Shown piece by piece: positions 1 to 64,000 of a stretch of DNA of 64,000 nucleotides. The first letter of the stretch is position 1, and each line of letters opens with the position of its first letter. The position numbers were made by a program, and so were the translations under genes. Location: NCBI RefSeq assembly GCF_003345355.1, contig NZ_QQNB01000001.1:310001-374000 (forward strand), written 5' to 3'. The notes under the pieces were generated by a model. That model did not search any database. It had not been told where the DNA came from and was given only the letters and a program-made list of their open reading frames with translations. The stretch comes from Sphingomonas aracearum (lineage in GTDB: Bacteria > Pseudomonadota > Alphaproteobacteria > Sphingomonadales > Sphingomonadaceae).

Positions 1-24
1 GGGGCCGACCAAGGGAGAGACGGC

Positions 25-855
25 ATGCGGTTCGACGGCAAGCGCGCGGTGGTGACAGGCGGCGCATCGGGCATCGGCAAGGCAACGGCGCTGCGCCTGG
101 CGCAGGAAGGGGCCGAAGTGTGGATTGGCGATGTCGATGAAACAGGCGGGCACGCGCTGGCGGCGGAGTCGGGCGGTCGCATCCGCTTTCACCGTACCGA
201 CGTTACCGAGGCGGACGACATCCGCGCGCTGATCGAGGCCGCCGGACCGATCGACGTGCTCGTCAACAATGCCGGCGCGGGCGGCGCGCGCGCTCCGATC
301 GACCAGATCGAGCCGGACGATTGGGACCGCACGCAAATCCTGCTGCTGCGCTCCGTGGCGCTCGGCATCCGCTATGCCGCGCCGGTCATGGGCGCACGCG
401 GCGGCGGCGCGATCGTCAACACCGCCTCGATCGCAGCACTACAGACAGGCGCGGCGCCGACCGCCTATTCGGTCGCGAAGGCTGGCGTGCTGCACCTTAC
501 CCATTGCGCGGCCGCCGACCTTGCGCGCCTGAAGATCCGGGTGAATGCGGTCTGCCCCGGCTTCATCACCACCAACATCTTCACGGCCGCCTTGGAGATG
601 AACGGCGATGCGCGGGCGCAAGCCGACGCCGCCATCGCCCAGGTGGCAGCCGGCGCCCAGCCGATCGCACGGGCGGGCAGCGCGGAGGATGCCGCCGCGG
701 CCGTCGCCTATCTCGCGTCGGAAGATGCCGCGTTCGTCACCGGCACGCACATCGTGGTAGACGGCGGCATGACGATTGGACCACGGCACAGCTGGGATCC
801 GCGCTCCCCTTCCCTGTTCGGGATGCTGGAGAAGATGGTTCCGAACCGGCCGTGA
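25..855 (+). CDS. SDR family NAD(P)-dependent oxidoreductase
   Basis: Classical short-chain dehydrogenase of 276 residues, a usual length for the family. The cofactor motif TGGASGIG is at residues 11-18, NNAG at 81-84, the catalytic Ser at 135, and the YSVAK pair Tyr148/Lys152. Asp36 after the second strand suggests NAD(H) rather than NADP(H). The C-terminus has the usual VDGG strand. The ATG follows a GGGAGA ribosome site. The substrate cannot be told from sequence, and the upstream neighbour lies outside the window, so operon membership is unknown. The family call is firm. Confidence 0.93.
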   Translation: MRFDGKRAVVTGGASGIGKATALRLAQEGAEVWIGDVDETGGHALAAESGGRIRFHRTDVTEADDIRALIEAAGPIDVLVNNAGAGGARAPIDQIEPDDWDRTQILLLRSVALGIRYAAPVMGARGGGAIVNTASIAALQTGAAPTAYSVAKAGVLHLTHCAAADLARLKIRVNAVCPGFITTNIFTAALEMNGDARAQADAAIAQVAAGAQPIARAGSAEDAAAAVAYLASEDAAFVTGTHIVVDGGMTIGPRHSWDPRSPSLFGMLEKMVPNRP

Positions 856-1039
856 TTCGGCGGCGAGAACGCCGGAAGACGCTTGAAGGCGCAGCGACTT
901 AGCGCCTCTTCCTGCCGTTCATCGCCGCGCAAACTCACTTCATCTCGAAAGGTTCCGCAACCGGCGGCAGAGGTCTTTTGCTGCGCGGCACAACCTGCCA
1001 ATCGACACTCAACAGCTCAACGAGACCGGCGGGGGTCAA

Positions 1040-1606
1040 GTGAAAATTCGTTCTTTTGCAGTGCGTTGCGCGCTGGTGGCGGGGTGCGCCCTGACGACGG
1101 CGGTGCCGGCTGCGGCGCAGTTCTGGCAGTGCGCTCCGTATGCGCGGGAAGTATCCGGCATCCAGATCCGCGGCAATGCGAACACCTGGTGGGGCCAGGC
1201 CGCCGGCCGCTACGAGCGGGGCCATACCCCCAAGGTCGGGGCGGTGCTGTCCTTCGAGGCGACCCGCTCCATGCGCGTCGGCCATGTCGCCATGGTCAGC
1301 CAGGTCGTCTCGGACCGTGAGGTCCTGCTCACCCACGCCAACTGGTCGCGCCCCGGCCGGGTCGAGCGCGACGTGCGTGCGGTGGACGTCTCCTCCGCGG
1401 GCGACTGGAGCCAGGTGCGCGTGTGGTTCGGCCCGATCGGCGGGCTCGGCACCAGCAGCTATCCGACCAACGGCTTCATCTATTCGGGCCATGCGCCCAA
1501 GGCCGTCGACGACAGCAACGACGACCTGCCGACCGTCACGATGGCTAGCGCCGGCAAGCCGGGTTCGGTGGGCATACTCACCCTGGTTGCGCGTCCGGCT
1601 CTCTGA
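1040..1606 (+). CDS. Secreted CHAP-domain amidase/peptidase
   Basis: 188-residue exported protein starting at GTG. A signal peptide of about 27 residues ends at AAAQ. The rest matches the CHAP fold (cysteine/histidine-dependent amidohydrolase or peptidase): CAPYAR with catalytic Cys31, a GNANTWW segment near 45-51, the P-x-VGAVLSF strand, and GHVAMV with His82. CHAP enzymes cut peptide or amide bonds in peptidoglycan or glutathionylspermidine-type substrates; with a signal peptide, cell-wall remodelling is the likelier role (inference). Single domain, no separate wall-binding domain. It stands alone, convergent with the lipoprotein gene downstream. Confidence 0.85.
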   Translation: MKIRSFAVRCALVAGCALTTAVPAAAQFWQCAPYAREVSGIQIRGNANTWWGQAAGRYERGHTPKVGAVLSFEATRSMRVGHVAMVSQVVSDREVLLTHANWSRPGRVERDVRAVDVSSAGDWSQVRVWFGPIGGLGTSSYPTNGFIYSGHAPKAVDDSNDDLPTVTMASAGKPGSVGILTLVARPAL

Positions 1607-1618
1607 GCCGGCGCACGC

Positions 1619-1951
1619 CTATCGACGCGGGGTGACCGCCCCGGTCACCAGGAAGGTGCCACCCGGCTGCAGCACGATGCCGTAATCGGCATTGTTCTCG
1701 CACTTGACGGCCCAGGCCGCGCGGCCTTCGTTCCGCGGCCGGCTCTCGCGATGCACGATCTTCTGGCAGGCATAGCCGGCGTCGCGCACCGCGCGGAAGA
1801 ACGCCACGTCCTTCAGCGGCTCGGACAGGTTGTTGATCTGCGCTTCGACGGGATCGGGCGTCGCCGGCGCGGAGGTGTTCCTGGCACTCGGCTCGCCACT
1901 GCACCCTGCCAGCGTCAGGGCGATCACCGCCGCAATTCCGTGTTCTCGCAT
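1619..1951 (-). CDS. Small hypothetical lipoprotein
   Basis: 110-residue protein with an N-terminal hydrophobic segment ending in the lipobox LAGC (Cys17), so it is predicted to be lipidated. A Ser/Ala/Pro/Thr linker follows, then a small globular part with two further cysteines (near residues 62 and 84) that may form a disulfide. No family was recognised. It lies 14 bases downstream of the CinA-like gene on the same strand and may be cotranscribed. The reading frame runs open far upstream, but the lipobox and the ATG at 1951 fix the real start. Confidence 0.7.
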   Translation of the reverse strand: MREHGIAAVIALTLAGCSGEPSARNTSAPATPDPVEAQINNLSEPLKDVAFFRAVRDAGYACQKIVHRESRPRNEGRAAWAVKCENNADYGIVLQPGGTFLVTGAVTPRR

Positions 1952-1965
1952 TGCCGCTCCCCTGC

Positions 1966-2721
1966 TCAGATGCCGTCGGCGATCACCTGCCGTCCGTCCG
2001 CCTCGAGAGACGCGGTGAGATCGGCAATGGTTGCATCCACCACCGCCGGATCGGTGGCGCGCACCACGAAGTTCGCGCCGGTGCGCCCTTCGCGGAAGAA
2101 GGGATAGCTGCCGATCGCCACGCCGTCGTGGCGGCGCTCGGCAGCGGCGAGCAGCTCGGCGATCTCGCTTTCCGCTACCCAGCTGCCGATCGTGCGCGAC
2201 ACGACCGGCCGACCACCCTCCAGTGTTCCCGTCAGCGCGTCCAGCATTCCGGCCGTGATATGCGGCACCCCCGCCAGGATGAAGACGTTCCCGATCTTGA
2301 TGCCGGGCGCGCCGGATACGCGGTTCTCGATAAGTTCGGCCCCGTCCGGCACGCGCGCCATGCGCAGGCGGGCCTCGTTCACGCCGCCGCGGCTCTCGTA
2401 ATAGCGCTCCAGCGTGGCCACGGCCGCCGGATGATGCACCACCGCGACGCCCAGCGCGGCCGCGATCGCATCCACCGTGATGTCGTCGTGCGTGGGGCCG
2501 ATGCCGCCGGTGGTGAACAGATAGTCGTTCTCGCTGCGCAGCGCGTTCACCGCGGCGACGATCTTCTCCGTCCGGTCTGGCACCACCCGCACCTCGGCGA
2601 GGCGGATCCCCTGCACGTTCAGCCAGCGCGCGATCTGGCTCACGTTCTTGTCCTGCGTGCGACCGGAAAGGATCTCGTCCCCGATCACCGCCAGCCCGGC
2701 CGTCCAGATGCGCTCGCCCAT
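1966..2721 (-). CDS. CinA-like competence/damage-inducible protein A (molybdopterin-binding fold)
   Basis: 251 residues. The N-terminal 170 residues are a MoaB/Mog-type molybdopterin-binding domain: GDEILSG at 14-20 and the GGIGPTHDD loop at 72-80 are hallmarks of the CinA N-terminal domain. The C-terminal nicotinamide-mononucleotide deamidase domain of full-length CinA (about 410 residues) is absent, as in many alphaproteobacterial short forms. Relatives are linked to NMN or ADP-ribose metabolism, but the function of the short form is unclear. Divergent from map, with about 64 bases between the two starts. Confidence 0.88.
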   Translation of the reverse strand: MGERIWTAGLAVIGDEILSGRTQDKNVSQIARWLNVQGIRLAEVRVVPDRTEKIVAAVNALRSENDYLFTTGGIGPTHDDITVDAIAAALGVAVVHHPAAVATLERYYESRGGVNEARLRMARVPDGAELIENRVSGAPGIKIGNVFILAGVPHITAGMLDALTGTLEGGRPVVSRTIGSWVAESEIAELLAAAERRHDGVAIGSYPFFREGRTGANFVVRATDPAVVDATIADLTASLEADGRQVIADGI

Positions 2722-2785
2722 GGGCGCACCCTAGCGCGCCGAGGCCACCCTCGCCAAGGCCGTCGCGTCCTCCTATATCGGCCGA

Positions 2786-3610
2786 ATGACCGGATATGTG
2801 ACCGTTTCTCCCGACGCGCCGCTGGGCCGCGATGGTTCCATCAAGCTGTACGGCCCGGATGCCTTTGCCGGGATGCACAAGGCAGGGCGGCTGGCCGCGG
2901 AGGCGCTGGACATGATCGTCCCGCACATGGTGCCGGGTGTCAGCACCGGCGAGATCGACGCGATGATCCACCGCTTCATCGTCGAGCGCGGCGGCATTCC
3001 CGCGACGCTCGGCTATCGCGGCTACACCCATTCCAGCTGCATCTCGATCAATCACGTCGTCTGCCACGGCATTCCGGGAGAGAAGACGTTGAGATCGGGC
3101 GACATCGTCAACGTGGACGTTACGCCGATCGTCGACGGCTGGCATGGCGACAGCAGCCGCATGTACCTGATCGGCGACGTCCCCATCAAGGCGAAGCGCC
3201 TGGTGGACATCACCTACGAATGCCTGATGATCGGCATCGAGCAGGCGCGGCCGGGCAATCGGATGGGCGACATCGCACATGCGATCCAGAGCTTCGCCGA
3301 GAAGCAGCGCTATGGCGTCGTCCGCGACTTCTGCGGGCACGGCGTCGGTCGGCTCTTCCACGATGCGCCGGAGGTCAGCCATGCCGGGAAGCCGGGCGCG
3401 GGGCCGGAAATCTGCCCGGGCATGATCTTCACGATCGAGCCGATGATCAACACGGGGCGCGCCGACGTAAAGGTGCTGGACGATGGCTGGACGGCGGTGA
3501 CGCGCGACCGCTCGCTTTCCGCGCAGTTCGAGCATTCGATCGGCATCACCGAGGACGGGTGCGAGATCTTCACCCTCTCCCCGGCCGGGCTCGACAAGCC
3601 GCCCTACTGA
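2786..3610 (+). CDS. map: Type I methionine aminopeptidase
   Basis: Removes the initiator methionine from new proteins. 274 residues, typical for type I. All five metal ligands are present: Asp111, Asp122, His185, Glu218 and Glu249, with the substrate-contacting His94. The CGHGVGR and TIEPM motifs are clear. It has no N-terminal zinc-finger extension, only about 20 extra residues before the catalytic core. It reads away from the CinA-like gene and toward glnB, from which it is separated by about 180 bases that hold a candidate promoter. Essential housekeeping enzyme; call is secure. Confidence 0.97.
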   Translation: MTGYVTVSPDAPLGRDGSIKLYGPDAFAGMHKAGRLAAEALDMIVPHMVPGVSTGEIDAMIHRFIVERGGIPATLGYRGYTHSSCISINHVVCHGIPGEKTLRSGDIVNVDVTPIVDGWHGDSSRMYLIGDVPIKAKRLVDITYECLMIGIEQARPGNRMGDIAHAIQSFAEKQRYGVVRDFCGHGVGRLFHDAPEVSHAGKPGAGPEICPGMIFTIEPMINTGRADVKVLDDGWTAVTRDRSLSAQFEHSIGITEDGCEIFTLSPAGLDKPPY

Positions 3611-3709
3611 GGCCTGCCTGCCGAAAAAATCGGCAGCAAGGCTGCACCTGCACAGCGATCGGGCATCGGTCGGCAGCGCCCGCGTCCGTTTCCTCTCCGC
3701 TCGCGCAAC

Positions 3710-3725
3710 TGGCACGTTTCCTGTA
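3710..3725 (+). promoter_or_regulatory. Candidate sigma-54 promoter for glnB-glnA
   Basis: The sequence TGGCACGTTTCCTGTA matches the -24 TGGCAC element exactly, with a GT in place of the -12 GC at the right 10-base spacing. It lies about 65 bases before the glnB start. NtrC/RpoN control of glnBA is common in proteobacteria, which supports the reading, but no good NtrC dyad was found and the -12 mismatch is a real weakness. Confidence 0.4.
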
Positions 3726-3726
3726 A

Positions 3727-4128
<402 letters not shown>

Positions 4129-4235
4129 TCGAGTTATTTGACGCAATGCAGCATCTTCGGGCAGCACAAGCGCCCGGGCGAACAATGATTCCCGACACGG
4201 TCGGGCGAGACGAACCAGCAAAGGGCTAGGGGCAT

Positions 4236-5648
4236 ATGGCGAATACCGCGAGCGACATTCTCGACATGATCAAGGAGCAGGAGATCGAGTGGGTCGATCT
4301 TCGCTTCACCGATCCCAAGGGCAAGTGGCAGCACCTGACCATGGTGTCCTCCGTCGTCGGCGAGGACGAGCTGACCGACGGCTTCATGTTCGACGGCTCC
4401 TCCATCGAGGGCTGGAAGGTCATCAACGAAAGCGACATGATCCTGAAGCCGGATCTGGACGCGGTGTGGACCGATCCCTTTTCCGCCACGCCGATGCTGA
4501 TCGTGGTGTGCGACATCGTGGAGCCGTCCACCGGCGAGCTCTACGCCCGCGATCCGCGCTCCACCGCCAAGCGCGCGGAGGCGTACCTCAAGACCACCGG
4601 CATCGGCGACACCGTCTATGTCGGCCCGGAAGCCGAGTTCTTCCTGTTCGACGACGTTCGCTTCGAAACCTCGTACAACACCAGCTACTACAAGATCGAC
4701 GATATCGAGCTGCCGACCAACACCGGCCGCGAATATGAGGGCGGCAACCTCGCCCATCGTCCGCGCGCCAAGGGCGGCTATTTCCCCGTTGCTCCGGTCG
4801 ACTCCGCGGTAGATATCCGCGGCGAGATGGTCTCCACCATGCTCGAAATGGGCCTGCCCTGCGACAAGCACCACCATGAGGTGGCCGCCGCGCAGCACGA
4901 GCTGGGCCTCACCTTCGGCACGCTGACCACCACCGCCGACCGCATGCAGATCTACAAATATGTCGTGCACCAGGTCGCCCAGGCCTATGGCAAGACGGCG
5001 ACCTTCATGCCCAAGCCGATCAAGGAAGATAACGGCTCGGGCATGCACACCCACCTGTCGATCTGGAACGGCAAGGAGCCGCTGTTCGCGGGCAACGGCT
5101 ATGCCGGCCTGTCGGACACGTGCCTCTATTTCATTGGCGGCATCATCAAGCATGCCAAGGCGCTGAACGCATTCACGAACCCGTCCACCAACAGCTACAA
5201 GCGGCTGGTGCCGGGCTATGAGGCGCCGGTGCTGCTGGCCTATTCGGCGCGCAACCGCTCGGCCTCCTGCCGTATTCCCTACGGCACGGGCGCCAAGGCG
5301 AAGCGCGTGGAAGTGCGCTTCCCGGATGCGATGGCCAATCCGTATCTCGCCTATGCGGCGCTGTTCATGGCCGGCCTGGACGGCATCCAGAACAAGCTCC
5401 ACCCCGGCGAGGCGATGGACAAGAACCTGTACGACCTGCCGCCGGCCGAGTTGGCCGAAGTGCCCACAGTCTGCGGCTCGCTCCGCGAGGCGCTGGACTC
5501 GCTGGCGGCCGATCACGAGTTCCTGCTGAAGGGGGACGTGTTCTCCAAGGACCAGATCGAAAGCTATATCGAGCTGAAGATGCAGGAAGTCGCCCGCTGG
5601 GAAATGACGCCGAGCCCGGTCGAGTTCGACATGTACTACAGCGCGTAA
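4236..5648 (+). CDS. glnA: Glutamine synthetase type I
   Basis: Makes glutamine from glutamate, ammonia and ATP; central nitrogen assimilation enzyme acting as a dodecamer. 470 residues, standard GSI-beta length. Visible are MFDGSSIEG near the N-terminus, the PEAEFFLFD metal-binding segment, NGSGMHTH, the NRSASCRIP region, and the adenylylation site Tyr399 in NLYDLPPAE, meaning GlnE-dependent control is expected. An AGGGGC ribosome site precedes the ATG. It is the second gene of the glnB-glnA unit and is followed by hairpins ending in a clear terminator at 5767-5795. Confidence 0.98.
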
Positions 5649-5712
5649 GGCGCGGCCACGTCCGCGCCATTGTGCCAAGGCGAAGCCGAGGCACATACGC
5701 GCTGCCGGCCGG

Positions 5713-6002
5713 CCTCGCTCAAGCGAGGACCGACGACGCGGCTTTGCCGCGGCGCGCGTTTGAAGGGGCGCTCGGAGCGATCCGGGCGCCTTTCTATGCG
5801 AAAGAATGAGTACGGACCCGGTTAGGGGTGACCGGCGAAACGTTTCTGGCGGCCCGGTCGGAGGAGCGTTCCTCGCGAGCTAGAAGGCCCGATCTGAAAG
5901 GAAGGAGCGGCTACCTAAGGCCGCGCCGCGGCAAAGCCGCGTCGTCAGTCGAGGCTGTGCCTCGCTGGCCGCGCTTGCCTGTGTGGAGCGGCACAGCCGC
6001 TC
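5713..6002. repeat. Intergenic cluster of short hairpins with related loops
   Basis: Gene-free stretch between glnA and the SRP RNA. It holds CCTCGC-tcaa-GCGAGG (5713-5728), a CGCGGC-ttt-GCCGCG hairpin (5737-5751) within GACGACGCGGCTTTGCCGCG (5732-5751), the same 20-mer inverted at 5927-5946, CGAGGC-tgt-GCCTCG (5950-5964) and GAGCGGC-aca-GCCGCTC (5986-6002). The two 20-mers form an inverted pair 175 bases apart. The stems differ but the loops read as CT(T/G)TGC on one strand. The glnA terminator lies within the cluster. No coding potential is convincing here. Confidence 0.75.
5767..5795 (+). terminator. Rho-independent terminator after glnA
   Basis: Ten-pair stem GGCGCTCGGA / TCCGGGCGCC (one G-T pair) closed by a GCGA tetraloop of the GNRA class, directly followed by TTTCT. 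It lies 118 bases past the glnA stop, after two other hairpins (5649-5668 and 5713-5728). Confidence 0.8.
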
Positions 6003-6015
6003 TCTCGCAGGCTGC

Positions 6016-6110
6016 GCGGTGGGAGCCGGAACGACCCGGAGCGAAATCGTTGTGGCTGCTTCCGTCAGGACCTGACCAGGTTGGCGACGACCCCGTCCGC
6101 CCGACTCCCG
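6016..6110 (-). ncRNA. ffs: Bacterial small SRP RNA (4.5S-type)
   Basis: Scaffold RNA of the signal recognition particle, partner of Ffh, acting at the inner membrane. On the minus strand the conserved Ffh-binding core GGTCAGGTCC...GGAAGCAG lies at 6057-6078, followed by CCACAACGA. The outer helix pairs GGGAGTCGG near 6108 with CCGGCTCCC near 6022, giving a single rod of about 95 nt. The apical tetraloop is TGAC (6064-6067), of the URRC class, in place of the common GGAA. Exact ends are estimated from the pairing. A hairpin at 5986-6002 lies just beyond the 3' end and could aid termination. Confidence 0.9.
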
Positions 6111-6154
6111 CGCGTCATATGGCGGGGTCGGGCGGCGGGATCAAGCCCGTGCGC

Positions 6155-6424
6155 TCAGTAGCGCACGCGCACATTGCGGCAGCGCGTCACGCGGCGGCCG
6201 TGATGGTAGGTGCGATCGCAGACGCGGCGCGTGCGGTAGCGCGGGCGGCGATTGTTGTAGCGACGATCGCGCACGATCGTGGTGGTGCGGCGCTCCACCA
6301 CCTGCGGCGCAACCCCGGCTTCGACGAGCAGCGGCGCGGCCGAGATCGGGGCGGCAGAAGCAGGAACCGGGGCGACCGCAGCCGCGCCCAACAGGCCGGC
6401 GGCCAGCATGGCGAACATCTTCAT
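6155..6424 (-). CDS. Small secreted basic protein, Cys/Arg/His-rich
   Basis: 89 residues with a signal peptide ending near ASAAP (about residue 26). The mature part is strongly basic, with a C-terminal segment CDRTYHHGRRVTRC that holds two cysteines about 12 residues apart, likely a disulfide. The ATG at 6424 has an AGGAGG ribosome site just upstream, which rules out longer in-frame starts. It resembles the next gene upstream (6529-6804) in layout: signal peptide, low-complexity basic middle, and C-x(9-12)-C near the end. No family recognised; the function is unknown, probably periplasmic. Confidence 0.72.
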   Translation of the reverse strand: MKMFAMLAAGLLGAAAVAPVPASAAPISAAPLLVEAGVAPQVVERRTTTIVRDRRYNNRRPRYRTRRVCDRTYHHGRRVTRCRNVRVRY

Positions 6425-6528
6425 GAAACTTCCTCCTTGCGGATTGTTCGTGCTCATCGGCACGGCGCATGTAACGAACCGTTTCCCGCGCTCGTTCCGT
6501 GTGCGCAATCAACTCTGCGGTGAACGGC

Positions 6529-6804
6529 TCAACGCACGCGGTAGCAGTGGCGCACCGGTCCGTAATAGCCGTGGCGCACGCGGCACACCGTACGCGGGCG
6601 TCCGTAGTAGCGGCTGCGATAGAACGGACGCGGGCCGCCGCGCCAGCGATACGGACGGCCATAGCCATAACCCGGTCGCGGCCCATGCCATCCAGGGTGC
6701 CGGCCGTACTCGCGATGATGAAAGCGCTGCGCTTCGGCTGGAGCGGGCACGGCGATGGCCGATCCCGCGAGCAGCCCGGCAGCGGCCAGGGCAAGCAGCT
6801 TCAA
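6529..6804 (-). CDS. Small secreted Gly/Tyr/Arg-rich protein, paralogue of the adjacent gene
   Basis: 91 residues starting at TTG, with a GAGGAG ribosome site about eight bases upstream. A signal peptide ends near AEAQ (residue 26). The mature chain is rich in Gly, Pro, Tyr, Arg and His (repeated RPxYxYGRP-like blocks) and ends in CRVRHGYYGPVRHC, echoing the terminal cysteine pair of the neighbour at 6155-6424. The two genes are tandem with about 104 bases between them. Similar short exported basic proteins are common in sphingomonads, but no function is assigned. Confidence 0.7.
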   Translation of the reverse strand: MKLLALAAAGLLAGSAIAVPAPAEAQRFHHREYGRHPGWHGPRPGYGYGRPYRWRGGPRPFYRSRYYGRPRTVCRVRHGYYGPVRHCYRVR

Positions 6805-6881
6805 GACGATACTCCTCTACAGGCCCGCCTTGCCGGCGGACAGGAGGATCAATGCGCCGGCGCGCGAGCGGGTTCCGGCAA

Positions 6882-7190
6882 TCAGCCCGGAATACGCACG
6901 GTGAGTTCGTCAAGCTCCTCCGACAGCACCACCTGGCACGAGAGGCGGCTCGTCCGCACGGCATCGGGTACCAGGTCCAGCATGTCCTCCTCTTCCGCAC
7001 TCGGCGGTGGCAGGCACTCGAACTGCTCCCGGGCGACGATCACGTGACAGGTGGCGCAGGCAAGGCATCCGTTGCAGGTGCCCTCCAATGGCTGGCCGGC
7101 GGCTTGTGCGACATCGAGCAAGCGAGCGCCCGGCGGGCCCTCCGCAACGGTGACGCTGCCGTTGCTGCCGATGAAGCTGACCCTCGTCAT
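6882..7190 (-). CDS. 2Fe-2S ferredoxin, adrenodoxin-like
   Basis: 102 residues. The cluster ligands fit the adrenodoxin/ISC-ferredoxin spacing: Cys39-x5-Cys45-x2-Cys48 and Cys85 (an extra Cys42 lies in the loop). An acidic helix AEEEDMLD follows, typical for partner docking. The start overlaps the stop of the upstream cysteine desulfurase by ATGA, so it is translationally coupled and likely supplies electrons for Fe-S cluster building. It is the last gene of the three-gene operon reading from 9387. Confidence 0.92.
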   Translation of the reverse strand: MTRVSFIGSNGSVTVAEGPPGARLLDVAQAAGQPLEGTCNGCLACATCHVIVAREQFECLPPPSAEEEDMLDLVPDAVRTSRLSCQVVLSEELDELTVRIPG

Positions 7191-8320
7191 CGCTGCATGT
7201 CCGCCGCCCCCAGGATGCGCTCGACCGCCGCCGTCAGTTCGGCTTCGCTCGTGTAGCGGCCCCAGCCCAGCCGGACCGAGCTGCGTGCCTCCGCATCGCT
7301 GAGGCCGAGCGCTCGCAGCACATGGCTCGGCCGACCCGATCCGCTGGCACAGGCCGAGCCGGCGGAAAAGGCGAGGTCGCGGCAATCGCTCATCAGCCGG
7401 TTCACATCCAGCCCGTCCCGCCGCACGTTCAGATTGCCCTGATAGCGCTCCAGGCGATGCCCGTTCATCTGCCAGCCCGCGGCTTCGAACAAAGCCCATG
7501 CGCGTTCGAACAGGCCCTGCACGTGCGCTTGGTCGGCACCCATTCGCTGCCTTGCCAGCCGCGCCGCCGCGCCGAAGCCGGCACACAGAGCCGGGCTTAG
7601 CGTGCCGGATCGCAGCCCCGCCTCCTGCCCGCCGCCCTGCAACAAGGCCATCGGCTCCTGCCCCTCTCGCACCCACAAGCCGCCGATCCCCTTGGGTCCG
7701 TGCATCTTGTGCGCGGACAGCGCCACCATGTCGAACAACGCCGCCGGCAGCGTCATCTTGCCGAACGCTTGCGCCGCGTCGCAGATCATCGGCGCGCCCA
7801 CGGCTCGCGCGCGTTCGGCCAGTTGCGCAAGGCCGGCATGCTGGATCGTGCCAACTTCGTTGTTGACATACATGCCCACGACCAGCGCCGTCTCCCCGTT
7901 CACCGCGTGGGCGACGCTCGCCGCGTCCAGGAGGCCGGTTCGGTCCACCGGCAGGACGACGACCTCGGCCCCGTGGCGCTCCAGGGCGCGAACGCTGTCC
8001 AGCACCGCGGCATGCTCGATGGCGATCGTCACCACGCGACGCCGCCGGGGCGCCATCCGCTCGTACGTGCCGCTGATCGCCCAGTTGAGTGCCTCGGTTG
8101 CGCCGCTCGTGAACACAAGGCGCCCCGGCGGTACGCCCGCCTCTCCGCCGAACAGCGCAGCGACGATCTCGTCGCGGGCGACCTCCACCGCCGCTTTCGC
8201 GGCCCGGCCCGGCCGATGCGCCGAATGCGGATTGGCATGCTGATCGCGCAGCCACGGCACCATCGCGTCAAAGGCTTCCGGGGCGAGCGGCGTGCTTGCC
8301 TGATAGTCCAGGTAGATCAT
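7187..8320 (-). CDS. Cysteine desulfurase (NifS/IscS-like), second copy
   Basis: 377 residues, PLP-dependent, removes sulfur from cysteine to form alanine and a persulfide for Fe-S clusters or thiolation. His103 stacks on PLP, Lys205 in SAHKMHGPKG binds PLP, and Cys324 in SAGSACASGS is the persulfide carrier. The active-site loop is of the NifS/IscS (group I) kind. It starts inside the stop of the upstream desulfurase (ATGA, 8317-8320) and ends inside the start of the ferredoxin (ATGA, 7187-7190). Frames upstream of 8320 are open but not coding for this gene. Confidence 0.94.
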   Translation of the reverse strand: MIYLDYQASTPLAPEAFDAMVPWLRDQHANPHSAHRPGRAAKAAVEVARDEIVAALFGGEAGVPPGRLVFTSGATEALNWAISGTYERMAPRRRRVVTIAIEHAAVLDSVRALERHGAEVVVLPVDRTGLLDAASVAHAVNGETALVVGMYVNNEVGTIQHAGLAQLAERARAVGAPMICDAAQAFGKMTLPAALFDMVALSAHKMHGPKGIGGLWVREGQEPMALLQGGGQEAGLRSGTLSPALCAGFGAAARLARQRMGADQAHVQGLFERAWALFEAAGWQMNGHRLERYQGNLNVRRDGLDVNRLMSDCRDLAFSAGSACASGSGRPSHVLRALGLSDAEARSSVRLGWGRYTSEAELTAAVERILGAADMQR

Positions 8321-9387
8321 GCCGCGAACAGGCGCGCGGCGCCCAGGATGTCCCGCCAGGCGGCAACGAAGCGATCCACCTCGTCGGCGGTGGTGGAGCG
8401 CCCGAAGCTCACCCGGATCACCTCGCGCGACGCCTCGACGGTCCACCCCATCGCGCCCAGCACATGGCTGGGCTTCAGGCTGCCGGACGAGCAGGCGCTC
8501 CCTGCCGAAACCGCGATCCCCGCCAGATCGAAACGGATCAGGGCGGCGCTCGCTGCCTTGCCGGGCAGGCGATAGGAACCGATGGCGGCATGGCGTGGCG
8601 CCGCGTCGGCCACCACCTGCCCGCCCGACCGGCGGATCGCATCGTCGAGCCGCGCGCGCAGCGTTGCATGGGAGGGTTCGGGCACCGCCAGGGCGGCACC
8701 ATAGCCCAGGACCGCCGGCAGGTTTTCCGTGCCGGCGCGATATCCCCGCTCCTGCCCGCCGCTGGGATGAAGGAGCGACAGGTCGCGCACCAGCAGCGCT
8801 CCGATGCCCGGCGGCCCGCCGCGCTTGTGCGCCGAAAGCGCCACCAGGTCCGCCGCAGCGATCGCCTCGGCATCCCGGCCAGCCGGCATCTGCGCCGCAT
8901 CGAGCAGCAGCCGCCCGCCCGACGCCCGCACGCATTCGGCAACCGTCGCGATCGGCTGGCGCACCCCCGTCTCGCTGTTCGCCCATTGCACGCACACCAG
9001 CGCCGGGCCGGCGGCGAGCATCGCCTCCAGCGCTGCCATATCGACCAGTCCATCGCTGCCGACCGGCACAACGCCCGCGCCCTCTCCTGCGGCACGGAAC
9101 ACCGCATCGTGTTCCACCGCCGTGATCAGCCGCCGCGGCAACGTCGTCCGCCCAAGCGCGAGCGCCAGCGACTCGCTGGCACCACTGGTGAACAGCACCT
9201 CGCCGGTCCAGCCATAGGCGCTTCCCACCGACGCCCGGGCGCGTTCCAGCATCGCGCGGGCCTGCCGCCCCTCGGCGTGCGGCGAGGAGGGATTGGCCCA
9301 GGCCTGCATGCCCTCCAGCATGGCCGCGCGTGCCTCAGGCAGAAGCGGCGAGGTGGCGGCATGGTCGAGATAGAGGCGGGCGGTCAC
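8317..9387 (-). CDS. Cysteine desulfurase family protein, first copy
   Basis: 356 residues, aminotransferase class V. Key residues are His93, PLP Lys188 in SAHKRGGPPG and Cys299 in SAGSACSSGS. It is clearly related to the next gene but quite diverged: the PLP loop has RGGPP instead of MHGPK, so it may have a different acceptor. It heads the operon desulfurase - desulfurase - ferredoxin with ATGA couplings. Its start is divergent from an alpha/beta hydrolase gene about 100 bases away; a related pairing occurs in alphaproteobacterial SUF neighbourhoods. No sufBCD, iscU or iscR is in the window. Confidence 0.92.
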   Translation of the reverse strand: MTARLYLDHAATSPLLPEARAAMLEGMQAWANPSSPHAEGRQARAMLERARASVGSAYGWTGEVLFTSGASESLALALGRTTLPRRLITAVEHDAVFRAAGEGAGVVPVGSDGLVDMAALEAMLAAGPALVCVQWANSETGVRQPIATVAECVRASGGRLLLDAAQMPAGRDAEAIAAADLVALSAHKRGGPPGIGALLVRDLSLLHPSGGQERGYRAGTENLPAVLGYGAALAVPEPSHATLRARLDDAIRRSGGQVVADAAPRHAAIGSYRLPGKAASAALIRFDLAGIAVSAGSACSSGSLKPSHVLGAMGWTVEASREVIRVSFGRSTTADEVDRFVAAWRDILGAARLFAA

Positions 9388-9489
9388 ACCGATCCTTCAT
9401 GTCAAGGGCGAAACGATTGCGCGGGGAGCACTTGCGCCTATATAGCGCGCAACTTTCGCGCTCCCAGCGCTTCAGCATTCAAAGGTGCC

Positions 9490-10146
9490 ATGCCCGAAGT
9501 CATCTTCCCCGGTCCCGAAGGCCGACTCGAGGGCCGCTTCGTGCCCGCTCCCCGCCCGCGCGCGCCGGTGGCCATGATCCTCCACCCGCATCCGTCCGCC
9601 GGCGGCACGATGAACAACCGCATCGTGCAGGAACTCTACAAAACGTTCCAGCGGCGCGGTTTCGCCACCCTGCGCTTCAACTTCCGCGGCGTCGGCAAGA
9701 GCCAGGGCGTGTTCGACAACGGCATCGGCGAGCTGTCCGACGCCGCCTCGGCGCTCGACTGGGTGCAGAGCTTCCACCCGGAAGCGTCGACCACCTGGAT
9801 CGCGGGCTACAGCTTCGGCGCGTGGATCGGCATGCAATTGCTGATGCGCCGTCCGGAGATCCGCGGCTTCATCTCGGTCGCGCCGCCCGCCAACATGTAC
9901 GATTTCAGCTTCCTGGCGCCCTGCCCCTCCTCCGGCATCATCATCCAGGGCGCCGAGGACGAAGTGGCGACGCCCGCCGCGACGCAGAAGCTGGTCGATA
10001 AGCTGCGCACTCAGAAGCACATCACCATCCACCACGACACGATCCCGAAGGCCAATCACTTCTTCGAGCACGAAACGCCGGAGCTGATGGCCAGCGTGGA
10101 CAAGTATCTCGACATGCGGCTGGACCCCAACTCGCCGATCCGGTGA
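9490..10146 (+). CDS. Alpha/beta hydrolase
   Basis: 218 residues. The nucleophile elbow GYSFG (Ser108) is clear, preceded by a FNFRGVGKSQG segment; the acid lies in GAEDEV and the base in KANHFF near the C-terminus. This short type of hydrolase occurs beside cysteine desulfurase genes in many alphaproteobacteria, and here it is divergent from that operon, so the two may share control. The substrate is unknown. The ATG at 9490 is preceded by AAAGGTGCC, a modest ribosome site. Confidence 0.88.
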   Translation: MPEVIFPGPEGRLEGRFVPAPRPRAPVAMILHPHPSAGGTMNNRIVQELYKTFQRRGFATLRFNFRGVGKSQGVFDNGIGELSDAASALDWVQSFHPEASTTWIAGYSFGAWIGMQLLMRRPEIRGFISVAPPANMYDFSFLAPCPSSGIIIQGAEDEVATPAATQKLVDKLRTQKHITIHHDTIPKANHFFEHETPELMASVDKYLDMRLDPNSPIR

Positions 10147-10428
10147 GCTTGGCGCAGCGGATTAGCGCCAGCTAACCCGCGCCTCGGCGCCAAGCCCGGC
10201 CAGCGGCGCCCCGCGCCGACTGACGACGCGGCTTTGCCGCGTCGGCCGCCACCCCCTTTGCGCTGATCTAATCGCGGGGCTCAGGACGGCCGCTGGAGTT
10301 CGGCGGCCAAGCGGCGTAGCGGAGCGACGAGGGTGGATCTGGTCACCGGTGATCGGGCCGCCCAGCCCAATCCTACGGGCGCGAGCGGGCCGCCATAGCG
10401 AACAGCGACCCAGGCAGCGTCGCCCTGT
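10147..10428. repeat. Gene-free stretch with hairpins
   Basis: Between the convergent hydrolase and 53-aa membrane protein genes. It contains an inverted repeat GCTTGGCGC / GCGCCAAGC (10147-10155 and 10187-10195) enclosing a second hairpin GCGGATTAGC-gcca-GCTAACCCGC, and the third copy of GACGACGCGGCTTTGCCGCG (10222-10241) as a perfect GACGCGGC-ttt-GCCGCGTC stem (10225-10243). No convincing coding sequence was found. One of these hairpins may end transcription, but none has a T-run. Confidence 0.65.
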
Positions 10429-10590
10429 TCAAACCGTCGCGATCAGCACGTTGCCGAGGATCACCGCCGCCAGCACAATCATGAGCACGCCCTTGCGCCG
10501 GTCCCGCCGGATCTGCACCACGCCGCCCCAGAGCAGCGCAAAGACCGCCACCATCGCCAGTGCGGGAGCGGCCGCCGCGATGGCGTTCAT
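10429..10590 (-). CDS. Small 53-residue membrane protein, coupled to the dehydratase gene
   Basis: Encodes two hydrophobic segments (about residues 3-23 and 35-52) joined by a short positive loop IRRDRRKG, suggesting a hairpin with that loop in the cytoplasm. Its ATG overlaps the stop of the upstream dehydratase gene as ATGA (10587-10590), which supports real translation. It ends in TGA at 10429. The 20-residue segments are clean and codon use is like the neighbours. No family recognised; comparable tiny membrane proteins are frequent at operon ends. Conservation in other sphingomonads would settle it. Confidence 0.65.
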   Translation of the reverse strand: MNAIAAAAPALAMVAVFALLWGGVVQIRRDRRKGVLMIVLAAVILGNVLIATV

Positions 10591-11555
10591 GCCGCGTCCG
10601 CCAGCACGCGGGCATAGGCGGCGCGGTCCACGTTGCCGCCGCTGAGGATCACCAGCATCCCCGCGTCCGGCTCCACCTTGCCCGCCAGCAGCGCGGCAAG
10701 CGCGACCGCGCCGCCGGGCTCCACCACCAGCCGCAACCGCTCCGCTGCCCAGCGTTGCGCGGCGCGTGTCTCTTCCTCGCTGACCGCCACGCCCGCCACG
10801 CCGCGTCGAGACAGCACGTCAAAGGTCAAGGGGGAAACCCGGATCGTCTGCAAGGCATCGCAGGCGGTAGGCGGCGGATTGGCGCCGACTTCCTCGATCC
10901 AGCCCGCCTCCAGGCTGCGGCGCATGTCGTCCCAGCCCTCCGGCTCCGCCACGGTCACTCGCGCCTCGGGCAGCGCCAGCGTGATGCCCGCCGCCAGCCC
11001 CCCGCCGCCGCATGGGATCACCGCCTTTGCCGGAACGCCGAGACCCAGCGCCCCCATCTGCGCCGCCGCCTCGATCGCCGCCGATCCCTGTCCCTCGATG
11101 ATCCAGGGATCGTCGAAGCTCGGCACCAGCACCGCGCCGCGCGCTTCCGCCAGCCGAGCGGCGATCGACTCGCGGCTTTCCGTTGCCCGATCATAGTCGA
11201 CGATCTCGGCGCCGAGCGCGAGCGTGCCCTCCCGCTTCGATCGCGGCGCATCGGCCGGCATCACGATCGTCGCGGGCATGCCGAGTCGCCTCGCCGCCCA
11301 GGCGACGCCTTGCGCGTGGTTGCCCGACGAGAACGCCACCACGCCCCGCGGCCGCTCTTCGGGCGCGATCGCGGTCAGCCGGTGCCATGCCCCGCGCAGC
11401 TTGAAAGCGCCGATCGGCTGGAGGCATTCCGCCTTGAACGCCACCGGAAAACCACGGATTTCCGCCACTAGCAGGGGGCTGGGCGGCAGGATCTCGGCCA
11501 GCTTTGCCGCCGCATCGCGCACCCCGGCGCGTGTCGGCTGTCGCACAATTGTCAC
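10587..11555 (-). CDS. Threonine/serine dehydratase (PLP-dependent)
   Basis: 322 residues, fold-type II PLP enzyme. PLP Lys52 is in GAFKLRGA, the substrate loop SSGNHAQG is at 76-83, and the phosphate-binding GGGGL is at 183-187. It lacks the C-terminal ACT domains of biosynthetic IlvA (about 500 residues), so it fits a catabolic-type or serine/threonine dehydratase; serine racemase activity is also possible. It would deaminate threonine to 2-oxobutyrate. Its stop overlaps the start of a 53-residue membrane protein. Confidence 0.9.
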   Translation of the reverse strand: MTIVRQPTRAGVRDAAAKLAEILPPSPLLVAEIRGFPVAFKAECLQPIGAFKLRGAWHRLTAIAPEERPRGVVAFSSGNHAQGVAWAARRLGMPATIVMPADAPRSKREGTLALGAEIVDYDRATESRESIAARLAEARGAVLVPSFDDPWIIEGQGSAAIEAAAQMGALGLGVPAKAVIPCGGGGLAAGITLALPEARVTVAEPEGWDDMRRSLEAGWIEEVGANPPPTACDALQTIRVSPLTFDVLSRRGVAGVAVSEEETRAAQRWAAERLRLVVEPGGAVALAALLAGKVEPDAGMLVILSGGNVDRAAYARVLADAA

Positions 11556-11694
11556 TTTTCATCCTTTCGTGCGCAGAGCCACTTTACATGCGGCCTCGCC
11601 GACCATAGATCGCGCCTCCGCTGCCCCATGGGACTTCCAACCGCAAGGCAGCTTTTGTCACCGTATGCCGCAAGGCAATTGGAGGTCCCTTGAA

Positions 11695-12933
11695 TTGGCC
11701 AAGCACCATAGCGCGCTGGGGCTAGCGCCCCGTTCGACCGCTTTCGCAACCGTTGTTGGCGGAGGCATCGACATTGCCGATCAGCGTCCGGTCGATCCGG
11801 TCACGCTCGTCCGTCCGCACGCCGCGGCGCGGGCCGCCCGGTTCTTCGTGGAGAAGTTCCCGGGCCGTCCGATGTACGCGGTGAAGGCGAACCCGTCGCC
11901 TGACCTGCTGCAGGTTCTGTGGGACAACGGCATCACGCATTACGACACCGCCTCGATCGCCGAGGTGCGCCTCGTCAAGGCGACGCTGCCGGAGGCCACC
12001 TGCTGCTTCATGCATCCGGTGAAGTCGGAGGAGGCGATCGCCGAGGCTTACTTCACCCATGGCGTGCGCACCTTCTCGCTCGACAGCCTGGAGGAGCTCG
12101 ACAAGATCGTCCGCGCCACGCAAGGCGCGACCGACCTGACCCTCTGCGTGCGCCTGCGCGTCTCGTCGGAGTTCGCGAAGCTCAGCCTGGGCTCGAAGTT
12201 CGGCGTGGGCCAGGCGGAGGCCAAGGAACTGCTGATGGCGACCCGCCAGGTCGCCGACGCGCTCGGCATCTGCTTCCATGTCGGCAGCCAGACCATGTCG
12301 CCGGATGCTTATGCGAACGCGATGGAGCGGGTGCGCGCGGCGATCGTCGATGCGGCGGTCACCGTGGACGTGATCGACGTGGGCGGCGGCTTCCCCTCGG
12401 CCTATCCCGGCATGACCCCGCCGCCGCTGGAGCGTTTCTTCGAGACGATCCACCGCGCGTTCGAGAGCCTGCCGATCAGCTATTCGGCGGAGCTGTGGGC
12501 CGAGCCGGGCCGGTCGCTGTGTGCGGAATATTCGTCGGTGGTGGTGCGCGTCGAGCGCCGCCGCGGCAGCGAGCTGTACATCAACGACGGCGCCTATGGC
12601 ACGCTGTTTGATGCCGCGCATATCGGCTGGAAATATCCGGTGCAGCTGCTGCGCGAGCCGGAGTCCGACGCGCGCGACATGGACTTCAGCTTCTGGGGTC
12701 CGACCTGCGACGATCTCGATTACATGAAGGGTCCGTTCCCGCTGCCCGCGGACACGAACACCGGCGATTATTTCGAGATCGGCATGCTCGGCGCCTATGG
12801 TGCGGCGATGCGCACCGCGTTCAACGGCTTCGGCTCGGGCGAGACGGTGGTCGCAAGCGACGAGCCGATGCTGTCCGTCTACCGTGACGTCGCTCCGGAC
12901 GAGCAGCGCTCGACCAACGTCGTCAAGCTGTAA
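11695..12933 (+). CDS. Type III PLP-dependent decarboxylase, ornithine decarboxylase-like
   Basis: Eukaryotic-type ornithine/lysine decarboxylase fold: beta/alpha barrel with PLP Lys64 in YAVKAN, the GGGFPS glycine loop, EPGR, and the C-terminal WGPTCDDLD block with the active-site Cys and Asp. The Asp rather than an acidic-to-bulky change in that block suggests ornithine, giving putrescine (inference). TTG at 11695 is chosen because GGAGG lies nine bases before it, giving 412 residues; an in-frame ATG at 11665 would add ten residues but lacks a good ribosome site. It is followed by a DHS-like gene. Confidence 0.88.
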   Translation: MAKHHSALGLAPRSTAFATVVGGGIDIADQRPVDPVTLVRPHAAARAARFFVEKFPGRPMYAVKANPSPDLLQVLWDNGITHYDTASIAEVRLVKATLPEATCCFMHPVKSEEAIAEAYFTHGVRTFSLDSLEELDKIVRATQGATDLTLCVRLRVSSEFAKLSLGSKFGVGQAEAKELLMATRQVADALGICFHVGSQTMSPDAYANAMERVRAAIVDAAVTVDVIDVGGGFPSAYPGMTPPPLERFFETIHRAFESLPISYSAELWAEPGRSLCAEYSSVVVRVERRRGSELYINDGAYGTLFDAAHIGWKYPVQLLREPESDARDMDFSFWGPTCDDLDYMKGPFPLPADTNTGDYFEIGMLGAYGAAMRTAFNGFGSGETVVASDEPMLSVYRDVAPDEQRSTNVVKL

Positions 12934-12952
12934 CAGGCTTTCTCCAGTTTCC

Positions 12953-12982
12953 CGTCACCCTGGGGCGCGCTCCGGGGTGACG
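12953..12982. repeat. Palindrome of the GTCACCC...GGGTGAC type
   Basis: Imperfect stem CGTCACCC ... GGGGTGACG between the two polyamine genes. It resembles the stronger palindromes at 14246-14279 and 14453-14483, so it belongs to the same broad repeat class. It could also tune readthrough to the next gene. Confidence 0.55.
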
Positions 12983-13042
12983 GAAGTTTGGGTATACCGC
13001 GTCCCCTTTGAACGACGACGGGCATTGATAATGGGAACTCCC

Positions 13043-14125
13043 ATGACCGACAGCCTCATCAAGACCGCCGCCGCCCAGCCGGTGGACACCTCCAACCGCA
13101 AGGCCGAGCTGCTTTCGAAGCAGGTCAAGCATATCGACATCAAGAGCTTCGACGCGCGCCCGATCGTGGACGCGATGAGCGACATGAGCTTCACCAGCCG
13201 CGATCTCGGCCGTGCGACCAAGATCTACAACGAGATGCTGGCCGACAAGGACTGCACCGTGGTGCTGGTGATCGCCGGTTCCACCTCGGCCGGCGGCTGC
13301 ATGGACCTGTATGCGGAGCTCGTCCGCAACAACATGGTCGACTGCATCGTCGCCACCGGCGCGACCATCGTCGACATGGATTTCTTCGAGGGCCTCGGCC
13401 ACAAGCACTATCAGGCGCTGGAAATCCCCGACGACGACACGCTCCGCTCGCTGTACATCGACCGCATCTACGACACGTATATCGACGAGGAAGCGCTCCA
13501 GAACGTCGACCACACGATCTTCGAGATCGCGGAGTCGCTGGAGCCGAAGGCTTATTCCAGCCGCGCCTTTATCCGCGAGATGGGCAAGTACCTCGTCGAG
13601 CACGGCAAAAAGGAGAACAGCCTCGTCAAGCTCGCCTATGAGCATGACGTGCCGATCTTCTGCCCGGCGTTCGTGGACTCGTCGGCCGGCTTCGGCCTGG
13701 TGAAGCACCAGGTGGATGCCGCCAAGGCGGGCCGTCCGTACCTGATGATCGATGCGGTGGCGGACTTCCGCGAGCTCACGCAGATCAAAATCGAGGCGGG
13801 CACCACCGGCCTCCTGATGATCGGCGGCGGCGTGCCGAAGAACTTCATCCAGGACACAGTCGTTTGCGCCGAGATCCTCGGCCATGACGATGTGGCGGTG
13901 CACAAGTACGCCGTGCAGATCACCGTCGCCGACGTGCGCGACGGCGCCTGCTCCTCCTCCACGCTGCAGGAGGCGGCGAGCTGGGGTAAGGTGAACACCG
14001 GCATCGAGCAGATGGTGTTCGCGGAAGCGGGCTCGGTGATGCCGCTGCTGGCGAGTGACGCCTATCATCGCGGTCACTGGAAGGACCGGGCGAAGCGCGG
14101 CTGGGCTAAGTTGTTCGCAGCCTAA
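13043..14125 (+). CDS. Deoxyhypusine synthase-like protein, probable homospermidine synthase
   Basis: 360 residues of the deoxyhypusine synthase family: NAD-binding AGSTSAGG at 79-85 and the catalytic Lys266 in GGGVPKNF, the lysine that carries the aminobutyl group. Bacteria lack eIF5A, so the acceptor must differ; known bacterial members act on polyamines, making homospermidine or related compounds. The upstream decarboxylase would supply putrescine, and sphingomonads are rich in sym-homospermidine, so that product is favoured (inference). An in-frame ATG at 13031 is an alternative start. The hairpin array at 14131-14226 follows. Confidence 0.88.
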   Translation: MTDSLIKTAAAQPVDTSNRKAELLSKQVKHIDIKSFDARPIVDAMSDMSFTSRDLGRATKIYNEMLADKDCTVVLVIAGSTSAGGCMDLYAELVRNNMVDCIVATGATIVDMDFFEGLGHKHYQALEIPDDDTLRSLYIDRIYDTYIDEEALQNVDHTIFEIAESLEPKAYSSRAFIREMGKYLVEHGKKENSLVKLAYEHDVPIFCPAFVDSSAGFGLVKHQVDAAKAGRPYLMIDAVADFRELTQIKIEAGTTGLLMIGGGVPKNFIQDTVVCAEILGHDDVAVHKYAVQITVADVRDGACSSSTLQEAASWGKVNTGIEQMVFAEAGSVMPLLASDAYHRGHWKDRAKRGWAKLFAA

Positions 14126-14130
14126 TCGCA

Positions 14131-14226
14131 CGCGGGTAGCGCAAGCTACCCGCGAGACGATGCAGGCCGGCCGGCGCGGGGGTGCAGACCCCCGCGTCCG
14201 ACGTCACGGGACTTGCTCCCGTGACG
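14131..14226. repeat. Array of three perfect hairpins
   Basis: Three near-adjacent perfect stem-loops: CGCGGGTAGC-gcaa-GCTACCCGCG (14131-14154), a nine-pair stem CGCGGGGGT-gcag-ACCCCCGCG (14175-14196), and a ten-pair stem CGTCACGGGA-cttgc-TCCCGTGACG (14202-14226). None has a T-run. They sit directly after the polyamine gene stop and before the palindrome at 14246. They could end or protect the polyamine mRNA, or be mobile palindromes. Confidence 0.75.
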
Positions 14227-14245
14227 GCCTGTCCAGACCTCCCAC

Positions 14246-14279
14246 GTCACCCCGGCCTCGTGCCGGGGTCCACGTCACC
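14246..14279 (+). repeat. REP-like palindrome, left copy
   Basis: Core CCCCGGC-ctcgt-GCCGGGG preceded by GTCA and followed by TCCAC. An inverted near-identical copy (one loop difference) lies at 14453-14483, so the pair brackets the broken GIY-YIG gene. Confidence 0.8.
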
Positions 14280-14281
14280 GC

Positions 14282-14433
14282 TTAACCTTGCATCAGCGGC
14301 TCTAACCCGAGAGTTACCGCCAAGTCCTCCCACTTAGGACTGTCGCGCTCGATCAGGTTCGACGTTACACCAACATACAACGTCCCATTAACCCGCTCGC
14401 TAGGATGTAGACGCAAGGCTGGCGTTCCCTCAC
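14282..14433 (-). pseudogene. Broken GIY-YIG endonuclease family gene
   Basis: On the minus strand the first frame reads RQPCVYILAS, the usual start of small GIY-YIG proteins. A frameshift near 14391 moves the match to NGTLYVGVTSNL, the GxYxG part, and this continues directly into LIERDSPKWEDLA...LGLEPL, the normal C-terminus. The middle part of about 55 residues (with the catalytic Arg and Glu region) is missing, so there is a frameshift and an internal deletion. Only about 50 codons remain. It sits exactly between inverted REP-like palindromes. The reading relies on remembered family motifs. Confidence 0.75.
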
Positions 14434-14452
14434 GCTGTCAAGCACGCGGCAC

Positions 14453-14483
14453 GGTGGACCCCGGCACAAGGCCGGGGTGACGG
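14453..14483 (-). repeat. REP-like palindrome, right copy (inverted)
   Basis: GGTGGACCCCGGCACAAGG and following CCGGGGTGACGG: the reverse complement of the copy at 14246-14279 apart from one loop base. With it, it frames a 245-base unit. Confidence 0.8.
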
Positions 14484-14494
14484 TTGGACACACA

Positions 14495-15229
14495 TCACCC
14501 GCCCCCGAACGGCGAAAAGTCCGTCCCACGGTCGAACACGTCCACCCCCTCGCGCCGCTTGAGCCACCCCACCACGCCATACGTCACCGGCGTCAGCAGC
14601 ACTTCCCAGCCGACCTTCAGCACGAACTGGCTGCCCATTACCATCAGCATGGCGGAGACCGGCCAGTCCGGCGCGCCCCAGAAGGCGAGCGGGTAGAAGA
14701 TCAGGCTATCCAGCCCCTCGCCGACGACCGTCGAGCCGATCGTGCGCATCCACAGAAAGCGACCGCCAGTCGCCACCTTCATGCGCGCCAGCACGAAGCT
14801 GTTGGCGAACTCGCCCGCCCAGAAGGCGCAGATCGAGGCGAAGACGATGCGCGGCACCTGCCCGAACACCTGCTCATAGGCCGCCTGCCCGGTCCAGCCG
14901 GCGTCTGGTGGCAGCGCGACCACCACGGCGGACATGAACACCATGAACAGCATCGCGCCGAAGCCCGCCCAGATGCACCGCCGCGCGCGGGCATAGCCGT
15001 ATACCTCGGTCAGCACGTCGCCGAGCACGTAGCTGACGGGAAAGAACAGGATTCCCGCGCCGAACGGCCACAAGCCGACGAACGGCAGGTCGATCACCGC
15101 CCGCTTGCCCGCGCCGATCACGTTGGACAGCAAGAGGATGACGACGAACGCCACCATCACGAAATCGAAGTAGCGGAAGCTGCCCCCCGCCACTTCCCGC
15201 GCCGTTACCGGCCTTGGCTCGTCCATCAT
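14495..15229 (-). CDS. Queuosine precursor transporter (YhhQ family)
   Basis: 244 residues with about six hydrophobic segments. The blocks FPVSYVLGDVLTEVYGYARA and FWAGEFANSFVLA and the C-terminal GWEVLLTPVTY match the YhhQ/vitamin-uptake-like family that imports queuosine precursors such as preQ0 or preQ1. A GAGGTGGG ribosome site precedes the first ATG. It lies 46 bases behind the TonB receptor on the same strand, with a strong 12-pair hairpin between them. queA elsewhere in the window (29384) shows that the queuosine pathway exists, at least in part. Confidence 0.92.
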   Translation of the reverse strand: MMDEPRPVTAREVAGGSFRYFDFVMVAFVVILLLSNVIGAGKRAVIDLPFVGLWPFGAGILFFPVSYVLGDVLTEVYGYARARRCIWAGFGAMLFMVFMSAVVVALPPDAGWTGQAAYEQVFGQVPRIVFASICAFWAGEFANSFVLARMKVATGGRFLWMRTIGSTVVGEGLDSLIFYPLAFWGAPDWPVSAMLMVMGSQFVLKVGWEVLLTPVTYGVVGWLKRREGVDVFDRGTDFSPFGGG

Positions 15230-15234
15230 CCCAC

Positions 15235-15265
15235 CTCGCCCGCGCGATCATGCCGCGCGGGCGAG
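15235..15265. repeat. Perfect 12-pair hairpin between the TonB receptor and the YhhQ gene
   Basis: CTCGCCCGCGCG-atcatgc-CGCGCGGGCGAG. It falls just after the receptor stop and just before the ribosome site of the transporter gene. There is no T-run, so it may weaken readthrough or protect the upstream mRNA rather than act as a full terminator. Confidence 0.65.
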
Positions 15266-15275
15266 AGGCGGGCAA

Positions 15276-18149
15276 TCAGAAGAACAGCTTGCGCACGGAC
15301 AGCCGCACCGTGCGGCCGACCGCGTCCCGGTATGCCGGCTGATAATTGATCGGCACCGTGCCGGTTCCATCCGTCACGTCCTGCCGCGTGTTGAGCACGT
15401 TGCGGATGTCGAACGAGACCCGCATGCCCCGCGCCCAGGGGTGCTTGCGCACGAAGCTCAGGTTCCCGCCCAAGTCGTCGAACAGCCGCAGGTTGAACGT
15501 GGTCAGGCTGTCAAAATTCAGCGTGGCCGCGTTGCTCGACGTGCCGCCGAACACCTGGGTCGCGCTCTGATATTCGCCGGTCAGGCGCACGCCGAGGCCG
15601 TTGTTCGAATAGCCGGCCTGCAATTCCAGTTCATGCCGCGGCGTGCCGCTGTCGTTGCGGGTGGCGGCGCCGTTCAGATTGTCGAGCACGGGCACGCCGT
15701 CGCGCACCACCACTTCGTCCTCGAAATGCCAGGTGTGGTAAAAAGCGAAGTTGATCCGCCCGCCGCCCTGCCCGCCGCCGAAGCCTCCGCCGCCACCACG
15801 GAAGCCACCGCCACCCGGACCGCCGCCAAAGCCGCCGCGTCGCTCACCGCCACCGGCGGAGCGCCCTTCGCCGGCCGGCCGCTCGCCACCAGCGGTGGGC
15901 GGCGCGCCGTCGGGTGCCCCCTGCGCTCCCCCCTGCCCGCCGGGCCGGCGCTGGCCGGGAAAGGTCATGCCCGCAAACGGGTTCGGCCCGGTGCCGGCGC
16001 GGAATGCCTCCAGCTGCTTCTGAATCCTGTTTTTGATTGGCTTGGAGAAGTTCACGCCCCAGCGCAGCTGGGACTGGCGCTCCGACTGGAAGTTCACCGG
16101 CCGGGCGTCATAGCTCAGCAGCGCGCCGTTCGCATCGCGCACGAACCGCTGCGGAAACGCCGCCTCGATCGCTGCGGTGGGCGACGGGAAGCTGGCGATC
16201 GGATTGTCGCTGGACTGGCGCGTGTAATCCACCTGCAGGCGGAAGTCGGTGCCGCTGAACGGCTGGAGGTTGAACCCGGCCTTGAACGCGTGCCGGTTCT
16301 CCGCGACCAGCCCGGCATTGCCGCCGCTGAGCCGGGTCACGTCCACCGTCGTGCCGCGCACATAATCGAAGATGCGCGCGTTGGGCGTCGAGACCAGCGG
16401 GTTGCCCAGCTGCTGCGGGCTCGGCGCATTCTCCTCGTCGGTGAAGGAGACGAGGAGCCGAAGCGGGACGATCGGCGACCAGTTCAGCCCATAGCCATAG
16501 GTGCTGAGCGTGCCGAAGTCGTTGAGCTGCTCGATCCGGTAGTTGCCGTTAAGCGAGAGGTTGCCGAGCGCGGACAGGAAATCCCGTGAGCGGCTGGTGA
16601 TCGGCAGGTCGATGTTCACCTGCCCGTTGCCGATCGAGCGCGTCACGTCGCTCGTGCTCGCCACGCCGAGGCGGAAGGCGCGGCTGTCCAGGTCGTTGTT
16701 GGCGTAGCCCACCCGCAGGGTGGTGGAGGCGTCGCCCGCCGGCAGGTGGAACAGGGGCCCGTTGACGAGCCCGGTGACGTCCACGTCCTGCGACACCGAT
16801 CGCGCTGTGTTGGCGACCCCCGGCGTGACGAGCGCGGGGCTGAGCGGGCCGAACGGGTTCACGTTCGGATCATTGGCGTTGATCGCCGCCTGCAGGCCGG
16901 TCGCGTTCACGTTCACGTCGGTGAACGTCTCGCTGGTGTTGCGGTCGTAATTGCCCGTCAGCGTCCAGCGCCAGCGCCCGAAGGTGCCGTTCGCGCCGAG
17001 GCCCAGATGCGCGTTCAGCGCCTCGTTGCTCTGGCCGAGCACATCGTCCGCGACATAGCGGTTCAGCGTCACCGCCTGCCCGAACGGAGAGAAGCGATTG
17101 CCCGCGGGCAGCGCCACGCTGATCCCCGCCAGCCCCTGGTCGGACTGGCTGCTGGTCGTCTCCACACGGGCGTTCAGCGTCACCGGCACGTTGCCGATCA
17201 CGCGGCTGTAGACCGTGTTCGCGGAGAAGTTCTGCGTCGCCGCCGTCAGCGAGCGATAGGGCGTCAGGTCCGTGACGTTGGCCGTGCCCGCGGCATAGCC
17301 GCCCAGCGTGCCCGTGCCGCTGGCCGGCACGCCTGCCACCGTGATCGGCCGCCCCGCCGCCGCGCTCAAAGCATCGATCTGTGCCAGGCCCGCGCCCGGC
17401 GTGATGTTGCCTGCAAGGTCGAACACGCCGCTAGTCGAGCGCCCGATCAGGTCCCGCTCGCTTTCCAGCAGCCCGGACGTTTGCTGATAATCCAGGTTCA
17501 GCGTCATGCGGCCGTTGCGATTGATCTTCAGCAAGCCGAGCTGTCCGCGTGGCGTCACCGTGCCGCCATCGGTCGCCGCCTGGCCCGAGACTTCGGTGGT
17601 CACCGCACGAAAGCGCCGGCGCAAAACGAAGTTCACCACCCGCTGATCGGCGGCATAGCCGTATTTCAGCGCGACCTCTTCCGGCAGGATTTCCACGCGG
17701 GCAATCGCCTCAGTGGGCAGGTCGCGGATCTCGGCGAAGCTCGAGATGCGGCGGCCGTCGAGCAGCACCACCGGTGCGCCGCCCCGACCACGGCCGCTGG
17801 AGGTCTGCGGCGACAATTCGGTGAGCAGGTCGTTGATCGAGCTCACGCCATAGGATCGGATGTCCGCCGGGCTCAGCGTCTGCTCGGGCGGAATGTCGCC
17901 GACCACGGAGCCGGGCAGCTTCTGGCCCTGCACCACAATTTCTTCGCTTTCCGCCTCCACCGCGGTGCCGCCAGCCGTTCCCTCTGGCGCCGGATCGGCG
18001 GCCGGCGCGGTCTGGCCGGCGGTGGCCGCCGTCTGCGCGGCCGCCGCCTGAGGCGGAACGACCTGCGGCGCGGTCGTCTGCGCCCATGCCGTTTGCGCCG
18101 AGACGCTCGCCATCATCGCCCCGATCAGGAGCCCCCTGTTACGCACCAT
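15276..18149 (-). CDS. TonB-dependent outer membrane receptor
   Basis: 957 residues from the ATG at 18149, which has a CGGAGG ribosome site. Signal peptide to about residue 24 (ending AWAQ), an Ala/Pro/Thr-rich spacer, a TonB box-like EIVVQG, a plug domain with VVLLDGRRI and a long beta-barrel ending in KLFF, the C-terminal aromatic needed for Bam insertion. Unusual is a run very rich in glycine, proline and arginine encoded at about 15755-15990 within a predicted extracellular loop. The substrate is unknown; the adjacent YhhQ gene hints at but does not prove a nucleobase-type ligand. Confidence 0.93.
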   Translation of the reverse strand: MVRNRGLLIGAMMASVSAQTAWAQTTAPQVVPPQAAAAQTAATAGQTAPAADPAPEGTAGGTAVEAESEEIVVQGQKLPGSVVGDIPPEQTLSPADIRSYGVSSINDLLTELSPQTSSGRGRGGAPVVLLDGRRISSFAEIRDLPTEAIARVEILPEEVALKYGYAADQRVVNFVLRRRFRAVTTEVSGQAATDGGTVTPRGQLGLLKINRNGRMTLNLDYQQTSGLLESERDLIGRSTSGVFDLAGNITPGAGLAQIDALSAAAGRPITVAGVPASGTGTLGGYAAGTANVTDLTPYRSLTAATQNFSANTVYSRVIGNVPVTLNARVETTSSQSDQGLAGISVALPAGNRFSPFGQAVTLNRYVADDVLGQSNEALNAHLGLGANGTFGRWRWTLTGNYDRNTSETFTDVNVNATGLQAAINANDPNVNPFGPLSPALVTPGVANTARSVSQDVDVTGLVNGPLFHLPAGDASTTLRVGYANNDLDSRAFRLGVASTSDVTRSIGNGQVNIDLPITSRSRDFLSALGNLSLNGNYRIEQLNDFGTLSTYGYGLNWSPIVPLRLLVSFTDEENAPSPQQLGNPLVSTPNARIFDYVRGTTVDVTRLSGGNAGLVAENRHAFKAGFNLQPFSGTDFRLQVDYTRQSSDNPIASFPSPTAAIEAAFPQRFVRDANGALLSYDARPVNFQSERQSQLRWGVNFSKPIKNRIQKQLEAFRAGTGPNPFAGMTFPGQRRPGGQGGAQGAPDGAPPTAGGERPAGEGRSAGGGERRGGFGGGPGGGGFRGGGGGFGGGQGGGRINFAFYHTWHFEDEVVVRDGVPVLDNLNGAATRNDSGTPRHELELQAGYSNNGLGVRLTGEYQSATQVFGGTSSNAATLNFDSLTTFNLRLFDDLGGNLSFVRKHPWARGMRVSFDIRNVLNTRQDVTDGTGTVPINYQPAYRDAVGRTVRLSVRKLFF

Positions 18150-18269
18150 GTCCTCCGAGATCTTCGTGTGTGCCGTGTCTTGTTCGCGGTTAGGCCGCAT
18201 TTGTCGCACAAGTGTGCCGAACAGTGGCTGAATTGCAGCCGCGGCGTTGCCGCGCTACAGCGGCGATAC

Positions 18270-18346
18270 GCACCCGTAGCTCAGCTGGATAGAGCAAGGA
18301 GCTTCTACCTCCTTGGCCGGGGGTTCGAATCCCTCCGGGTGCGCCA
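18270..18346 (+). tRNA. tRNA-Arg (anticodon TCT)
   Basis: Complete cloverleaf: acceptor GCACCCG / CGGGTGC, D-arm GCTC...GAGC, anticodon stem AGGAG / CTCCT with loop CTTCTAC (anticodon TCT at positions 34-36), T-arm with GGTTCGAATCC, and an encoded CCA end. Reads AGA codons, which are rare in this GC-rich genome. It lies divergently upstream of the TonB receptor. Confidence 0.96.
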
Positions 18347-18527
18347 CCCCTTCAAGAAAACGTCTGATTTCCGCCCCTCTACCGGGGTCAGGCAAATTGC
18401 GGACCGGCCGTTTGGACCAAGCAGGCGTCCCGACCGGTAAGGTGGCCACAGGCCGGGCGCTCCACCCCGGCGCCTGCTGCACTGCGAAGCGGTGAGGCGG
18501 CTGCGCCGGTTGCAGCCGCCTCTCCCT

Positions 18528-18668
18528 TCACTTGTGGCCGCCGTGGCCGGCGTTCTGGTTGCCGGTGCGGCTGTTCGTGTTGTCGCTGTTATCCTGCTTC
18601 TTGTTGCCGCCGACATCGTCGTGGTGGCCCGTCTTGTCGAAATCGCCCTTCTTCTTGTGATCGGTCAT
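18528..18668 (-). CDS. Small hydrophilic low-complexity protein
   Basis: 46 residues from the ATG at 18668, which has a GAGGAGAGAG ribosome site. Composition is dominated by Lys, Asp, Asn, Gly and His with no hydrophobic segment, so it is probably disordered and cytoplasmic. The reading frame extends upstream to 18737, but the strong ribosome site favours the short form. No family recognised. It could be a stress-related hydrophilin-like peptide, which is only a guess from composition. Confidence 0.6.
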   Translation of the reverse strand: MTDHKKKGDFDKTGHHDDVGGNKKQDNSDNTNSRTGNQNAGHGGHK

Positions 18669-18812
18669 GGCTCTCTCCTCTTGGAGAAGCTGAAACGTCC
18701 GGCTCTCTTCAACGATGCGTCCGTTGCGCCAACCCAACGATCGACGGCCCGGTCCGGAAGACCGAGCGCCGGCCAGGACGAGACGAACCCAACCCGGGCA
18801 ATCCCGGTTCGC

Positions 18813-19874
18813 TCAAGGGATCAGACGGTCGGCCCGCAGGCGTTCGAACAGCGCAAGGAAGGCATCGTCGGTGGGCTGATAGCCGGTGAAACCGAGACGG
18901 CGGCTCTTGGACATGTCGGTGACCACCTCGATCGGCCGGCCGAGGTCCGCATCGGTGTGCCAGGGCGAGGCGAGGCGCGCGAGTTCGGGCTCCGCCAGGT
19001 CCTCGCGCCCGGCGATCTCGCGCCACAATGCCGCATCCTCCGCCATCTGCTCCTCCAGCGGGCGCGGCGTGCCGTCGAACGGATCGGCCTCGATGCCGAA
19101 CCACGCTGCGATGCGGCTCCACATCCATTGCCAGCGGAAAACGTCGCCATTGACGACATTGAACGCCGCGTCGTGCGCCGCCACCGTCTCGGCGGCCCAG
19201 AGGAGGTGCCGCGCGAGCTGCCCGGCAGCGGTCATGTCCGTCAGACCGCTCCACTGCGCGGCGGAGCCGGGAAACGAGAACGGGCGGCCGGTTTCGCGGC
19301 AAAGCGTCGCATAGACCGCCAGCGTCGTTCCCATGTTCATGGCATTGCCGATCGCCTTGCCGATCACCGTATGCGGGCGGTGCACGCTCCAGGTGAAGCC
19401 GTCGCGGGCGGCGGCGGCAAACACTTCATCCTCCTGCGCATAATAGAAGTTTTCGACGTCCAGCCGCCCCTGCTCCTCACGGAACGGCGTTTCCGGCAGG
19501 CTGCCCTGCCCATAGGCCTCGAACGGGCCGAGATAATGCTTGAGGCCGGTGACCAGCGCAACATGCCGCGGGCCCACCGGCCGGGGCAAGCCGTCCAGGA
19601 GGTTGCGCACCATGGCGGAGTTGACGCGGATGTTCTCGGCTTCGCTGTCCTGCCGCAGCCAGGTGGTGATGAACACGGCGTCCGGATGCAGGCCGGCGAG
19701 CGCCGCCGCGGTGCCCGCCTCATCCTGAAGGTCCGCCGCCAGCGGCAGCACACCCGCCTGCGCCACCGGGCGCCGGGCAAGCCCATGAACCGTCCAGCCG
19801 CGTTCGACCAGGAGCGCCGCCGTTGCGCTGCCGACGATCCCGCTCGCGCCCACCACCAATGCCGTCTTTGCCAT
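18813..19874 (-). CDS. SDR family oxidoreductase, PRISE/progesterone 5-beta-reductase-like
   Basis: 353 residues, extended SDR with the Rossmann motif VVGASGIVG close to the N-terminus. FITTWLRQ, the LVTGLKHYLGP block, FYYAQED and SVHRPHTVIG are typical of the PRISE group (plant 5-beta-reductase and iridoid synthase relatives), which reduces enone double bonds with NADPH. The ATG at 19874 puts the Rossmann motif at the usual distance; in-frame ATGs at 19889 and 19919 are possible. It is divergent from an HxlR regulator 102 bases away, which probably controls it. Confidence 0.85.
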   Translation of the reverse strand: MAKTALVVGASGIVGSATAALLVERGWTVHGLARRPVAQAGVLPLAADLQDEAGTAAALAGLHPDAVFITTWLRQDSEAENIRVNSAMVRNLLDGLPRPVGPRHVALVTGLKHYLGPFEAYGQGSLPETPFREEQGRLDVENFYYAQEDEVFAAAARDGFTWSVHRPHTVIGKAIGNAMNMGTTLAVYATLCRETGRPFSFPGSAAQWSGLTDMTAAGQLARHLLWAAETVAAHDAAFNVVNGDVFRWQWMWSRIAAWFGIEADPFDGTPRPLEEQMAEDAALWREIAGREDLAEPELARLASPWHTDADLGRPIEVVTDMSKSRRLGFTGYQPTDDAFLALFERLRADRLIP

Positions 19875-19976
19875 GCCGCTCGCTTTCATCCGTTGAGCGC
19901 GAGAGCTAGGCAGCGCCACCGCGCCGTTCTAGACGGCACCAATCAGGAACCTAGGCACCAGAAGGTACCCACCGCG

Positions 19977-20357
19977 ATGCGACCCGGATCGCCCGATGAG
20001 GAATGGCGCGAGGATTGCGCGCCACGCCGCGTGCTGGCGCTGTTCGCGACCAAGTGGACCAGCATGGTCCTGCATACGCTGCATGTGCGTCATGCGGGCG
20101 CGGCGCGCAGCGGCGTGCTTCTGCGCAGCCTGCCGGGCATCTCCAAGAAGATGCTGACCCAGACGTTTCGGGACATGGAGGACGAAGGCCTGCTCACCCG
20201 CCACGTGCACAGCGCCGTTCCACCGGCGGTGGAGTACAGGCTGACCGCGCTTGGCCGTCGCTTCGTGGAGCCGGTGGAGCTGATCTACGCGTGGGGCCGC
20301 GACAATGCCGATGCGCTGGATGCGCTCGGCAGCCGCGCCACCGCGCGTCGGGTATGA
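19977..20357 (+). CDS. HxlR-family winged-helix transcriptional regulator
   Basis: 126 residues. The HxlR fold is clear: an early Cys (residue 14), the KWTSMVLHTL helix, SGVLLRSLPGISKKMLTQTFRDMEDEG as recognition region, then a wing with VPPAVEYRLTALG. Such regulators often sense reactive aldehydes, quinones or disulfides through the N-terminal Cys. It is divergent from the SDR gene at 18813-19874; the shared region holds the near-dyad GGAACC...GGTACC, a possible operator. Confidence 0.92.
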   Translation: MRPGSPDEEWREDCAPRRVLALFATKWTSMVLHTLHVRHAGAARSGVLLRSLPGISKKMLTQTFRDMEDEGLLTRHVHSAVPPAVEYRLTALGRRFVEPVELIYAWGRDNADALDALGSRATARRV

Positions 20358-20413
20358 CCGCGCTGCCCTTGCCGAGGGTCGCGGCAGCAGGCGTTTCCCG
20401 GTAGAGCCGCGGG

Positions 20414-22150
20414 ATGGTCCAGTCAGCCACCGACCGGACGCGGTTCCTCGCCGATCTTGTCGCCATCGTCGGCCGGCGCTACGTGCTTACCGGCGAGACG
20501 GCCACCCGCCGCTATCGCCGGGGCATCCGCTTCGGCAGCGGCCCGGCCGTCGCCGTCGTTCGTCCCGGCTCGCTCCTGGAGATGTGGCAAACGCTGCATG
20601 CCTGTGTCGCCGCGAACCGGATCGTCATCGTGCAGGCAGCCAATACCGGCCTCACCGGCGGCTCCACCCCGAACGGCGAGGATTATGATCGCGAGATCGT
20701 GATCGTCAGCACGCGACGGGTCGCGGGCGTCATGCTGCTGAAGAACGGACGACAGGTTCTCTGCCTGCCCGGCGCCACCCTGTTTCAGCTCGAACGGGAG
20801 TTGCAGAAGGTGGGCCGCGAGCCGCATTCGGTGATCGGCTCATCGTGCATCGGCGCCTCGGTCTGTGGAGGCATCGCAAACAATTCCGGCGGCGCTCTTC
20901 TCCAGCGTGGGCCGGCCTTCACCCAGATGGCGCTGTTCGCGCAGGTCGGCGAGGACGGCGAGGTGACGCTGGTCAACCATCTCGGCATCAGGCTCGGCGA
21001 CGATCCCGAAACCATCCTCCGGCGCTTGGAGGCCGGCGCCTTCACGCCGGAGGACATCGTCGACGACGCCGGGCGCGCCTGCTCGGACAGCAACTACCTC
21101 GGCCATGTGCGCGCGATCGACGCCGACACGCCCGCACGCTTCAATGCCGATCCCCAGCGCCTGTTCGAGGCATCGGGCGCCGCGGGCAAGGTCATGCTGC
21201 TCGCCGCTCGCCTCGATACGTTCGCCAAGGACGAGGAAAGCACGGATTTCTACATCGGCACCAATGATCCGGAGGAGCTGACCGCACTGCGCCGGCACAT
21301 GCTCGGCACCTTTGCCGAACTCCCGGCGCAGGCGGAGTACATTCACCGGGATGCCTTCGACATCGCGGAGCGATACGGCAAGGATACCTTCCTGGCCGTT
21401 CGTCACCTCGGCACCGCCCGGCTACCCCTGCTCTTTGCGTTCAAGGACTGGCTGGACGGTTTCTGCGCCAAGGTGCGGTTCCTGCCCTCGAACGCCTCCG
21501 ACCGGCTGCTGCAGGCGGTGACGGGGCTGTTCCCCCGCCATCTTCCCGCGCGCCTGTACGAGTTCCGCGACCGCTTCGAGCATCATCTCGTGCTTCGCAT
21601 GAACGGCGGCGGGATAGGAGAAGCGCGCCGTTATCTGGCCAGTGCGTTTCCATCGGCGACCGGAGACTTCTTCGAATGCACTTGCGACGAGGGTCGGAAG
21701 GCCTTTCTGCACCGCTTCGCCATGGCCGGGGCGGCGACCCGGTACCGTGCGGTGCACCGCGAGGAGGTCGCCGATCTGGTGGCGCTCGACATCGCGCTGC
21801 CGCGCAACGAGCGCCGGTGGGTGGAAGAGCTACCGCCGACGATCGCCGACAAGCTCGTTCACCGCCTTTATTATGGCCACTTCTTCTGCCACGTGTTCCA
21901 TCAGGACTATCTGGTGAAGCGCGGGGCCGATCCGATCGAGATCGAACATGCCATGTGGGCGATCCTCGACGAACGCGGCGCCGAATATCCGGCCGAACAC
22001 AATGTCGGCCACCTGTATCCCGCCAAACCCGCGCTCGTACGGCACTACCGGTCGCTTGATCCCACCAACAGCTTGAACCCGAGGATCGGCCAGACGTCCA
22101 AGTGCCGCCACTGGGGTGAGGATGGCGAAGGTCCGCCCGCGGCTTCCTGA
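20414..22150 (+). CDS. dld: D-lactate dehydrogenase (quinone), Dld-type
   Basis: 578 residues, FAD-dependent respiratory enzyme that oxidises D-lactate to pyruvate and passes electrons to quinone at the inner membrane. The N-terminal PCMH-type FAD domain shows QAANTGLTGGSTPNG and IGSSCIGASVCGGIANNSGG; the C-terminal part matches the membrane-binding domain with the HVFHQDYLVK block and an ending TNSLNPRIG. The length fits E. coli Dld (571). No lactate permease is adjacent. The gene starts 56 bases after the HxlR gene and may be separate. Confidence 0.93.
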   Translation: MVQSATDRTRFLADLVAIVGRRYVLTGETATRRYRRGIRFGSGPAVAVVRPGSLLEMWQTLHACVAANRIVIVQAANTGLTGGSTPNGEDYDREIVIVSTRRVAGVMLLKNGRQVLCLPGATLFQLERELQKVGREPHSVIGSSCIGASVCGGIANNSGGALLQRGPAFTQMALFAQVGEDGEVTLVNHLGIRLGDDPETILRRLEAGAFTPEDIVDDAGRACSDSNYLGHVRAIDADTPARFNADPQRLFEASGAAGKVMLLAARLDTFAKDEESTDFYIGTNDPEELTALRRHMLGTFAELPAQAEYIHRDAFDIAERYGKDTFLAVRHLGTARLPLLFAFKDWLDGFCAKVRFLPSNASDRLLQAVTGLFPRHLPARLYEFRDRFEHHLVLRMNGGGIGEARRYLASAFPSATGDFFECTCDEGRKAFLHRFAMAGAATRYRAVHREEVADLVALDIALPRNERRWVEELPPTIADKLVHRLYYGHFFCHVFHQDYLVKRGADPIEIEHAMWAILDERGAEYPAEHNVGHLYPAKPALVRHYRSLDPTNSLNPRIGQTSKCRHWGEDGEGPPAAS

Positions 22151-22225
22151 CACGCGGGCGGCCGGGGCGTGCTCCTTTGCCGGAGCCGCTTCGCTGAGAG
22201 GTCACCGCTTGGCGTGCACCAGTTC

Positions 22226-23065
22226 CTACCGCGCGCCGGGCACGGCGACGATGGTGGCGGTGATCTGCGCATCGTCGAACCAGGCGGTGGCCTGCGACCC
22301 CGGCGCGATCCTGTGAACGCCGGTCACCGCGCCGGTCGAGATCCATTGCCCCGCCCGCACGGGAAGGCCGATCCTCCCGGCAAGCTCGAGCAGGAAGCGC
22401 ACCGCGCCATAGGGGCCGTCGAGCATGGTGGCGGTTGTCGCCTGACCGGCAAGCTCGCCGTCGATCGTCAGGCGCACATCGATGGCGTCCAGCATGTCGG
22501 CGCGGGTCGCCTCCAGTTCCGGGCCGATCAGCAGCCCGTTGTTGTTGCCGAAATCGGAAACGGTCACGGCCGGCCCGAGATCGTTGATCGCCCTCAGCGG
22601 AGAGCTGGCGATCTCGATGCCGATCGCGACACGCCGAACCACCGACCGCGCCCGCTCGATGGTCCACTCGCCAGCAAGGGTCGTCGGAAGATCGCCCAGT
22701 TGGAGGAGGAACTCCGCCTCCGCCGCGCCGAACCCGTCGGCGATCACCGACATCTCCGCGCTGCCGGATTCTCCGGCCGTGACGATCCGGTCCGCGAAGA
22801 TCGGCCCGGCGAGTCGGTTCGCGCCCATGTCGGCCACCAGCGGATCGGCAATGCGGCCGATCTTCCACCCGCCGATCTCGCCGCCGCGCAGGTCGATCGC
22901 CAGTGCCTGAATGGCATAGCCTTCCGCGAGCGTCCGCGGCGCCGTGCCGGGATAAGCGCCCAGGCCTTGCGCGGCGCGTCGCGCGGCAACCAAGCGTGCC
23001 GCAATGTCGGCGGCTTCCGAATGCGCCATGGCCGCTGCGGCCTCGTGTCCGTCATTCAAGCTCAT
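22226..23065 (-). CDS. 2-keto-4-pentenoate hydratase-like protein (FAH superfamily)
   Basis: 279 residues. Features of the hydratase branch: GWKIG early, an ExE-type metal site in EAEFLLQL, VGIEIASSP, and the GNNNGLLIGP loop. These enzymes hydrate 2-hydroxypenta-2,4-dienoates in aromatic meta-cleavage pathways, but no other meta-pathway gene is nearby, so the real substrate is uncertain. The upstream 500 bases hold decayed sequence including a LacI relic, which suggests that this gene is the survivor of a small catabolic cluster. Confidence 0.86.
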   Translation of the reverse strand: MSLNDGHEAAAAMAHSEAADIAARLVAARRAAQGLGAYPGTAPRTLAEGYAIQALAIDLRGGEIGGWKIGRIADPLVADMGANRLAGPIFADRIVTAGESGSAEMSVIADGFGAAEAEFLLQLGDLPTTLAGEWTIERARSVVRRVAIGIEIASSPLRAINDLGPAVTVSDFGNNNGLLIGPELEATRADMLDAIDVRLTIDGELAGQATTATMLDGPYGAVRFLLELAGRIGLPVRAGQWISTGAVTGVHRIAPGSQATAWFDDAQITATIVAVPGAR

Positions 23066-23581
23066 GTCCTTCGTCCTGAACGTGTCAGATCCACGGCAGC
23101 GACTGGCCGGATCGGGTTGTTGCGCATGATCTCGGGGATGGTGGGCTCAGGATCAAGCCGCCGCCAAGGGGCGATGGTAGCATCGTCATGCCGGGCACGA
23201 CCGAGAAACAGCCGGCGGCATGCCGCACGGGCATACTCGACATCGCGGGCAAGGGCCACCACCGGGCCGATGGTACCGGGCGATGACCGCTTCGGGTCGG
23301 AGGTCGCGGCAGGCAGTTGCCTCTTGGATCGGGTGCCGACACCCACCGCGATCTTCGCGTTCAACGACGAAAGCGCAGCCGGGCAAGAACCGGCGCTGTT
23401 CCTGTCCAGGCCGATCCGCCGCCGCTAGGTCGCCGGACCGTCGGCAGGCTGATGCGCCCGAAACCATAACACGCGCAGGAACGCGCCGCGCGCGCCCCGC
23501 GCTCGCCTCCCTTGCACCGCGTTACCGATGCAGGCCCAGCGAAGACCCCGTGAATATCGCGTACTGAGCGCAGGTACCCGC
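23066..23581. other. Gene-poor stretch with decayed coding sequence
   Basis: No intact gene could be supported between the hydratase and the Zur-like gene. A LacI-type fragment is recognisable at about 23279-23428. A minus-strand frame at 23062-23364 is open and encodes RRLDPEPTIPEIMRNNPIR, but with no recognised family or ribosome site. The stretch looks like the remains of one or two lost genes. Confidence 0.5.
23279..23428 (+). pseudogene. Fragment of a LacI-family regulator
   Basis: The frame encodes GDDRFGSEVAAG, LLDRVPTPTAIFAFNDE and SAAG in order. This is the ligand-domain stretch of LacI regulators just before the usual PTAIFA-ND-AAG motif. It has no DNA-binding domain upstream and no continuation after about 23395, so only about 45 codons remain. 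The assignment rests on this motif alone. Confidence 0.55.
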
Positions 23582-24052
23582 TCAAGCCTTGCCGCACGCG
23601 GCGCACCGCCCGCGCACCTCGATCACTGGCCGCTCGGCCGCGAAGCCCGCGGCCTGCGCCGCCGACCGCACGCCAGCCGTAAGGCGGTCGTCATCGATAT
23701 GCGTGGTCTGCCCGCAGGCGTCGCAGACCAGGAAGATGCAGTCGTGCAGGCAATCCGGATGGGCATTCGCGACATAAGCGTTGGCACTTTCCACCCGTCG
23801 CGCGAGATTGGCGCCGACGAACAGGTCAAGGATGCGGTACACGCTGTTGGCGGCCACCCGCCGACCCTGCGCATTGGAAACCGCCTCCGCGATGTCATAG
23901 GCCGAGGCGGGCCGGTCAAAGGCGGCAAGCGCCTCGAAGATCTGCGCACGCATCGCCGTCCATTGCTCGCCCGAGCGCTCCAGCGTCGCCTGCGCCACGC
24001 GGGAGAGCTCGGCGCCCTGCGGCTCGTCATGATGATGGTGTGCGTGCGCCAT
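23582..24052 (-). CDS. zur: Fur-family regulator, probable Zur
   Basis: 156 residues. Winged-helix half with SVYRILDLF, then the metal-binding half. A His-rich start (HAHHHH), CDACG (Cys110/Cys113) and CAACG (Cys150/Cys153) give the structural zinc site, and the HPDCLHDC segment supplies sensor ligands. The missing HxHHH motif of Fur, and the adjacent MerC-type metal membrane protein, favour Zur over Fur. It would repress zinc-uptake genes under zinc sufficiency. Same strand as merC-like gene, 44 bases downstream of it. Confidence 0.85.
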   Translation of the reverse strand: MAHAHHHHDEPQGAELSRVAQATLERSGEQWTAMRAQIFEALAAFDRPASAYDIAEAVSNAQGRRVAANSVYRILDLFVGANLARRVESANAYVANAHPDCLHDCIFLVCDACGQTTHIDDDRLTAGVRSAAQAAGFAAERPVIEVRGRCAACGKA

Positions 24053-24096
24053 GATGCGGCTCAAGGTAGGTGCTGCTGCCCGTGCGGGCAACCCGC

Positions 24097-24486
24097 TCAG
24101 GTGGTGGCGCGCCGGTTGAGGTCGTGGCCCAGCGCGAGGAGGCCCACGCCGACCAGCGTCCAGACGGTTTCGTTGCCGAAGCCATGCGGCAGGCTGAGCG
24201 CGCCCGCCATGATACCCAGCCCCAGCGCGCCCACGGCCGCCGGCATCATGTAGCCATGGTCCAGGATGCCACGGCCAAGCGCCACCACCCCCAGCACGAT
24301 CGCCAGAGTCAGCCCGATCTCGTGGAACAGCGGATTGAGCAGCGCACCACCTGCCGTGGACATCAGCGCCAGCAGCACCGACGTCGCCAGGCAGTGCACC
24401 GCGCACAGACCCGACAACCCGATCGCCCAGCGGTCGAACCGGGCAAGGAGGCTGCTACGCGGGAAAAGGCCTGAGGTGCTGCTCAT
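24097..24486 (-). CDS. MerC-domain membrane protein
   Basis: 129 residues with four hydrophobic segments. The first has GLCAVHCLATS, the Cys28/Cys32 pair that MerC uses to bind metal ions, and the protein ends with GHDLNRR. Classic MerC transports mercuric ions, but here no mer genes are present and a Zur-like regulator follows directly, so a zinc-related role is more likely (inference). A possible operator GTTACAATATCACA lies about 33 bases upstream of the start. Confidence 0.87.
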   Translation of the reverse strand: MSSTSGLFPRSSLLARFDRWAIGLSGLCAVHCLATSVLLALMSTAGGALLNPLFHEIGLTLAIVLGVVALGRGILDHGYMMPAAVGALGLGIMAGALSLPHGFGNETVWTLVGVGLLALGHDLNRRATT

Positions 24487-24518
24487 CGCTGGACGCCATG
24501 TAGGCCGGTAGGCGCGAC

Positions 24519-24532
24519 GTTACAATATCACA
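24519..24532. promoter_or_regulatory. Possible Zur operator upstream of the merC-like gene
   Basis: AT-rich imperfect dyad GTTACAATATCACA in otherwise GC-rich sequence, located between the merC-like start (24486) and the downstream end of the next gene (24536). It loosely resembles alphaproteobacterial Zur boxes, which are AT-rich palindromes. The match is partial and unproven. Confidence 0.3.
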
Positions 24533-24535
24533 TTC

Positions 24536-25402
24536 TCAGTTGTGCTGCATTTTGGCGCGCTGCGCTCGAATGCGGGCGATGTCATCGGCATGTTCGGGCC
24601 TGGCGCAGAACGCCGCGTCGAAGCTGTTGAGCGAACCCTCCCGGCTTATGCAAAGAAACGCCACCTGTTGCGGGGGCACGGCGTCGAGCGGTTCGGGCGA
24701 GCGGTCCCGGCGGGCGATCGGGCCGGCCAGCCGCTCGAGATAGGCCGTCCAGTTTCCCCGCGCCGCCACCGAATATTGGCGCAAGGTCACCATTCGCAAC
24801 GACTCGGCGGCGCCGAACCGCCCTGCCTCCCGCAAGGCGTTAACGGCACGCGCGTCCATCCACACCTCCCTCTCGCTGGCGGGGAGGGCGGCCACACGGC
24901 GCGCAAACTCCGCATTGTACCGCACCGCCCGCTCCCTCGCCCGCGCGGCCGTGTCGGTCGCACGCAGGTCATCCTTGCCCTCCCACGATGCCGTGAGCAG
25001 CAGGCCAAGCGACTCCTTCGCGGAACGACCGAGCCTGGCCGCCAGCCACGCGGCGCGATAATAAGCGGTGTCCTCGACCACGAGGCGCCGATATTCCTCC
25101 GACCGGAGCAGTTCGGGCAGCTGCGCGATTTCTTCTGCGCTGAACTTGTCGAACACCACCAGCTTGTTGCCCGGGCATTCGGGCACCGGGAAAGGCATCG
25201 GCAGGTAGCTGTACGGCCTTCCGTCCGGCCGCTCGCCATAGGTGCTCCAGGCGCCTGGCTGCCACGCGCTGAACGACTCGCCGCCCACCGGGCAGGTCAT
25301 CGGCGCGGGCCCGCCATGAAGCGGCGGAAGCGGCTGGGGCTGCGCTTCCTGGCCAGGTACGGGTGCCGCGGCCTGGATCAGCATGGCCAACAGGAACGTC
25401 AT
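24536..25402 (-). CDS. Hypothetical exported protein
   Basis: 288 residues from the ATG at 25402, behind GGGGAGGG. The N-terminus is a short signal peptide (FLLAMLIQAAAP), followed by a Pro/Gln-rich stretch and a conserved-looking CPVGGESFSAW block. The remainder is mostly helical and acidic/basic with an ARxRERAVRYNAEFARR stretch, and there are cysteine residues near both ends. No family recognised. It is divergent from heme A synthase with about 90 bases between the starts. Confidence 0.7.
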   Translation of the reverse strand: MTFLLAMLIQAAAPVPGQEAQPQPLPPLHGGPAPMTCPVGGESFSAWQPGAWSTYGERPDGRPYSYLPMPFPVPECPGNKLVVFDKFSAEEIAQLPELLRSEEYRRLVVEDTAYYRAAWLAARLGRSAKESLGLLLTASWEGKDDLRATDTAARARERAVRYNAEFARRVAALPASEREVWMDARAVNALREAGRFGAAESLRMVTLRQYSVAARGNWTAYLERLAGPIARRDRSPEPLDAVPPQQVAFLCISREGSLNSFDAAFCARPEHADDIARIRAQRAKMQHN

Positions 25403-25494
25403 CGCGCCTTCCCTCCCCTTCTTCCGGCAAGCCGTGCTTGGCGCTGCCGCGGAGGAGGAGTAACGCCCCATGCATGCTTCAGGAAAGGATTCTC

Positions 25495-26514
25495 GTGCCC
25501 GCCACTGCCCGCCCGCGCTCGGTTGCGCGCTGGCTGCTGGTGGTCGCCGGCATGATCGTGGCCATCGTGGTGGTCGGCGGCATCACCCGGCTCACCAACT
25601 CCGGGCTTTCCATCACCGAATGGAAGCCGCTGACCGGCATCGTGCCCCCGCTGACCGAAGCGCAGTGGCAGGCCGAATTCGGGAACTATCAGCGGATTCC
25701 GGAATATCAGCAGCTCAACCGCGGCATGACGCTGGCCGGGTTCAAGGCGATCTTCTTCTGGGAATATCTCCACCGTGCGCTTGCCCGCACGATCGGCGCC
25801 GCGTTCGCGCTGCCGCTGATCTGGTTCTCGATACGCCGAGCGATCCCGCGCGGTTATGGCTGGCGGCTGGTCGCGCTGCTCGCGCTGGGCGGATTGCAGG
25901 GCGCGATCGGCTGGTGGATGGTGAAGTCAGGCCTCGCCGTTCGCACCGACGTCAGCCATATCCGCCTTGCCGTGCACCTGATGACCGCCTTGGTCACGCT
26001 GGCCGGCATCGTGTGGACCGCCCTGGATCTGCTGGCGCTCGCGCGCGATCCGACGGCCGGGCCGGCACGGCTGCGCCCGGTTGCCGCCATTGCCCTGCTG
26101 ATGCTGGCGGTGCAGCTCGTGCTCGGCGCGTTCACCGCGGGGCTGGACGCGGGCTATGCCTTTTCGAGCTGGCCGCTGATGGGCGATGCGCTGTTCCCCG
26201 CCGGTGTTCCGATGCTCAGCCCGGGCTGGCTCAATGCGGTGGACAACCCGATAGTCGTGCAGTTTCTTCACCGCTGGTGGGCGTTTCCCTCGGCCGTGGC
26301 GCTGATCGTCCTCGGCATTCGTGCAATGAAGGCCGGCGCCCGGCAGGCCGGCATGGCGGTGCATGGGCTGGTGACCTTGCAGATCCTGCTCGGCATCGCC
26401 ACCCTGCTCACCGGCGTGCAGATCGCCGTTGCGGTGGCGCATCAGGCGAACGCGGCGCTGTTGCTGATCGCCGCCGTCGCCAGCGCGCATGCGATCGGCC
26501 GCCAGCGCGCATGA
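25495..26514 (+). CDS. ctaA: Heme A synthase (COX15/CtaA family)
   Basis: Converts heme O to heme A for aa3-type cytochrome oxidase; inner membrane, eight hydrophobic segments. Conserved GGITRLTNSGLSITEWKP near the start, heme-ligand histidines in EYLHR, RLAVHLM, FLHRWW and VAHQAN. GTG at 25495 follows AGGAAAGGA and gives 339 residues; an ATG at 25474 is in frame and would add seven residues. Its stop overlaps the next start (ATGA), so the unknown downstream protein is coupled to it. No ctaB or coxBAC genes are in the window. Confidence 0.93.
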   Translation: MPATARPRSVARWLLVVAGMIVAIVVVGGITRLTNSGLSITEWKPLTGIVPPLTEAQWQAEFGNYQRIPEYQQLNRGMTLAGFKAIFFWEYLHRALARTIGAAFALPLIWFSIRRAIPRGYGWRLVALLALGGLQGAIGWWMVKSGLAVRTDVSHIRLAVHLMTALVTLAGIVWTALDLLALARDPTAGPARLRPVAAIALLMLAVQLVLGAFTAGLDAGYAFSSWPLMGDALFPAGVPMLSPGWLNAVDNPIVVQFLHRWWAFPSAVALIVLGIRAMKAGARQAGMAVHGLVTLQILLGIATLLTGVQIAVAVAHQANAALLLIAAVASAHAIGRQRA

Positions 26515-27272
26515 TCGCGCAGGCAGCGCCGCCCGCCGCGATCAACGCACCGGCCCCACTGCCCGGGCGACGCTTCGCCCCGCCGACCGGACGCGTCTTG
26601 CGCCTCCGGACCACACAGGATCGGCAGATCGGGCCCGCGCATCTGCGCTTCGTTGCCGAACGCCGGCTGGTGTTCCGGCCGGATGGCGCCCGCTTCGTTG
26701 CCGAACTCACGCTGGACCGCGTCGCCGCGGAGCCCGAGGGGAAGACGGCGGAGCGGTATCGCGTCAGCCAGGCGGGTCTGCTCGGTCGCACGCTGCGCTT
26801 TCGTCTCGACGCGAGCGGCCATGTGCTCTCGCTCGACGATCTGGCCGGCCATTGGGAAGCGCAGGCCGCCGGTCTGGACGGAACGGGCACGAATCCGCTC
26901 CGGGCCTTTCCGCCGGAGCGGCAACTCACCGCCCTGGCCTCCCTCCTCCTGCCCGCCATTGCGCCCGATCTGCCGGCGGCAACCGGCACCAGCCCGGTCA
27001 AGGTGCCGCTCGCAGGAGCGCCGCTCCCGGTGGACGGGACGGAGACGTTCGTGCGCACGCCGGAGGCGCTCGCGGTCACGACCCAGGCGGCCGGTTCGAT
27101 CTCCACCCCGCTGGGCAACGGCAGCGGCAGCGTGTCGCGCGAACGGCTGTTCGATCCCGCAACCGGCCTTCTCCGCCACAGCGAGGAGACGACGCGCATG
27201 GCGGTGAACGGCGCCACGGGCACCGCGCTCGAGACGGTCACGACTACCCGGAACGAGCTTACGGTATCATGA
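26511..27272 (+). CDS. Hypothetical protein coupled to heme A synthase
   Basis: 253 residues, no clear signal peptide although the first 20 residues are rich in Ala and Pro. It looks like a beta-rich protein (alternating Thr/Arg/Val strands; GSGSVSRERLFDPATGLLRHSEE and a threonine-rich C-terminus). No family recognised. Starts inside the ctaA stop as ATGA, so the two are translated together, which may point to a role in oxidase assembly, but that is inference from position only. Confidence 0.72.
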   Translation: MIAQAAPPAAINAPAPLPGRRFAPPTGRVLRLRTTQDRQIGPAHLRFVAERRLVFRPDGARFVAELTLDRVAAEPEGKTAERYRVSQAGLLGRTLRFRLDASGHVLSLDDLAGHWEAQAAGLDGTGTNPLRAFPPERQLTALASLLLPAIAPDLPAATGTSPVKVPLAGAPLPVDGTETFVRTPEALAVTTQAAGSISTPLGNGSGSVSRERLFDPATGLLRHSEETTRMAVNGATGTALETVTTTRNELTVS

Positions 27273-27298
27273 TACCCGTCAGGAAAGTGGCGGAAAGC

Positions 27299-27327
27299 TT
27301 GACTTTGCAGGCCCGCTGCCGCAATGC
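27299..27327 (+). promoter_or_regulatory. Possible promoter for rplM-rpsI
   Basis: A TTGACT -35 box at 27299-27304 with a 17-base spacer before a weak -10 region (CAATGC). Location about 65 bases before rplM is right for a ribosomal operon promoter, but the -10 is poor. Confidence 0.35.
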
Positions 27328-27391
27328 ACCCCCGTTCGCGCCGCCCCTCGTCCGGGCGGCGCGCGTCGTTTAACGAAGAGGTCCAAGGCCC

Positions 27392-27871
27392 ATGAAGGCG
27401 CTGATGAAGACCACCAAGTCGGCCAAGCCGCATGAGGTGGAGAAGAAGTGGCACATCGTCGATGCGGAGGGCCTGGTGGTCGGCCGCGCTGCGACGATCA
27501 TCGCCAACGTGCTGCGCGGCAAGCACAAGACGTCGTTCACCCCGCACGTCGACTGCGGTGACAACGTGATCGTCATCAATGCCGAGAAGGTTCGCTTCAC
27601 CGGCAACAAGACCGCGCAGAAGGTCTATTACAAGCACACCGGCTATGCCGGCGGTATCAAGGGCGTCACCGCCGAGAAGGTGCTGGAAGGCCGCTTTCCG
27701 GAGCGCGTCCTCGAAAAGGCCGTGGAGCGCATGATCCCGCGTGGCCCGCTGGGCCGTCAGCAGATGCGCAACCTGCGCATCTTCGCCGGCTCGGAGCATC
27801 CGCACGCCGCGCAGAATCCCGAAGTGCTCGACATCGCGAGCATGAACCGCAAGAACAAGGTGGGCGCATAA
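27392..27871 (+). CDS. rplM: 50S ribosomal protein L13
   Basis: 159 residues, the alphaproteobacterial length. Conserved motifs: [48 protein letters not shown] and the [18 protein letters not shown] block. It is the first gene of the universal rplM-rpsI pair; its stop overlaps the next start (TAATG). An early assembly protein of the large subunit. The call is certain. Confidence 0.98.
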
Positions 27872-28419
27872 TGTCCGACAACCGCCAGTCCCTTTCTGAT
27901 CTCGGCGCCGCGCTCGAGCAGCAGCGCGAAGCGGCCGTCGCCCAGTCCGATGCCTCGGCCGACGCCTACCTTTCCGGTCAGGTCGACGAGCCGGTGCAGC
28001 GCGCCCCGCTGCGCGAGCAGGAGCTCGACGCCTATGGCCGCGCCTATGCCACCGGCCGCCGCAAGGATGCGGTTGCCCGTGTGTGGCTGAAGCCCGGCAC
28101 CGGCAAGATCACGGTCAACGGCCGTGACCAGGAAGTGTATTTCGCCCGCCCCACGCTGCGCCTCGTCATCAACCAGGTGTTCGGCATCACCAGCCGCGAG
28201 GGCCAGTATGACGTGATCGCCACCGTGAAGGGCGGCGGGCTCTCCGGCCAAGCCGGTGCGGTGAAGCACGGCATCAGCCAGGCGCTGACCAAGTACGAGC
28301 CCGCGCTGCGTGCGCCGGTGAAGGCCGCCGGCTTCCTCACCCGCGACAGCCGCGCGGTGGAGCGCAAGAAGTACGGCCGCGCCAAGGCCCGTCGTTCGTT
28401 CCAGTTCTCCAAGCGCTAA
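27871..28419 (+). CDS. rpsI: 30S ribosomal protein S9, N-terminally extended
   Basis: 182 residues, where E. coli S9 has 130. The S9 core begins near residue 58 ([15 protein letters not shown]) and ends with the usual [17 protein letters not shown], whose C-terminal tail reaches the P-site tRNA. The first 55 residues are acidic and Gln/Ala-rich, an extension seen in alphaproteobacteria. The start is fixed by the one-base overlap with rplM. Followed by a hairpin at 28430-28452 and a terminator at 28526. Confidence 0.97.
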
Positions 28420-28429
28420 GCGGGCGGAC

Positions 28430-28452
28430 GTGGATTGCCTGCGGCAATCCAC
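28430..28452. repeat. Perfect 10-pair hairpin after rpsI
   Basis: GTGGATTGCC-tgc-GGCAATCCAC, 10 bases past the rpsI stop. It is in the same style as the small hairpins at 5737-6002 and 14131-14226 and has no T-run. It may protect the 3' end of the rplM-rpsI mRNA before the terminator downstream. Confidence 0.65.
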
Positions 28453-28525
28453 GATCTCGCCACGGCGGGCAGCAGCACCGGCGCAGCCGGCGATGTCTGA
28501 CGGCGTGGCGCTCCAGGCCTATGAC

Positions 28526-28563
28526 AAAGGGCGGTCCCGCACCAGCGAGGCCGCCCTTTTCAC
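28526..28563 (+). terminator. Terminator of rplM-rpsI
   Basis: Stem AAAGGGCGG / CCGCCCTTT with a 16-base loop, ending in TTTTC. It lies 107 bases past the rpsI stop. Confidence 0.75.
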
Positions 28564-28647
28564 GTTCAGTTTGTCGCAAGCCCGCATCTGCCCTAATAGC
28601 GCCTTGCTTTCCCGCCACTGCGGGTGCCTGCTGATCCGAGGAAACGA

Positions 28648-29379
28648 ATGCGTCTGATTGCCAGTCTGGTCGCGATGACCCTTGCCACGCTGACCGCCCC
28701 TGCCGGCGCGCAGGTCATCAACGAGCAGATGAACGGTCGCGCCGCCGCGCCGTCGCAGACCGATCCCGAGAACCTCGTCTATCTCGACCTGTCCGACGGC
28801 GGGCGCGTCACCATCTGGCTGCGCCCCGATGTTGCACCCAAGATGGTCACCCAGTTCAAGACGCTTGTCCGTCAGCGTTTCTATGACGGCCTGGCCTTTC
28901 ACCGCGTGATCGAAGGCTTCATGGCACAGGGCGGCGATCCCAAGGGCGACGGCACCGGCGGCTCCACGCTTCCCAACGTCCCTGCCGAGTACAACTACCT
29001 GCCGCATGTCCGCGGCGCGGTGGCGGCGGCTCGTCCGAGCGCCGGCGAGGGCGCGAGCCAGGAGCAGATCGACGCGGCGAAGAACGGGGCCAACAGCCAG
29101 TTCTTCATCATGCTCATGCCGAACCTGACCCTGGACAAGAAGTACACGATCTTCGGCCGGGTGATAGGCGGCATGCCCTATGTCGATCAGATCGAACGCG
29201 GCGAACCGCCGGCGAACCCGACCAAGATCGTCCACGCCTATGTGGCGGCCGACAATCCTCCCGCTTACGCCCCGCCGCCGCCGGCTGCCGCCCCGCTGAC
29301 CGAGTTGCCGCCCAGCAAGCCGGCTACCCAGCGTGGCGTCGCCAAGCCGCTGCTCAAGAAGGCCCCGGCGAAGAAGTAA
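28648..29379 (+). CDS. Exported cyclophilin-type peptidyl-prolyl isomerase
   Basis: 243 residues from the ATG with a GAGGAAACG ribosome site. Signal peptide ending near AGAQ (residue 22), then a cyclophilin domain: [20 protein letters not shown] carries the catalytic Arg and Phe/Gln residues, then NSQFFIML and FGRVIGGM. A bacterial-type insert lies around residues 125-150, and the end is a Pro/Ala/Lys-rich tail. It assists folding of exported proteins. The stop is five bases before queA, so they are likely cotranscribed. Confidence 0.93.
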
Positions 29380-29383
29380 GCGC

Positions 29384-30409
29384 TTGCAGGTCGATCTGTT
29401 CGATTTCGTGCTGCCGGCGGAGCGCATCGCGCTTCGCCCGGCGGTGCCGCGCGATGCCGCGCGCCTGCTTGTTCTCGACGGCACCGGCACGCGCGACCTG
29501 CACGTGTCCGATCTGCCGCGGCAGCTCCGCGCCGGCGATTGCCTGGTGTTCAACGATACGCGAGTGATCCCTGCGCAGCTCGAAGGCCGGCGCGGCGAGG
29601 CGCGGATCGGCGCCACCCTGCACAAGCGCGAAGGCCCGCGTCGCTGGCGTGCCTTTGTCCGCAACGCCAAGCGCGTGCGCGAGGGCGACGAGATCGCGTT
29701 CGGTGCCGGCGTTTCGGCGATCGCATCCGACCGGCAGGAGGATGGCAGCATCGCGCTGGATTTCGCTGGCGACGAACCGGTCGAACTGCTGCTGCAACGA
29801 GCCGGCACCATGCCCCTGCCGCCGTATATCGCCGGCAAGCGCGCGCCCGACGCGCAGGACCGCGACGACTACCAGACGATGTTCGCCCGGGAGGAGGGCG
29901 CCGTTGCCGCCCCCACCGCGGCGCTTCATTTCACGCCGGCGCTGCTGGAGGCACTGATCGAGGCCGGCATCGGCCACGAAACGCTCACCCTGCATGTCGG
30001 CGCCGGCACCTTCCTGCCGGTCAAGGCAGACGACACGGCGGACCACCGCATGCACGCCGAATGGGGCCGCATCGACGCTGCCACCGCCGAGCGGCTCAAC
30101 GCCGTGCGCGCCCGCGGCGGCCGCATCGTCGCCGTGGGCACCACCAGCCTGCGACTTCTCGAAAGCGCCGCCACGCCGGACCGCCTCATCGCCCCGTTCG
30201 AAGGCGACACCGCCATCTTCATCACGCCGGGCTACACCTTCCGCGGTGTGGACGGCCTAATGACCAATTTCCACCTCCCGCGCTCGACCCTGTTCATGCT
30301 GGTCTCGGCGCTGATGGGGCTGGAGCGGATGCAGGCGGCGTACGCCCATGCGATCGCGAAGGAGTACCGGTTCTACAGTTATGGTGACGCATCGCTGCTG
30401 CTGCCCTAG
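29384..30409 (+). CDS. queA: tRNA preQ1(34) S-adenosylmethionine ribosyltransferase-isomerase
   Basis: 341 residues. Adds the epoxyqueuosine cyclopentane ring to preQ1 in tRNAs with GUN anticodons. Conserved [41 protein letters not shown] and [11 protein letters not shown] motifs. The start is a TTG at 29384, four bases after the cyclophilin stop, with no strong ribosome site, so translational coupling is likely. The C-terminal [14 protein letters not shown] is diagnostic. With the YhhQ transporter at 14495 it shows that this strain makes queuosine, perhaps by salvage. Confidence 0.96.
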
Positions 30410-30418
30410 GCTGGCGCG

Positions 30419-30892
30419 ATGATCCTGCTTTCCCTCCTTCTCGCCGCGCAGCAAAGCCCGCACTCGCCCTCTGCACAGCCGGGCCAGCAGCCGCCGGCCA
30501 CGATCATCGTCGAACCGGTCGCCATGTTCCTGGCCGCATGCGATGCCGATAGCGATGGCCGCACCACCCGCGCCGAAGCGACCGCGTGCGTCGCGCGGAC
30601 CTTCGCCGGTGCGGATGCGAGCAAGCGCGGGTCGTTGGGCTTTATTGATTTCGCGGATTGGGCGGAGCGTTGGCTGGGCAGCCGCAATGCCCTGCCCTCG
30701 CCGTTCTCGATCGACAGCGACCATGACGACCGCATCACCCTGGCAGAGCTTCAGGCGAACCTCGCCGAGACCTTTACCCGCTTCGACAAGGACAAGGATG
30801 GCGTGCTTAGTCGCGCCGAACTGCTGACCATCCAGACGGGGCTCCCGCCGATCGAGCGCGGCGGCAAGAAGCGGGGCGGCCGGGGCCGCTGA
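30419..30892 (+). CDS. EF-hand domain protein
   Basis: 157 residues with a short hydrophobic N-terminus (LLSLLLAAQQ) that may act as a signal peptide. Three EF-hand calcium loops are visible: DADSDGRTTRAE, DSDHDDRITLAE and DKDKDGVLSRAE, plus a possible degenerate one between them. The C-terminus is basic (GGKKRGGRGR). Probably a periplasmic calcium-binding protein. It begins nine bases after the queA stop and may be in the same transcript, and ends convergent with valS. Confidence 0.85.
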   Translation: MILLSLLLAAQQSPHSPSAQPGQQPPATIIVEPVAMFLAACDADSDGRTTRAEATACVARTFAGADASKRGSLGFIDFADWAERWLGSRNALPSPFSIDSDHDDRITLAELQANLAETFTRFDKDKDGVLSRAELLTIQTGLPPIERGGKKRGGRGR

Positions 30893-30915
30893 TCCCGCTC
30901 CGGCCCTGCACGGGG

Positions 30916-33540
30916 TCAGCCGAGCCGGGCCAGGGCCGCCGACAGCCGCTCCGCTTCCGCCGACTTCTCGGCGTGATCCGCCCGCGCCTTTTCCACCGCC
31001 TCGGGCTTGGCACGTTCCACGAAGCTGGCGTTGCCGAGCCGACCTGCCAGCGCATCCCGCTCCTTCTCCGCCGCCGCGATCGCCTTGGCGAGGCGCGCGC
31101 GCTCGGCGGCAAGGTCGATGACGCCCTCCAGCGGCAACACGAACGTCGCCTCGTCCACCACCACCTGCACCGCGCCGCCTTCATCCGTCGCCGGCGCCGG
31201 ATCGATCCGTGCCAGGCGCGCGATCACGGCCGCCTGACGTTCCAGTCGGGCGCGCGTCTCCGGCCTGGCGTCCCGCACCTGGTAGCCCAGCCGCGCACCC
31301 GGGGGCACGTTCAGTTCGGTGCGGCTGGAACGCACCTCGCTCACCAGGCGGATCAGCCAGTCGATCTCGCGGCTCGCTTCGGGGTCGAGGCTGCGGGCAT
31401 CGGCGCTGGGCCAGGCCGCGACGATCAGGTCATGGTCGCGGGGGCTGAGGGCATGCCACAGCTCCTCGGTGATGAACGGCATGAACGGGTGGAGCAGGAC
31501 GAGGATCTGGTCCAGCACCCAGCCGGCCACCGCCTTCGTCTCCTCGTCGATCGACCCCTTGATGAGCTCCAGATACCAGTCGCAGAAACGGCTCCAGACG
31601 AACTGGTAGATCGCGTTCGCCGCACCATCGAAGCGCAGGTCGGCGAGCGCCAGATCCACCGCCTGCACCGTCGCGATCGTTTCCGCGATGATCCATTTGT
31701 TCACCGCATGGGCGGCCTCCGGCGCATCGAGCGTCGCCGAGCCGCCGATGCCGTTGGCCTGGCAGAAGCGGCTGGCGTTCCATAGCTTGGTCGCGAAGTT
31801 GCGATAGCCCTCGACCCGCTTCTCATCCATCTTGATGTCGCGGCCCTGGCTTTCCATCGCCGCCATGAAGAAGCGCAGCGCGTCGGCGCCGTAGCGGTCG
31901 ATCAGCCCCAGCGGATCGACCGTATTGCCCTTGGACTTGGACATCTTCGCGCCATCGGCCGCACGCACCAGTCCATGGAGGTACAGCGTCTTGAACGGCA
32001 CTTCGTTCATGAACTGCATGCCCTGCATCATCATGCGGGCATCCCAGAAAAACAGGATGTCGAAGCCGGAGATCAGCACGTCGTTGGGGTAGCGCCCGCC
32101 GAGCGTCGGATCGGACTCGTCCGGCCATCCCAGGGTGGCGAACGGCCACAGCGCTGACGAGAACCACGTGTCGAGCACGTCGGGGTCCTGCTGCAATGCC
32201 ACACCCTCGCCCGCCTGCGCCTGCGCCTCCGCCTCGGTCAGCGCGACATAGGTCTTGCCGTCGTCGCCGAACCAGGCCGGGATGCGATGGCCCCACCACA
32301 ATTGCCGCGAGACGCACCAGGGCTGGATGTTCTCCATCCAGTTAAAGAAGGTCTTCTCCCAGCTCTTCGGCACGATCTTGATCGCGCCCGATCGCACCGC
32401 CTCAATCGGCCGCTGCGCCAGCGTGGCAGCATCGACATACCATTGATCGGTGAGCCACGGCTCGATCACCACGCCCGAGCGGTCGCCATAGGGCGTCTGG
32501 ATCACGCGATCCTCGACGCGGACGAGGACGCCGTCCTCTTCCAGCATCTGCACGACCCGCTGCCGCGCCTCGAACCGGTCGAGCCCGATCAGGTCGGCCG
32601 GGACCAGCCCGTCCGCCGTCTGGCAGATCGCCGCTGCGCCATCGAGCATGTTGAGCATGTCGCGCGCCTCGATCCCGGCACGGCGGCCGACTTCGAAGTC
32701 ATTGAAGTCATGCCCCGGCGTGATCTTCACCGCGCCCGAGCCGAGCTCCGGATCGGCATGCTCGTCCGCCACGATGCGGATCAGGCGACCGGTGATCGGC
32801 AGCCGGATCTCCTTGCCGATCAGCGCCTGGTAGCGTGCGTCCGCCGGGTTCACCGCCACCGCCATGTCGGCCAGCATCGTCTCGGGCCGGGTGGTCGCCA
32901 CCTCGATCGTGCCGGATCCGTCGGCCAGCGGATAGCGCAGGTGCCAGAACTTGCCGTTCACCTCGCGCGTCTCGACCTCCAGGTCGCTGATCGCCGTGCC
33001 CAGGCCCGGGTCCCAGTTCACCAGCCGCTTGTCGCGGTACAGCAGGCCTTGCGCGTGGAGGTCCACGAACACTTTCAGCACGGCGCGGCTGAAGCCCTCG
33101 TCCATGGTGAAGCGCTCGTTCGCCCAGTCCATCGAGCAGCCGAGCCGGCGCAGCTGCTGCGTGATCTGCCCGCCGCTCTCCGCCTTCCACTCCCACACCT
33201 TGGCAACGAACTCGTCGCGGGTGAAGTCGGTGCGCTTCTGCTGGCGCTGCGCCATCTGCCGCTCCACCACCATCTGCGTGGCGATGCCGGCATGGTCGGT
33301 GCCGACGACCCACAGCGCGTCCTTGCCCTTCAACCGGGCATGGCGGACGAGAATGTCCTGCAGCGTGTTGTCCAGCGCGTGGCCGATATGCAGCGAGCCG
33401 GTGACGTTGGGCGGCGGGTTGACGATCGTCCAGGGCTCGGCGCCCGGCCGGTCGGGGCGGAACTGCCCGGTCTCTTCCCAATGCGTGTACCAGCGGGTTT
33501 CGATCGCGGCGGGGTCGAAGGTCTTGGGCAGCTCGGTCAT
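30916..33540 (-). CDS. valS: Valyl-tRNA synthetase
   Basis: 874 residues, class Ia synthetase. The HIGH-type motif is in [13 protein letters not shown] near residue 45, and [12 protein letters not shown] lies in the middle. The editing (CP1) domain between them and the C-terminal coiled coil ([20 protein letters not shown]) are present. The ATG at 33540 begins [10 protein letters not shown], which matches family N-termini. The gene ends 23 bases from the convergent EF-hand gene. Lies downstream of the terminator at 33567-33599. Confidence 0.98.
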
Positions 33541-33566
33541 GGGGCACGGCTTTACCGGGCGGGCCA

Positions 33567-33599
33567 CAAAAGAAAAGGGCGGCCCCGCAAGGCCGCCCT
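33567..33599 (-). terminator. Terminator of the 33622-34212 gene
   Basis: On the minus strand AGGGCGGCC-ttgcgg-GGCCGCCCT followed by TTTTCTTTT. It separates the hypothetical gene from valS. Confidence 0.85.
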
Positions 33600-33621
33600 C
33601 CCCTTGTTCCTATGCTGCCGA

Positions 33622-34212
33622 TCAGATCGTCCTGGGATCGAACGGCTTCTTTGCCGCCACCGGCGCGGCCACCGGCGTCACCTTCGCCGGGGCGGAGGTT
33701 CCCGGTGCGGCCGCAGGCGTCGGCGCCCGGTCTGTCGCGCGGCAGCCGGCGGACTGCTGCCTGATCACCTGTGGCTGCGGCTGGCCGGCGGTGTAGCTGG
33801 TGCGCACCGTGCGCGTGCAACCATCGGCGCCCGTGGTGGAGACAAAGGAATAGCTGACGGTCCCGGCCGGCAGTTGCCGGAGCGAAACCCGGCTTGCGCC
33901 CGCGGCCGGCGCCTGCGCGGCCATCGCCGCAACCTGGCGCAGCATGGCATCACGACGCGCGTTCATCTCCGCCACCATCCGGTCGAATGTCGCAAAGCCC
34001 GGATCCACCAGCGCGACCGACACGGCGACCCGCTCCACCGGCACGATCCTGATCTTTGGCGGCACGTCGCCGACATAGCGCACCGTGGCGACCTGTCCGT
34101 TGCCGAGCGGGATCTCCGCCGTGTGGACGCCGGCCTTGTCCGCCGCCAGTGCGCCGCCCGCGAGCGACACCATCGCGCCGCCGCCCAGGATCAGCTTGGT
34201 CATCAGATGCAT
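33622..34212 (-). CDS. Hypothetical exported protein
   Basis: 196 residues, ATG behind GGAGGAAATGTC. Signal peptide ending near ALAAD (residue 24). The mature part opens with EIPLGNGQVATVRYVGDVPPKI, then a helical segment rich in Ala and Met, two cysteines (near residues 132 and 157), and an Ala/Pro-rich C-terminal tail ending KKPFDPRTI. No family recognised. It has its own terminator at 33567-33599 and appears to be a single-gene unit. Confidence 0.72.
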   Translation of the reverse strand: MHLMTKLILGGGAMVSLAGGALAADKAGVHTAEIPLGNGQVATVRYVGDVPPKIRIVPVERVAVSVALVDPGFATFDRMVAEMNARRDAMLRQVAAMAAQAPAAGASRVSLRQLPAGTVSYSFVSTTGADGCTRTVRTSYTAGQPQPQVIRQQSAGCRATDRAPTPAAAPGTSAPAKVTPVAAPVAAKKPFDPRTI

Positions 34213-34311
34213 GACATTTCCTCCGCATTCTCTGTTGAAGGCGGACGAAAAGCTAGAAAGCGGCAGCTGAACGGCAGATGAAATCTGCCGACGTGTCCCC
34301 GGCTCCGCCGT

Positions 34312-35922
34312 TCAGGTCCGCGCGCCGGGACGATCCAGCACCGCGCGGATCTTCGCGTCGAGTTCCGCCCGGCGCCACGGCTTGCGGATCAGCTCGAACG
34401 AGTTGCTGCCCTCGTCCAGATTGTCGTCGGCGAAACCGGTGGTCAGCAGCACGCGCGTATGCGGATAATCGCGCCGGACCCTCTGCGCGAGCGCCACGCC
34501 GGTCATTCCGCCGGGCATGATGATGTCGGTGAACAGCAGGTGGAAATTCTGGTCGGCGGCGAGCACGTCCAGCGCCGCCCGCGCGCTGCTGGCATGCACC
34601 ACGTCATATCCCAGATCGCCCAGGATGGCGGCGCCGAGGGCCGCAACGTCCGGCTGGTCCTCGACCATCAGCACGCGTTCCTGTCCGCCCGGATTGCTGT
34701 GCGCAGCTTGCGGTGCCTTGCGCTCCAGCGCGCCGGTGGCGCGAGGGAAGTACAGGCGGAAACAGGCGCCGCCCAGGGCCTCGCTGTGCCCCACCGTGGC
34801 CATGCCGTTCGACTGGCGCAGGAAGCCGTAGACCATGGCGAGGCCCAGGCCCGTGCCCTTCCCCACCTCCTTGGTGGAGAAGAACGGGTCGAAGATGCGC
34901 TCGGCGATGTCGGCCGGCACGCCGGGGCCATTGTCCTCGATGTCCACGCGGACATACTCGCCATCGGCGAGCTTGCCCTGCGCCTGGTCATCGTGCGGCA
35001 CCACCACGTTGCTCGCGGTCACCCGGATTTCGCCGGCGGCATTCGTGGCGTCGCGCGCATTGGCGAGGATGTTGAGCAGCGCCATTTCCGCCTGCACCGG
35101 ATCGACGCGGCAGTTCCACAGCTCCTCCGCCAGGTCGACCCGCAACGTCACGCTGTCGCCCACCGTGCGGTCGATCACCGGCCGGAAATCGCGCACCAGC
35201 GAGCTGAAGTTCATCAGCCGGTCGCGGAGTTCCTGCTTGCGGGCAAAGGCGAGCAGTTGCTGCGTCAGCTGTGCGGCCCGGTCGGCGGAGGTGGCGATCG
35301 CCTCTACCGCGCGCCGCGCCGGCCGGTCCGCCGCGTCCACCGGCGCATCGAGGATGTCGACATAGCCCAGGATGACCTGAAGCAGATTGTTGAAGTCGTG
35401 CGCGATGCCGCCGGTCAGCTTGCCCACCGCCTCCATCTTCTGCGCCTCGTGCAGCGCGTTTTCGGCCTCTCGCCGCCGCGAAATATCCAGCTGGCTGGCG
35501 AAGAAGAACAGGAGTTCGCCAGCCTCGTTGTAGACGGGCGAGATGAACAGCGCGTTCCAGAAGGTCGATCCGTTCTTGCGATAGTTCAGGATCTCCACGG
35601 CGATCTCTTCGCGCGCCGCGATCGCCTTGCGGATCTCCGCCACCACCGTGCGATCGGTTTCCGGACCCTGCAGAAAGCGGCAATTGGCGCCGAGGATCTC
35701 CTCTTCGGAATAGCCGGTCGTATAGACGAAGGCTTCGTTGCAGAAGATGATCGGATTGTCCGGCTGGTGCGGATCGGTGACGATCATCGGCATCCGCGTG
35801 GTCTTCACCGCCGCGAAGAAGATGTCGGAGCGTGCCTGATGAGGCGGTCGCCCATCTGCGATGGGCGGCGCACGCGACTCATCGTGCTGTTCCGTGATGC
35901 CCTGACGGTCTTCCAAATCCAT
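34312..35922 (-). CDS. LOV-domain hybrid histidine kinase (blue-light sensor)
   Basis: 536 residues. LOV/PAS domain at about 35-155 with the photoactive motif GANCRFLQG, Cys81 being the residue that forms the flavin adduct, and the Gln144 of the last strand that senses it. HisKA with phospho-His175 in GGIAHDFNN, an HATPase domain with DNGPGVP and TGLGLAM, then a receiver domain with phospho-Asp466 and Lys514 of the KPW motif. The LOV-HK-receiver layout and length match the LOV kinases of Pseudomonas and Xanthomonas. No output regulator is adjacent. Confidence 0.94.
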   Translation of the reverse strand: MDLEDRQGITEQHDESRAPPIADGRPPHQARSDIFFAAVKTTRMPMIVTDPHQPDNPIIFCNEAFVYTTGYSEEEILGANCRFLQGPETDRTVVAEIRKAIAAREEIAVEILNYRKNGSTFWNALFISPVYNEAGELLFFFASQLDISRRREAENALHEAQKMEAVGKLTGGIAHDFNNLLQVILGYVDILDAPVDAADRPARRAVEAIATSADRAAQLTQQLLAFARKQELRDRLMNFSSLVRDFRPVIDRTVGDSVTLRVDLAEELWNCRVDPVQAEMALLNILANARDATNAAGEIRVTASNVVVPHDDQAQGKLADGEYVRVDIEDNGPGVPADIAERIFDPFFSTKEVGKGTGLGLAMVYGFLRQSNGMATVGHSEALGGACFRLYFPRATGALERKAPQAAHSNPGGQERVLMVEDQPDVAALGAAILGDLGYDVVHASSARAALDVLAADQNFHLLFTDIIMPGGMTGVALAQRVRRDYPHTRVLLTTGFADDNLDEGSNSFELIRKPWRRAELDAKIRAVLDRPGART

Positions 35923-35957
35923 GTTCCGCTAACCCCGGTCGGTCCGGGCCGGTTCCG

Positions 35958-36458
35958 TCAGCGGGCTGCGCCGGTGATGCGCGCAATTTCCTTGGCAACC
36001 ATCGACTCGACCATCGCAGGCAGGTTCGCGTCCAGCCACTCGCGCAGCATGGGACGCAGCATCTCGCGCACCATGCCCTCCAGGGTATCGGTGCCGGAGA
36101 CCTCCGGCTTCACCACAAGGCGCGACAGCGCGGTCAGCGGGCTGCGCGCCGCTTCCTCTGCCTCGCGGGAGACGATCGGCTCGCCGGACACCGGTTCGGG
36201 CGCGCGGGCAGCGCGCGGCGGCGCGGACGCAAGGGGCGCCGGCGCGGGCGGCGCGGCAGGCTCGGGAGCAGGCGCCGGCTCGCTCAGCTCCAGCACCTCT
36301 TCCTCGTCCTCCGGCTCGGCGACGGGCGGCGCAACGGGGCGAGCCGGCGCACGGCGCGGCGCGCGCGCGGAAACCGCGCCGTCGCCCTCCTCGGCGATGA
36401 TGCGCTTGATCGAGGACAGGATATCTTCCATCGACGGCTCCGCGCTCACATCGCCCAT
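35958..36458 (-). CDS. PopZ-like polar organising protein (DUF2497)
   Basis: 166 residues from the ATG at 36458 behind GGGGAG. The N-terminus has SMEDILSSIKRIIAEE, the partner-binding helix of PopZ. A long acidic proline/alanine-rich middle (about 35-100) follows, and the C-terminus carries LEGMVREMLRPMLREWLD and MVAKEIARITG, the oligomerisation helices. PopZ forms a mesh at the cell pole that anchors the chromosome origin in alphaproteobacteria. The architecture fits, though the middle is longer on Ala/Pro than Caulobacter PopZ. Confidence 0.9.
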   Translation of the reverse strand: MGDVSAEPSMEDILSSIKRIIAEEGDGAVSARAPRRAPARPVAPPVAEPEDEEEVLELSEPAPAPEPAAPPAPAPLASAPPRAARAPEPVSGEPIVSREAEEAARSPLTALSRLVVKPEVSGTDTLEGMVREMLRPMLREWLDANLPAMVESMVAKEIARITGAAR

Positions 36459-36482
36459 TGCAGCTCCCCAGCGCACGCCCGG

Positions 36483-38081
36483 CTACCGGCGCGGCGCAGC
36501 GTCACCTGCGGGATTAGCCCCGCTCCTGTCAACGGCCCTGTTGGCGGCGCCGGGATTGGGCGCCCCGCGGATGGCGGCGCCGCGATCCACATTGCTGTTC
36601 AGGCTGGGATCCGTCGGCTGCACCACGGTGGCGGTCTGCGCCGGCGTCTCGCGGGTGCCGCTGGCAACCGCCTGCGGCTCCGGATCGCTTTCGAAGTCGT
36701 TGATGCGGTGGTGAACGCGATCATAGTTGGCGACCGGATCATAGAGCGCGAGGTCCGCCCCCTCCAGGTTCAGGTCGCGGGCCTGCGCGCGGCCCATCGA
36801 CGCCAGCAGCGCGAAACCAGCGACATACGCATCGCGGCGCGCGGTGACGAGGTTCACCTGGCTGTTCAGCAGCTCCTGCTCGGCGTTCAGGATGTCCAGA
36901 ATGGTGCGGTTGCCGACGCTGTTCTCCGCGCGGACGCCCTCCAGCGACAATTTGTTGGCGCTCACCGCCACTTCGGAGGAGGCGATCACCTCCTGCGAGG
37001 AACGCCACACGGCATAGGCGGAGCGCGTGGAGGCGATCACGCCGCGTTCGGCCTCCGTCACCTGTTCGATCGCCTGACTGCGCCGGGCCTGTGCCTGGCG
37101 CACCTGCGCTGCGGGGCGGCCGCCCTGGAACAGCGGGATCGTGAATTGCAGGCCGCCCTGCGCCGACAGGCTGTCCTGCCCTACCCGCACGCCGGTGCCG
37201 GAGCCCAGCGAGCCTAGATAATTGTTGTAGACGCCGCCCACCACCGCGCTCACCCGCGGCAGGCGCCCGGCCCTGGCCACGTCGATGTCGAAGGCGGTGG
37301 CGTCACGGGCCCGCTGCGCCGCCAGCAGCGCAGGATTGTTCTCCAGCGAGACATCCACCGCCTGGTCCGGCGATGCAGGCAGCGCGGGCAGCGCCGGCGG
37401 CTGCTCCAGCGTGCCCGGCGGGGTGCCGACCAGGCGCACATAGTTCTCGCGGCTGGAGATCAGGCGCGCCTCCGCCGATTGCAGCTGACTGCGGGCAAGG
37501 GCGAGGCGCGCATCGGACTGGGCGACGTCGGTGCGGGTGAGGTCACCCACCTGGAACCGATCCCGCGTGGCCTGCAGGTTCACTTCGAGGACACGGACGT
37601 TCTGCCGGTTCAGCCCGACAATGGCATCGTCGCGGATCACGTCCATATAAGCGCCGACCACGTCGGTGAAGAGGTCCGACTCCGTTCCGCGCAAGGTGAA
37701 GCGCCCGGCATCCACCCGCGTCTCGGCGGCACGAACCGAATTGCGCACCGCGCCGAAGGTCAGCAGCGGCACCGACACGCTGCCGCTGGAGTTGAGCAGC
37801 CGGTTGGGCGAGCTGAAGCTGTTGCTGTTGCCGTTGCTGGCGGACAGCACGTTCTCCGTATAGCCGCCGTCCACGCTCACCGCCGGCAGTCCGGCCGCGC
37901 GCGCGATGGGCACGTTCTCGTCCGTGGCGCGCTGCGCCGCGCGTTGCGCGGTCAGGGTCGGGTTGCCGTTATACGCCTTGACCAGCGCCTCGCGCAGCGT
38001 CTCGGCAGCGGCGGGCACGGCAAGCACCGGCGAGGCAGCCAGCCCGAACGCGGCACCGGCCAGAAGATAAGTCCGTCGCAT
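36483..38081 (-). CDS. TolC-family outer membrane efflux protein
   Basis: 532 residues, signal peptide ending near AAAE, two OEP repeats in tandem. Typical segments are LREALVKAYNGNPTL near the start, FTLRGTESDLFTDVVGAYMDVIRD, and the second half with a GLQFTIPLFQGG stretch and NRTILDILNAEQELL. It forms the outer membrane channel for a type I secretion or RND pump. The C-terminal 70 residues are low-complexity and disordered, ending APRR. It is preceded by a Pcm-like gene (27 bases) and followed by the PopZ-like gene. Confidence 0.93.
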   Translation of the reverse strand: MRRTYLLAGAAFGLAASPVLAVPAAAETLREALVKAYNGNPTLTAQRAAQRATDENVPIARAAGLPAVSVDGGYTENVLSASNGNSNSFSSPNRLLNSSGSVSVPLLTFGAVRNSVRAAETRVDAGRFTLRGTESDLFTDVVGAYMDVIRDDAIVGLNRQNVRVLEVNLQATRDRFQVGDLTRTDVAQSDARLALARSQLQSAEARLISSRENYVRLVGTPPGTLEQPPALPALPASPDQAVDVSLENNPALLAAQRARDATAFDIDVARAGRLPRVSAVVGGVYNNYLGSLGSGTGVRVGQDSLSAQGGLQFTIPLFQGGRPAAQVRQAQARRSQAIEQVTEAERGVIASTRSAYAVWRSSQEVIASSEVAVSANKLSLEGVRAENSVGNRTILDILNAEQELLNSQVNLVTARRDAYVAGFALLASMGRAQARDLNLEGADLALYDPVANYDRVHHRINDFESDPEPQAVASGTRETPAQTATVVQPTDPSLNSNVDRGAAIRGAPNPGAANRAVDRSGANPAGDAAPRR

Positions 38082-38107
38082 CCTGCCCCGTGCTGTGTCT
38101 GGAAAGG

Positions 38108-38776
38108 TTAGAAGGTGAAGCTGCTCGGGCGTGAGAAGCCCGGCAAAGGGACGCATTCGACGTCGGCGAAGCCGTTCAGCGCGAAGCCGCCCTCGCTGCG
38201 CCGACCGGAGGCGAGACGGGTGACGCCGCGGTCGATCACGCCGCCCACTGCCCGCGCCCCGGGTGCGAGCTGGTCGACGATCGCGGCCGGCAGATGCTCA
38301 ACGGAGCCGTCGATCACCAGCACGTCATACGGTGCATGGTCCGGCGCGCCCGCCTCCATCGGCCCCTGTACGACGACGACGTTGGTGTCGAACGCCAGCG
38401 CGCCCTTGGCGAAGCTGGCCAGTTCGGGATCGCTTTCCACCGCGGTGACATGCGCCACGAGGCGCGCCAGCACCGCCGCGGTGTAGCCGCCCGCCGCGCC
38501 GATCAGCAGCACCTTGTCGGCGGGCAGCAGATAGGCCTCGGTCAGCAGCCGGCCGGTGGCGATCGGGTTGTTCTGGAAGCGTCCGCGTCCCAGCGGCAGC
38601 GCGGAGTCGCGGTAAGCGAGCGGCCCCCGCTCGCCCGGGATGAACGCCTCGCGCGGAACCGCGTTTATCGCGGCCACCACGCGCGGGTCGTTGACGGCGT
38701 TGGGACGCAGCTGGCTGGCCACCATGGCCTGGCGCTGGGCCGCGAAACGGCCGGTGTCGATGGCGGTATCGGTCAT
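38108..38776 (-). CDS. Protein-L-isoaspartate O-methyltransferase family protein
   Basis: 222 residues. SAM-binding glycine loop LLIGAAGGYTAA at about 105-116 and the family region RQAMVASQLRPNAVNDPRVVAAINAVPREAFIP. The normally conserved Ser of the Pcm active loop (SGSGY) is replaced by AAGGY, and the protein is the short variant that lies upstream of TolC genes in alphaproteobacteria; methyltransferase activity on isoaspartate is therefore not certain. It is 26 bases upstream of the tolC gene and is probably cotranscribed with it. Confidence 0.87.
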   Translation of the reverse strand: MTDTAIDTGRFAAQRQAMVASQLRPNAVNDPRVVAAINAVPREAFIPGERGPLAYRDSALPLGRGRFQNNPIATGRLLTEAYLLPADKVLLIGAAGGYTAAVLARLVAHVTAVESDPELASFAKGALAFDTNVVVVQGPMEAGAPDHAPYDVLVIDGSVEHLPAAIVDQLAPGARAVGGVIDRGVTRLASGRRSEGGFALNGFADVECVPLPGFSRPSSFTF

Positions 38777-38936
38777 GTTCTCACCCTGTCGCACAACTGT
38801 TATAGCTGCGCAATACACTATGTTGCTGATGCTTGTATCGCCGGCGCGCCCTTCCGCCAAGCAGGTGCGGGCGCAAATTCGAACAAGTTCGGGAGGAGGG
38901 CGAATCCCGGCGCGGCATGTAGGCGACGGCGGCGGA

Positions 38937-39010
38937 TGGAGGCCCGACCGGGAATCGAACCCGGGTGCAAGGATTTGCAGTCCTCTGCGTCACCACTCCG
39001 CCATCGGGCC
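38937..39010 (-). tRNA. tRNA-Cys (anticodon GCA)
   Basis: 74 nt on the minus strand: acceptor GGCCCGA / TCGGGCC, anticodon stem AGGA / TCCT around loop CTGCAAA (anticodon GCA), T-arm CCGGGTTCGATTCCCGG and an encoded CCA end. Confidence 0.96.
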
Positions 39011-39055
39011 TCGACTGCGGGAAGGCGGCGCACTTGCGGCGTGCGTGCCGCCATG

Positions 39056-39478
39056 TCAACCGTGCGCGGCGTTTTTGCCGCTCCCGGCGATCAGCGCGTC
39101 GGCAAGCGGGCGGTCCGCCGGCGGCATCGCCAGTCCGGGCAGCTCGGCCGGCCGGCACCAGCGCAGGATCGATCCCGCAAGCGGCCGGGGCGTGCCGGTC
39201 CATCGCTCCACCCGGTAGAGCAGGAGGAGGAGGTGGCGCGGCCCCCTAGCCTCGCTGGCAAAGGCAAGCGGCACCGGCGCGTCGATCGTCACCTGCAACT
39301 CCTCGGCGATCTCGCGCGCCAGCGCAGCTTCCGGCGATTCGCCCGGTTCCACCTTGCCGCCCGGAAACTCCCACAGGCCGCCATGCTCCTTGTCCACGGG
39401 GCGGCGCTGGACCAGGCATCGCCCCTCCCCGTCCAGGATCGCGGCGGCGACGACCGGGAGAAGCAGGGTGTCAGCCAT
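39056..39478 (-). CDS. mutT: 8-oxo-dGTP diphosphatase (MutT/Nudix)
   Basis: 140 residues. The Nudix box runs from Gly41 to Val63 with Glu47, Arg55, Glu56, Glu59 and Glu60, and WEFPGGK before it is typical of MutT itself. Removes oxidised dGTP from the nucleotide pool and so lowers mutation. The ribosome site is weak. The gene is divergent from a Flp pilin gene about 50 bases away. A single-domain enzyme of normal length (E. coli MutT has 129 residues). Confidence 0.92.
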   Translation of the reverse strand: MADTLLLPVVAAAILDGEGRCLVQRRPVDKEHGGLWEFPGGKVEPGESPEAALAREIAEELQVTIDAPVPLAFASEARGPRHLLLLLYRVERWTGTPRPLAGSILRWCRPAELPGLAMPPADRPLADALIAGSGKNAAHG

Positions 39479-39531
39479 TCGTTAACGCTCCGGGCGTAAG
39501 GCCGGACCGCCTTTCGGAAGGGGTGCGACGT

Positions 39532-39720
39532 GTGAAGGTTCGGAGGGTGACTGAAAGGCTTGTTCGATGTCGCCGTGGCGGCACGGCGATCGAATACGGC
39601 CTGATCGCCGCGTTGGTCACCATCACCATGATCGCCACCTTTATCGAAGTCGCGCGCACGACCTCGGGCATGTGGAACAACACGCAGGCCAGGATCGAGG
39701 ATGCGCGCCAGGGCCGCTGA
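39532..39720 (+). CDS. Flp-family type IVb pilin, variant
   Basis: 62 residues from the GTG at 39532, chosen because GGAAGGGG ends nine bases before it; in-frame GTGs at 39523 and 39547 are alternatives. The Flp motif RRGGTAIEYGLIAAL with the glycine/threonine cleavage site and Glu at +5 is followed by a hydrophobic helix and a polar tail. It is quite different from the pilin immediately downstream, with a much more basic leader. Probably a minor pilin of a tad-type pilus; no tad genes are in the window. Confidence 0.85.
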   Translation: MKVRRVTERLVRCRRGGTAIEYGLIAALVTITMIATFIEVARTTSGMWNNTQARIEDARQGR

Positions 39721-39860
39721 ACCGGACCGGTTGGCCGACGGCCCGAAAGGTTCCCGCGCCGCTTAAACCTTTCTCAACCTCACCCTCCTAGGAATCGCAT
39801 CGCTGATCCGGTTCTCCGGCTCAGCCGGGTGACTGAAGTATCGTTTATCGGAGACCGGAA

Positions 39861-40040
39861 ATGCAGACCATTCGCAAGTTCATCAAGAACAACAAGGGCG
39901 CGACCGCCATCGAGTACGGCCTGATCGCCGCGCTGATCGCCGTTGCCGCCATCGCCGCCATGCAGGGCCTGGGCAACCAGCTGAAGACCACCTTCGGCAA
40001 CGTTTCGACGCGGCTGCAGAATTCGCCTGCCGGCGGCTGA
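39861..40040 (+). CDS. Flp-family type IVb major pilin
   Basis: 59 residues. Leader MQTIRKFIKNNKG ends at the prepilin peptidase site KG/ATAIEYG with Glu at +5, then a 20-residue hydrophobic helix and a short C-terminus FGNVSTRLQNSPAGG. Classic major Flp pilin size and sequence. A GGAGACCGGAA ribosome site precedes the ATG, and the terminator at 40065-40096 follows closely. It is tandem with another pilin gene 140 bases upstream. Confidence 0.92.
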   Translation: MQTIRKFIKNNKGATAIEYGLIAALIAVAAIAAMQGLGNQLKTTFGNVSTRLQNSPAGG

Positions 40041-40064
40041 TAGCTCTCACGCTGATCAGGATCG

Positions 40065-40096
40065 GGGCGGCGGGACCTGGGTTCCGCCGCCCTTCT
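40065..40096 (+). terminator. Terminator of the Flp pilin gene
   Basis: Stem GGGCGGCGG / CCGCCGCCC with a 10-base loop, followed by TTCTT. It also lies at the 3' side of the convergent accA gene. Confidence 0.8.
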
Positions 40097-40112
40097 TGTA
40101 CCTGCCGCCCGG

Positions 40113-41063
40113 TTAAAGCCGGCCGATGCCCAGAAACTTCTTGCGCCGCCCACGTCGCAGCGCTTCCGGAGTTTCGCCCGCCAGCTCTTCCAACGCCGTT
40201 TCGATCGCGGTGCCGAGGCTGCCGATCGCCGCGGCGGGGTCGCGATGCGCGCCGCCCAGCGGCTCGGCGACGATTCCGTCGATCACGCCCAGCCCGTGCA
40301 GATCCTGCGCGGTCACCTTCATCGCTTCCGCCGCCTCCGGGGCGCGTTCGGCGGTGCGCCACAGGATGGAGGCGCAGCCCTCGGGCGAGATGACGGAATA
40401 GACCGCGTGCTCGAACATCAGCACGCGATTGCCCGCAGCCAGGGCGATCGCGCCGCCGGAGCCGCCTTCACCGACAACGGCGGATATCAGCGGCACGCCC
40501 AGCGCCAGGCAGGTTTCCGTGGAGCGCGCAATCGCTTCGGCCTGACCGCGCTCCTCCGCCTGCACGCCGGGGAATGCGCCGGAGGTGTCCACGAGGGTGA
40601 TTACCGGCAGGCCGAACCGATCGGCCAGTTCCATCAGCCGGATCGCCTTGCGATAGCCTTCGGGCTTGCCCATGCCGAAATTGTGGCGGAGCCGGGTAGC
40701 GGTGTCGTCGCCCTTTTCGTGCCCGATCACCATCACCCGCCGGCCGCGAAAGCGGGCAAAGCCGCCCAGGATCGCCTGGTCGTCGGCAAAGGCGCGGTCG
40801 CCGGCGAGCGGCATCCAGCTGTCAAACAGGCCGGCGACATAATCCTTGAAGTGCGGCCGCTCGGCATGGCGGGCGACCTGCGTCTTCTGCCACGGGGTCA
40901 GCCGCGCATAGGTGTCGCGCAGCAGCTTGTCGGATTTCGACTGAAGCTTGCGGATTTCCGCATCGATGTCGATCGTGCCGCCTTCGGCCGTTTCGCGCAG
41001 TTCGTCGATCCGCGCCTGAAGCTCGGCGATGGGTTTCTCGAAATCAAGGAAGCTGGCCACCAT
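40113..41063 (-). CDS. accA: Acetyl-CoA carboxylase carboxyltransferase subunit alpha
   Basis: 316 residues. Transfers the carboxyl group from biotin to acetyl-CoA in the first step of fatty acid synthesis, together with AccD. N-terminal [53 protein letters not shown] and the [11 protein letters not shown] oxyanion loop all match. The ATG at 41063 gives the normal family length and start. It ends facing the Flp pilin. It is transcribed after xerD in the same direction with only ten bases between them. Confidence 0.96.
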
Positions 41064-41073
41064 CGCGCGGCAG

Positions 41074-42003
41074 TTAGGGCGCTTGCACCGCGTCGTCAAC
41101 GCGCCGCCGCTCCCGGTCGGCCAAAGGGTGCCGCGTGTTCACCAGTTCGACCAGCCGCGAACTGTCGACATGCGTGTAGATTTCAGTGGTGGCGATGTCG
41201 GCATGGCCGAGCATGGATTGCAGTGCGCGCAGATCGGCACCGCCCTCCAGCAGGTGCGTGGCGAAGGCATGGCGCAGCACGTGCGGACTGACGCGCTCGG
41301 GCGGAATGCCGGCTTCCGCCGCCAGCGCCTTGAGCAGCTGATAGAGCCGGATGCGCGACAGGTGCGCCTTGCCGGACGGGAAGAGCCAGGCGCGGTCGGC
41401 CGCGACATGGTTGCGCCACGCCGCCACCGCCGCCCTGGCGCGATCGGAGATCGGCACCAGCCGCTCGCGACCGCCCTTGCCGCGCAGGATCAGATAGGGG
41501 CGGTCGGGCGCAATCGCGTTGCGCGGGATCGCCACCAGTTCGCTGGCGCGCAGGCCGGATCCGTAAAGCAGCTCCACCAGCGCCGCCAGTCGCAGGTCGC
41601 GCGGGTCGAGCGGAACGCGCGCGAGCCGCTCGTCGATCGCCGTGAACAGGCGGTCCACGTCCTGGTGGCTCAGCGTCTTGGGCAGGCCGCGCGCCGCCCC
41701 CGGACGCGGCAGCGAGGTGCCGGGATCGTCGCTCCTGTGGTTCTCGTCCGCCAGAAACGCGAAAAAGCGGCGAAGAGCAGCCGATTTGCGGGCCACGGTG
41801 GCGCGCGACAGATCGCGCCAGTCATGGGCGAGCCGCTCCAGCGCAGGGGCGTCCGCGGCTGCCAGCCCGCCTTCCAGGAAGGAGGACGCCAGGGCGAGAT
41901 CGCTGCGATAGGCCGCAAGGGTGTTTGCCGCCGCTCCGCTTTCGGCCGCCATCATCTCCAGGAAACGGTCGATCAGCGCCGCGTCTGGCGCCTGCCCGTT
42001 CAC
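41074..42003 (-). CDS. xerD: Tyrosine recombinase XerD
   Basis: 309 residues starting at GTG (42003). Resolves chromosome dimers at dif with XerC at the division site. N-terminal SAM-like core-binding domain, then the catalytic domain with Arg152, Lys176, His241, Arg244, His267 and nucleophile Tyr276 all present. The GTG start overlaps the stop of the preceding gene as GTGA (42000-42003), so translation is coupled. Chromosomal XerD rather than a mobile integrase is favoured by the neighbourhood (accA, aroK). Confidence 0.94.
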
Positions 42004-43790
42004 AGCTGCCCGATCGCCTCGGCCGCGATCATCCGTGCGAGGCCTTCCTGTCCGGTGGCGCGCAACGCGGCGGTGACATGGTACAGCGCTTCCGGCGGCA
42101 CCCCGCCCCAGCTTTGCGTCTGCATGCCGATCGCCGCCAGCAGCAGCACGGTGGCCGGCTCGCCATCGAACGCGGCCGCATCGATCGCTCGTGTCCAGCC
42201 GTTGTCCGCGCCGATCCGCACGTCCAGCGATTGTGCCGCCGACTCCACGTCCTCGGCGCGCATCCGGCCGAGCCCGGCCAGCGCGGCAAAGAACATCTGC
42301 CGCCGGCGGCCGCCCGCGAACCCTTCCACGCTGGAGGACGTGACCGCCCCTTCCCGGTCCGGGTCGGAGAGCGCCAGCATGGCCCAGGCCGGACTGCCGG
42401 CCGCCACCGTCCCGCTCCACCGCGCCGCGCTGCGATCGAGGCCGGCGGTCAGCATGGCGGCGACCAGCCGGTCCGCATCCGCCCCGCTGGCGCCCACCGG
42501 CACCCGCGCCGCGGCCCGCGCGGTGAGCACCAGCCGGCCAAGCCGCCCGGCCGCGTCCTTGGGCTCGTCCCAGATCGCCTTCAGCGCGTCCAGCCGCTCG
42601 CTCGCGCCGGCAGCGGTGTAGGCGAGCCGCAACCGGTTCGCGAGCGCCTGCGCGGCGGCCGCATTGTCCTCGCCCTCGTCCATCGCGGCGTAAAGATCGA
42701 CCAGCGCGGCGTTCGAGAACACGCCGCGCGCCGCCGCGTCCATCGCCGGCTCCGCCCGCTGCGCAGGCGTCAGCAAGGGGGACGTCGCGCGCCAGGCCCG
42801 CACCTGCGGCCCCACGCTGGCAAGCAGGTCGGGCGGGATCTCCACCCCCGTGGCCAGCGCCAGCCCGAAGCGCCAGATCGTCAGTTGCGGCACGCCGGCC
42901 CATTCGATGGTGATGACCTGCCGGCCGTTGGCGCCCGCGCCGGCGACCTTTTGCGCCAGTTGCAGGTTCACGCCGCGCGCCACCCGCTGGCGGCGGGCGG
43001 CGGCGAAGATCGCCCTGGCCTTTGCCCTTTCCCCGGTGATGCCCGCGCACATGCCCTGCGCCAGCGTCCATCCACGCTCCGGATCGCGCACCGCCGCAGC
43101 GTCGGCAATGGCGCACAGCGCGCCCGGATCGCCATTCGCCAGCGCCGACTGCATCGCCATCTGCATCAGCTTCGGGGTGTAGTTCTCGTCGTCCACCGCC
43201 TGCACCACGCTGCGCGCGGCGGGCGCTTCGCCCATGCGCAGCAGCAGCCAGGCACGCTCGGCGGCGAAGTCCGCGCCGTTCACGCGTCGCGGGGTGCGCA
43301 GGGGCGCCAGCAGCATGCGGCGCAGGCCGATATGCAGCCAGCGGGAGGCGAGCGGCGTGTCGATGCGCCGCATCAGCCGCTCCAGCCGTCGTCCATCGGC
43401 GTTGCCGAAGGCGTCCGCCGGGAGGCCGCTGCCCTCCACCCCGACCAGCGCCAGCGATCGGCGCGCATAATCGGGCATGCGATACCGTGCGATGGCGGGC
43501 ACCGTTGGCGTCGGGCTCGGGCTCGCGCTGGGCGAAGCAGAAGGCAGCGGCGTGGGCACGTCGCCCGGCAACGGCGCGACCGCAGGCGTCCCGCTGACGG
43601 TGGGTCGTGGCACCGGCGTCGCACGGGGCGCGATCGTCGGTCGCGCCACCGGTGGCGGCGGCGTCGTGACCGGATCGCCGAACCCGGGCGGCAGGATCGA
43701 TTCGGGCCGTTCCTGCGCCAATGCCGGCAGGCCCGCGGCGATCACCGCCGCAAGCGCGCCCAGCCCGGCGCTAGCTCTGGAGATTCGCAA
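42000..43790 (-). CDS. Large hypothetical periplasmic protein with helical repeats
   Basis: 596 residues with a signal peptide ending near ALAQ (residue 26), a Pro/Ser/Thr-rich linker (about 40-95), and a long Ala/Leu-rich helical remainder that looks like tandem helix pairs of the TPR or Sel1-like kind, though no exact repeat was established. No family recognised. It overlaps xerD by four bases at its 3' end and a 45-residue membrane protein gene by 20 bases at its 5' end. A structural or assembly role at the cell envelope is possible, without proof. Confidence 0.72.
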   Translation of the reverse strand: MRISRASAGLGALAAVIAAGLPALAQERPESILPPGFGDPVTTPPPPVARPTIAPRATPVPRPTVSGTPAVAPLPGDVPTPLPSASPSASPSPTPTVPAIARYRMPDYARRSLALVGVEGSGLPADAFGNADGRRLERLMRRIDTPLASRWLHIGLRRMLLAPLRTPRRVNGADFAAERAWLLLRMGEAPAARSVVQAVDDENYTPKLMQMAMQSALANGDPGALCAIADAAAVRDPERGWTLAQGMCAGITGERAKARAIFAAARRQRVARGVNLQLAQKVAGAGANGRQVITIEWAGVPQLTIWRFGLALATGVEIPPDLLASVGPQVRAWRATSPLLTPAQRAEPAMDAAARGVFSNAALVDLYAAMDEGEDNAAAAQALANRLRLAYTAAGASERLDALKAIWDEPKDAAGRLGRLVLTARAAARVPVGASGADADRLVAAMLTAGLDRSAARWSGTVAAGSPAWAMLALSDPDREGAVTSSSVEGFAGGRRRQMFFAALAGLGRMRAEDVESAAQSLDVRIGADNGWTRAIDAAAFDGEPATVLLLAAIGMQTQSWGGVPPEALYHVTAALRATGQEGLARMIAAEAIGQL

Positions 43791-43908
43791 GCGGCACGAC
43801 CTTTTCGACGCGCACCGGCGGCCGCTCCTTGGCGCTGCCCGCCAGCAGGAACAGCCCGCCGACGATCACGACCAGCACGGCAATGAGGATAACCACGAGG
43901 CGGGACAT
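43771..43908 (-). CDS. Small 45-residue membrane protein
   Basis: Begins MSRLVVILIAVLVVIVGG, a clear transmembrane helix with cytoplasmic N-terminus, followed by a charged periplasmic tail KERPPVRVEKVVP. It ends inside the start of the large periplasmic protein (20 base overlap), so the two are likely translated in series. Codon use and its position in a tightly packed operon support a real gene. No family recognised. It may anchor the larger protein through the tail, which is a guess. Confidence 0.65.
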   Translation of the reverse strand: MSRLVVILIAVLVVIVGGLFLLAGSAKERPPVRVEKVVPLANLQS

Positions 43909-43989
43909 GACGGCGAACCCTTGCAAACCGATACGCGAGAAACGCGCGCTTTGCCGCACGCGTGTCGCCGCTGTATAGCCCGCGATCCG

Positions 43990-44532
43990 ATGTTGCAAAG
44001 CCTCGCCTTGCCGCTTTCCGAAGCGCCTCTTCGACCGATCGTGCTGGTCGGCCTGATGGGCGTGGGCAAGTCCACCGTGGGCCGCCGCCTTGCCGCCCGA
44101 TTGCGCCTGCCGTTCGTGGATGCCGACAACGAGATCGAGGCGGCGGCCGGCATGTCGGTCGCCGAGATCTTCGAACGGTTCGGCGAGGCGCATTTCCGGG
44201 ACGGCGAACGCCGCGTGATCCAGCGCCTGATCGATGGCACCCCCAAGGTGATCGCCACCGGCGGCGGCGCCTTCATCAATCCCGAAACCCGTGCACTGAT
44301 CCTCGCGCAGTCGACCGCCGTCTGGCTCGATGCGCGCATCGACGTGCTGGTGGAGCGGGTGCGCCGCCGCAATCACCGTCCCTTGCTGAAGGACCGCAAT
44401 CCCGCCGAGGTGCTGCGCGAACTGGCCGCGGTGCGCAATCCGATCTACGCGGAGGCCCCGATCCACGTTTCCAGCCACCAGGCCCCGCACGAGCATACGG
44501 TGGTTGCCATCCTGAAGGCGCTTGGCAGATGA
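43990..44532 (+). CDS. aroK: Shikimate kinase
   Basis: 180 residues, fifth step of the shikimate pathway. P-loop GLMGVGKST, DADNEIE, RDGERRVI and TGGGAF are all typical; the lid arginines lie in RRRNHRPLL. The ATG at 43990 gives a small N-terminal extension, about 15 residues before the first strand. Coupled to aroB (ATGA overlap at 44529-44532), and divergent from the 45-residue membrane protein gene 81 bases away. Confidence 0.95.
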   Translation: MLQSLALPLSEAPLRPIVLVGLMGVGKSTVGRRLAARLRLPFVDADNEIEAAAGMSVAEIFERFGEAHFRDGERRVIQRLIDGTPKVIATGGGAFINPETRALILAQSTAVWLDARIDVLVERVRRRNHRPLLKDRNPAEVLRELAAVRNPIYAEAPIHVSSHQAPHEHTVVAILKALGR

Positions 44533-45638
44533 TCACCGTCCCGGTCTCGCTCGGAGACCGCAGCTACGACGTGCTGGTGCAGGACGGCCTGCTCGCCCGC
44601 GCGGCCGATTATCTCCAGCCGCTCTCGCGCGGTCGCCCGATGGCGATCGTCACGGACGAGAACCTCCGCCCCCATCTCGCGACCCTCCAGGCGGCGCTTG
44701 CCACCGCCGGCGTGCGCAGCGAGGCGATCGTGCTGTCGCCGGGCGAGGCCTCCAAGAGCTGGGCCACGCTGGCAGACCTTGTCGACCGGTTGCTCGAACT
44801 CGGCGTGGAGCGGCGCGACCATGTGATCGCGCTGGGCGGCGGCGTGATCGGCGATCTCGTCGGCTTCGCCTGCGCGATCCTGAAGCGCGGCTGCCGCTTC
44901 GTGCAGGTCCCCACCACTTTGCTGGCGCAGGTCGATTCGTCGGTCGGCGGCAAGACCGCGATCAACACGCGGGCGGGCAAGAACCTGGTCGGCGCCTTTC
45001 ACCAGCCCAGCCTGGTCCTGATCGATCCCTCGGTGCTCGATACGCTGCCCCCGCGCGAAGTGCGCGCCGGCTATGCCGAGGTGGTCAAATACGGGCTGAT
45101 CGACGACTTCGCCTTTTTCGAATGGTGCGAGGCGAACGGCGCCGCCTTGCTCGCGGGCGATCCTGCCGCGCGTGCCCACGCCATCTCGCATGCGGTCGCG
45201 GCCAAGGCGCGCATCGTCGCGGCCGACGAGCATGAGACGAACGGGACCCGCGCCCTGCTCAATCTCGGCCATACGTTCGGGCACGCGCTCGAGGCGGAAA
45301 CGGGGTTTTCGCAGAAGCTGATCCATGGCGAAGGCGTGGCCGCCGGCTGCGCCCTGGCGTTCGCCTATTCGGCCGATCGCGGCCTCTGCTCCGGACAGGA
45401 CGCCGAGCGGGTCGCCGCGCATTTCCGGTCCGTCGGCCTGCCCGATTGCCTCGCGGCTGCCGGCATCGGCGCCACAGGTGCGCGGCTGGTCGATCACATG
45501 CTGCACGACAAGAAGATGGACGCGGGCACCCTGCCGTTCCTGCTGGCGCGCGGGATCGGCCGGACGTTCCTCGACCGGTCGGTGGACCTTGCCGACGTCG
45601 CCCGCTTCCTGGACGCGCAGCCGCGCGCCGCCTCCTAG
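44529..45638 (+). CDS. aroB: 3-dehydroquinate synthase
   Basis: 369 residues; second step of aromatic amino acid synthesis. NAD and zinc sites are clear: GGGVIGDLVGFA, VPTTLLAQVDSSVGGKTAIN, PREVRAGYAEVVKYGL, and the zinc ligands in HTFGHALE and the HGEGVAAG block. Starts inside the aroK stop. It is convergent with tsf and shares the bidirectional terminator region at 45681-45713. Confidence 0.97.
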   Translation: MITVPVSLGDRSYDVLVQDGLLARAADYLQPLSRGRPMAIVTDENLRPHLATLQAALATAGVRSEAIVLSPGEASKSWATLADLVDRLLELGVERRDHVIALGGGVIGDLVGFACAILKRGCRFVQVPTTLLAQVDSSVGGKTAINTRAGKNLVGAFHQPSLVLIDPSVLDTLPPREVRAGYAEVVKYGLIDDFAFFEWCEANGAALLAGDPAARAHAISHAVAAKARIVAADEHETNGTRALLNLGHTFGHALEAETGFSQKLIHGEGVAAGCALAFAYSADRGLCSGQDAERVAAHFRSVGLPDCLAAAGIGATGARLVDHMLHDKKMDAGTLPFLLARGIGRTFLDRSVDLADVARFLDAQPRAAS

Positions 45639-45680
45639 GCAGCGCGGAGCCGACCCTGCTCAGGGGCGGTCGGCCGAGGA

Positions 45681-45713
45681 CAAAAAGAAAGGGCGGCCGC
45701 ATCGCGACCGCCC
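45681..45713 (-). terminator. Terminator between tsf and aroB
   Basis: On the minus strand GGGCGGTCGC-gat-GCGGCCGCCC (one mismatch) followed by TTTCTTTTT, so it ends tsf. On the plus strand the stem is followed by a weaker T-tract and may also stop aroB transcripts. Confidence 0.75.
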
Positions 45714-45738
45714 CGACTTTCTCACCTGAGAACCAGGC

Positions 45739-46683
45739 TCAGTTGACGCCCTGCGGCACGCCCGAGGCTGCGGCGACTTCGGCGGCGAAGTCGCTTTCTT
45801 CCTTTTCGATGCCCTCGCCCAGCTGGAAGCGGACATAGTCCACCAGCGTGATCTTCGTGCCGGCTTTCTTGCCCGCCTGCGCGATCACGTCCTGGATCGA
45901 CAGCTTGTCGTTCATCACGAACGCCTGGGTGAGCAGCGCGTTTTCGCGACGGAACTTGTCCACCGGGCCGTTGATGATCTTGGCCGCGATCTCCTCGGAC
46001 TTGCCGGCGATCTTCTCCGCGTTCTTCTCGCGAGCGATGGCCGCCTCGCGCTCGATCACCGCAGGATCGATGCCCTCGGCGTTCAGCGCCAGCGGGAAGG
46101 CGGCGGCGACATGCATCGCGATGTTCTTGCCCAGCGGCTCCAGCACGTCCGCACCGGCTTCCGATTCGAGCGCGACGAGCACGCCGATCTTGCCCATGCC
46201 GGGCGCCTGCTGGTTGTGGACATAGCTGACCACCGCGCCCTGGTTCACCGACAGGCGGCGCGCGCGGCGCAGCGTCTGGTTCTCGCCGATCGTGGCGATG
46301 TTGTTGGTCAGCGCGTCCTCGACGGTGGTGCCCGACGGCATCGCCGCCGCCTTGATCGCCTCGAGGTCATCGCCGGTCGCCAGCGCGACCTGGGTCACCT
46401 CGCGCACGAACGCCTGGAACTGCTCGTTCTTGGCGACGAAATCGGTTTCGGAGTTGACCTCCACCGCTGCGCCCGTGGTGCCGCTCACCGCGACGCCCAC
46501 CAGACCCTCGGCCGCCGTGCGGCTCGACTTCTTGGCGGCAGCCGCCAGGCCCTTGGTGCGCAGCCAGTCCATCGCCGCCGTCAGGTCGCCGCTCGTCTCG
46601 TTCAGCGCCTTCTTGCAGTCCATCATGCCCGCGCCGCTCTTTTCGCGCAGTTCCTTGACCATCGCTGCCGTGATCTCGGCCAT
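45739..46683 (-). CDS. tsf: Elongation factor Ts
   Basis: 314 residues; exchanges GDP for GTP on EF-Tu. Starts [20 protein letters not shown] with the DCKKAL motif, the N-terminal UBA-like domain, and the [10 protein letters not shown] core block, followed by a second dimerisation repeat. The ATG at 46683 fits the family start; the open frame before it runs through a repeat element. It follows rpsB by 184 bases and is the end of the transcript, with a terminator after it. Confidence 0.97.
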
Positions 46684-46738
46684 GTTCGTGTTCCTCTTGG
46701 TGGGCGCCCTGAAGGGCAGCCGGTTGGATATATGAAAA

Positions 46739-46829
46739 ACCGTTCGCCCCGAGCCTGTCGAAGGGCCGTCCTTCCCCTGCGATCGTTGCAAGAGAAAGAC
46801 AGTGCTTCGACAGGCTCAGCACGAACGGT
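46739..46829. repeat. Inverted repeat pair between rpsB and tsf
   Basis: A left copy ACCGTTCG...GAGCCTGTCGAAGGGC (46739-46767) and a right inverted copy GTGCTTCGACAGGCTCAGC...CGAACGG (46802-46829), about 26 matched bases around a 35-base loop. The CCTGTCGAAG core is a repeat commonly seen between sphingomonad genes; a third partial copy follows near 46836. A folded pair could affect rpsB-tsf readthrough. Confidence 0.75.
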
Positions 46830-46867
46830 GAGAGGCTTGTCGAAGCCCCGGCGGTCAGGCCAAAGGC

Positions 46868-47698
46868 TCAGGCGTCGATCTGGCGCTCGCCCTCGACGGC
46901 CATCTCGGCCTCGGTCGCGGCAGCCGGCGCTTCCGGATCGGCCGAAACGGTCAGCGCTTCCTCGCGCGGCGGCTCGGCCATGGCGCCGAAATCGGCCCCG
47001 CGGCGCTGCTGCTGCTCCTGGCCACCGCGGGTCGCGGCAATGGCGATCGCCTCGCAGTAGAGGCGGATGGCGCGCGCGGCGTCGTCATTGGCGGGCACAG
47101 GGAAGGCGATGCCGTCCGGCGACACGTTCGAATCGAGGATCGCCACCACCGGGATGCCCAGCGTGTTGGCTTCCTTGATCGCCAGCTCTTCCTTGTTGGC
47201 GTCGATCACGAACATCACGTCCGGGATGCCGCCCATGTCCTTGATGCCACCCAGCGACAGCTCCAGCTTGTCGCGCTCGCGGGTGAGCTGCAGCACTTCC
47301 TTCTTGGTGAGGCCGGCGGTGTCGCCCGCAAGCTGCTCTTCCAGCGCCTTGAAGCGCTTGATCGAGCCCGAGATCGTCTTCCAGTTGGTCAGCATGCCGC
47401 CGAGCCAGCGATGGTTGACGAAATACTGGCCCGAACGACGCGCCGCATCCGCCACCGGCTCCTGCGCCTGGCGCTTGGTGCCGACGAACAGCACCTTGCC
47501 GCCGGCCGCGACGGTGGACGACACGAACTCGAGGGCGCGCGCGAACAGCGGCACCGTTTGCGAGAGATCGAGGATGTGGACGCCGTTGCGATCGCCGAAG
47601 ATGTAGGGCTTCATCTTCGGGTTCCAGCGGTGGGTCTGGTGACCGAAGTGAGCGCCGGTTTCGAGCAATTGCTGCATGGTGACGACAGGGGCCGCCAT
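46868..47698 (-). CDS. rpsB: 30S ribosomal protein S2
   Basis: 276 residues. Conserved [45 protein letters not shown] and [12 protein letters not shown] motifs. The C-terminal 30-40 residues extend beyond the E. coli protein (241) and are acidic and Ala-rich, usual in alphaproteobacteria. The ATG at 47698 is the family start. It heads rpsB-tsf; a possible promoter lies at 47803-47831. Confidence 0.98.
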
Positions 47699-47802
47699 AA
47701 TCTTCTTCCTTCCGGTTATGCCTCTGGGGAGCGGGAATCGAGTGAGGCTCCAAAGCCTCGCGACACCGGTATGTATGCTCCCCATGCGGGGTTGAGGCGC
47801 GC

Positions 47803-47831
47803 GCCATAGACGAGCGACCGGGCAAGATCAA
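47803..47831 (-). promoter_or_regulatory. Possible rpsB promoter
   Basis: On the minus strand a TTGATC -35 box (47826-47831), a 17-base spacer and a TATGGC -10 box (47803-47808), about 105 bases before the S2 start. The spacing is ideal; both boxes are partial matches. The remaining 100-base leader could be where S2 binds its own mRNA. Confidence 0.4.
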
Positions 47832-47950
47832 GTATTGACAAGGGAACGATTGGGGAACATTAGGAGATCACAACGGGCTCATGGAACCGCGTTCGAATTG
47901 GCGGCGTTGTTCCATCCAAATTCCAGCCCAAGATTCAGGGAGTTGGGCCG

Positions 47951-48187
47951 ATGACGATGGTTTCCACGGTTCTGGTTTTCGCTTTCGCTTTCGCCCTTGT
48001 CGCCTGGGTGTTCGCCTTTACGCTCGTTCCGGCATTGCCGCGCATCCGCGCCGTTCTTGCCGGCCGGGAAGATCCCGCGCTGGCCAGCCAGCACCGCATC
48101 GTCATTGGCGAGCGTCGTCGGACCCGCTCGTTTGCGGGCACCTCCGCGGTCACGGCGCCGGTGGCGAACTGGCGCGTAGCCGCCTGA
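47951..48187 (+). CDS. Small single-pass membrane protein
   Basis: 78 residues, ATG with AGGGAG nine bases before it. One transmembrane helix from about residue 5 to 28 (VSTVLVFAFAFALVAWVFAF), followed by a basic tail RRRTRSF. No family recognised. A TTGACA box lies at 47835-47840 on this strand. Its 3' end overlaps the convergent pssA gene by 38 bases, an uncommon arrangement that suggests one of the ends is less constrained. Confidence 0.65.
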   Translation: MTMVSTVLVFAFAFALVAWVFAFTLVPALPRIRAVLAGREDPALASQHRIVIGERRRTRSFAGTSAVTAPVANWRVAA

Positions 48188-48923
48188 TCTTCGCGTAGGC
48201 GCGATAGCTGAACGGGATCGTCGCGGCATAGGCGACGCACACCAGCGACAGCATCTGCCACGGCGCGGCGATCACCGCCGCCCCCACCAGCACCAGCCCG
48301 GCCAGCGCCTCGAAGCGGATGTTCCTGCGCAGGCGCAGGGACGACCAGGAGAAGGTCGCCACGCTGGACACCATCAGCAGCGCAACCAGCGCAACCCAGG
48401 GCGCGACGAGCCAGGGCGAGGCGAACACCGGCTCGCCGCTCCAGAACCACAGGTAGAGCGGCAGCATCGCCAGCATGGCGCCGGCCGGCGCCGGCACGCC
48501 GGTCAGGAACCCGGCGGACTTGTGCGGCTGCTCGGTCAGGTCGATCTGCGCATTGAACCGGGCGAGGCGCAGCGCGCAGAACACGGCAAAGATCAGCGCC
48601 ACCAGCCAGCCGAGCCGCGGCACCAGCATCAGCGACCACAGATACAGGATCAGTGCCGGCGACACCCCGAAGGAGATCGCATCGCTGAGCGAATCGAGCT
48701 CCGCGCCGAACCGGCTTTCGCCCCGGAGGAACCGGGCGATGCGCCCGTCCAGACCGTCCAGCACGCCGGCCAGGAGGATCATCAGCACCGCCGTTTCCCA
48801 CTGGCTGGCAATGGCGAAGCGGATGCCGGTGAGCCCGGAGCATAGCGCCAGCGCGGTGACCGCATTGGGCACCACCGCCCGCAGCGGCAGCCCGCGACGC
48901 ATCCGGGGCAAGGAAGGGCGCAC
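48150..48923 (-). CDS. pssA: CDP-diacylglycerol-serine O-phosphatidyltransferase
   Basis: 257 residues starting at GTG. Makes phosphatidylserine, the precursor of phosphatidylethanolamine, in the inner membrane. The CDP-alcohol motif D-G-x2-A-R-x8-G-x3-D-x3-D runs from Asp59 to Asp81 exactly. Several hydrophobic segments follow. It is two bases after the psd stop, so psd and pssA form an operon that makes PE from CDP-diacylglycerol. The 3' end overlaps the 78-residue gene on the other strand by 38 bases. Confidence 0.95.
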   Translation of the reverse strand: MRPSLPRMRRGLPLRAVVPNAVTALALCSGLTGIRFAIASQWETAVLMILLAGVLDGLDGRIARFLRGESRFGAELDSLSDAISFGVSPALILYLWSLMLVPRLGWLVALIFAVFCALRLARFNAQIDLTEQPHKSAGFLTGVPAPAGAMLAMLPLYLWFWSGEPVFASPWLVAPWVALVALLMVSSVATFSWSSLRLRRNIRFEALAGLVLVGAAVIAAPWQMLSLVCVAYAATIPFSYRAYAKIRRLRASSPPAP

Positions 48924-48925
48924 GG

Positions 48926-49657
48926 TTATTGCGATACGCCAAGCGCGGCGGGCACGTGCGGGCGACCGAGCACCGTCTCGCCGGCGATGCTGCGCTGGCC
49001 CAGCGCCACCTGCGGCGCGATGCCGTCCGGCAGGTAGACGTCCACCCGGCTGCCGAAGCGGATCAGGCCCACGCGCTGGCCGGCCGCCACCATGTCGCCC
49101 GGCTTCACGAAGCCGACAATGCGGCGGGCCACCAGCCCGGCGATCTGGGTGAAGCCGATCCGCTGCCCGTCGCGGCCTTCCACCACCACGTGCTGGCGCT
49201 CGTTCTCCTCACTCGCCTTGTCGAGATCGGCGTTCAGGAACTTGCCGGAGATATAGACGACCTGCCGGATCGTGCCCGCGATTGGCGAGCGATTGATGTG
49301 CACGTCGAACACCGACATGAAGATCGACACGCGCACCAGCGGCGCCTCGCCCAGGCCGTTCGGCCCGGCCAGTTCGCGCGGAACGGGCACGCGCTCGATC
49401 ATGGTAACGAGCCCGTCCGCGGGCGCCACGATCAGCCCTTCGCCCTGCGGCGTCACGCGCACCGGATCGCGGAAGAACGCCGCCACCCAGATCGTCAGGC
49501 CGATCAACGGCCAGGTGACGATGTCCCACAGGAAGAACCAGGACAGCAGCACCAGAACAGCGGAAATCGCGATATATTTGCGGCCTTCCGGATGCACGTC
49601 CGGAAAGCGCCACTTCACCGTGGTGGTCACCACCGGTGGTTTGTCGAGAGAGGCCAT
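48926..49657 (-). CDS. psd: Phosphatidylserine decarboxylase proenzyme
   Basis: 243 residues, the short alphaproteobacterial type. Cleaves itself at Gly202-Ser203 in RFGSRVDVY, which turns Ser203 into the pyruvoyl cofactor; His120 (VHINRSP) and the DGLV segment belong to the catalytic triad. One N-terminal hydrophobic region (about 28-62) anchors it to the membrane. It makes phosphatidylethanolamine from the product of the next gene, pssA. Confidence 0.96.
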
Positions 49658-49787
49658 CGCCCTCGTCTATCCCGCCCGGCGCGGGAGGACAACCGCACTT
49701 GACGCACAACAAGGATCGGGCCGGTTGATCCCCGCTGTCCATGCTCCTAGGACACGCCGCAACCTCCCCTACGGAAAGAGAGTTTCG

Positions 49788-51011
49788 ATGGCTAAGATCA
49801 AGGTGAAGACGCCTGTCGTGGAGATCGACGGCGACGAGATGACGCGGATCATCTGGCAGTGGATCCGCGAGCGCCTGATCCTTCCGTACCTCGACATCGA
49901 TCTCGAATATTACGACCTCTCCGTCGAGAAGCGCGACGAAACCGAGGACCGCATCACCGTGGATGCGGCCAAGGCCACCCAGAAATACGGCGTCGCCGTC
50001 AAGTGCGCCACCATCACGCCGGACGAGGCGCGCGTCGAGGAATTCGGCCTCAAGAAGATGTGGAAGTCGCCCAACGGCACCATCCGCAACATCCTGGGCG
50101 GCGTTGTCTTCCGCGAGCCGATCGTCATCAAGAACGTTCCCCGCCTGATCCCCGGCTGGACGCACCCGATCGTCGTCGGCCGCCACGCCTTCGGCGACCA
50201 GTACCGCGCCACCGACTTCCGCGTCCCCGGGCCGGGCAAGCTGCGCATGGTGTTCGAGGGCGAGGACGGCACCGTGATCGACGAGGAGGTGTTCCAGTTC
50301 CCCTCGTCGGGCGTCGCCATGGGCATGTACAACCTCGACGATTCGATCCGCGACTTCGCCCGCGCCTCGATGCACTACGGCTTGAACCTGAAGTGGCCGG
50401 TGTACCTGTCCACCAAGAACACCATCCTCAAGGCCTATGACGGCCGCTTCAAGGACCTGTTCGCCGAGGTGTTCGAGGCCGAGTTCAAGGACAAGTTCCA
50501 GGAAGCCGGCATCGTCTACGAGCATCGCCTGATCGACGACATGGTCGCCTCCGCGCTGAAGTGGAACGGCGAGTTCGTCTGGGCCTGCAAGAACTATGAC
50601 GGCGACGTGCAGTCGGATCAGGTCGCCCAGGGCTTCGGCTCGCTCGGCCTGATGACCTCCGTGCTGCTCACCCCCGACGGCAAGACCGTGGAGGCCGAGG
50701 CCGCGCACGGCACCGTCACCCGCCACTACCGCATGCACCAGCAGGGCAAGGCGACCTCCACCAACCCGATCGCCTCGATCTTCGCCTGGACCGGCGGCCT
50801 CAAGTATCGCGGCAAGTTCGACAACACGCCGGAGGTGACGCAGTTCGCCGAGACGCTGGAGCGGGTCTGCGTCGAGACGGTCGAGCAGGGCCAGATGACC
50901 AAGGACCTCGCCATCCTCATCGGCCCGGACCAGCCCTGGATGACCACCGAGCAGTTCTTCGAGGCGATCGTGAAGAACCTCGAAACCAAGATGGGCGCGA
51001 CCGCCGCCTGA
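49788..51011 (+). CDS. icd: NADP-dependent isocitrate dehydrogenase
   Basis: 407 residues, the short eukaryote-like (type II) dimeric form typical for alphaproteobacteria. [66 protein letters not shown] and the NADP site [11 protein letters not shown] are conserved. Citric acid cycle step to 2-oxoglutarate. Preceded by a GAAAGAGAG ribosome site. The frame before 49788 is open but antisense to psd. In this group icd is often near alaS and recA, as here. Confidence 0.97.
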
Positions 51012-51023
51012 TCGATAAGAGAA

Positions 51024-51560
51024 GATGCTTTCCGCGCTTGGCTGGTTCGCCGCATCAGCGAGGCCAGCGCGGGAAGCTATTTTGCCTATCTCCGCCGGGT
51101 AGAGCGCGTGCTCGCACTCGATCTCGATACCACTCTGCTCGGCAAAGACCCTGTCGATGCACTCGCCCTGCGGCTGTCGTCCGCCGGCGTGCCCCGGCCA
51201 GCGTTCGCAACTGTCGCGCCGCACTGACAGCCTACGCGTCCTTCATCGATCACGATGCAGCCGCAGTCGGCCAGCCTGCCGAGCGCAGCGCGCTTGCCGG
51301 CCACGGGGAAGCTGTCCTTCTTTCGCTCTACGCCGGCGTTCTGGAGGAACTACGCGCCCGCGGCACCATCCGCTCGGCTAGGGCGTGTCCTATTCTCCGG
51401 TCGGCGACTATGCCGAAACGTTGTTCGCCCGCGCCTTCGGCTGGACGCTGGAGCCCAACTCCCGTGCCGCCTTCGACGCTTGCGATGCCAGCGGCCGCCG
51501 CTACCAGATCAAGGCGCGCCGGCTCGGCCCAAAGCACAAAAACTGTCCGCATGACCTGAC
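51024..51560 (+). pseudogene. Frameshifted nuclease-like gene remnant
   Basis: Three consecutive reading frames each encode part of one protein. Fragment 1 (51024-51224): AFRAWLVRRISEASAGSYFAYLRRV... ending GVP, then a shift near 51195. Fragment 2 (to about 51380): NCRAALTAYASF, then ELRARGTIRSA. A second shift near 51378. Fragment 3: SYSPVGDYAETLFARAFG and D-x-SGRRYQIKARR, ending without the usual C-terminus. The GDYAE...QIKARR pattern resembles PD-(D/E)xK-type nuclease-like families (possibly DUF6998, from memory). Two frameshifts and truncation make it a clear relic. Confidence 0.65.
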
Positions 51561-51590
51561 AAACCCGCCGCTACCTGTCTACATGCCGCC

Positions 51591-53363
51591 ATGGCGATCG
51601 GATTGGAAAATACGGGCTTCAGCGACACTCTTGTGATCCTTGGCGCGGCGGGCATCGTGATTCCGGCGTTCGCGCGCTTCAAGGTGAGTCCGGTGATCGG
51701 CTTCATCCTGGTCGGCCTGCTGGTCGGCCCTTCGGGGCTGGGCACGCTCGTGCGCGATTACCCCTGGCTCTATTACCTCACCATCTCCGATGCGCATGCG
51801 ATCGAGCCGTTCGCCGAGTTCGGCATCGTTCTGCTCCTCTTTTCGATCGGGCTCGAACTCTCCCTGCGCCGCCTGTGGGCGATGCGCGCGTCCGTGTTCG
51901 GCCTCGGCGCGGCGGAGCTGATCGGCGCGGCGGCGATCATCGGCCTCGGCCTGAACCTGCTCGGCCAGGGCTGGGCCGGTGCGATCGGGCTCGGTCTTGC
52001 GCTTGCGCTGTCGTCCACCGCGCTGATCCTGCCGATCGCCGGCACGAGCAGCCCGGTCGGCCGCCCCGCCTTCGCCATGCTCCTGTTCGAGGATCTCGCG
52101 CTCGTCCCCATCATCTTCGCGCTCGGCGCCATGGCGCCCACCGCCGACCAGGGATGGGCCGGGATCATGGGCGTGCTGCTGCGCGGTTTCATCACCGTGG
52201 CGATCATGTTCATCGGCGGCCGCATCTTCCTGCCGCGCCTGTTCGGCCAGGCCGCGCGCACCAAGAGCCCGGAACTGTTCCTGGCGATCTCGCTGCTGGT
52301 CGTGATCGTCGCCAGCCTTGCCACGGCCGCGGCGGGCCTTTCGCCCATCGTCGGCGCGCTGCTCGCCGGGCTCCTGATCGCCGAGACGGAGTATCACAGC
52401 GAAGTCGAGGTGATGACCGCGCCGTTCAAGGGCCTGGCGCTGGGCGTGTTCCTCATCACCGTGGGCATGAGCCTCAATCTCCGCCTCATCGCGGAGAACT
52501 GGCAGTCGCTGCTGCTGGGCATCGCCGGGGTCGTGGCGGTGAAGGCGCTGGTGACGTTCGGCCTCCTGAAGCTGTCGCGCATCCGCAGCGCGGTTGCCGC
52601 CGAAACCGGCATGCTGATGTCCAGCCCCGGCGAAACCACGCTGATCGTCCTCGCAACGGCCGCCCAGGCCCAGCTCATCCAGCCGTCCACCGCGAGCTAC
52701 TGGCAGACGGTGACCGCGATCGGCCTGACGATCACGCCGTTGCTGGCGCAGGCCGGCAAGTCCGCGGCGCGCCGTATCGAGATGCGCGGCACAGGCGAGG
52801 ACGTGGAGGCCGAAGTGGCGGAAGTCGGGCCGGGAACGGTGGTCATCGGCTTCGGCCGGGTCGGGCGCATGGTGTGCGACATGCTGCGCGCCCATGGCAA
52901 GCCGTTCACCGCGGTGGAGGCGGATATCGATGCCGTCGCCGAGGCCCGGCGGGACGGCTATCCGGTGATGTTCGGCGACGTCGCGCGGCCCGAGCTTGTT
53001 GATCGCCTGAACCTCGGACGGGCCGATGCGCTGGTGCTGACCATGGACGATCCGGTGCTCACCGTCCGCCTTGCCCGCCGGGTTCGCGGCTGGGTGCCCG
53101 GCCTGACCATTGTCGCCCGCGCGCGCGATGCGCACCATGCCGCGCAGCTGTATCGCGCGGGCGTCACGGACGCGGTGCCCGAGACGCTGGAAAGCTCGCT
53201 GCAGCTTTCGGAAGCGCTGCTGGTCGATCTGGGTGTCGCGATGGGACCGGTGATCGCGTCCATCCATGAGAAGCGCGACGAGCTGCGCCAGTCGATCAGG
53301 GCCGAGGCCGAGCTGGAGCGCGAACCGCGCATCCGCCGCCTGCGCACGCAGGACGCGACCTGA
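51591..53363 (+). CDS. CPA2 cation:proton antiporter with TrkA-N domain (KefB/KefC-like)
   Basis: 590 residues. About twelve hydrophobic segments in the first 390, with GLELSLRRLW and the LSSTALILPI and FEDLALVPIIFAL motifs of KefB/KefC proteins. Then a Rossmann regulatory domain with VVIGFGRVGRMV binding NAD(H). It exchanges K+ or Na+ for H+ at the inner membrane. The ATG follows closely on the relic of the nuclease-like gene. Its stop lies four bases before the HPP gene start. Confidence 0.93.
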   Translation: MAIGLENTGFSDTLVILGAAGIVIPAFARFKVSPVIGFILVGLLVGPSGLGTLVRDYPWLYYLTISDAHAIEPFAEFGIVLLLFSIGLELSLRRLWAMRASVFGLGAAELIGAAAIIGLGLNLLGQGWAGAIGLGLALALSSTALILPIAGTSSPVGRPAFAMLLFEDLALVPIIFALGAMAPTADQGWAGIMGVLLRGFITVAIMFIGGRIFLPRLFGQAARTKSPELFLAISLLVVIVASLATAAAGLSPIVGALLAGLLIAETEYHSEVEVMTAPFKGLALGVFLITVGMSLNLRLIAENWQSLLLGIAGVVAVKALVTFGLLKLSRIRSAVAAETGMLMSSPGETTLIVLATAAQAQLIQPSTASYWQTVTAIGLTITPLLAQAGKSAARRIEMRGTGEDVEAEVAEVGPGTVVIGFGRVGRMVCDMLRAHGKPFTAVEADIDAVAEARRDGYPVMFGDVARPELVDRLNLGRADALVLTMDDPVLTVRLARRVRGWVPGLTIVARARDAHHAAQLYRAGVTDAVPETLESSLQLSEALLVDLGVAMGPVIASIHEKRDELRQSIRAEAELEREPRIRRLRTQDAT

Positions 53364-53367
53364 AGCG

Positions 53368-54012
53368 ATGCGCTTTGCCCTGCTGCTACCCGGCGCGCGG
53401 TGGAGCGACCGGCTGGTCGCCTGTCTCGGCGCGCTGCTGTGCCTTGCTGCGACGGCCGCCCTGTGCCGCCTGGTGCCGCTGGCAAGCGCGGACCTGCCGT
53501 TCCTCGTCGCCCCGCTGGGAGCCTCGGCGGTGCTGGTGTTCGCCGTTCCCGCCAGCCCCCTGGCGCAGCCCTGGTCGGTGGTTGGCGGAAACACGCTTTC
53601 CGCGCTGGTCGGCGTGGCGGTCGCAAGGATCGTGCCCGACGCGGCGCTCGCCGCCGGCGTCGCGGTGGGCGCCGCGATCCTGGTCATGTCGCTGCTCCGC
53701 TGCCTTCACCCGCCCGGCGGCGCCGCAGCGTTGACGGCGGTGATCGGCGGCCCGGCGATCCACGCCGCCGGCTTCGCCTTCGCGTTCTGGCCCGTTGCCG
53801 TGAACTCCGTCCTGCTGGTGCTGCTCGGCATCGCCTTTCACCGGATCAGCGGCCACAGCTACCCGCACAGGCTGGCGCCCGCGCCGGGGCCGCGCTTCGC
53901 CCCGTCGGACATCGACGCGGCCCTCGCCGAGATGCACGAAAGCTTCGATATCAGCCGCGAGGATCTGGACGCGCTGCTGGCCCGCGCCGAAGCGCATGCC
54001 GCCCGGCGTTGA
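53368..54012 (+). CDS. HPP-family membrane protein
   Basis: 214 residues with about five hydrophobic segments. The family-defining LLRCLHPPGGAAALTAV block (HPP motif) is clear, and LVAPLGASAVLVFAVPASPLAQPW precedes it. Related proteins are thought to transport nitrite or other anions. The C-terminal 50 residues are a soluble helix rich in Asp/Glu with DALLARAEAHAARR. Cotranscription with the CPA2 antiporter is likely since the start is four bases after its stop. Confidence 0.9.
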   Translation: MRFALLLPGARWSDRLVACLGALLCLAATAALCRLVPLASADLPFLVAPLGASAVLVFAVPASPLAQPWSVVGGNTLSALVGVAVARIVPDAALAAGVAVGAAILVMSLLRCLHPPGGAAALTAVIGGPAIHAAGFAFAFWPVAVNSVLLVLLGIAFHRISGHSYPHRLAPAPGPRFAPSDIDAALAEMHESFDISREDLDALLARAEAHAARR

Positions 54013-54023
54013 CGCGCTAGCGC

Positions 54024-54521
54024 TCAGCGGCGGTGCAGCTTGACGCTCAGGTCCGCATCGCCCCGCACCGTCACCGTCGCCCCCGGCGACAGGACCAGGT
54101 CCTCGCTCACTTCCACCGTTCGCAGCCCGCTGCCGTCCGCGCAGTTCGTATCCGCCGGACGGCTCCAGCGCACCGAGAGGGTCACGCGACCGCCCTGTTC
54201 CGGCGTGTAGGTATAGCGGGGCGACAGCGCGAACGTGAAGGCGGTGTCGATCGAGCGCTCCCGAGCCGGCGCACACCCTGGCGCGGTCGGCTCCGACTGG
54301 TTGCGCGAGAAGCGCGACGACTGGCCGGTGGCCACCCGCAGGCTGCCGGCCCACAGCAGCGCAGGCCCCGCCCGCACCTCGACGTCGACGGTATAGCTTT
54401 CCGCGGGCCGGGGCGTCTCCGCCACCGTTCGCATCGGCGCGGAGGTGACGACCACCGGCGGCGGCGTTCGCACGGTGAAGGTCGGCGCGGCCTGGGGCAA
54501 TGCGAGGAACAGCAACGGCAT
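54024..54521 (-). CDS. Hypothetical exported protein
   Basis: 165 residues, ATG behind CGGAGG. Starts with a short hydrophobic MPLLFLALPQAAP that could be a signal peptide. The rest is beta-like with alternating Thr/Val/Arg residues and two cysteines (near residues 83 and 128). No family recognised. It is convergent with the HPP gene and 66 bases after the alaS stop in the same direction as alaS; a promoter could lie in the short gap. Confidence 0.65.
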   Translation of the reverse strand: MPLLFLALPQAAPTFTVRTPPPVVVTSAPMRTVAETPRPAESYTVDVEVRAGPALLWAGSLRVATGQSSRFSRNQSEPTAPGCAPARERSIDTAFTFALSPRYTYTPEQGGRVTLSVRWSRPADTNCADGSGLRTVEVSEDLVLSPGATVTVRGDADLSVKLHRR

Positions 54522-54586
54522 GGACACCTCCGTGCCGCTTGCCCTGCCGCAAAGCCGTTACCGGCTGGTGAAGCGCCCGACGGCCG

Positions 54587-57250
54587 TTATGCCGCCGCCG
54601 TCGCTTCCGCCAGCGCCGCGCGGATCGCGTCCAGCGCCGCCGCTCCCTGGCTTGCGTCCGGCCCGCCGCCCTGCGCCATGTCCGGGCGACCGCCGCCGCC
54701 CTGCCCGCCCAGCGCCGCCACGCCGAGCTTCACCAGTTCCACCGCGCTCAGCGACCCGACGAGATCGTCGGTAACCCCCACCGCGATCGAGGCGCGCCCG
54801 TCGTTGATCGCCACCAGCGCCGCCACGCCCGAGCCGATCCGGCCCTTGGCCTCGTCCACCGCACCGCGCAGGCCCTTGGCCTCAAAGCCGTCGAGCACCT
54901 GGCCGACGAAGTTGATGCCGCCAACCTGCTCCGGCCCGGCCGGCGCAGCGCCCCCGCCCCCGCCGAGCGCCAGCGCCTTCTTCGCCTCCGCCAGTTCGCG
55001 CTCCAGCCGCCGCCGTTCCTCCAGCAGCGAGACGACGCGGGCCGGCACCTCGTCGGGCGTGGCCTTCAGCGCCGCCGCCGCCTCGCGCAGCTTGTCGTCG
55101 CGGCCGGTCAGATACTGGCGCGCCGCCTCGCCGGTCAGCGCCTCGACGCGCCGCACGCCCGAGGAAACCGCACTCTCGCCGACCACCTTGAACAGCCCGA
55201 TATCGCCCAGCGCATTCACATGCGTGCCGCCGCACAACTCGATCGAGTAGGTGCGGCCGTCATCCTCGCTGCCCATGGAGACGACGCGCACCTCGTCGCC
55301 ATATTTCTCCCCGAACAGCGCCATGGCGCCCATCTTGATCGCGTCGTCGGGCGTCATCAGCCGGGTGACCACCGCGCCGTTGCCGCGGATCTGCTCGTTC
55401 ACCGCCGCTTCCGCATCGGCCAGTTCGCCCACGCTCATCGCGCTCGGATGCGACACGTCGAAGCGCAGCCGCTCCGGCGCGACCAGCGAGCCCTTCTGCG
55501 CGACATGGCTCCCCAGCCGCTGGCGCAGCGCCTCGTGCAGCAGGTGCGTCGCGGAATGGTTCGCCCGGATGCGTCCCCGCCGCGCGACGTCGATCTGCAG
55601 GCGAACCGCGTCGCCTACCTTGATCGTGCCGTCCTCCACCACGGCATGGTGGACGAACAGCTTGCCGAGCTGCTTGGACGTATCGCGCACCGCCGCGCGC
55701 AGCCCCGTTTCACCGGTGATGCTGCCGGCGTCGCCCACCTGCCCGCCGCTTTCGGCATAGAAGGGCGTCTGGTTGACGATCACGTCCACCGCGTCGCCGG
55801 CAGTCGCATGCTCCACGCGCACGCCATCCTTGACGAGCGCCAGCACCTGCCCCTCGCCGCTGTCGCTCGAATAGCCGAGGAACTCGGTCGCGCCCGCTTC
55901 CTCGACCAAGTCGAACCACAGTTCGTCGGAAGCCTTCGCGCCCGAACCCTTCCATGCCGCGCGCGCCGCACGCTTCTGCTCGGCCATGGCGCTGTCGAAG
56001 CCGGCACGGTCCACCGCCAGCCCCTGTGCGCGCAGCGCATCCTCGGTGAGGTCATAGGGGAAGCCGAACGTATCGTAGAGCCGGAACGCCGTCTCGCCGG
56101 GCAGCGTGTCGCCTTCGCCCAGCCCCGCCGTCGCCTCGTCCAGCAGCTTCAGCCCGCGGTCCAGCGTGCGGCGGAACTGCGTTTCTTCCTGCTGCAGGGT
56201 CGCCTCGATCAGCGGCTGCGCCCGCACCAGCTCCGGATAGGCCGCGCCCATTTCGGCGACCAGCGCCGGCACCAGCCGGTGCATCAGCGGCTCTTTTGCG
56301 CCCAGCAGATGCGCATGGCGCATCGCGCGCCGCATGATCCGCCGCAGCACATAGCCGCGCCCCTCGTTCGCCGGCAGCACGCCGTCCGCCACCAGGAAGC
56401 CGGCCGAGCGCAGATGGTCCGCGATCACCCGGTGGCTCGCCTGGTTCTCGCCGGTCGTATGCGTGTGCGTCAGCGCGCCGGAAGCGGCGATCAGCGCCTT
56501 GAACGTGTCTGTGTCGTAATTGTCGTGCACGCCCTGGAGCACCGCGGAAACGCGCTCCAGCCCCATGCCGGTGTCGATCGACTTCTTCGGCAGCTCGCCG
56601 ACGATCTCGTTGGCTTCCTGCTCGAACTGCATGAAGACGAGGTTCCAGATCTCGATGAACCGGTCGCCATCCTCGTCCGGGCTGCCGGGAGGGCCGCCGG
56701 CGATGTGCTCGCCATGGTCGTAGAAGATCTCGGAGCACGGTCCGCACGGTCCGTTCTCGCCCATCGCCCAGAAATTGTCCTTCGTCGGGATGCGGATGAT
56801 GCGGTGCTCGGGCAGGCCCGCGATCTTCTTCCACAGATCGAACGCCTCGTCGTCCGTATGGTAGACGGTGGCCAGCAGCTTGTCCGCCGGCAGCCCCCAT
56901 TCGCGGGTCAGCAGCGTCCAGGCATGGGTGATCGCCTGTTCCTTGAAGTAGTCGCCGAACGAGAAATTGCCCAGCATCTCGAAGAAGGTGTGATGCCGCG
57001 CGGTGTAGCCGACATTGTCGAGGTCGTTGTGCTTGCCGCCCGCCCGCACGCACTTCTGCGAGGAGGTCGCGCGCGTGTACGGCCGCGATTCCAGCCCGGT
57101 GAAGACGTTCTTGAACGGCACCATGCCCGCATTGACGAACATCAGCGTCGGGTCGTTCTGCGGCACCAGCGGCGCCGAGGGCACGATGCTGTGCCCGTTG
57201 GACCCGAAGTAATCGAGAAAGGAACGGCGGATGTCGTTGGTCGAGCTCAT
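54587..57250 (-). CDS. alaS: Alanyl-tRNA synthetase
   Basis: 887 residues. Class II catalytic domain with the FxxxGH start ([20 protein letters not shown]), [11 protein letters not shown], the tRNA-binding middle, and the editing domain with [12 protein letters not shown] and [13 protein letters not shown] zinc ligands, then a DHHA1 domain. The ATG at 57250 begins [11 protein letters not shown], the family start. alaS lies between icd and recA in many alphaproteobacteria; here the recA side has been separated by about 6.5 kb of extra genes. Confidence 0.98.
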
Positions 57251-57341
57251 GCCTCGCGACTTAGGCGAGCCATAGCCTACACTCAAGCGTGCGCTCTGCC
57301 TTGTCGCTGGTAGTCACCGGCACGGCTGCGATGCGGCACGC

Positions 57342-57944
57342 TCAATGGCCCGCCGCGTCCGCAACGGCGGGCCGGATGGCTTCGTGATAGGTGTTCCCGC
57401 CTTCGTCGGAGTAACAGCGGGTCAGGGTCAGGCCCAGCTCCGCAAGATGCGCGGCATAGGCGGCCGCTCCCAGCGACATCGACGGGCGGCCGGTCAGCGT
57501 ATCGCTCCAGCGGCATGCCTCCCGCGGCGCGCTGAACAGGAATCGCCCGCCGGGTTCCAGCACACGCGCCACGTTGGCGAGGAGCCGCCGCTGGTCGCCT
57601 TCGTCGAGCAGGAATATCAGCCCGATCGACACAGCAGCGGCAAAGGTGCGGTCGAAGAAGCGGCTGTCCTGCGCCGTCTCGCAGGCGGCCGGCATGCCGG
57701 GAAGATGGCGCCGAAAGGCGGCCACAAGCGCCGGTGACGCATCGACGCCATGGACCGTGAACCCTTCGCTTGCGAGTGCCCGGGCGATCGGCACGCCGGA
57801 CCCGCAGCCTATGTCCAGGATGTCGGACGCCGGGGGAAGACAGCGTCTCGCCCACGATCGGACCAGGTCGGCGCCGACATCCGACCGCACGGCCATGAAG
57901 CGCCCGGCGACCGCGTCCCAGCCGGCGGAAGGATCGTTCGTCAT
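57342..57944 (-). CDS. Class I SAM-dependent methyltransferase
   Basis: 200 residues. SAM motif I is DILDIGCGSGVPIAR, motif II HGVDASP, motif III with LEPGGRFLFSAP. The start ATG at 57944 gives a compact single-domain enzyme; the frame before it stays open without homology. The substrate is unknown. Divergent from nothing nearby: the next gene upstream on the same strand is 140 bases away. Belongs to the accessory block between alaS and recA. Confidence 0.85.
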   Translation of the reverse strand: MTNDPSAGWDAVAGRFMAVRSDVGADLVRSWARRCLPPASDILDIGCGSGVPIARALASEGFTVHGVDASPALVAAFRRHLPGMPAACETAQDSRFFDRTFAAAVSIGLIFLLDEGDQRRLLANVARVLEPGGRFLFSAPREACRWSDTLTGRPSMSLGAAAYAAHLAELGLTLTRCYSDEGGNTYHEAIRPAVADAAGH

Positions 57945-58083
57945 TGGCTTCCCTTGCGGCTCACCGCGGATGCCGCATGAGGAAACGTCAGGAGAGCGCA
58001 TGCCAACGTCCCGACTTCCCGCTGACGAATAGGATCGCAAGGCACCTACCCCGCCCCTCACCGCCTGGGGCTAAGCCCCCGCC

Positions 58084-58467
58084 TCACGCCCCGCCGCACA
58101 TGTGCTGCGAATCGGGCAGCGTCCAGCTCTGCTCGGTGCGCAGGTTGGTGACGGTGTAGATGCGCCCGCGATCGTCTCCCGGCGGGCAGTGGCGCGGCAG
58201 GCGGACGAGGCACACCATCGCGCGGTCGCCCGGTTTTGACGAGAGAACCGCCTGCACCTGATCGTAGGAGATCGTGACGATGCCGTTGGCCAGCACGGCC
58301 ACGGAGCCGGAGTTCGGCACCGGCCTTCCCCCGCCGTCCTCAAGCCGCTGGCCGACCGTCTTCACCTGGGTAAAGGCGCACAAACCCGGCTTCAGCCGTG
58401 CCGCCGCGGGCGGCTGTGCACCGGCGGTCAGCAACAAGGGAAGCATCGTCAGAACGGCAGCACGCAT
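58084..58467 (-). CDS. Hypothetical exported protein with cysteines
   Basis: 127 residues with a hydrophobic start (LTMLPLLLTAGA). The mature part has four cysteines (near residues 30, 86, 94 and 124), enough for two disulfides, and reads like a beta-rich periplasmic domain. No family recognised. It is 16 bases after the M24 peptidase gene and may be cotranscribed with it. A GGGGCT-a-AGCCCC palindrome lies just past the stop. Confidence 0.65.
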   Translation of the reverse strand: MRAAVLTMLPLLLTAGAQPPAAARLKPGLCAFTQVKTVGQRLEDGGGRPVPNSGSVAVLANGIVTISYDQVQAVLSSKPGDRAMVCLVRLPRHCPPGDDRGRIYTVTNLRTEQSWTLPDSQHMCGGA

Positions 58468-58483
58468 CGTCGGTCCTTTCGGA

Positions 58484-59740
58484 TCAGCCCAGGGGAGCGT
58501 CGATCGACCTGGGCGGCTCGGAGAACCAGCGCGGCCCGCTTGCGGTCATGTGGAAACAATCCTCCAGCCGCACGCCGAACCTGCCCGGCAGATACAATCC
58601 CGGCTCGTCGGAAAAGCACATGCCCTCGGCAAGCGGCGTCGCCTCGTTGTGGACGAGGTTGACCGGCTCGTGCCCGTCCAGCCCGATGCCATGGCCGGTG
58701 CGATGCGACAGCCCCGGCAGCCGGTAGTGCGGGCCGTAGCCGAGCGATTCGTAATAGCGCCGCACCGCATCGTCCACGCTGCCCGCCGGCGCGCCGAGCC
58801 TTGCCGCCGCGAACGCCACCTGCTGCCCGCGCGCCACGTCGCCCCACACCTTGCGCACCTCGGCCGAGGGCGTGCCGTACACGAACGTGCGCGACACGTC
58901 GGACTGGTAGCCCTGCACGGTGCAGCCGCAATCCATCAGCACCACGCTGCCGTTCCTCACCACCTGCGGCTTGCGGCTGCCATGCGGCAGCGCCGCCGCC
59001 TCGTCGATCAGCACCAGGCTGAACTCCGGCGCTCCGCCCAGCCGCCTCGTCGCCGCGTTCATCAGCGCGCCGATCTCGCCCGCCGTCATGCCCGGCTTCA
59101 CCTTGGGCCAGGTCCAGCGATAGGCGGCGATCGTCACGTCCGTGGCCAGCTGCATCAGCGCGATCTCGGGCGCGGTCTTCACCATGCGAACGCCGCGCAC
59201 CACCGGATTGGCCGACACGATCCGCGCGCCCGGCAGCGCTTTGCGCAGGCCATCCACCGCGAAGAAGCGCACCGTCTCCTCCACCCCGATCGGCTGCGTC
59301 GCCAGTCTCCGCTCCTTCAGGAACGCAGCGACCACCGCCAGCGGATCCTCGTCCTCCTGCCAGGTGCGCACCTCTGCCGGGATGCCCAGGCTTTCGGAAA
59401 CCGACGGCGCCTCGAAAAAGGGCGTGACGATGATCGGCGCACCGTCCGCCGGGATCACCGCCGCCGTCAGCCGCTCGCTCCGCCCCCAGCGCACGCCGGT
59501 GAAATAGGTCAGCGAGGAACCCGATTCGATCAGCACCGCGCCGATCCCGCTCGCGCGCATCCGCTCCTGCGCGCGGGCGATCCGCGCGCGCCGCTCCTCC
59601 GGACCGATCGGCACCGCGCCGCCGGTGATGTCCTTCAGGTCTGACGTGTCCGGCTCCGCCGCCCGCAACAGGCCGGGCAGGGACAAAAGCGGCAAGGCGG
59701 CGGCCGCGCCGATCAGGCGGCGTCGTGGAAGGGAGAGCAT
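58484..59740 (-). CDS. Exported M24-family metallopeptidase (Xaa-Pro peptidase-like)
   Basis: 418 residues. The N-terminus RRRLIGAAAALPLLSLPG is a twin-arginine signal. A creatinase-N-like domain leads to the pita-bread catalytic domain: metal ligands in MDCGCTVQGYQSDVSR, the HRTGHGIGLDGHE His, and the final Glu pair in SDEPGLYLPGRFGVRLED. Typical of aminopeptidase P or prolidase relatives that cut before proline, acting in the periplasm (Tat export implies folding with metal inside the cell). The reading frame upstream of 59740 is open but unrelated. Confidence 0.92.
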   Translation of the reverse strand: MLSLPRRRLIGAAAALPLLSLPGLLRAAEPDTSDLKDITGGAVPIGPEERRARIARAQERMRASGIGAVLIESGSSLTYFTGVRWGRSERLTAAVIPADGAPIIVTPFFEAPSVSESLGIPAEVRTWQEDEDPLAVVAAFLKERRLATQPIGVEETVRFFAVDGLRKALPGARIVSANPVVRGVRMVKTAPEIALMQLATDVTIAAYRWTWPKVKPGMTAGEIGALMNAATRRLGGAPEFSLVLIDEAAALPHGSRKPQVVRNGSVVLMDCGCTVQGYQSDVSRTFVYGTPSAEVRKVWGDVARGQQVAFAAARLGAPAGSVDDAVRRYYESLGYGPHYRLPGLSHRTGHGIGLDGHEPVNLVHNEATPLAEGMCFSDEPGLYLPGRFGVRLEDCFHMTASGPRWFSEPPRSIDAPLG

Positions 59741-59818
59741 GCCGGAAACACTAGGGCGCTTGACCCGGACGCCGCAATCCCCTTCCCTGCCGCGCAAGTT
59801 TGTTTCGAAGGATCCTCG

Positions 59819-61147
59819 ATGGCCAAGCGCCTCACGCTCTACATTCTGATCGGCCTGGTGGCGGGGCTGCTGGTTGGCTGGGCCCTGAACGCCGCCATCG
59901 CCGATGGCACGCCCGCCGCCGCCGACCGGCTGGAGGCGATCGCCGGCTATCTGAAGATCGTGACGACGGTGTTCCTGTCGCTCATCAAGATGATCATCGC
60001 GCCGCTCGTCTTCGGCACGCTTCTGGTCGGCATCGCGCACATGGGCGATACCGGCGCGCTCGGCCGCATCGGCCTGCGCTCGCTCGGCTGGTTCGTCAGC
60101 GCCAGCCTGATCTCGCTGACGCTCGGGCTGATCCTCGTCCACATCCTGCAACCCGGCGTCGGCCTGAACCTCCCGCTGCCGCCCGCCACCGAGGGCAGCG
60201 GGCTGGATCGCAGCGCGTTCGACGTCGCCAAGATCATCACCCACATCTTCCCTACCTCCGTGATCGACGCGATGGCCAAGAACGACATCCTCCAGATCGT
60301 CGTCTTCTCCGTCTTCGCCGGCGTCGCCATCACCGCGGTGGGCGAGCGTGCCGCGCCGCTCGTGAAGGCCGCCGAGGCGCTGGTCGCGGTGATGTTGCAG
60401 ATCACCGATTACGTGATGCGGTTCGCGCCCTTCGCGGTGTTCGCCGCGGTGGCCGCCACCATCGCCGAGCAGGGTCTGGGCGTGATCGGCAACCTCGCCT
60501 ACTTCATGGGTTCGGTCTATATCGGCCTGGCGCTGCTGTGGTGCGTGCTGATCGCGCTGTGCTTCCTCTTTGTCGGCGGGCGCACGCGGCTGCTCCTGCG
60601 CTACATCCGCGAGCCCGCGCTCCTAGCCTTCTCCACCGCCTCCTCCGAAGCCGCCTTTCCGCGCACGCTGGAGGCGCTCGACCGGTTCGGCGTGCCGCCC
60701 CGCATCGCCAGCTTCGTCCTGCCGCTCGGTTATTCGTTCAATCTCGACGGCTCGATGATGTACATGACGTTCGCGTCGCTGTTCATCGCGCAGGCCTATG
60801 GCATCGACCTGCCGCTCGGCACGCAGATCGCCATGCTGCTGACCCTCATGATCACGTCCAAGGGCATTGCCGGCGTGCCGCGCGCCAGCCTCGTGGTGAT
60901 CGCCGCCACCTTGTCGTCGTTCAACATCCCGGAGGCCGGCCTGCTCCTGATCCTGGCGATCGACCATTTCCTCGACATGGGCCGCTCCGCCACCAACGTG
61001 CTGGGCAACGCGGTGGCCGCCAGCGTCGTCGCCCGCTGGGAAGGCCCGCTCGACCCGCGCGAGCCGGCCGAACAGCTCGCCCCGGTCGCGCCGAGCGGCG
61101 GCGGCGTGCAGCGCGACGACGACAGCTTCGCCGAGGCATCGCGCTGA
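59819..61147 (+). CDS. Dicarboxylate/amino acid:cation symporter (DAACS family)
   Basis: 442 residues. Eight or so hydrophobic segments with the family motifs: SLIKMIIAPLVFGTLLVGIAHMG, the re-entrant loop FSTASSEAAFP, and SFNLDGSMMY followed by LTLMITSKGIAGVPRAS. It imports glutamate, aspartate or C4-dicarboxylates with Na+ or H+. It is divergent from the M24 peptidase (78 bases). The C-terminus is hydrophilic, ending FAEASR. Specificity cannot be read from sequence alone. Confidence 0.94.
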   Translation: MAKRLTLYILIGLVAGLLVGWALNAAIADGTPAAADRLEAIAGYLKIVTTVFLSLIKMIIAPLVFGTLLVGIAHMGDTGALGRIGLRSLGWFVSASLISLTLGLILVHILQPGVGLNLPLPPATEGSGLDRSAFDVAKIITHIFPTSVIDAMAKNDILQIVVFSVFAGVAITAVGERAAPLVKAAEALVAVMLQITDYVMRFAPFAVFAAVAATIAEQGLGVIGNLAYFMGSVYIGLALLWCVLIALCFLFVGGRTRLLLRYIREPALLAFSTASSEAAFPRTLEALDRFGVPPRIASFVLPLGYSFNLDGSMMYMTFASLFIAQAYGIDLPLGTQIAMLLTLMITSKGIAGVPRASLVVIAATLSSFNIPEAGLLLILAIDHFLDMGRSATNVLGNAVAASVVARWEGPLDPREPAEQLAPVAPSGGGVQRDDDSFAEASR

Positions 61148-61160
61148 ACGCCATCCTGGC

Positions 61161-62039
61161 CTATCGCAACGGCAGGAACAGCTCCGCCACGGCTTGATGC
61201 TCCGACACGTCGGGGAAGAAGCTCAGGCGCTGGCAGTAGAGCGGGAAATCGCGAAGTTCCTCGCCGCTTGCCGGCAGCCAGTCGCGGTAGAGAAAGAGCG
61301 CAGCCGGCTCCAGATCGTCTGTGCCGCCGACGACGGGCAAAACCGCGCACCGCCCACCCGGGATCAGCCCCGCCTCGACCCGCTCGCCATGCTGCTCGAA
61401 CGATTGGTCCGTGCCCGCGCACAGGTCCATCCGATAGTCGGCCGGCGCCGCCGTCCTCGGGTCGCCGTGGAAGATGTTGAACGTCGCGCTGGCCGGCGGG
61501 ACCAGCCCTGCCTTGCGTCGCCACGCGATGAACCGCTGGATCGTCGCGCCGACCATGGCGGGATCGCCCCGGTGCTCCAGGATGGCCACCGACGTCGGCG
61601 ACACCTCGCGGATCGTCACGTCCGCAGCGGAATAGTTCTTCGTCATCAGCGTGCTCCTTGCATCGTCAAGTGCCCCAAGGGCGTGGAGCCACGGCCCCCA
61701 ATCGGGGGCTGTACGGAACGAAGAAGGGGACTGGCCGAACCGCTGCCGAAACGCACGGGCAAACGCGTCCGGCGCATCGTAGCCGGCGTCGAACGCGATG
61801 CCGGTGACACTCTGCCCATCGCGGAACGCCAGCTGGTAGGAAGCGCGTTTCAGTCGCGCCAGCTGGACATAGCGGTGCACCGACACGCCGAACACGGCCG
61901 TGAACTGTCGGTGGAAATGGTATTTGGAAAAGGCCGCAACCTCGCTCACCGCTGCCAGGTCCAGGTCGTCGTCGAGATGACGATCGACATGGTCCAGCGC
62001 CCGTCGCAGTCGGGCATGGTAGTTCCGAAGCGCCTTCAT
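61161..62039 (-). CDS. AraC-family regulator with GyrI-like effector domain
   Basis: 292 residues. Two HTH motifs lie at the N-terminus (residues about 1-110), with ISVHRYVQLARLKRA-like and GYDAPDAFARAFRQRFGQSP segments typical of SoxS/Rob. The C-terminal half (about 130-290) is a GyrI/BmrR-like ligand-binding domain starting ADVTIREVSPTSVAILEHRG and ending AVAELFLPLR. Such proteins respond to cationic or aromatic small molecules and often activate efflux or detoxification genes. Convergent with the symporter; the GST and methyltransferase genes follow upstream. Confidence 0.92.
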   Translation of the reverse strand: MKALRNYHARLRRALDHVDRHLDDDLDLAAVSEVAAFSKYHFHRQFTAVFGVSVHRYVQLARLKRASYQLAFRDGQSVTGIAFDAGYDAPDAFARAFRQRFGQSPSSFRTAPDWGPWLHALGALDDARSTLMTKNYSAADVTIREVSPTSVAILEHRGDPAMVGATIQRFIAWRRKAGLVPPASATFNIFHGDPRTAAPADYRMDLCAGTDQSFEQHGERVEAGLIPGGRCAVLPVVGGTDDLEPAALFLYRDWLPASGEELRDFPLYCQRLSFFPDVSEHQAVAELFLPLR

Positions 62040-62139
62040 CCTTCCGTCCTCCGTGGCGCGCCCATCTAGGCGCCGCGGAGCCTTGCAGGCTCGACCGATC
62101 TTGCGCTTTCGAGCTCGTCAGCCGTTCGGCAGTCGCATC

Positions 62140-62760
62140 TCACGCATAGGCATAAGGCCCGCCCTTCGCGAGCGCCGCCTGGTAGGCGGGCCGCGCATGC
62201 ACCTTGTCCAGCCAGGCGATGGTATGCGGGCGGCTCGGCCCCAGCCCGGCGCGACTGCGCGCGGCCTCCAGCGGGAAGCTCATCATGATGTCGGCGCCGG
62301 TCAGCGTGTCGCCGGCGAACCAGGGCCGCTGCGCCAGTTCGGACTCGATATAATCGAGATGCACGTCGATCATCGGCTGGATGCGCTTGGCGGCCGGCTT
62401 GCCCAGCAGCGGAATGCGCCCGAGCACCAGCAGCACCAGCAGCGGCGGCATCACCGAGCCTTCGGCATAGTGCAGGAACTGGCGATAGCGCAGCACCGCG
62501 TCCCGATGCGCCGGCGGGCCGAGCTTTCCGTCCGCCTTGTCGACCAGATAGTCGACGATCGCCCCGGTTTCCACGATGGTGCGGCCGTCGTCCTCCAGGA
62601 TCGGCGACTTGCCGAGCGGATGCACCCGGCGCAGCTCGGGCGGCGCGAGCATGGTCTCCTTGTTCCGCTCGTAGCGCTTGATCTCGTACGGCAGCCCGAG
62701 TTCCTCGAGCATCCACAGCACGCGCTGCGAGCGGCTGTTCTCTAGATGGTGGACGATCAT
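62140..62760 (-). CDS. Glutathione S-transferase
   Basis: 206 residues. N-terminal thioredoxin-like domain starting MIVHHLENSRSQRVLWMLEELGLPYEI, with the SRSQR segment in the glutathione site and the GKSPILEDDG cis-proline loop. The all-helical C-terminal domain has WFAGDTLTGADIMMSFPLEA. The ATG overlaps the stop of the upstream methyltransferase gene (ATGA, 62757-62760), so they are cotranscribed. Detoxification is likely. Confidence 0.92.
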   Translation of the reverse strand: MIVHHLENSRSQRVLWMLEELGLPYEIKRYERNKETMLAPPELRRVHPLGKSPILEDDGRTIVETGAIVDYLVDKADGKLGPPAHRDAVLRYRQFLHYAEGSVMPPLLVLLVLGRIPLLGKPAAKRIQPMIDVHLDYIESELAQRPWFAGDTLTGADIMMSFPLEAARSRAGLGPSRPHTIAWLDKVHARPAYQAALAKGGPYAYA

Positions 62761-63587
62761 GCATGCTCTCCTGCTGCCCGCGCGGTCCAGATCCAGGCGG
62801 CCGCGGGGATATCGACGACATCGCCGTTGCGATACGCACGGAGCGCGGATTCGAGCCGCGCCCGCAAGCCGGGACGCTCGGCGGCACCCGCGTCGCGCAG
62901 CAGCGATGCGGCGGGGCCGATGCGCGACAGGAAGTCCGCGCCGTCGCCGACCGGATCGTCGCCTGCGCCCACACGATAGGCGAAGCGGACGCATCGAGGT
63001 GTCGGCTCGCGCCACCCGGCCCTCCCGAGCATATCTTCAACGAACCCCGGATCGGCAAAGGCGAACGGTCCGGGCACGTAGCCCGGCGCGGGAGCGGGCG
63101 GCGTGGCGATCAGGCCCGACCAGGGATTGTCGGCGCGCGAAGCGAAGCAGCTGAACACCAGGGCGGCCCCCGGTGCCGCCGCCGCGCGCAGCGCCGCAAA
63201 GGCGGCCTGCGGCTCGGGAAAGAACATCACGCCGTGCCGCGAGAAGAACAGGTCCACAGGGCCGACCGACGACGCCACGCCAAGTGCGTCGCCGATCACC
63301 AGGCGGGCGTTTCGGGACTCGCCAAGCCGCTGCGACGCGATCGCCGCAAGACCTGGCGAGAGCTCGGCAGCGGTAACCGCCAATTGCGGGCGAGATCGCG
63401 CCAACGCCAGGCTGGTCGCCCCCGCGCCCGCGCCGATGTCCAGCGCGGTTCGCGTGCCGGCTCCGGCGCTTGCCAGGATCGCCGCATCGAGGTGGCTCGC
63501 CAGATCCGCGAGCGCGCGGTCGGTGCGGCGCCATTCGGCCGCCCAGACATCGCCGACACGGCCGGTCCAGTCTGCGGCGCCTGTCAT
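62757..63587 (-). CDS. Class I SAM-dependent methyltransferase
   Basis: 276 residues. Motif I is LDIGAGAGATSLALAR, with TAAELSP as motif II and a C-terminal helical part (DMLGRAGWREPTPRCVRF). N-terminal GRVGDVWAAEWRRTDRALADL is typical of UbiE-like or sarcosine-type methyltransferases. The ATG at 63587 has a weak ribosome site but homology begins there. Its stop overlaps the GST start. Substrate unknown. Confidence 0.85.
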   Translation of the reverse strand: MTGAADWTGRVGDVWAAEWRRTDRALADLASHLDAAILASAGAGTRTALDIGAGAGATSLALARSRPQLAVTAAELSPGLAAIASQRLGESRNARLVIGDALGVASSVGPVDLFFSRHGVMFFPEPQAAFAALRAAAAPGAALVFSCFASRADNPWSGLIATPPAPAPGYVPGPFAFADPGFVEDMLGRAGWREPTPRCVRFAYRVGAGDDPVGDGADFLSRIGPAASLLRDAGAAERPGLRARLESALRAYRNGDVVDIPAAAWIWTARAAGEHA

Positions 63588-63822
63588 GCTGCGCCCGGCG
63601 ATGACCGCCCGCCCCGACCGGCGAGATTCGAAACGTGCGTACCGCGCCAATGATCGGCGCCGCGAGCCGAAAGGCGGTTGCTCCGCACCCCGCCCTCCGC
63701 CGTTGCGCGATGCGCTCGACAGTGCGCTGACGACGGACACCGGCACGGGAGCAGCCCACCGCCCGACGCCTCGGGCGGTGGTGCGCCGCCACACCGCCGC
63801 TGCGGCAACACCTTCGCACACG

Positions 63823-63849
63823 AAAACGGCCCGCCATTGCCGGCGAGCC
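63823..63849 (-). terminator. Terminator of recA
   Basis: On the minus strand GGCTCGCC-ggcaat-GGCGGGCC (one G-T pair) followed by TTTT. Located about 30 bases past the recA stop. Confidence 0.75.
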
Positions 63850-63879
63850 GCTTGTACCTTCTCCGGGACGCCGACGCGA

Positions 63880-64000
63880 TCAGAGGTCGTCGTCCGGTTC
63901 CGGGCCCGCCATCATCCCCTCGGCGACCTCCTCCGTGCGTGCACGCAAGGCACGCTCCAGCTTGTCGCGCAGCTCGGGATTCTCGCGCAGGAACGTCTTG
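63880..64000 (-). CDS. recA: Recombinase RecA, C-terminal end (partial)
   Basis: Only the last 40 codons lie in the window. They read TFLRENPELRDKLERALR, then EGMMAGPEPDDDL and stop: the C-terminal domain and acidic tail of RecA as seen in sphingomonads. The gene continues beyond position 64000. Its terminator is at 63823-63849. Confidence 0.85.
   Translation of the reverse strand, partial: KTFLRENPELRDKLERALRARTEEVAEGMMAGPEPDDDL

Follow-up and report, generated by a model that had tools for sequence, protein, structure and literature searches.

A Broken GIY-YIG Gene Between Inverted CGTC-Type REPs in Sphingomonas aracearum Suggests Small Nucleases as Partner Enzymes of a Palindromic Repeat Family

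Introduction

Why should the remains of a small GIY-YIG nuclease gene lie exactly between two inverted, nearly identical palindromes? The window in which they do so (the whole stretch of 64,000 nucleotides of Sphingomonas aracearum DNA analyzed here) bears on the CGTC superfamily of REPs. As a published survey describes them, these repeats are widespread, mostly in alphaproteobacteria, include dRS3 of Neisseria, and carry a CGTC (or TGTC, CCTC) tag, a stem of 8–9 bp, a loop of 4–5 bases and a CCA-like tail; the survey reports that they are not associated with transposase genes and that a dedicated transposase is apparently lacking (Di Nocera 2013, PMC3733652). CGTC REPs had no known enzyme in 2013.

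The window holds a dead nuclease gene between REPs of its relatives' kind. We consider it likely that the enzyme recognizes and cuts its cognate REP, and that REP pairs are copied while the gene remains a fixed source. In such a scheme the nuclease would recognize its own REP type, which is most likely presented as a single-stranded DNA hairpin, and would cut at the recognized hairpin; less surely, cutting would let REP pairs (REP-spacer-inverted REP, about 80–105 bp) be copied to new places. The REP pairs would thus be non-autonomous mobile units and the nuclease gene, mostly fixed in place, would supply the activity, just as RAYTs do for GTAG REPs. More generally, the sequence comparisons below suggest that small GIY-YIG nucleases are partner enzymes of a large bacterial palindromic repeat family.

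Results

The Palindrome Pair in the Window

The left palindrome (14246..14272, plus strand, GTCACCCCGGCCTCGTGCCGGGGTCCA) and the right one (14455..14481, minus strand, GTCACCCCGGCCTTGTGCCGGGGTCCA), inverted with respect to the left, are 27 bases long each and differ by a single base, in the loop; both have their tags (GTC) outward and their tails (CCA) inward. The first-pass annotation of this DNA had described near-identical palindromes in opposite orientation, and we find them within seven bases of where it placed them. The core CCCCGGC-n-GCCGGGG occurs twice in the window, against a shuffle mean of 0.12 (one of 100 shuffles reaches two), and each REP forms an 8-bp DNA hairpin of −10.4 kcal/mol on folding, with z about −4.3. 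The window's own genome (G000) carries 16 exact copies of a stricter REP pattern, the reversed-pattern control giving 0, and 18 copies of this type, which we call type a, by a looser one.

Both copies show the C-GTC tag, 8-bp stem, 5-base loop and CCA tail of a CGTC REP, and they share with the CGTC REPs of the survey the tag, the 8-bp stem, the loop, the CCA tail and the arrangement in inverted pairs (PMC3733652). They differ in the second stem pair, which is C-G in both window copies (the first being A-T), whereas that source gives A-T; it treats A-T pairs at the first two positions as nearly invariable, with no defining rule attached (PMC3733652). Other REPs of the genome start GTCAT. A search of positions 13000–15500 against Rfam at gathering thresholds gave zero matches. 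A further, symmetric palindrome at about 14203–14227 was considered as a fused REP and rejected: it is common to relatives without REPs there, and is thus more likely the terminator of the deoxyhypusine synthase gene.

The Decayed Gene and Its Neighbors

Between the two REPs, on the minus strand, lies what remains of a small GIY-YIG nuclease gene belonging to the type-a subclade (14282..14440, the high end being approximate), with VYILAS in one frame and NGTLYVGVTSN plus LIERDSPKWEDLAVTLGLEPL in another. Alignment to four intact relatives shows a frameshift of one base, in the N-terminal part, and the loss of about 200 bp from the interior, a deletion whose two ends fall in a repeated AACCTGATCG; the C-terminal LIERDSPKWEDLAVTLGLEPL is retained, and this C-terminus places the gene with the subclade whose intact members bear REPs of the same kind. 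A Pfam search of the gene fragments recognized no family, and a profile built from the gene's relatives matches them with E 1.6e-5. The earlier description of a frameshifted, internally deleted GIY-YIG frame between the palindromes is borne out, and so is its view of this copy as a decayed example. Compared by eye with the four relatives, which sit at other positions, similarity ends at the outer ends of the REPs.

The neighbors are a deoxyhypusine synthase family gene (PF01916; 12797..14125, plus strand, ORF coordinates as listed, with an approximate start) and a putative vitamin uptake transporter gene, Vut_1 (PF02592; 14495..15229, minus strand). The former was matched in 52 of 61 genomes of the genus, and the 30 loci compared around it yielded no clean version of the empty site that the first-pass annotation had hoped to find in relatives, because Vut_1 adjoins the deoxyhypusine synthase gene only at the window's own locus. 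REPs of several types lie within 700 bp downstream of this gene at four of the 30 loci (the window, 14125–14246, and L194, L199 and L219). The best pair of loci downstream of the gene, L194 and L197, gave no clean REP insertion boundary, since the REP pair there sits inside a larger inverted repeat.

Small GIY-YIG Genes and REPs Lie Together

The survey of flanking REPs took in 80 loci from named genomes (the best 80 of 123 relatives), 30 loci and 100 stretches around further matches in the 61 genomes of the window's genus (among the matches listed), and the plasmid-record, deoxyhypusine synthase and G000 loci; eleven later matches stand outside the counts. The 241 profile hits reduce to 233 distinct ones: 178 complete members of a “VYI” subfamily, 30 UPF0213-like members (named by their GHT motif, without family search) and 25 fragments or others, the last left out of the main counts (REPs on both sides in 4, on one side in 7, on neither in 14). 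As a control we used the 1701 other ORFs that these loci contain with 100 codons or more; length was the only criterion, so that some are not genes.

REPs lie within 150 bp on both sides of 76 of the 178 “VYI” genes, compared with 26 of the 1701 control ORFs (odds ratio 48, p 1e-62) and none of the 30 UPF0213-like genes. The simplest alternative, chance or a general preference of REPs for intergenic gaps with nothing special about GIY-YIG genes, can draw on the 272 control ORFs that have a REP on at least one side, next to 129 “VYI” genes and, again, 0 of 30 UPF0213-like ones; it is already refuted by the both-side and subfamily counts, does not account for the specificity of REP type by subclade (below), and has practically no probability left in our judgment. 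Intact GIY-YIG genes thus have flanking palindromes far more often than other genes, as the first-pass annotation had predicted, although the link that it drew for GIY-YIG genes in general holds for the “VYI” subfamily and fails for the UPF0213-like one. Neither of the two outcomes that it had named as refuting its idea was obtained. By the strict REP definition, 49 complete “VYI” genes have REPs on neither side. Among the 76, the nearest upstream and downstream REPs are oriented as in the window in 43 and share a core type in 58. A test free of any REP definition, scoring the two flanks as inverted repeats of each other (score at least 14), finds them in 128 of 174 genes with their own flanks, in 25 of 174 with swapped flanks, and in 3 of 29 UPF0213-like genes.

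Judged by eye, the pairing extends with other stems to other classes and phyla (Lysobacter, Bradyrhizobium, Seongchinamella, Nubsella and several MAGs). The plasmid collection matched in 34 records, of which 11 were examined for flanking REPs: close REPs lie on both sides in Neisseria gonorrhoeae, Sinorhizobium meliloti, Shinella, Azospirillum, Aeromonas, Sphingobium and Novosphingobium, some of these seven being judged by eye or by the inverted-repeat flank test instead of the strict finder. Photobacterium and two Rhizobium records show REPs near the gene only at 174–181 bp downstream, and the Planktothrix gene has imperfect repeats around it.

Several of these loci have features of their own. 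The nuclease gene of the Planktothrix agardhii plasmid (L229) has an MmeI-like restriction enzyme on one side and the DISARM gene drmA on the other, the repeats around it being of the GTCATTCTGAG type, and in Photobacterium sp. GJ3 (L232, 3450–5786) 15 REPs, in near-identical pairs, occupy about 2.3 kb downstream of the gene. At L183, L162, L109, L123 and L128, the nuclease reading frame ends within the downstream REP, and the tail of the protein (e.g., MDSRLRGND) is thus translated palindrome.

REP Type Follows the Nuclease Subclade

The protein tree holds 96 complete copies from 49 genomes of the genus, 70 of them with one of five common REP labels (the other 26 uncounted). The labels change 12 times on it, whereas 200 shuffles average 41 and never fall below 34; with labels permuted only within each genome, the mean is 29 and the lowest of 500 is 19, none of the 500 being as low as 12. 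In 16 of 18 genomes with more than one labeled copy, different REP types lie beside the copies, and 116 of 121 copy pairs at least 75% identical have at least one flank in common. Since the nuclease genes mostly stay in place (below), this congruence is partly shared ancestry, and the argument therefore rests on the copy-number and swap tests: REP copy number across a whole genome cannot be explained by shared flanks.

We counted REP types a, b and c in the 61 genomes, with reversed-pattern controls at zero throughout and the two flanking copies subtracted; the p values ignore the relatedness of these genomes. Type-a REPs have a median of 21 in genomes with the cognate gene (n = 12) and 1 in those without (n = 49; p 5e-5), type-b REPs 36 (n = 17) and 3 (n = 44; p 7e-4), and type-c REPs 3 (n = 10) and 0 (n = 51; p 5e-5). 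Each of the three nuclease subclades tested thus goes with the genome-wide copy number of its own REP type. Of six mismatched gene-REP pairs, five give p 0.60–0.85, and the sixth, type-a genes with type-c REPs, is borderline and weak at p 0.049. The subclade sets were read off the tree, and genomes whose matches were left out count among those without the gene; so do, for type a, G031 (its type-a gene was found later) and G003 and G057 (with CGG-type genes outside the type-a clades). Two genomes, G003 with 102 copies and G040 with 66, are rich in type-a REPs and have no type-a gene among their copies examined.

A change of subclade at one shared position goes with a swap of REP populations. 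At position 3, the genomes of one subclade (G023, G002 and G054) have 101, 34 and 116 type-g REPs and 0, 0 and 0 of type h, whereas those of the other (G034, G018, G024 and G010) have 0, 0, 0 and 1 of type g and 152, 105, 60 and 2 of type h. Beyond these seven genomes type g does not exceed 21, and type h is zero except in G058 (60 REPs; such a gene is present there in broken form) and G053 (43, with another nuclease flanked by h REPs). The picture at position 1, where three of the 20 genomes were assigned by their place in the tree (the label being absent or odd), is less sharp: type d numbers 4–134 in the 14 genomes of one subclade versus 2–10 in the six of the other (p 0.0015), and 0–30 in the 41 genomes without an examined position-1 copy. 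The six exceed these 41 in type d (p 0.02), which argues against strict specificity; the reverse test at this position, for type i, was not significant at p 0.06, with G008 and G034 having type i together with the other subclade.

The Enzyme

All 59 aligned members of the subfamily match PF01541, and Y, Y, R, E and N are conserved at 99–100% in 175 sequences; in the GIY-YIG family, the conserved Tyr, Tyr, Arg and Glu are catalytic residues. In pairs chosen at 80–99% identity, pN/pS is below 1 in 89 of 89 (median 0.18), a pattern that points to purifying selection on the nuclease genes. The predicted structure is a bare GIY-YIG domain (pLDDT 89) whose nearest structures are UPF0213, Slx1, UvrC and I-TevI, with middling scores. 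The UPF0213 structure 1zg2 is the nearest solved one by sequence and comes first in the Foldseek list, and VIA-align of the nuclease model puts Slx1 first and UPF0213 second, tied; yet the UPF0213-like members, for all this structural nearness, are the ones without flanking REPs. Seven of 57 members run through PADLOC match one PDC-S14 model weakly, two match another, one matches UzuA and one PtuB.

The gonococcal GIY-YIG homologue, which lies among dRS3-type REPs, shares 65% identity over 85 residues with L003, one of the intact nucleases of G000, and 59% with L273. We assume it to be the published Ssn. A 2025 study, reportedly in Nature Communications, is said to describe Ssn as site-specific single-strand nucleases of the GIY-YIG superfamily that go with a repeated sequence, NTS: small proteins with a repeated genomic target in Neisseria and many homologues with target sequences of their own. 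The Neisseria enzyme reportedly cuts single strands at the repeated sequence and modulates transformation. Like Ssn as reported, the enzymes considered here are small GIY-YIG proteins with cognate repeats, their cutting at REPs being putative. From the pairing and from this parallel, the enzyme probably recognizes the REP hairpin, in single-stranded DNA; for the single-strand hairpin in particular, we lean on the work reported for Neisseria.

REP Pairs Are Scattered and the Gene Stays in Place

Over all loci, 194 neighboring REPs lie within 200 bp of each other: 138 in the +− arrangement, 48 in −+, 5 in −− and 3 in ++. The spacers of the +− pairs cluster at 28, 35, 40, 42 and 52 bp. Recurring spacers, one dominant orientation and the replacement of one REP type by another together look like spread by copying.

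They also bear on the most serious alternative, namely that the nuclease recognizes REPs without spreading them and acts on REP-marked DNA that is incoming or exposed as single strands (for example by gating transformation), with selection keeping the REPs. The same pairing, copy-number and swap evidence would follow from it, and it gains from the gonococcal homologue among dRS3-type REPs and from the role in transformation that Ssn is said to have. Set against it are the recurring spacer lengths and the single dominant orientation of the pairs, as well as the exchange of one REP type for another that accompanies a change of subclade. We regard it as possible and as a good deal less probable than the reading of the enzyme as a source of spreading REP pairs. 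Spread of REP pairs by the enzyme, as opposed to mere policing of REP-bearing DNA, is put forward more weakly than recognition itself.

If REPs are copied, a RAYT or other IS200-type transposase might do the moving, the GIY-YIG gene being a bystander or passenger; GTAG REPs are moved by RAYTs (PMC3733652, PMC8049555). In this genus the idea is largely refuted, and we hold it to be very improbable: a search covering the Y1_Tnp class, the RAYT type, found it in four of the 61 genomes (G006, G010, G033 and G043) and neither in G000 nor in the genomes with the highest REP counts, and the lack of association with transposase genes that the survey reports points the same way (PMC3733652).

The nuclease gene itself shows another pattern. 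The 96 complete copies of the genus fall into 29 positions, with 20 copies in 19 genomes at one and 20 in 20 at another, and since most copies are at shared positions, the gene is mainly inherited in place. The nuclease gene mostly stays put; REP pairs are scattered. Of the RAYT-like mobile unit that the first-pass annotation had envisaged, the pairing, the subclade-specific REP type and the decayed copy are supported; the hopping of gene and palindromes together is not supported as stated, this candidate being weakened by the synteny of the copies.

We looked for traces of insertion at the REP pairs. No target-site duplication stood above twice chance (lengths 3–9, offsets 0–2), and no clean insertion boundary was found at the loci compared. 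Of 127 REP pairs, 88% have C before the tag and 92% have G after. Outside these pairs the bases are rich in C on the left side and in G on the right, as in a mirror, a hint of insertion into inverted repeats or of longer degenerate ends. In Azospirillum lipoferum (L230) the nuclease gene lies between sufB and sufC and is absent from the four relatives aligned, and in Shinella it is present versus absent in two relatives; the junctions are not clean in either. At L230 the gene, with REP pairs on either side of it, sits within the suf gene row, and its presence may affect expression of sufC onward.

Two Sphingobium plasmids have, in place of the REP-gene-REP block, a single symmetric palindrome that combines the outer halves of both REPs (with mismatches in one of the plasmids). 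They are what a homing-like unit would predict, in which the block inserts into a symmetric palindrome cut by the nuclease and splits it into two REPs. A scan of 2.46 Mb leans the same way, with five palindromes tagged at both ends, of which four (one from Sphingobium) are REP-like by eye, versus none of the six tailed at both ends. However, a deletion running from the 8-base arm of one REP to the matching arm of the other would leave the same palindrome, two further Sphingobium relatives have neither block nor palindrome, and most nuclease genes do not move. We therefore think homing improbable: the Sphingobium palindrome fits deletion between REP arms, and is less likely a homing target. Such palindromes, symmetric, tagged with GTC at each end and resembling fused REPs, are rare; they were seen at L237 and L238 (the plasmids of Sphingobium TomTYG74 and TomTYG64), L139, L214 and L112.

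Discussion

A fixed gene with traveling repeats invites comparison with the RAYT-REPIN system. The likeness lies in an enzyme gene that is fixed, vertically inherited and matched by its repeats, and in dispersed inverted REP pairs with short, variable spacers (PMC8049555, PMC2817692), RAYT genes likewise being vertically inherited in place and repeat copies likewise being more numerous in genomes that have the enzyme gene (PMC8049555). Unlike that system, which in those sources has a GTAG tag and a tyrosine transposase, the one described here has a CGTC tag and a GIY-YIG nuclease, and the enzymes are unrelated; G000 gave no Y1_Tnp match, and the tag of its REPs is CGTC, not GTAG. The analogy with RAYTs drawn in the first-pass annotation is thus largely right, with one correction: the gene stays and the REPs travel.

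Unlike the survey of CGTC REPs, from whose main text GIY-YIG is absent as a term, we find a nuclease partner (PMC3733652). A full-text literature search (titles, abstract starts and term counts, with bioRxiv and many journals outside it) returned no paper linking GIY-YIG to REPs. The pairing of enzyme and repeat seems to have been described already in the Ssn work. If Ssn is as reported, the pairing is known and the window gene is a decayed member of that kind; what may be new is the connection with CGTC REPs, together with the tests of copy number and the swaps at a single position.

A wider reading, which we offer tentatively and would put at somewhat under an even chance, is that small GIY-YIG nucleases are the engines of the whole CGTC superfamily: each lineage would spread its own REP pairs, a change of specificity would bring a takeover by another REP, the old REPs would decay, and the REP-REPIN arrangement would have arisen twice, on one occasion around an HUH transposase and on the other around a nuclease of an unrelated superfamily. 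Were it true that these nucleases recognize and spread CGTC REPs, the origin of the repeats could be tested with one protein and one oligonucleotide per family, the natural swaps at shared positions showing which proteins to compare, and bacteria would have reached the RAYT-REPIN way of life a second time, independently.

In the window's own genome, five GIY-YIG hits fall in open frames: one UPF0213-like, one in a long frame, taken here as UvrC, and three from the REP-paired subfamily. The last three adjoin three other repeat types (type b at L002, GTCATCCCGGCG at L003, and pairs of GTCATTGCGAGCG at L004), and the tree places none of them in the subclade of the window copy. An intact type-a nuclease was not found in G000, while 18 type-a REPs remain; type a would thus be a REP family whose engine is lost in this genome, the nuclease broken and its repeats left behind.

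Similar pairings may involve further repeats. At L004 (G000:C7, about 880134–880349) and L184, the nuclease is flanked on both sides by pairs of an imperfect repeat, GTCATTGCGAGCG...GAAGCAATCC, and the copies at L105, L122 and L103 adjoin repeats of the GTCATTCTGA or GTCATTGCGAG type; given these flanks, the nuclease-repeat pairing may extend to GTCATTGCGAGCG-, GTCATTCTGA- and GTCATTGCGAG-type repeats.
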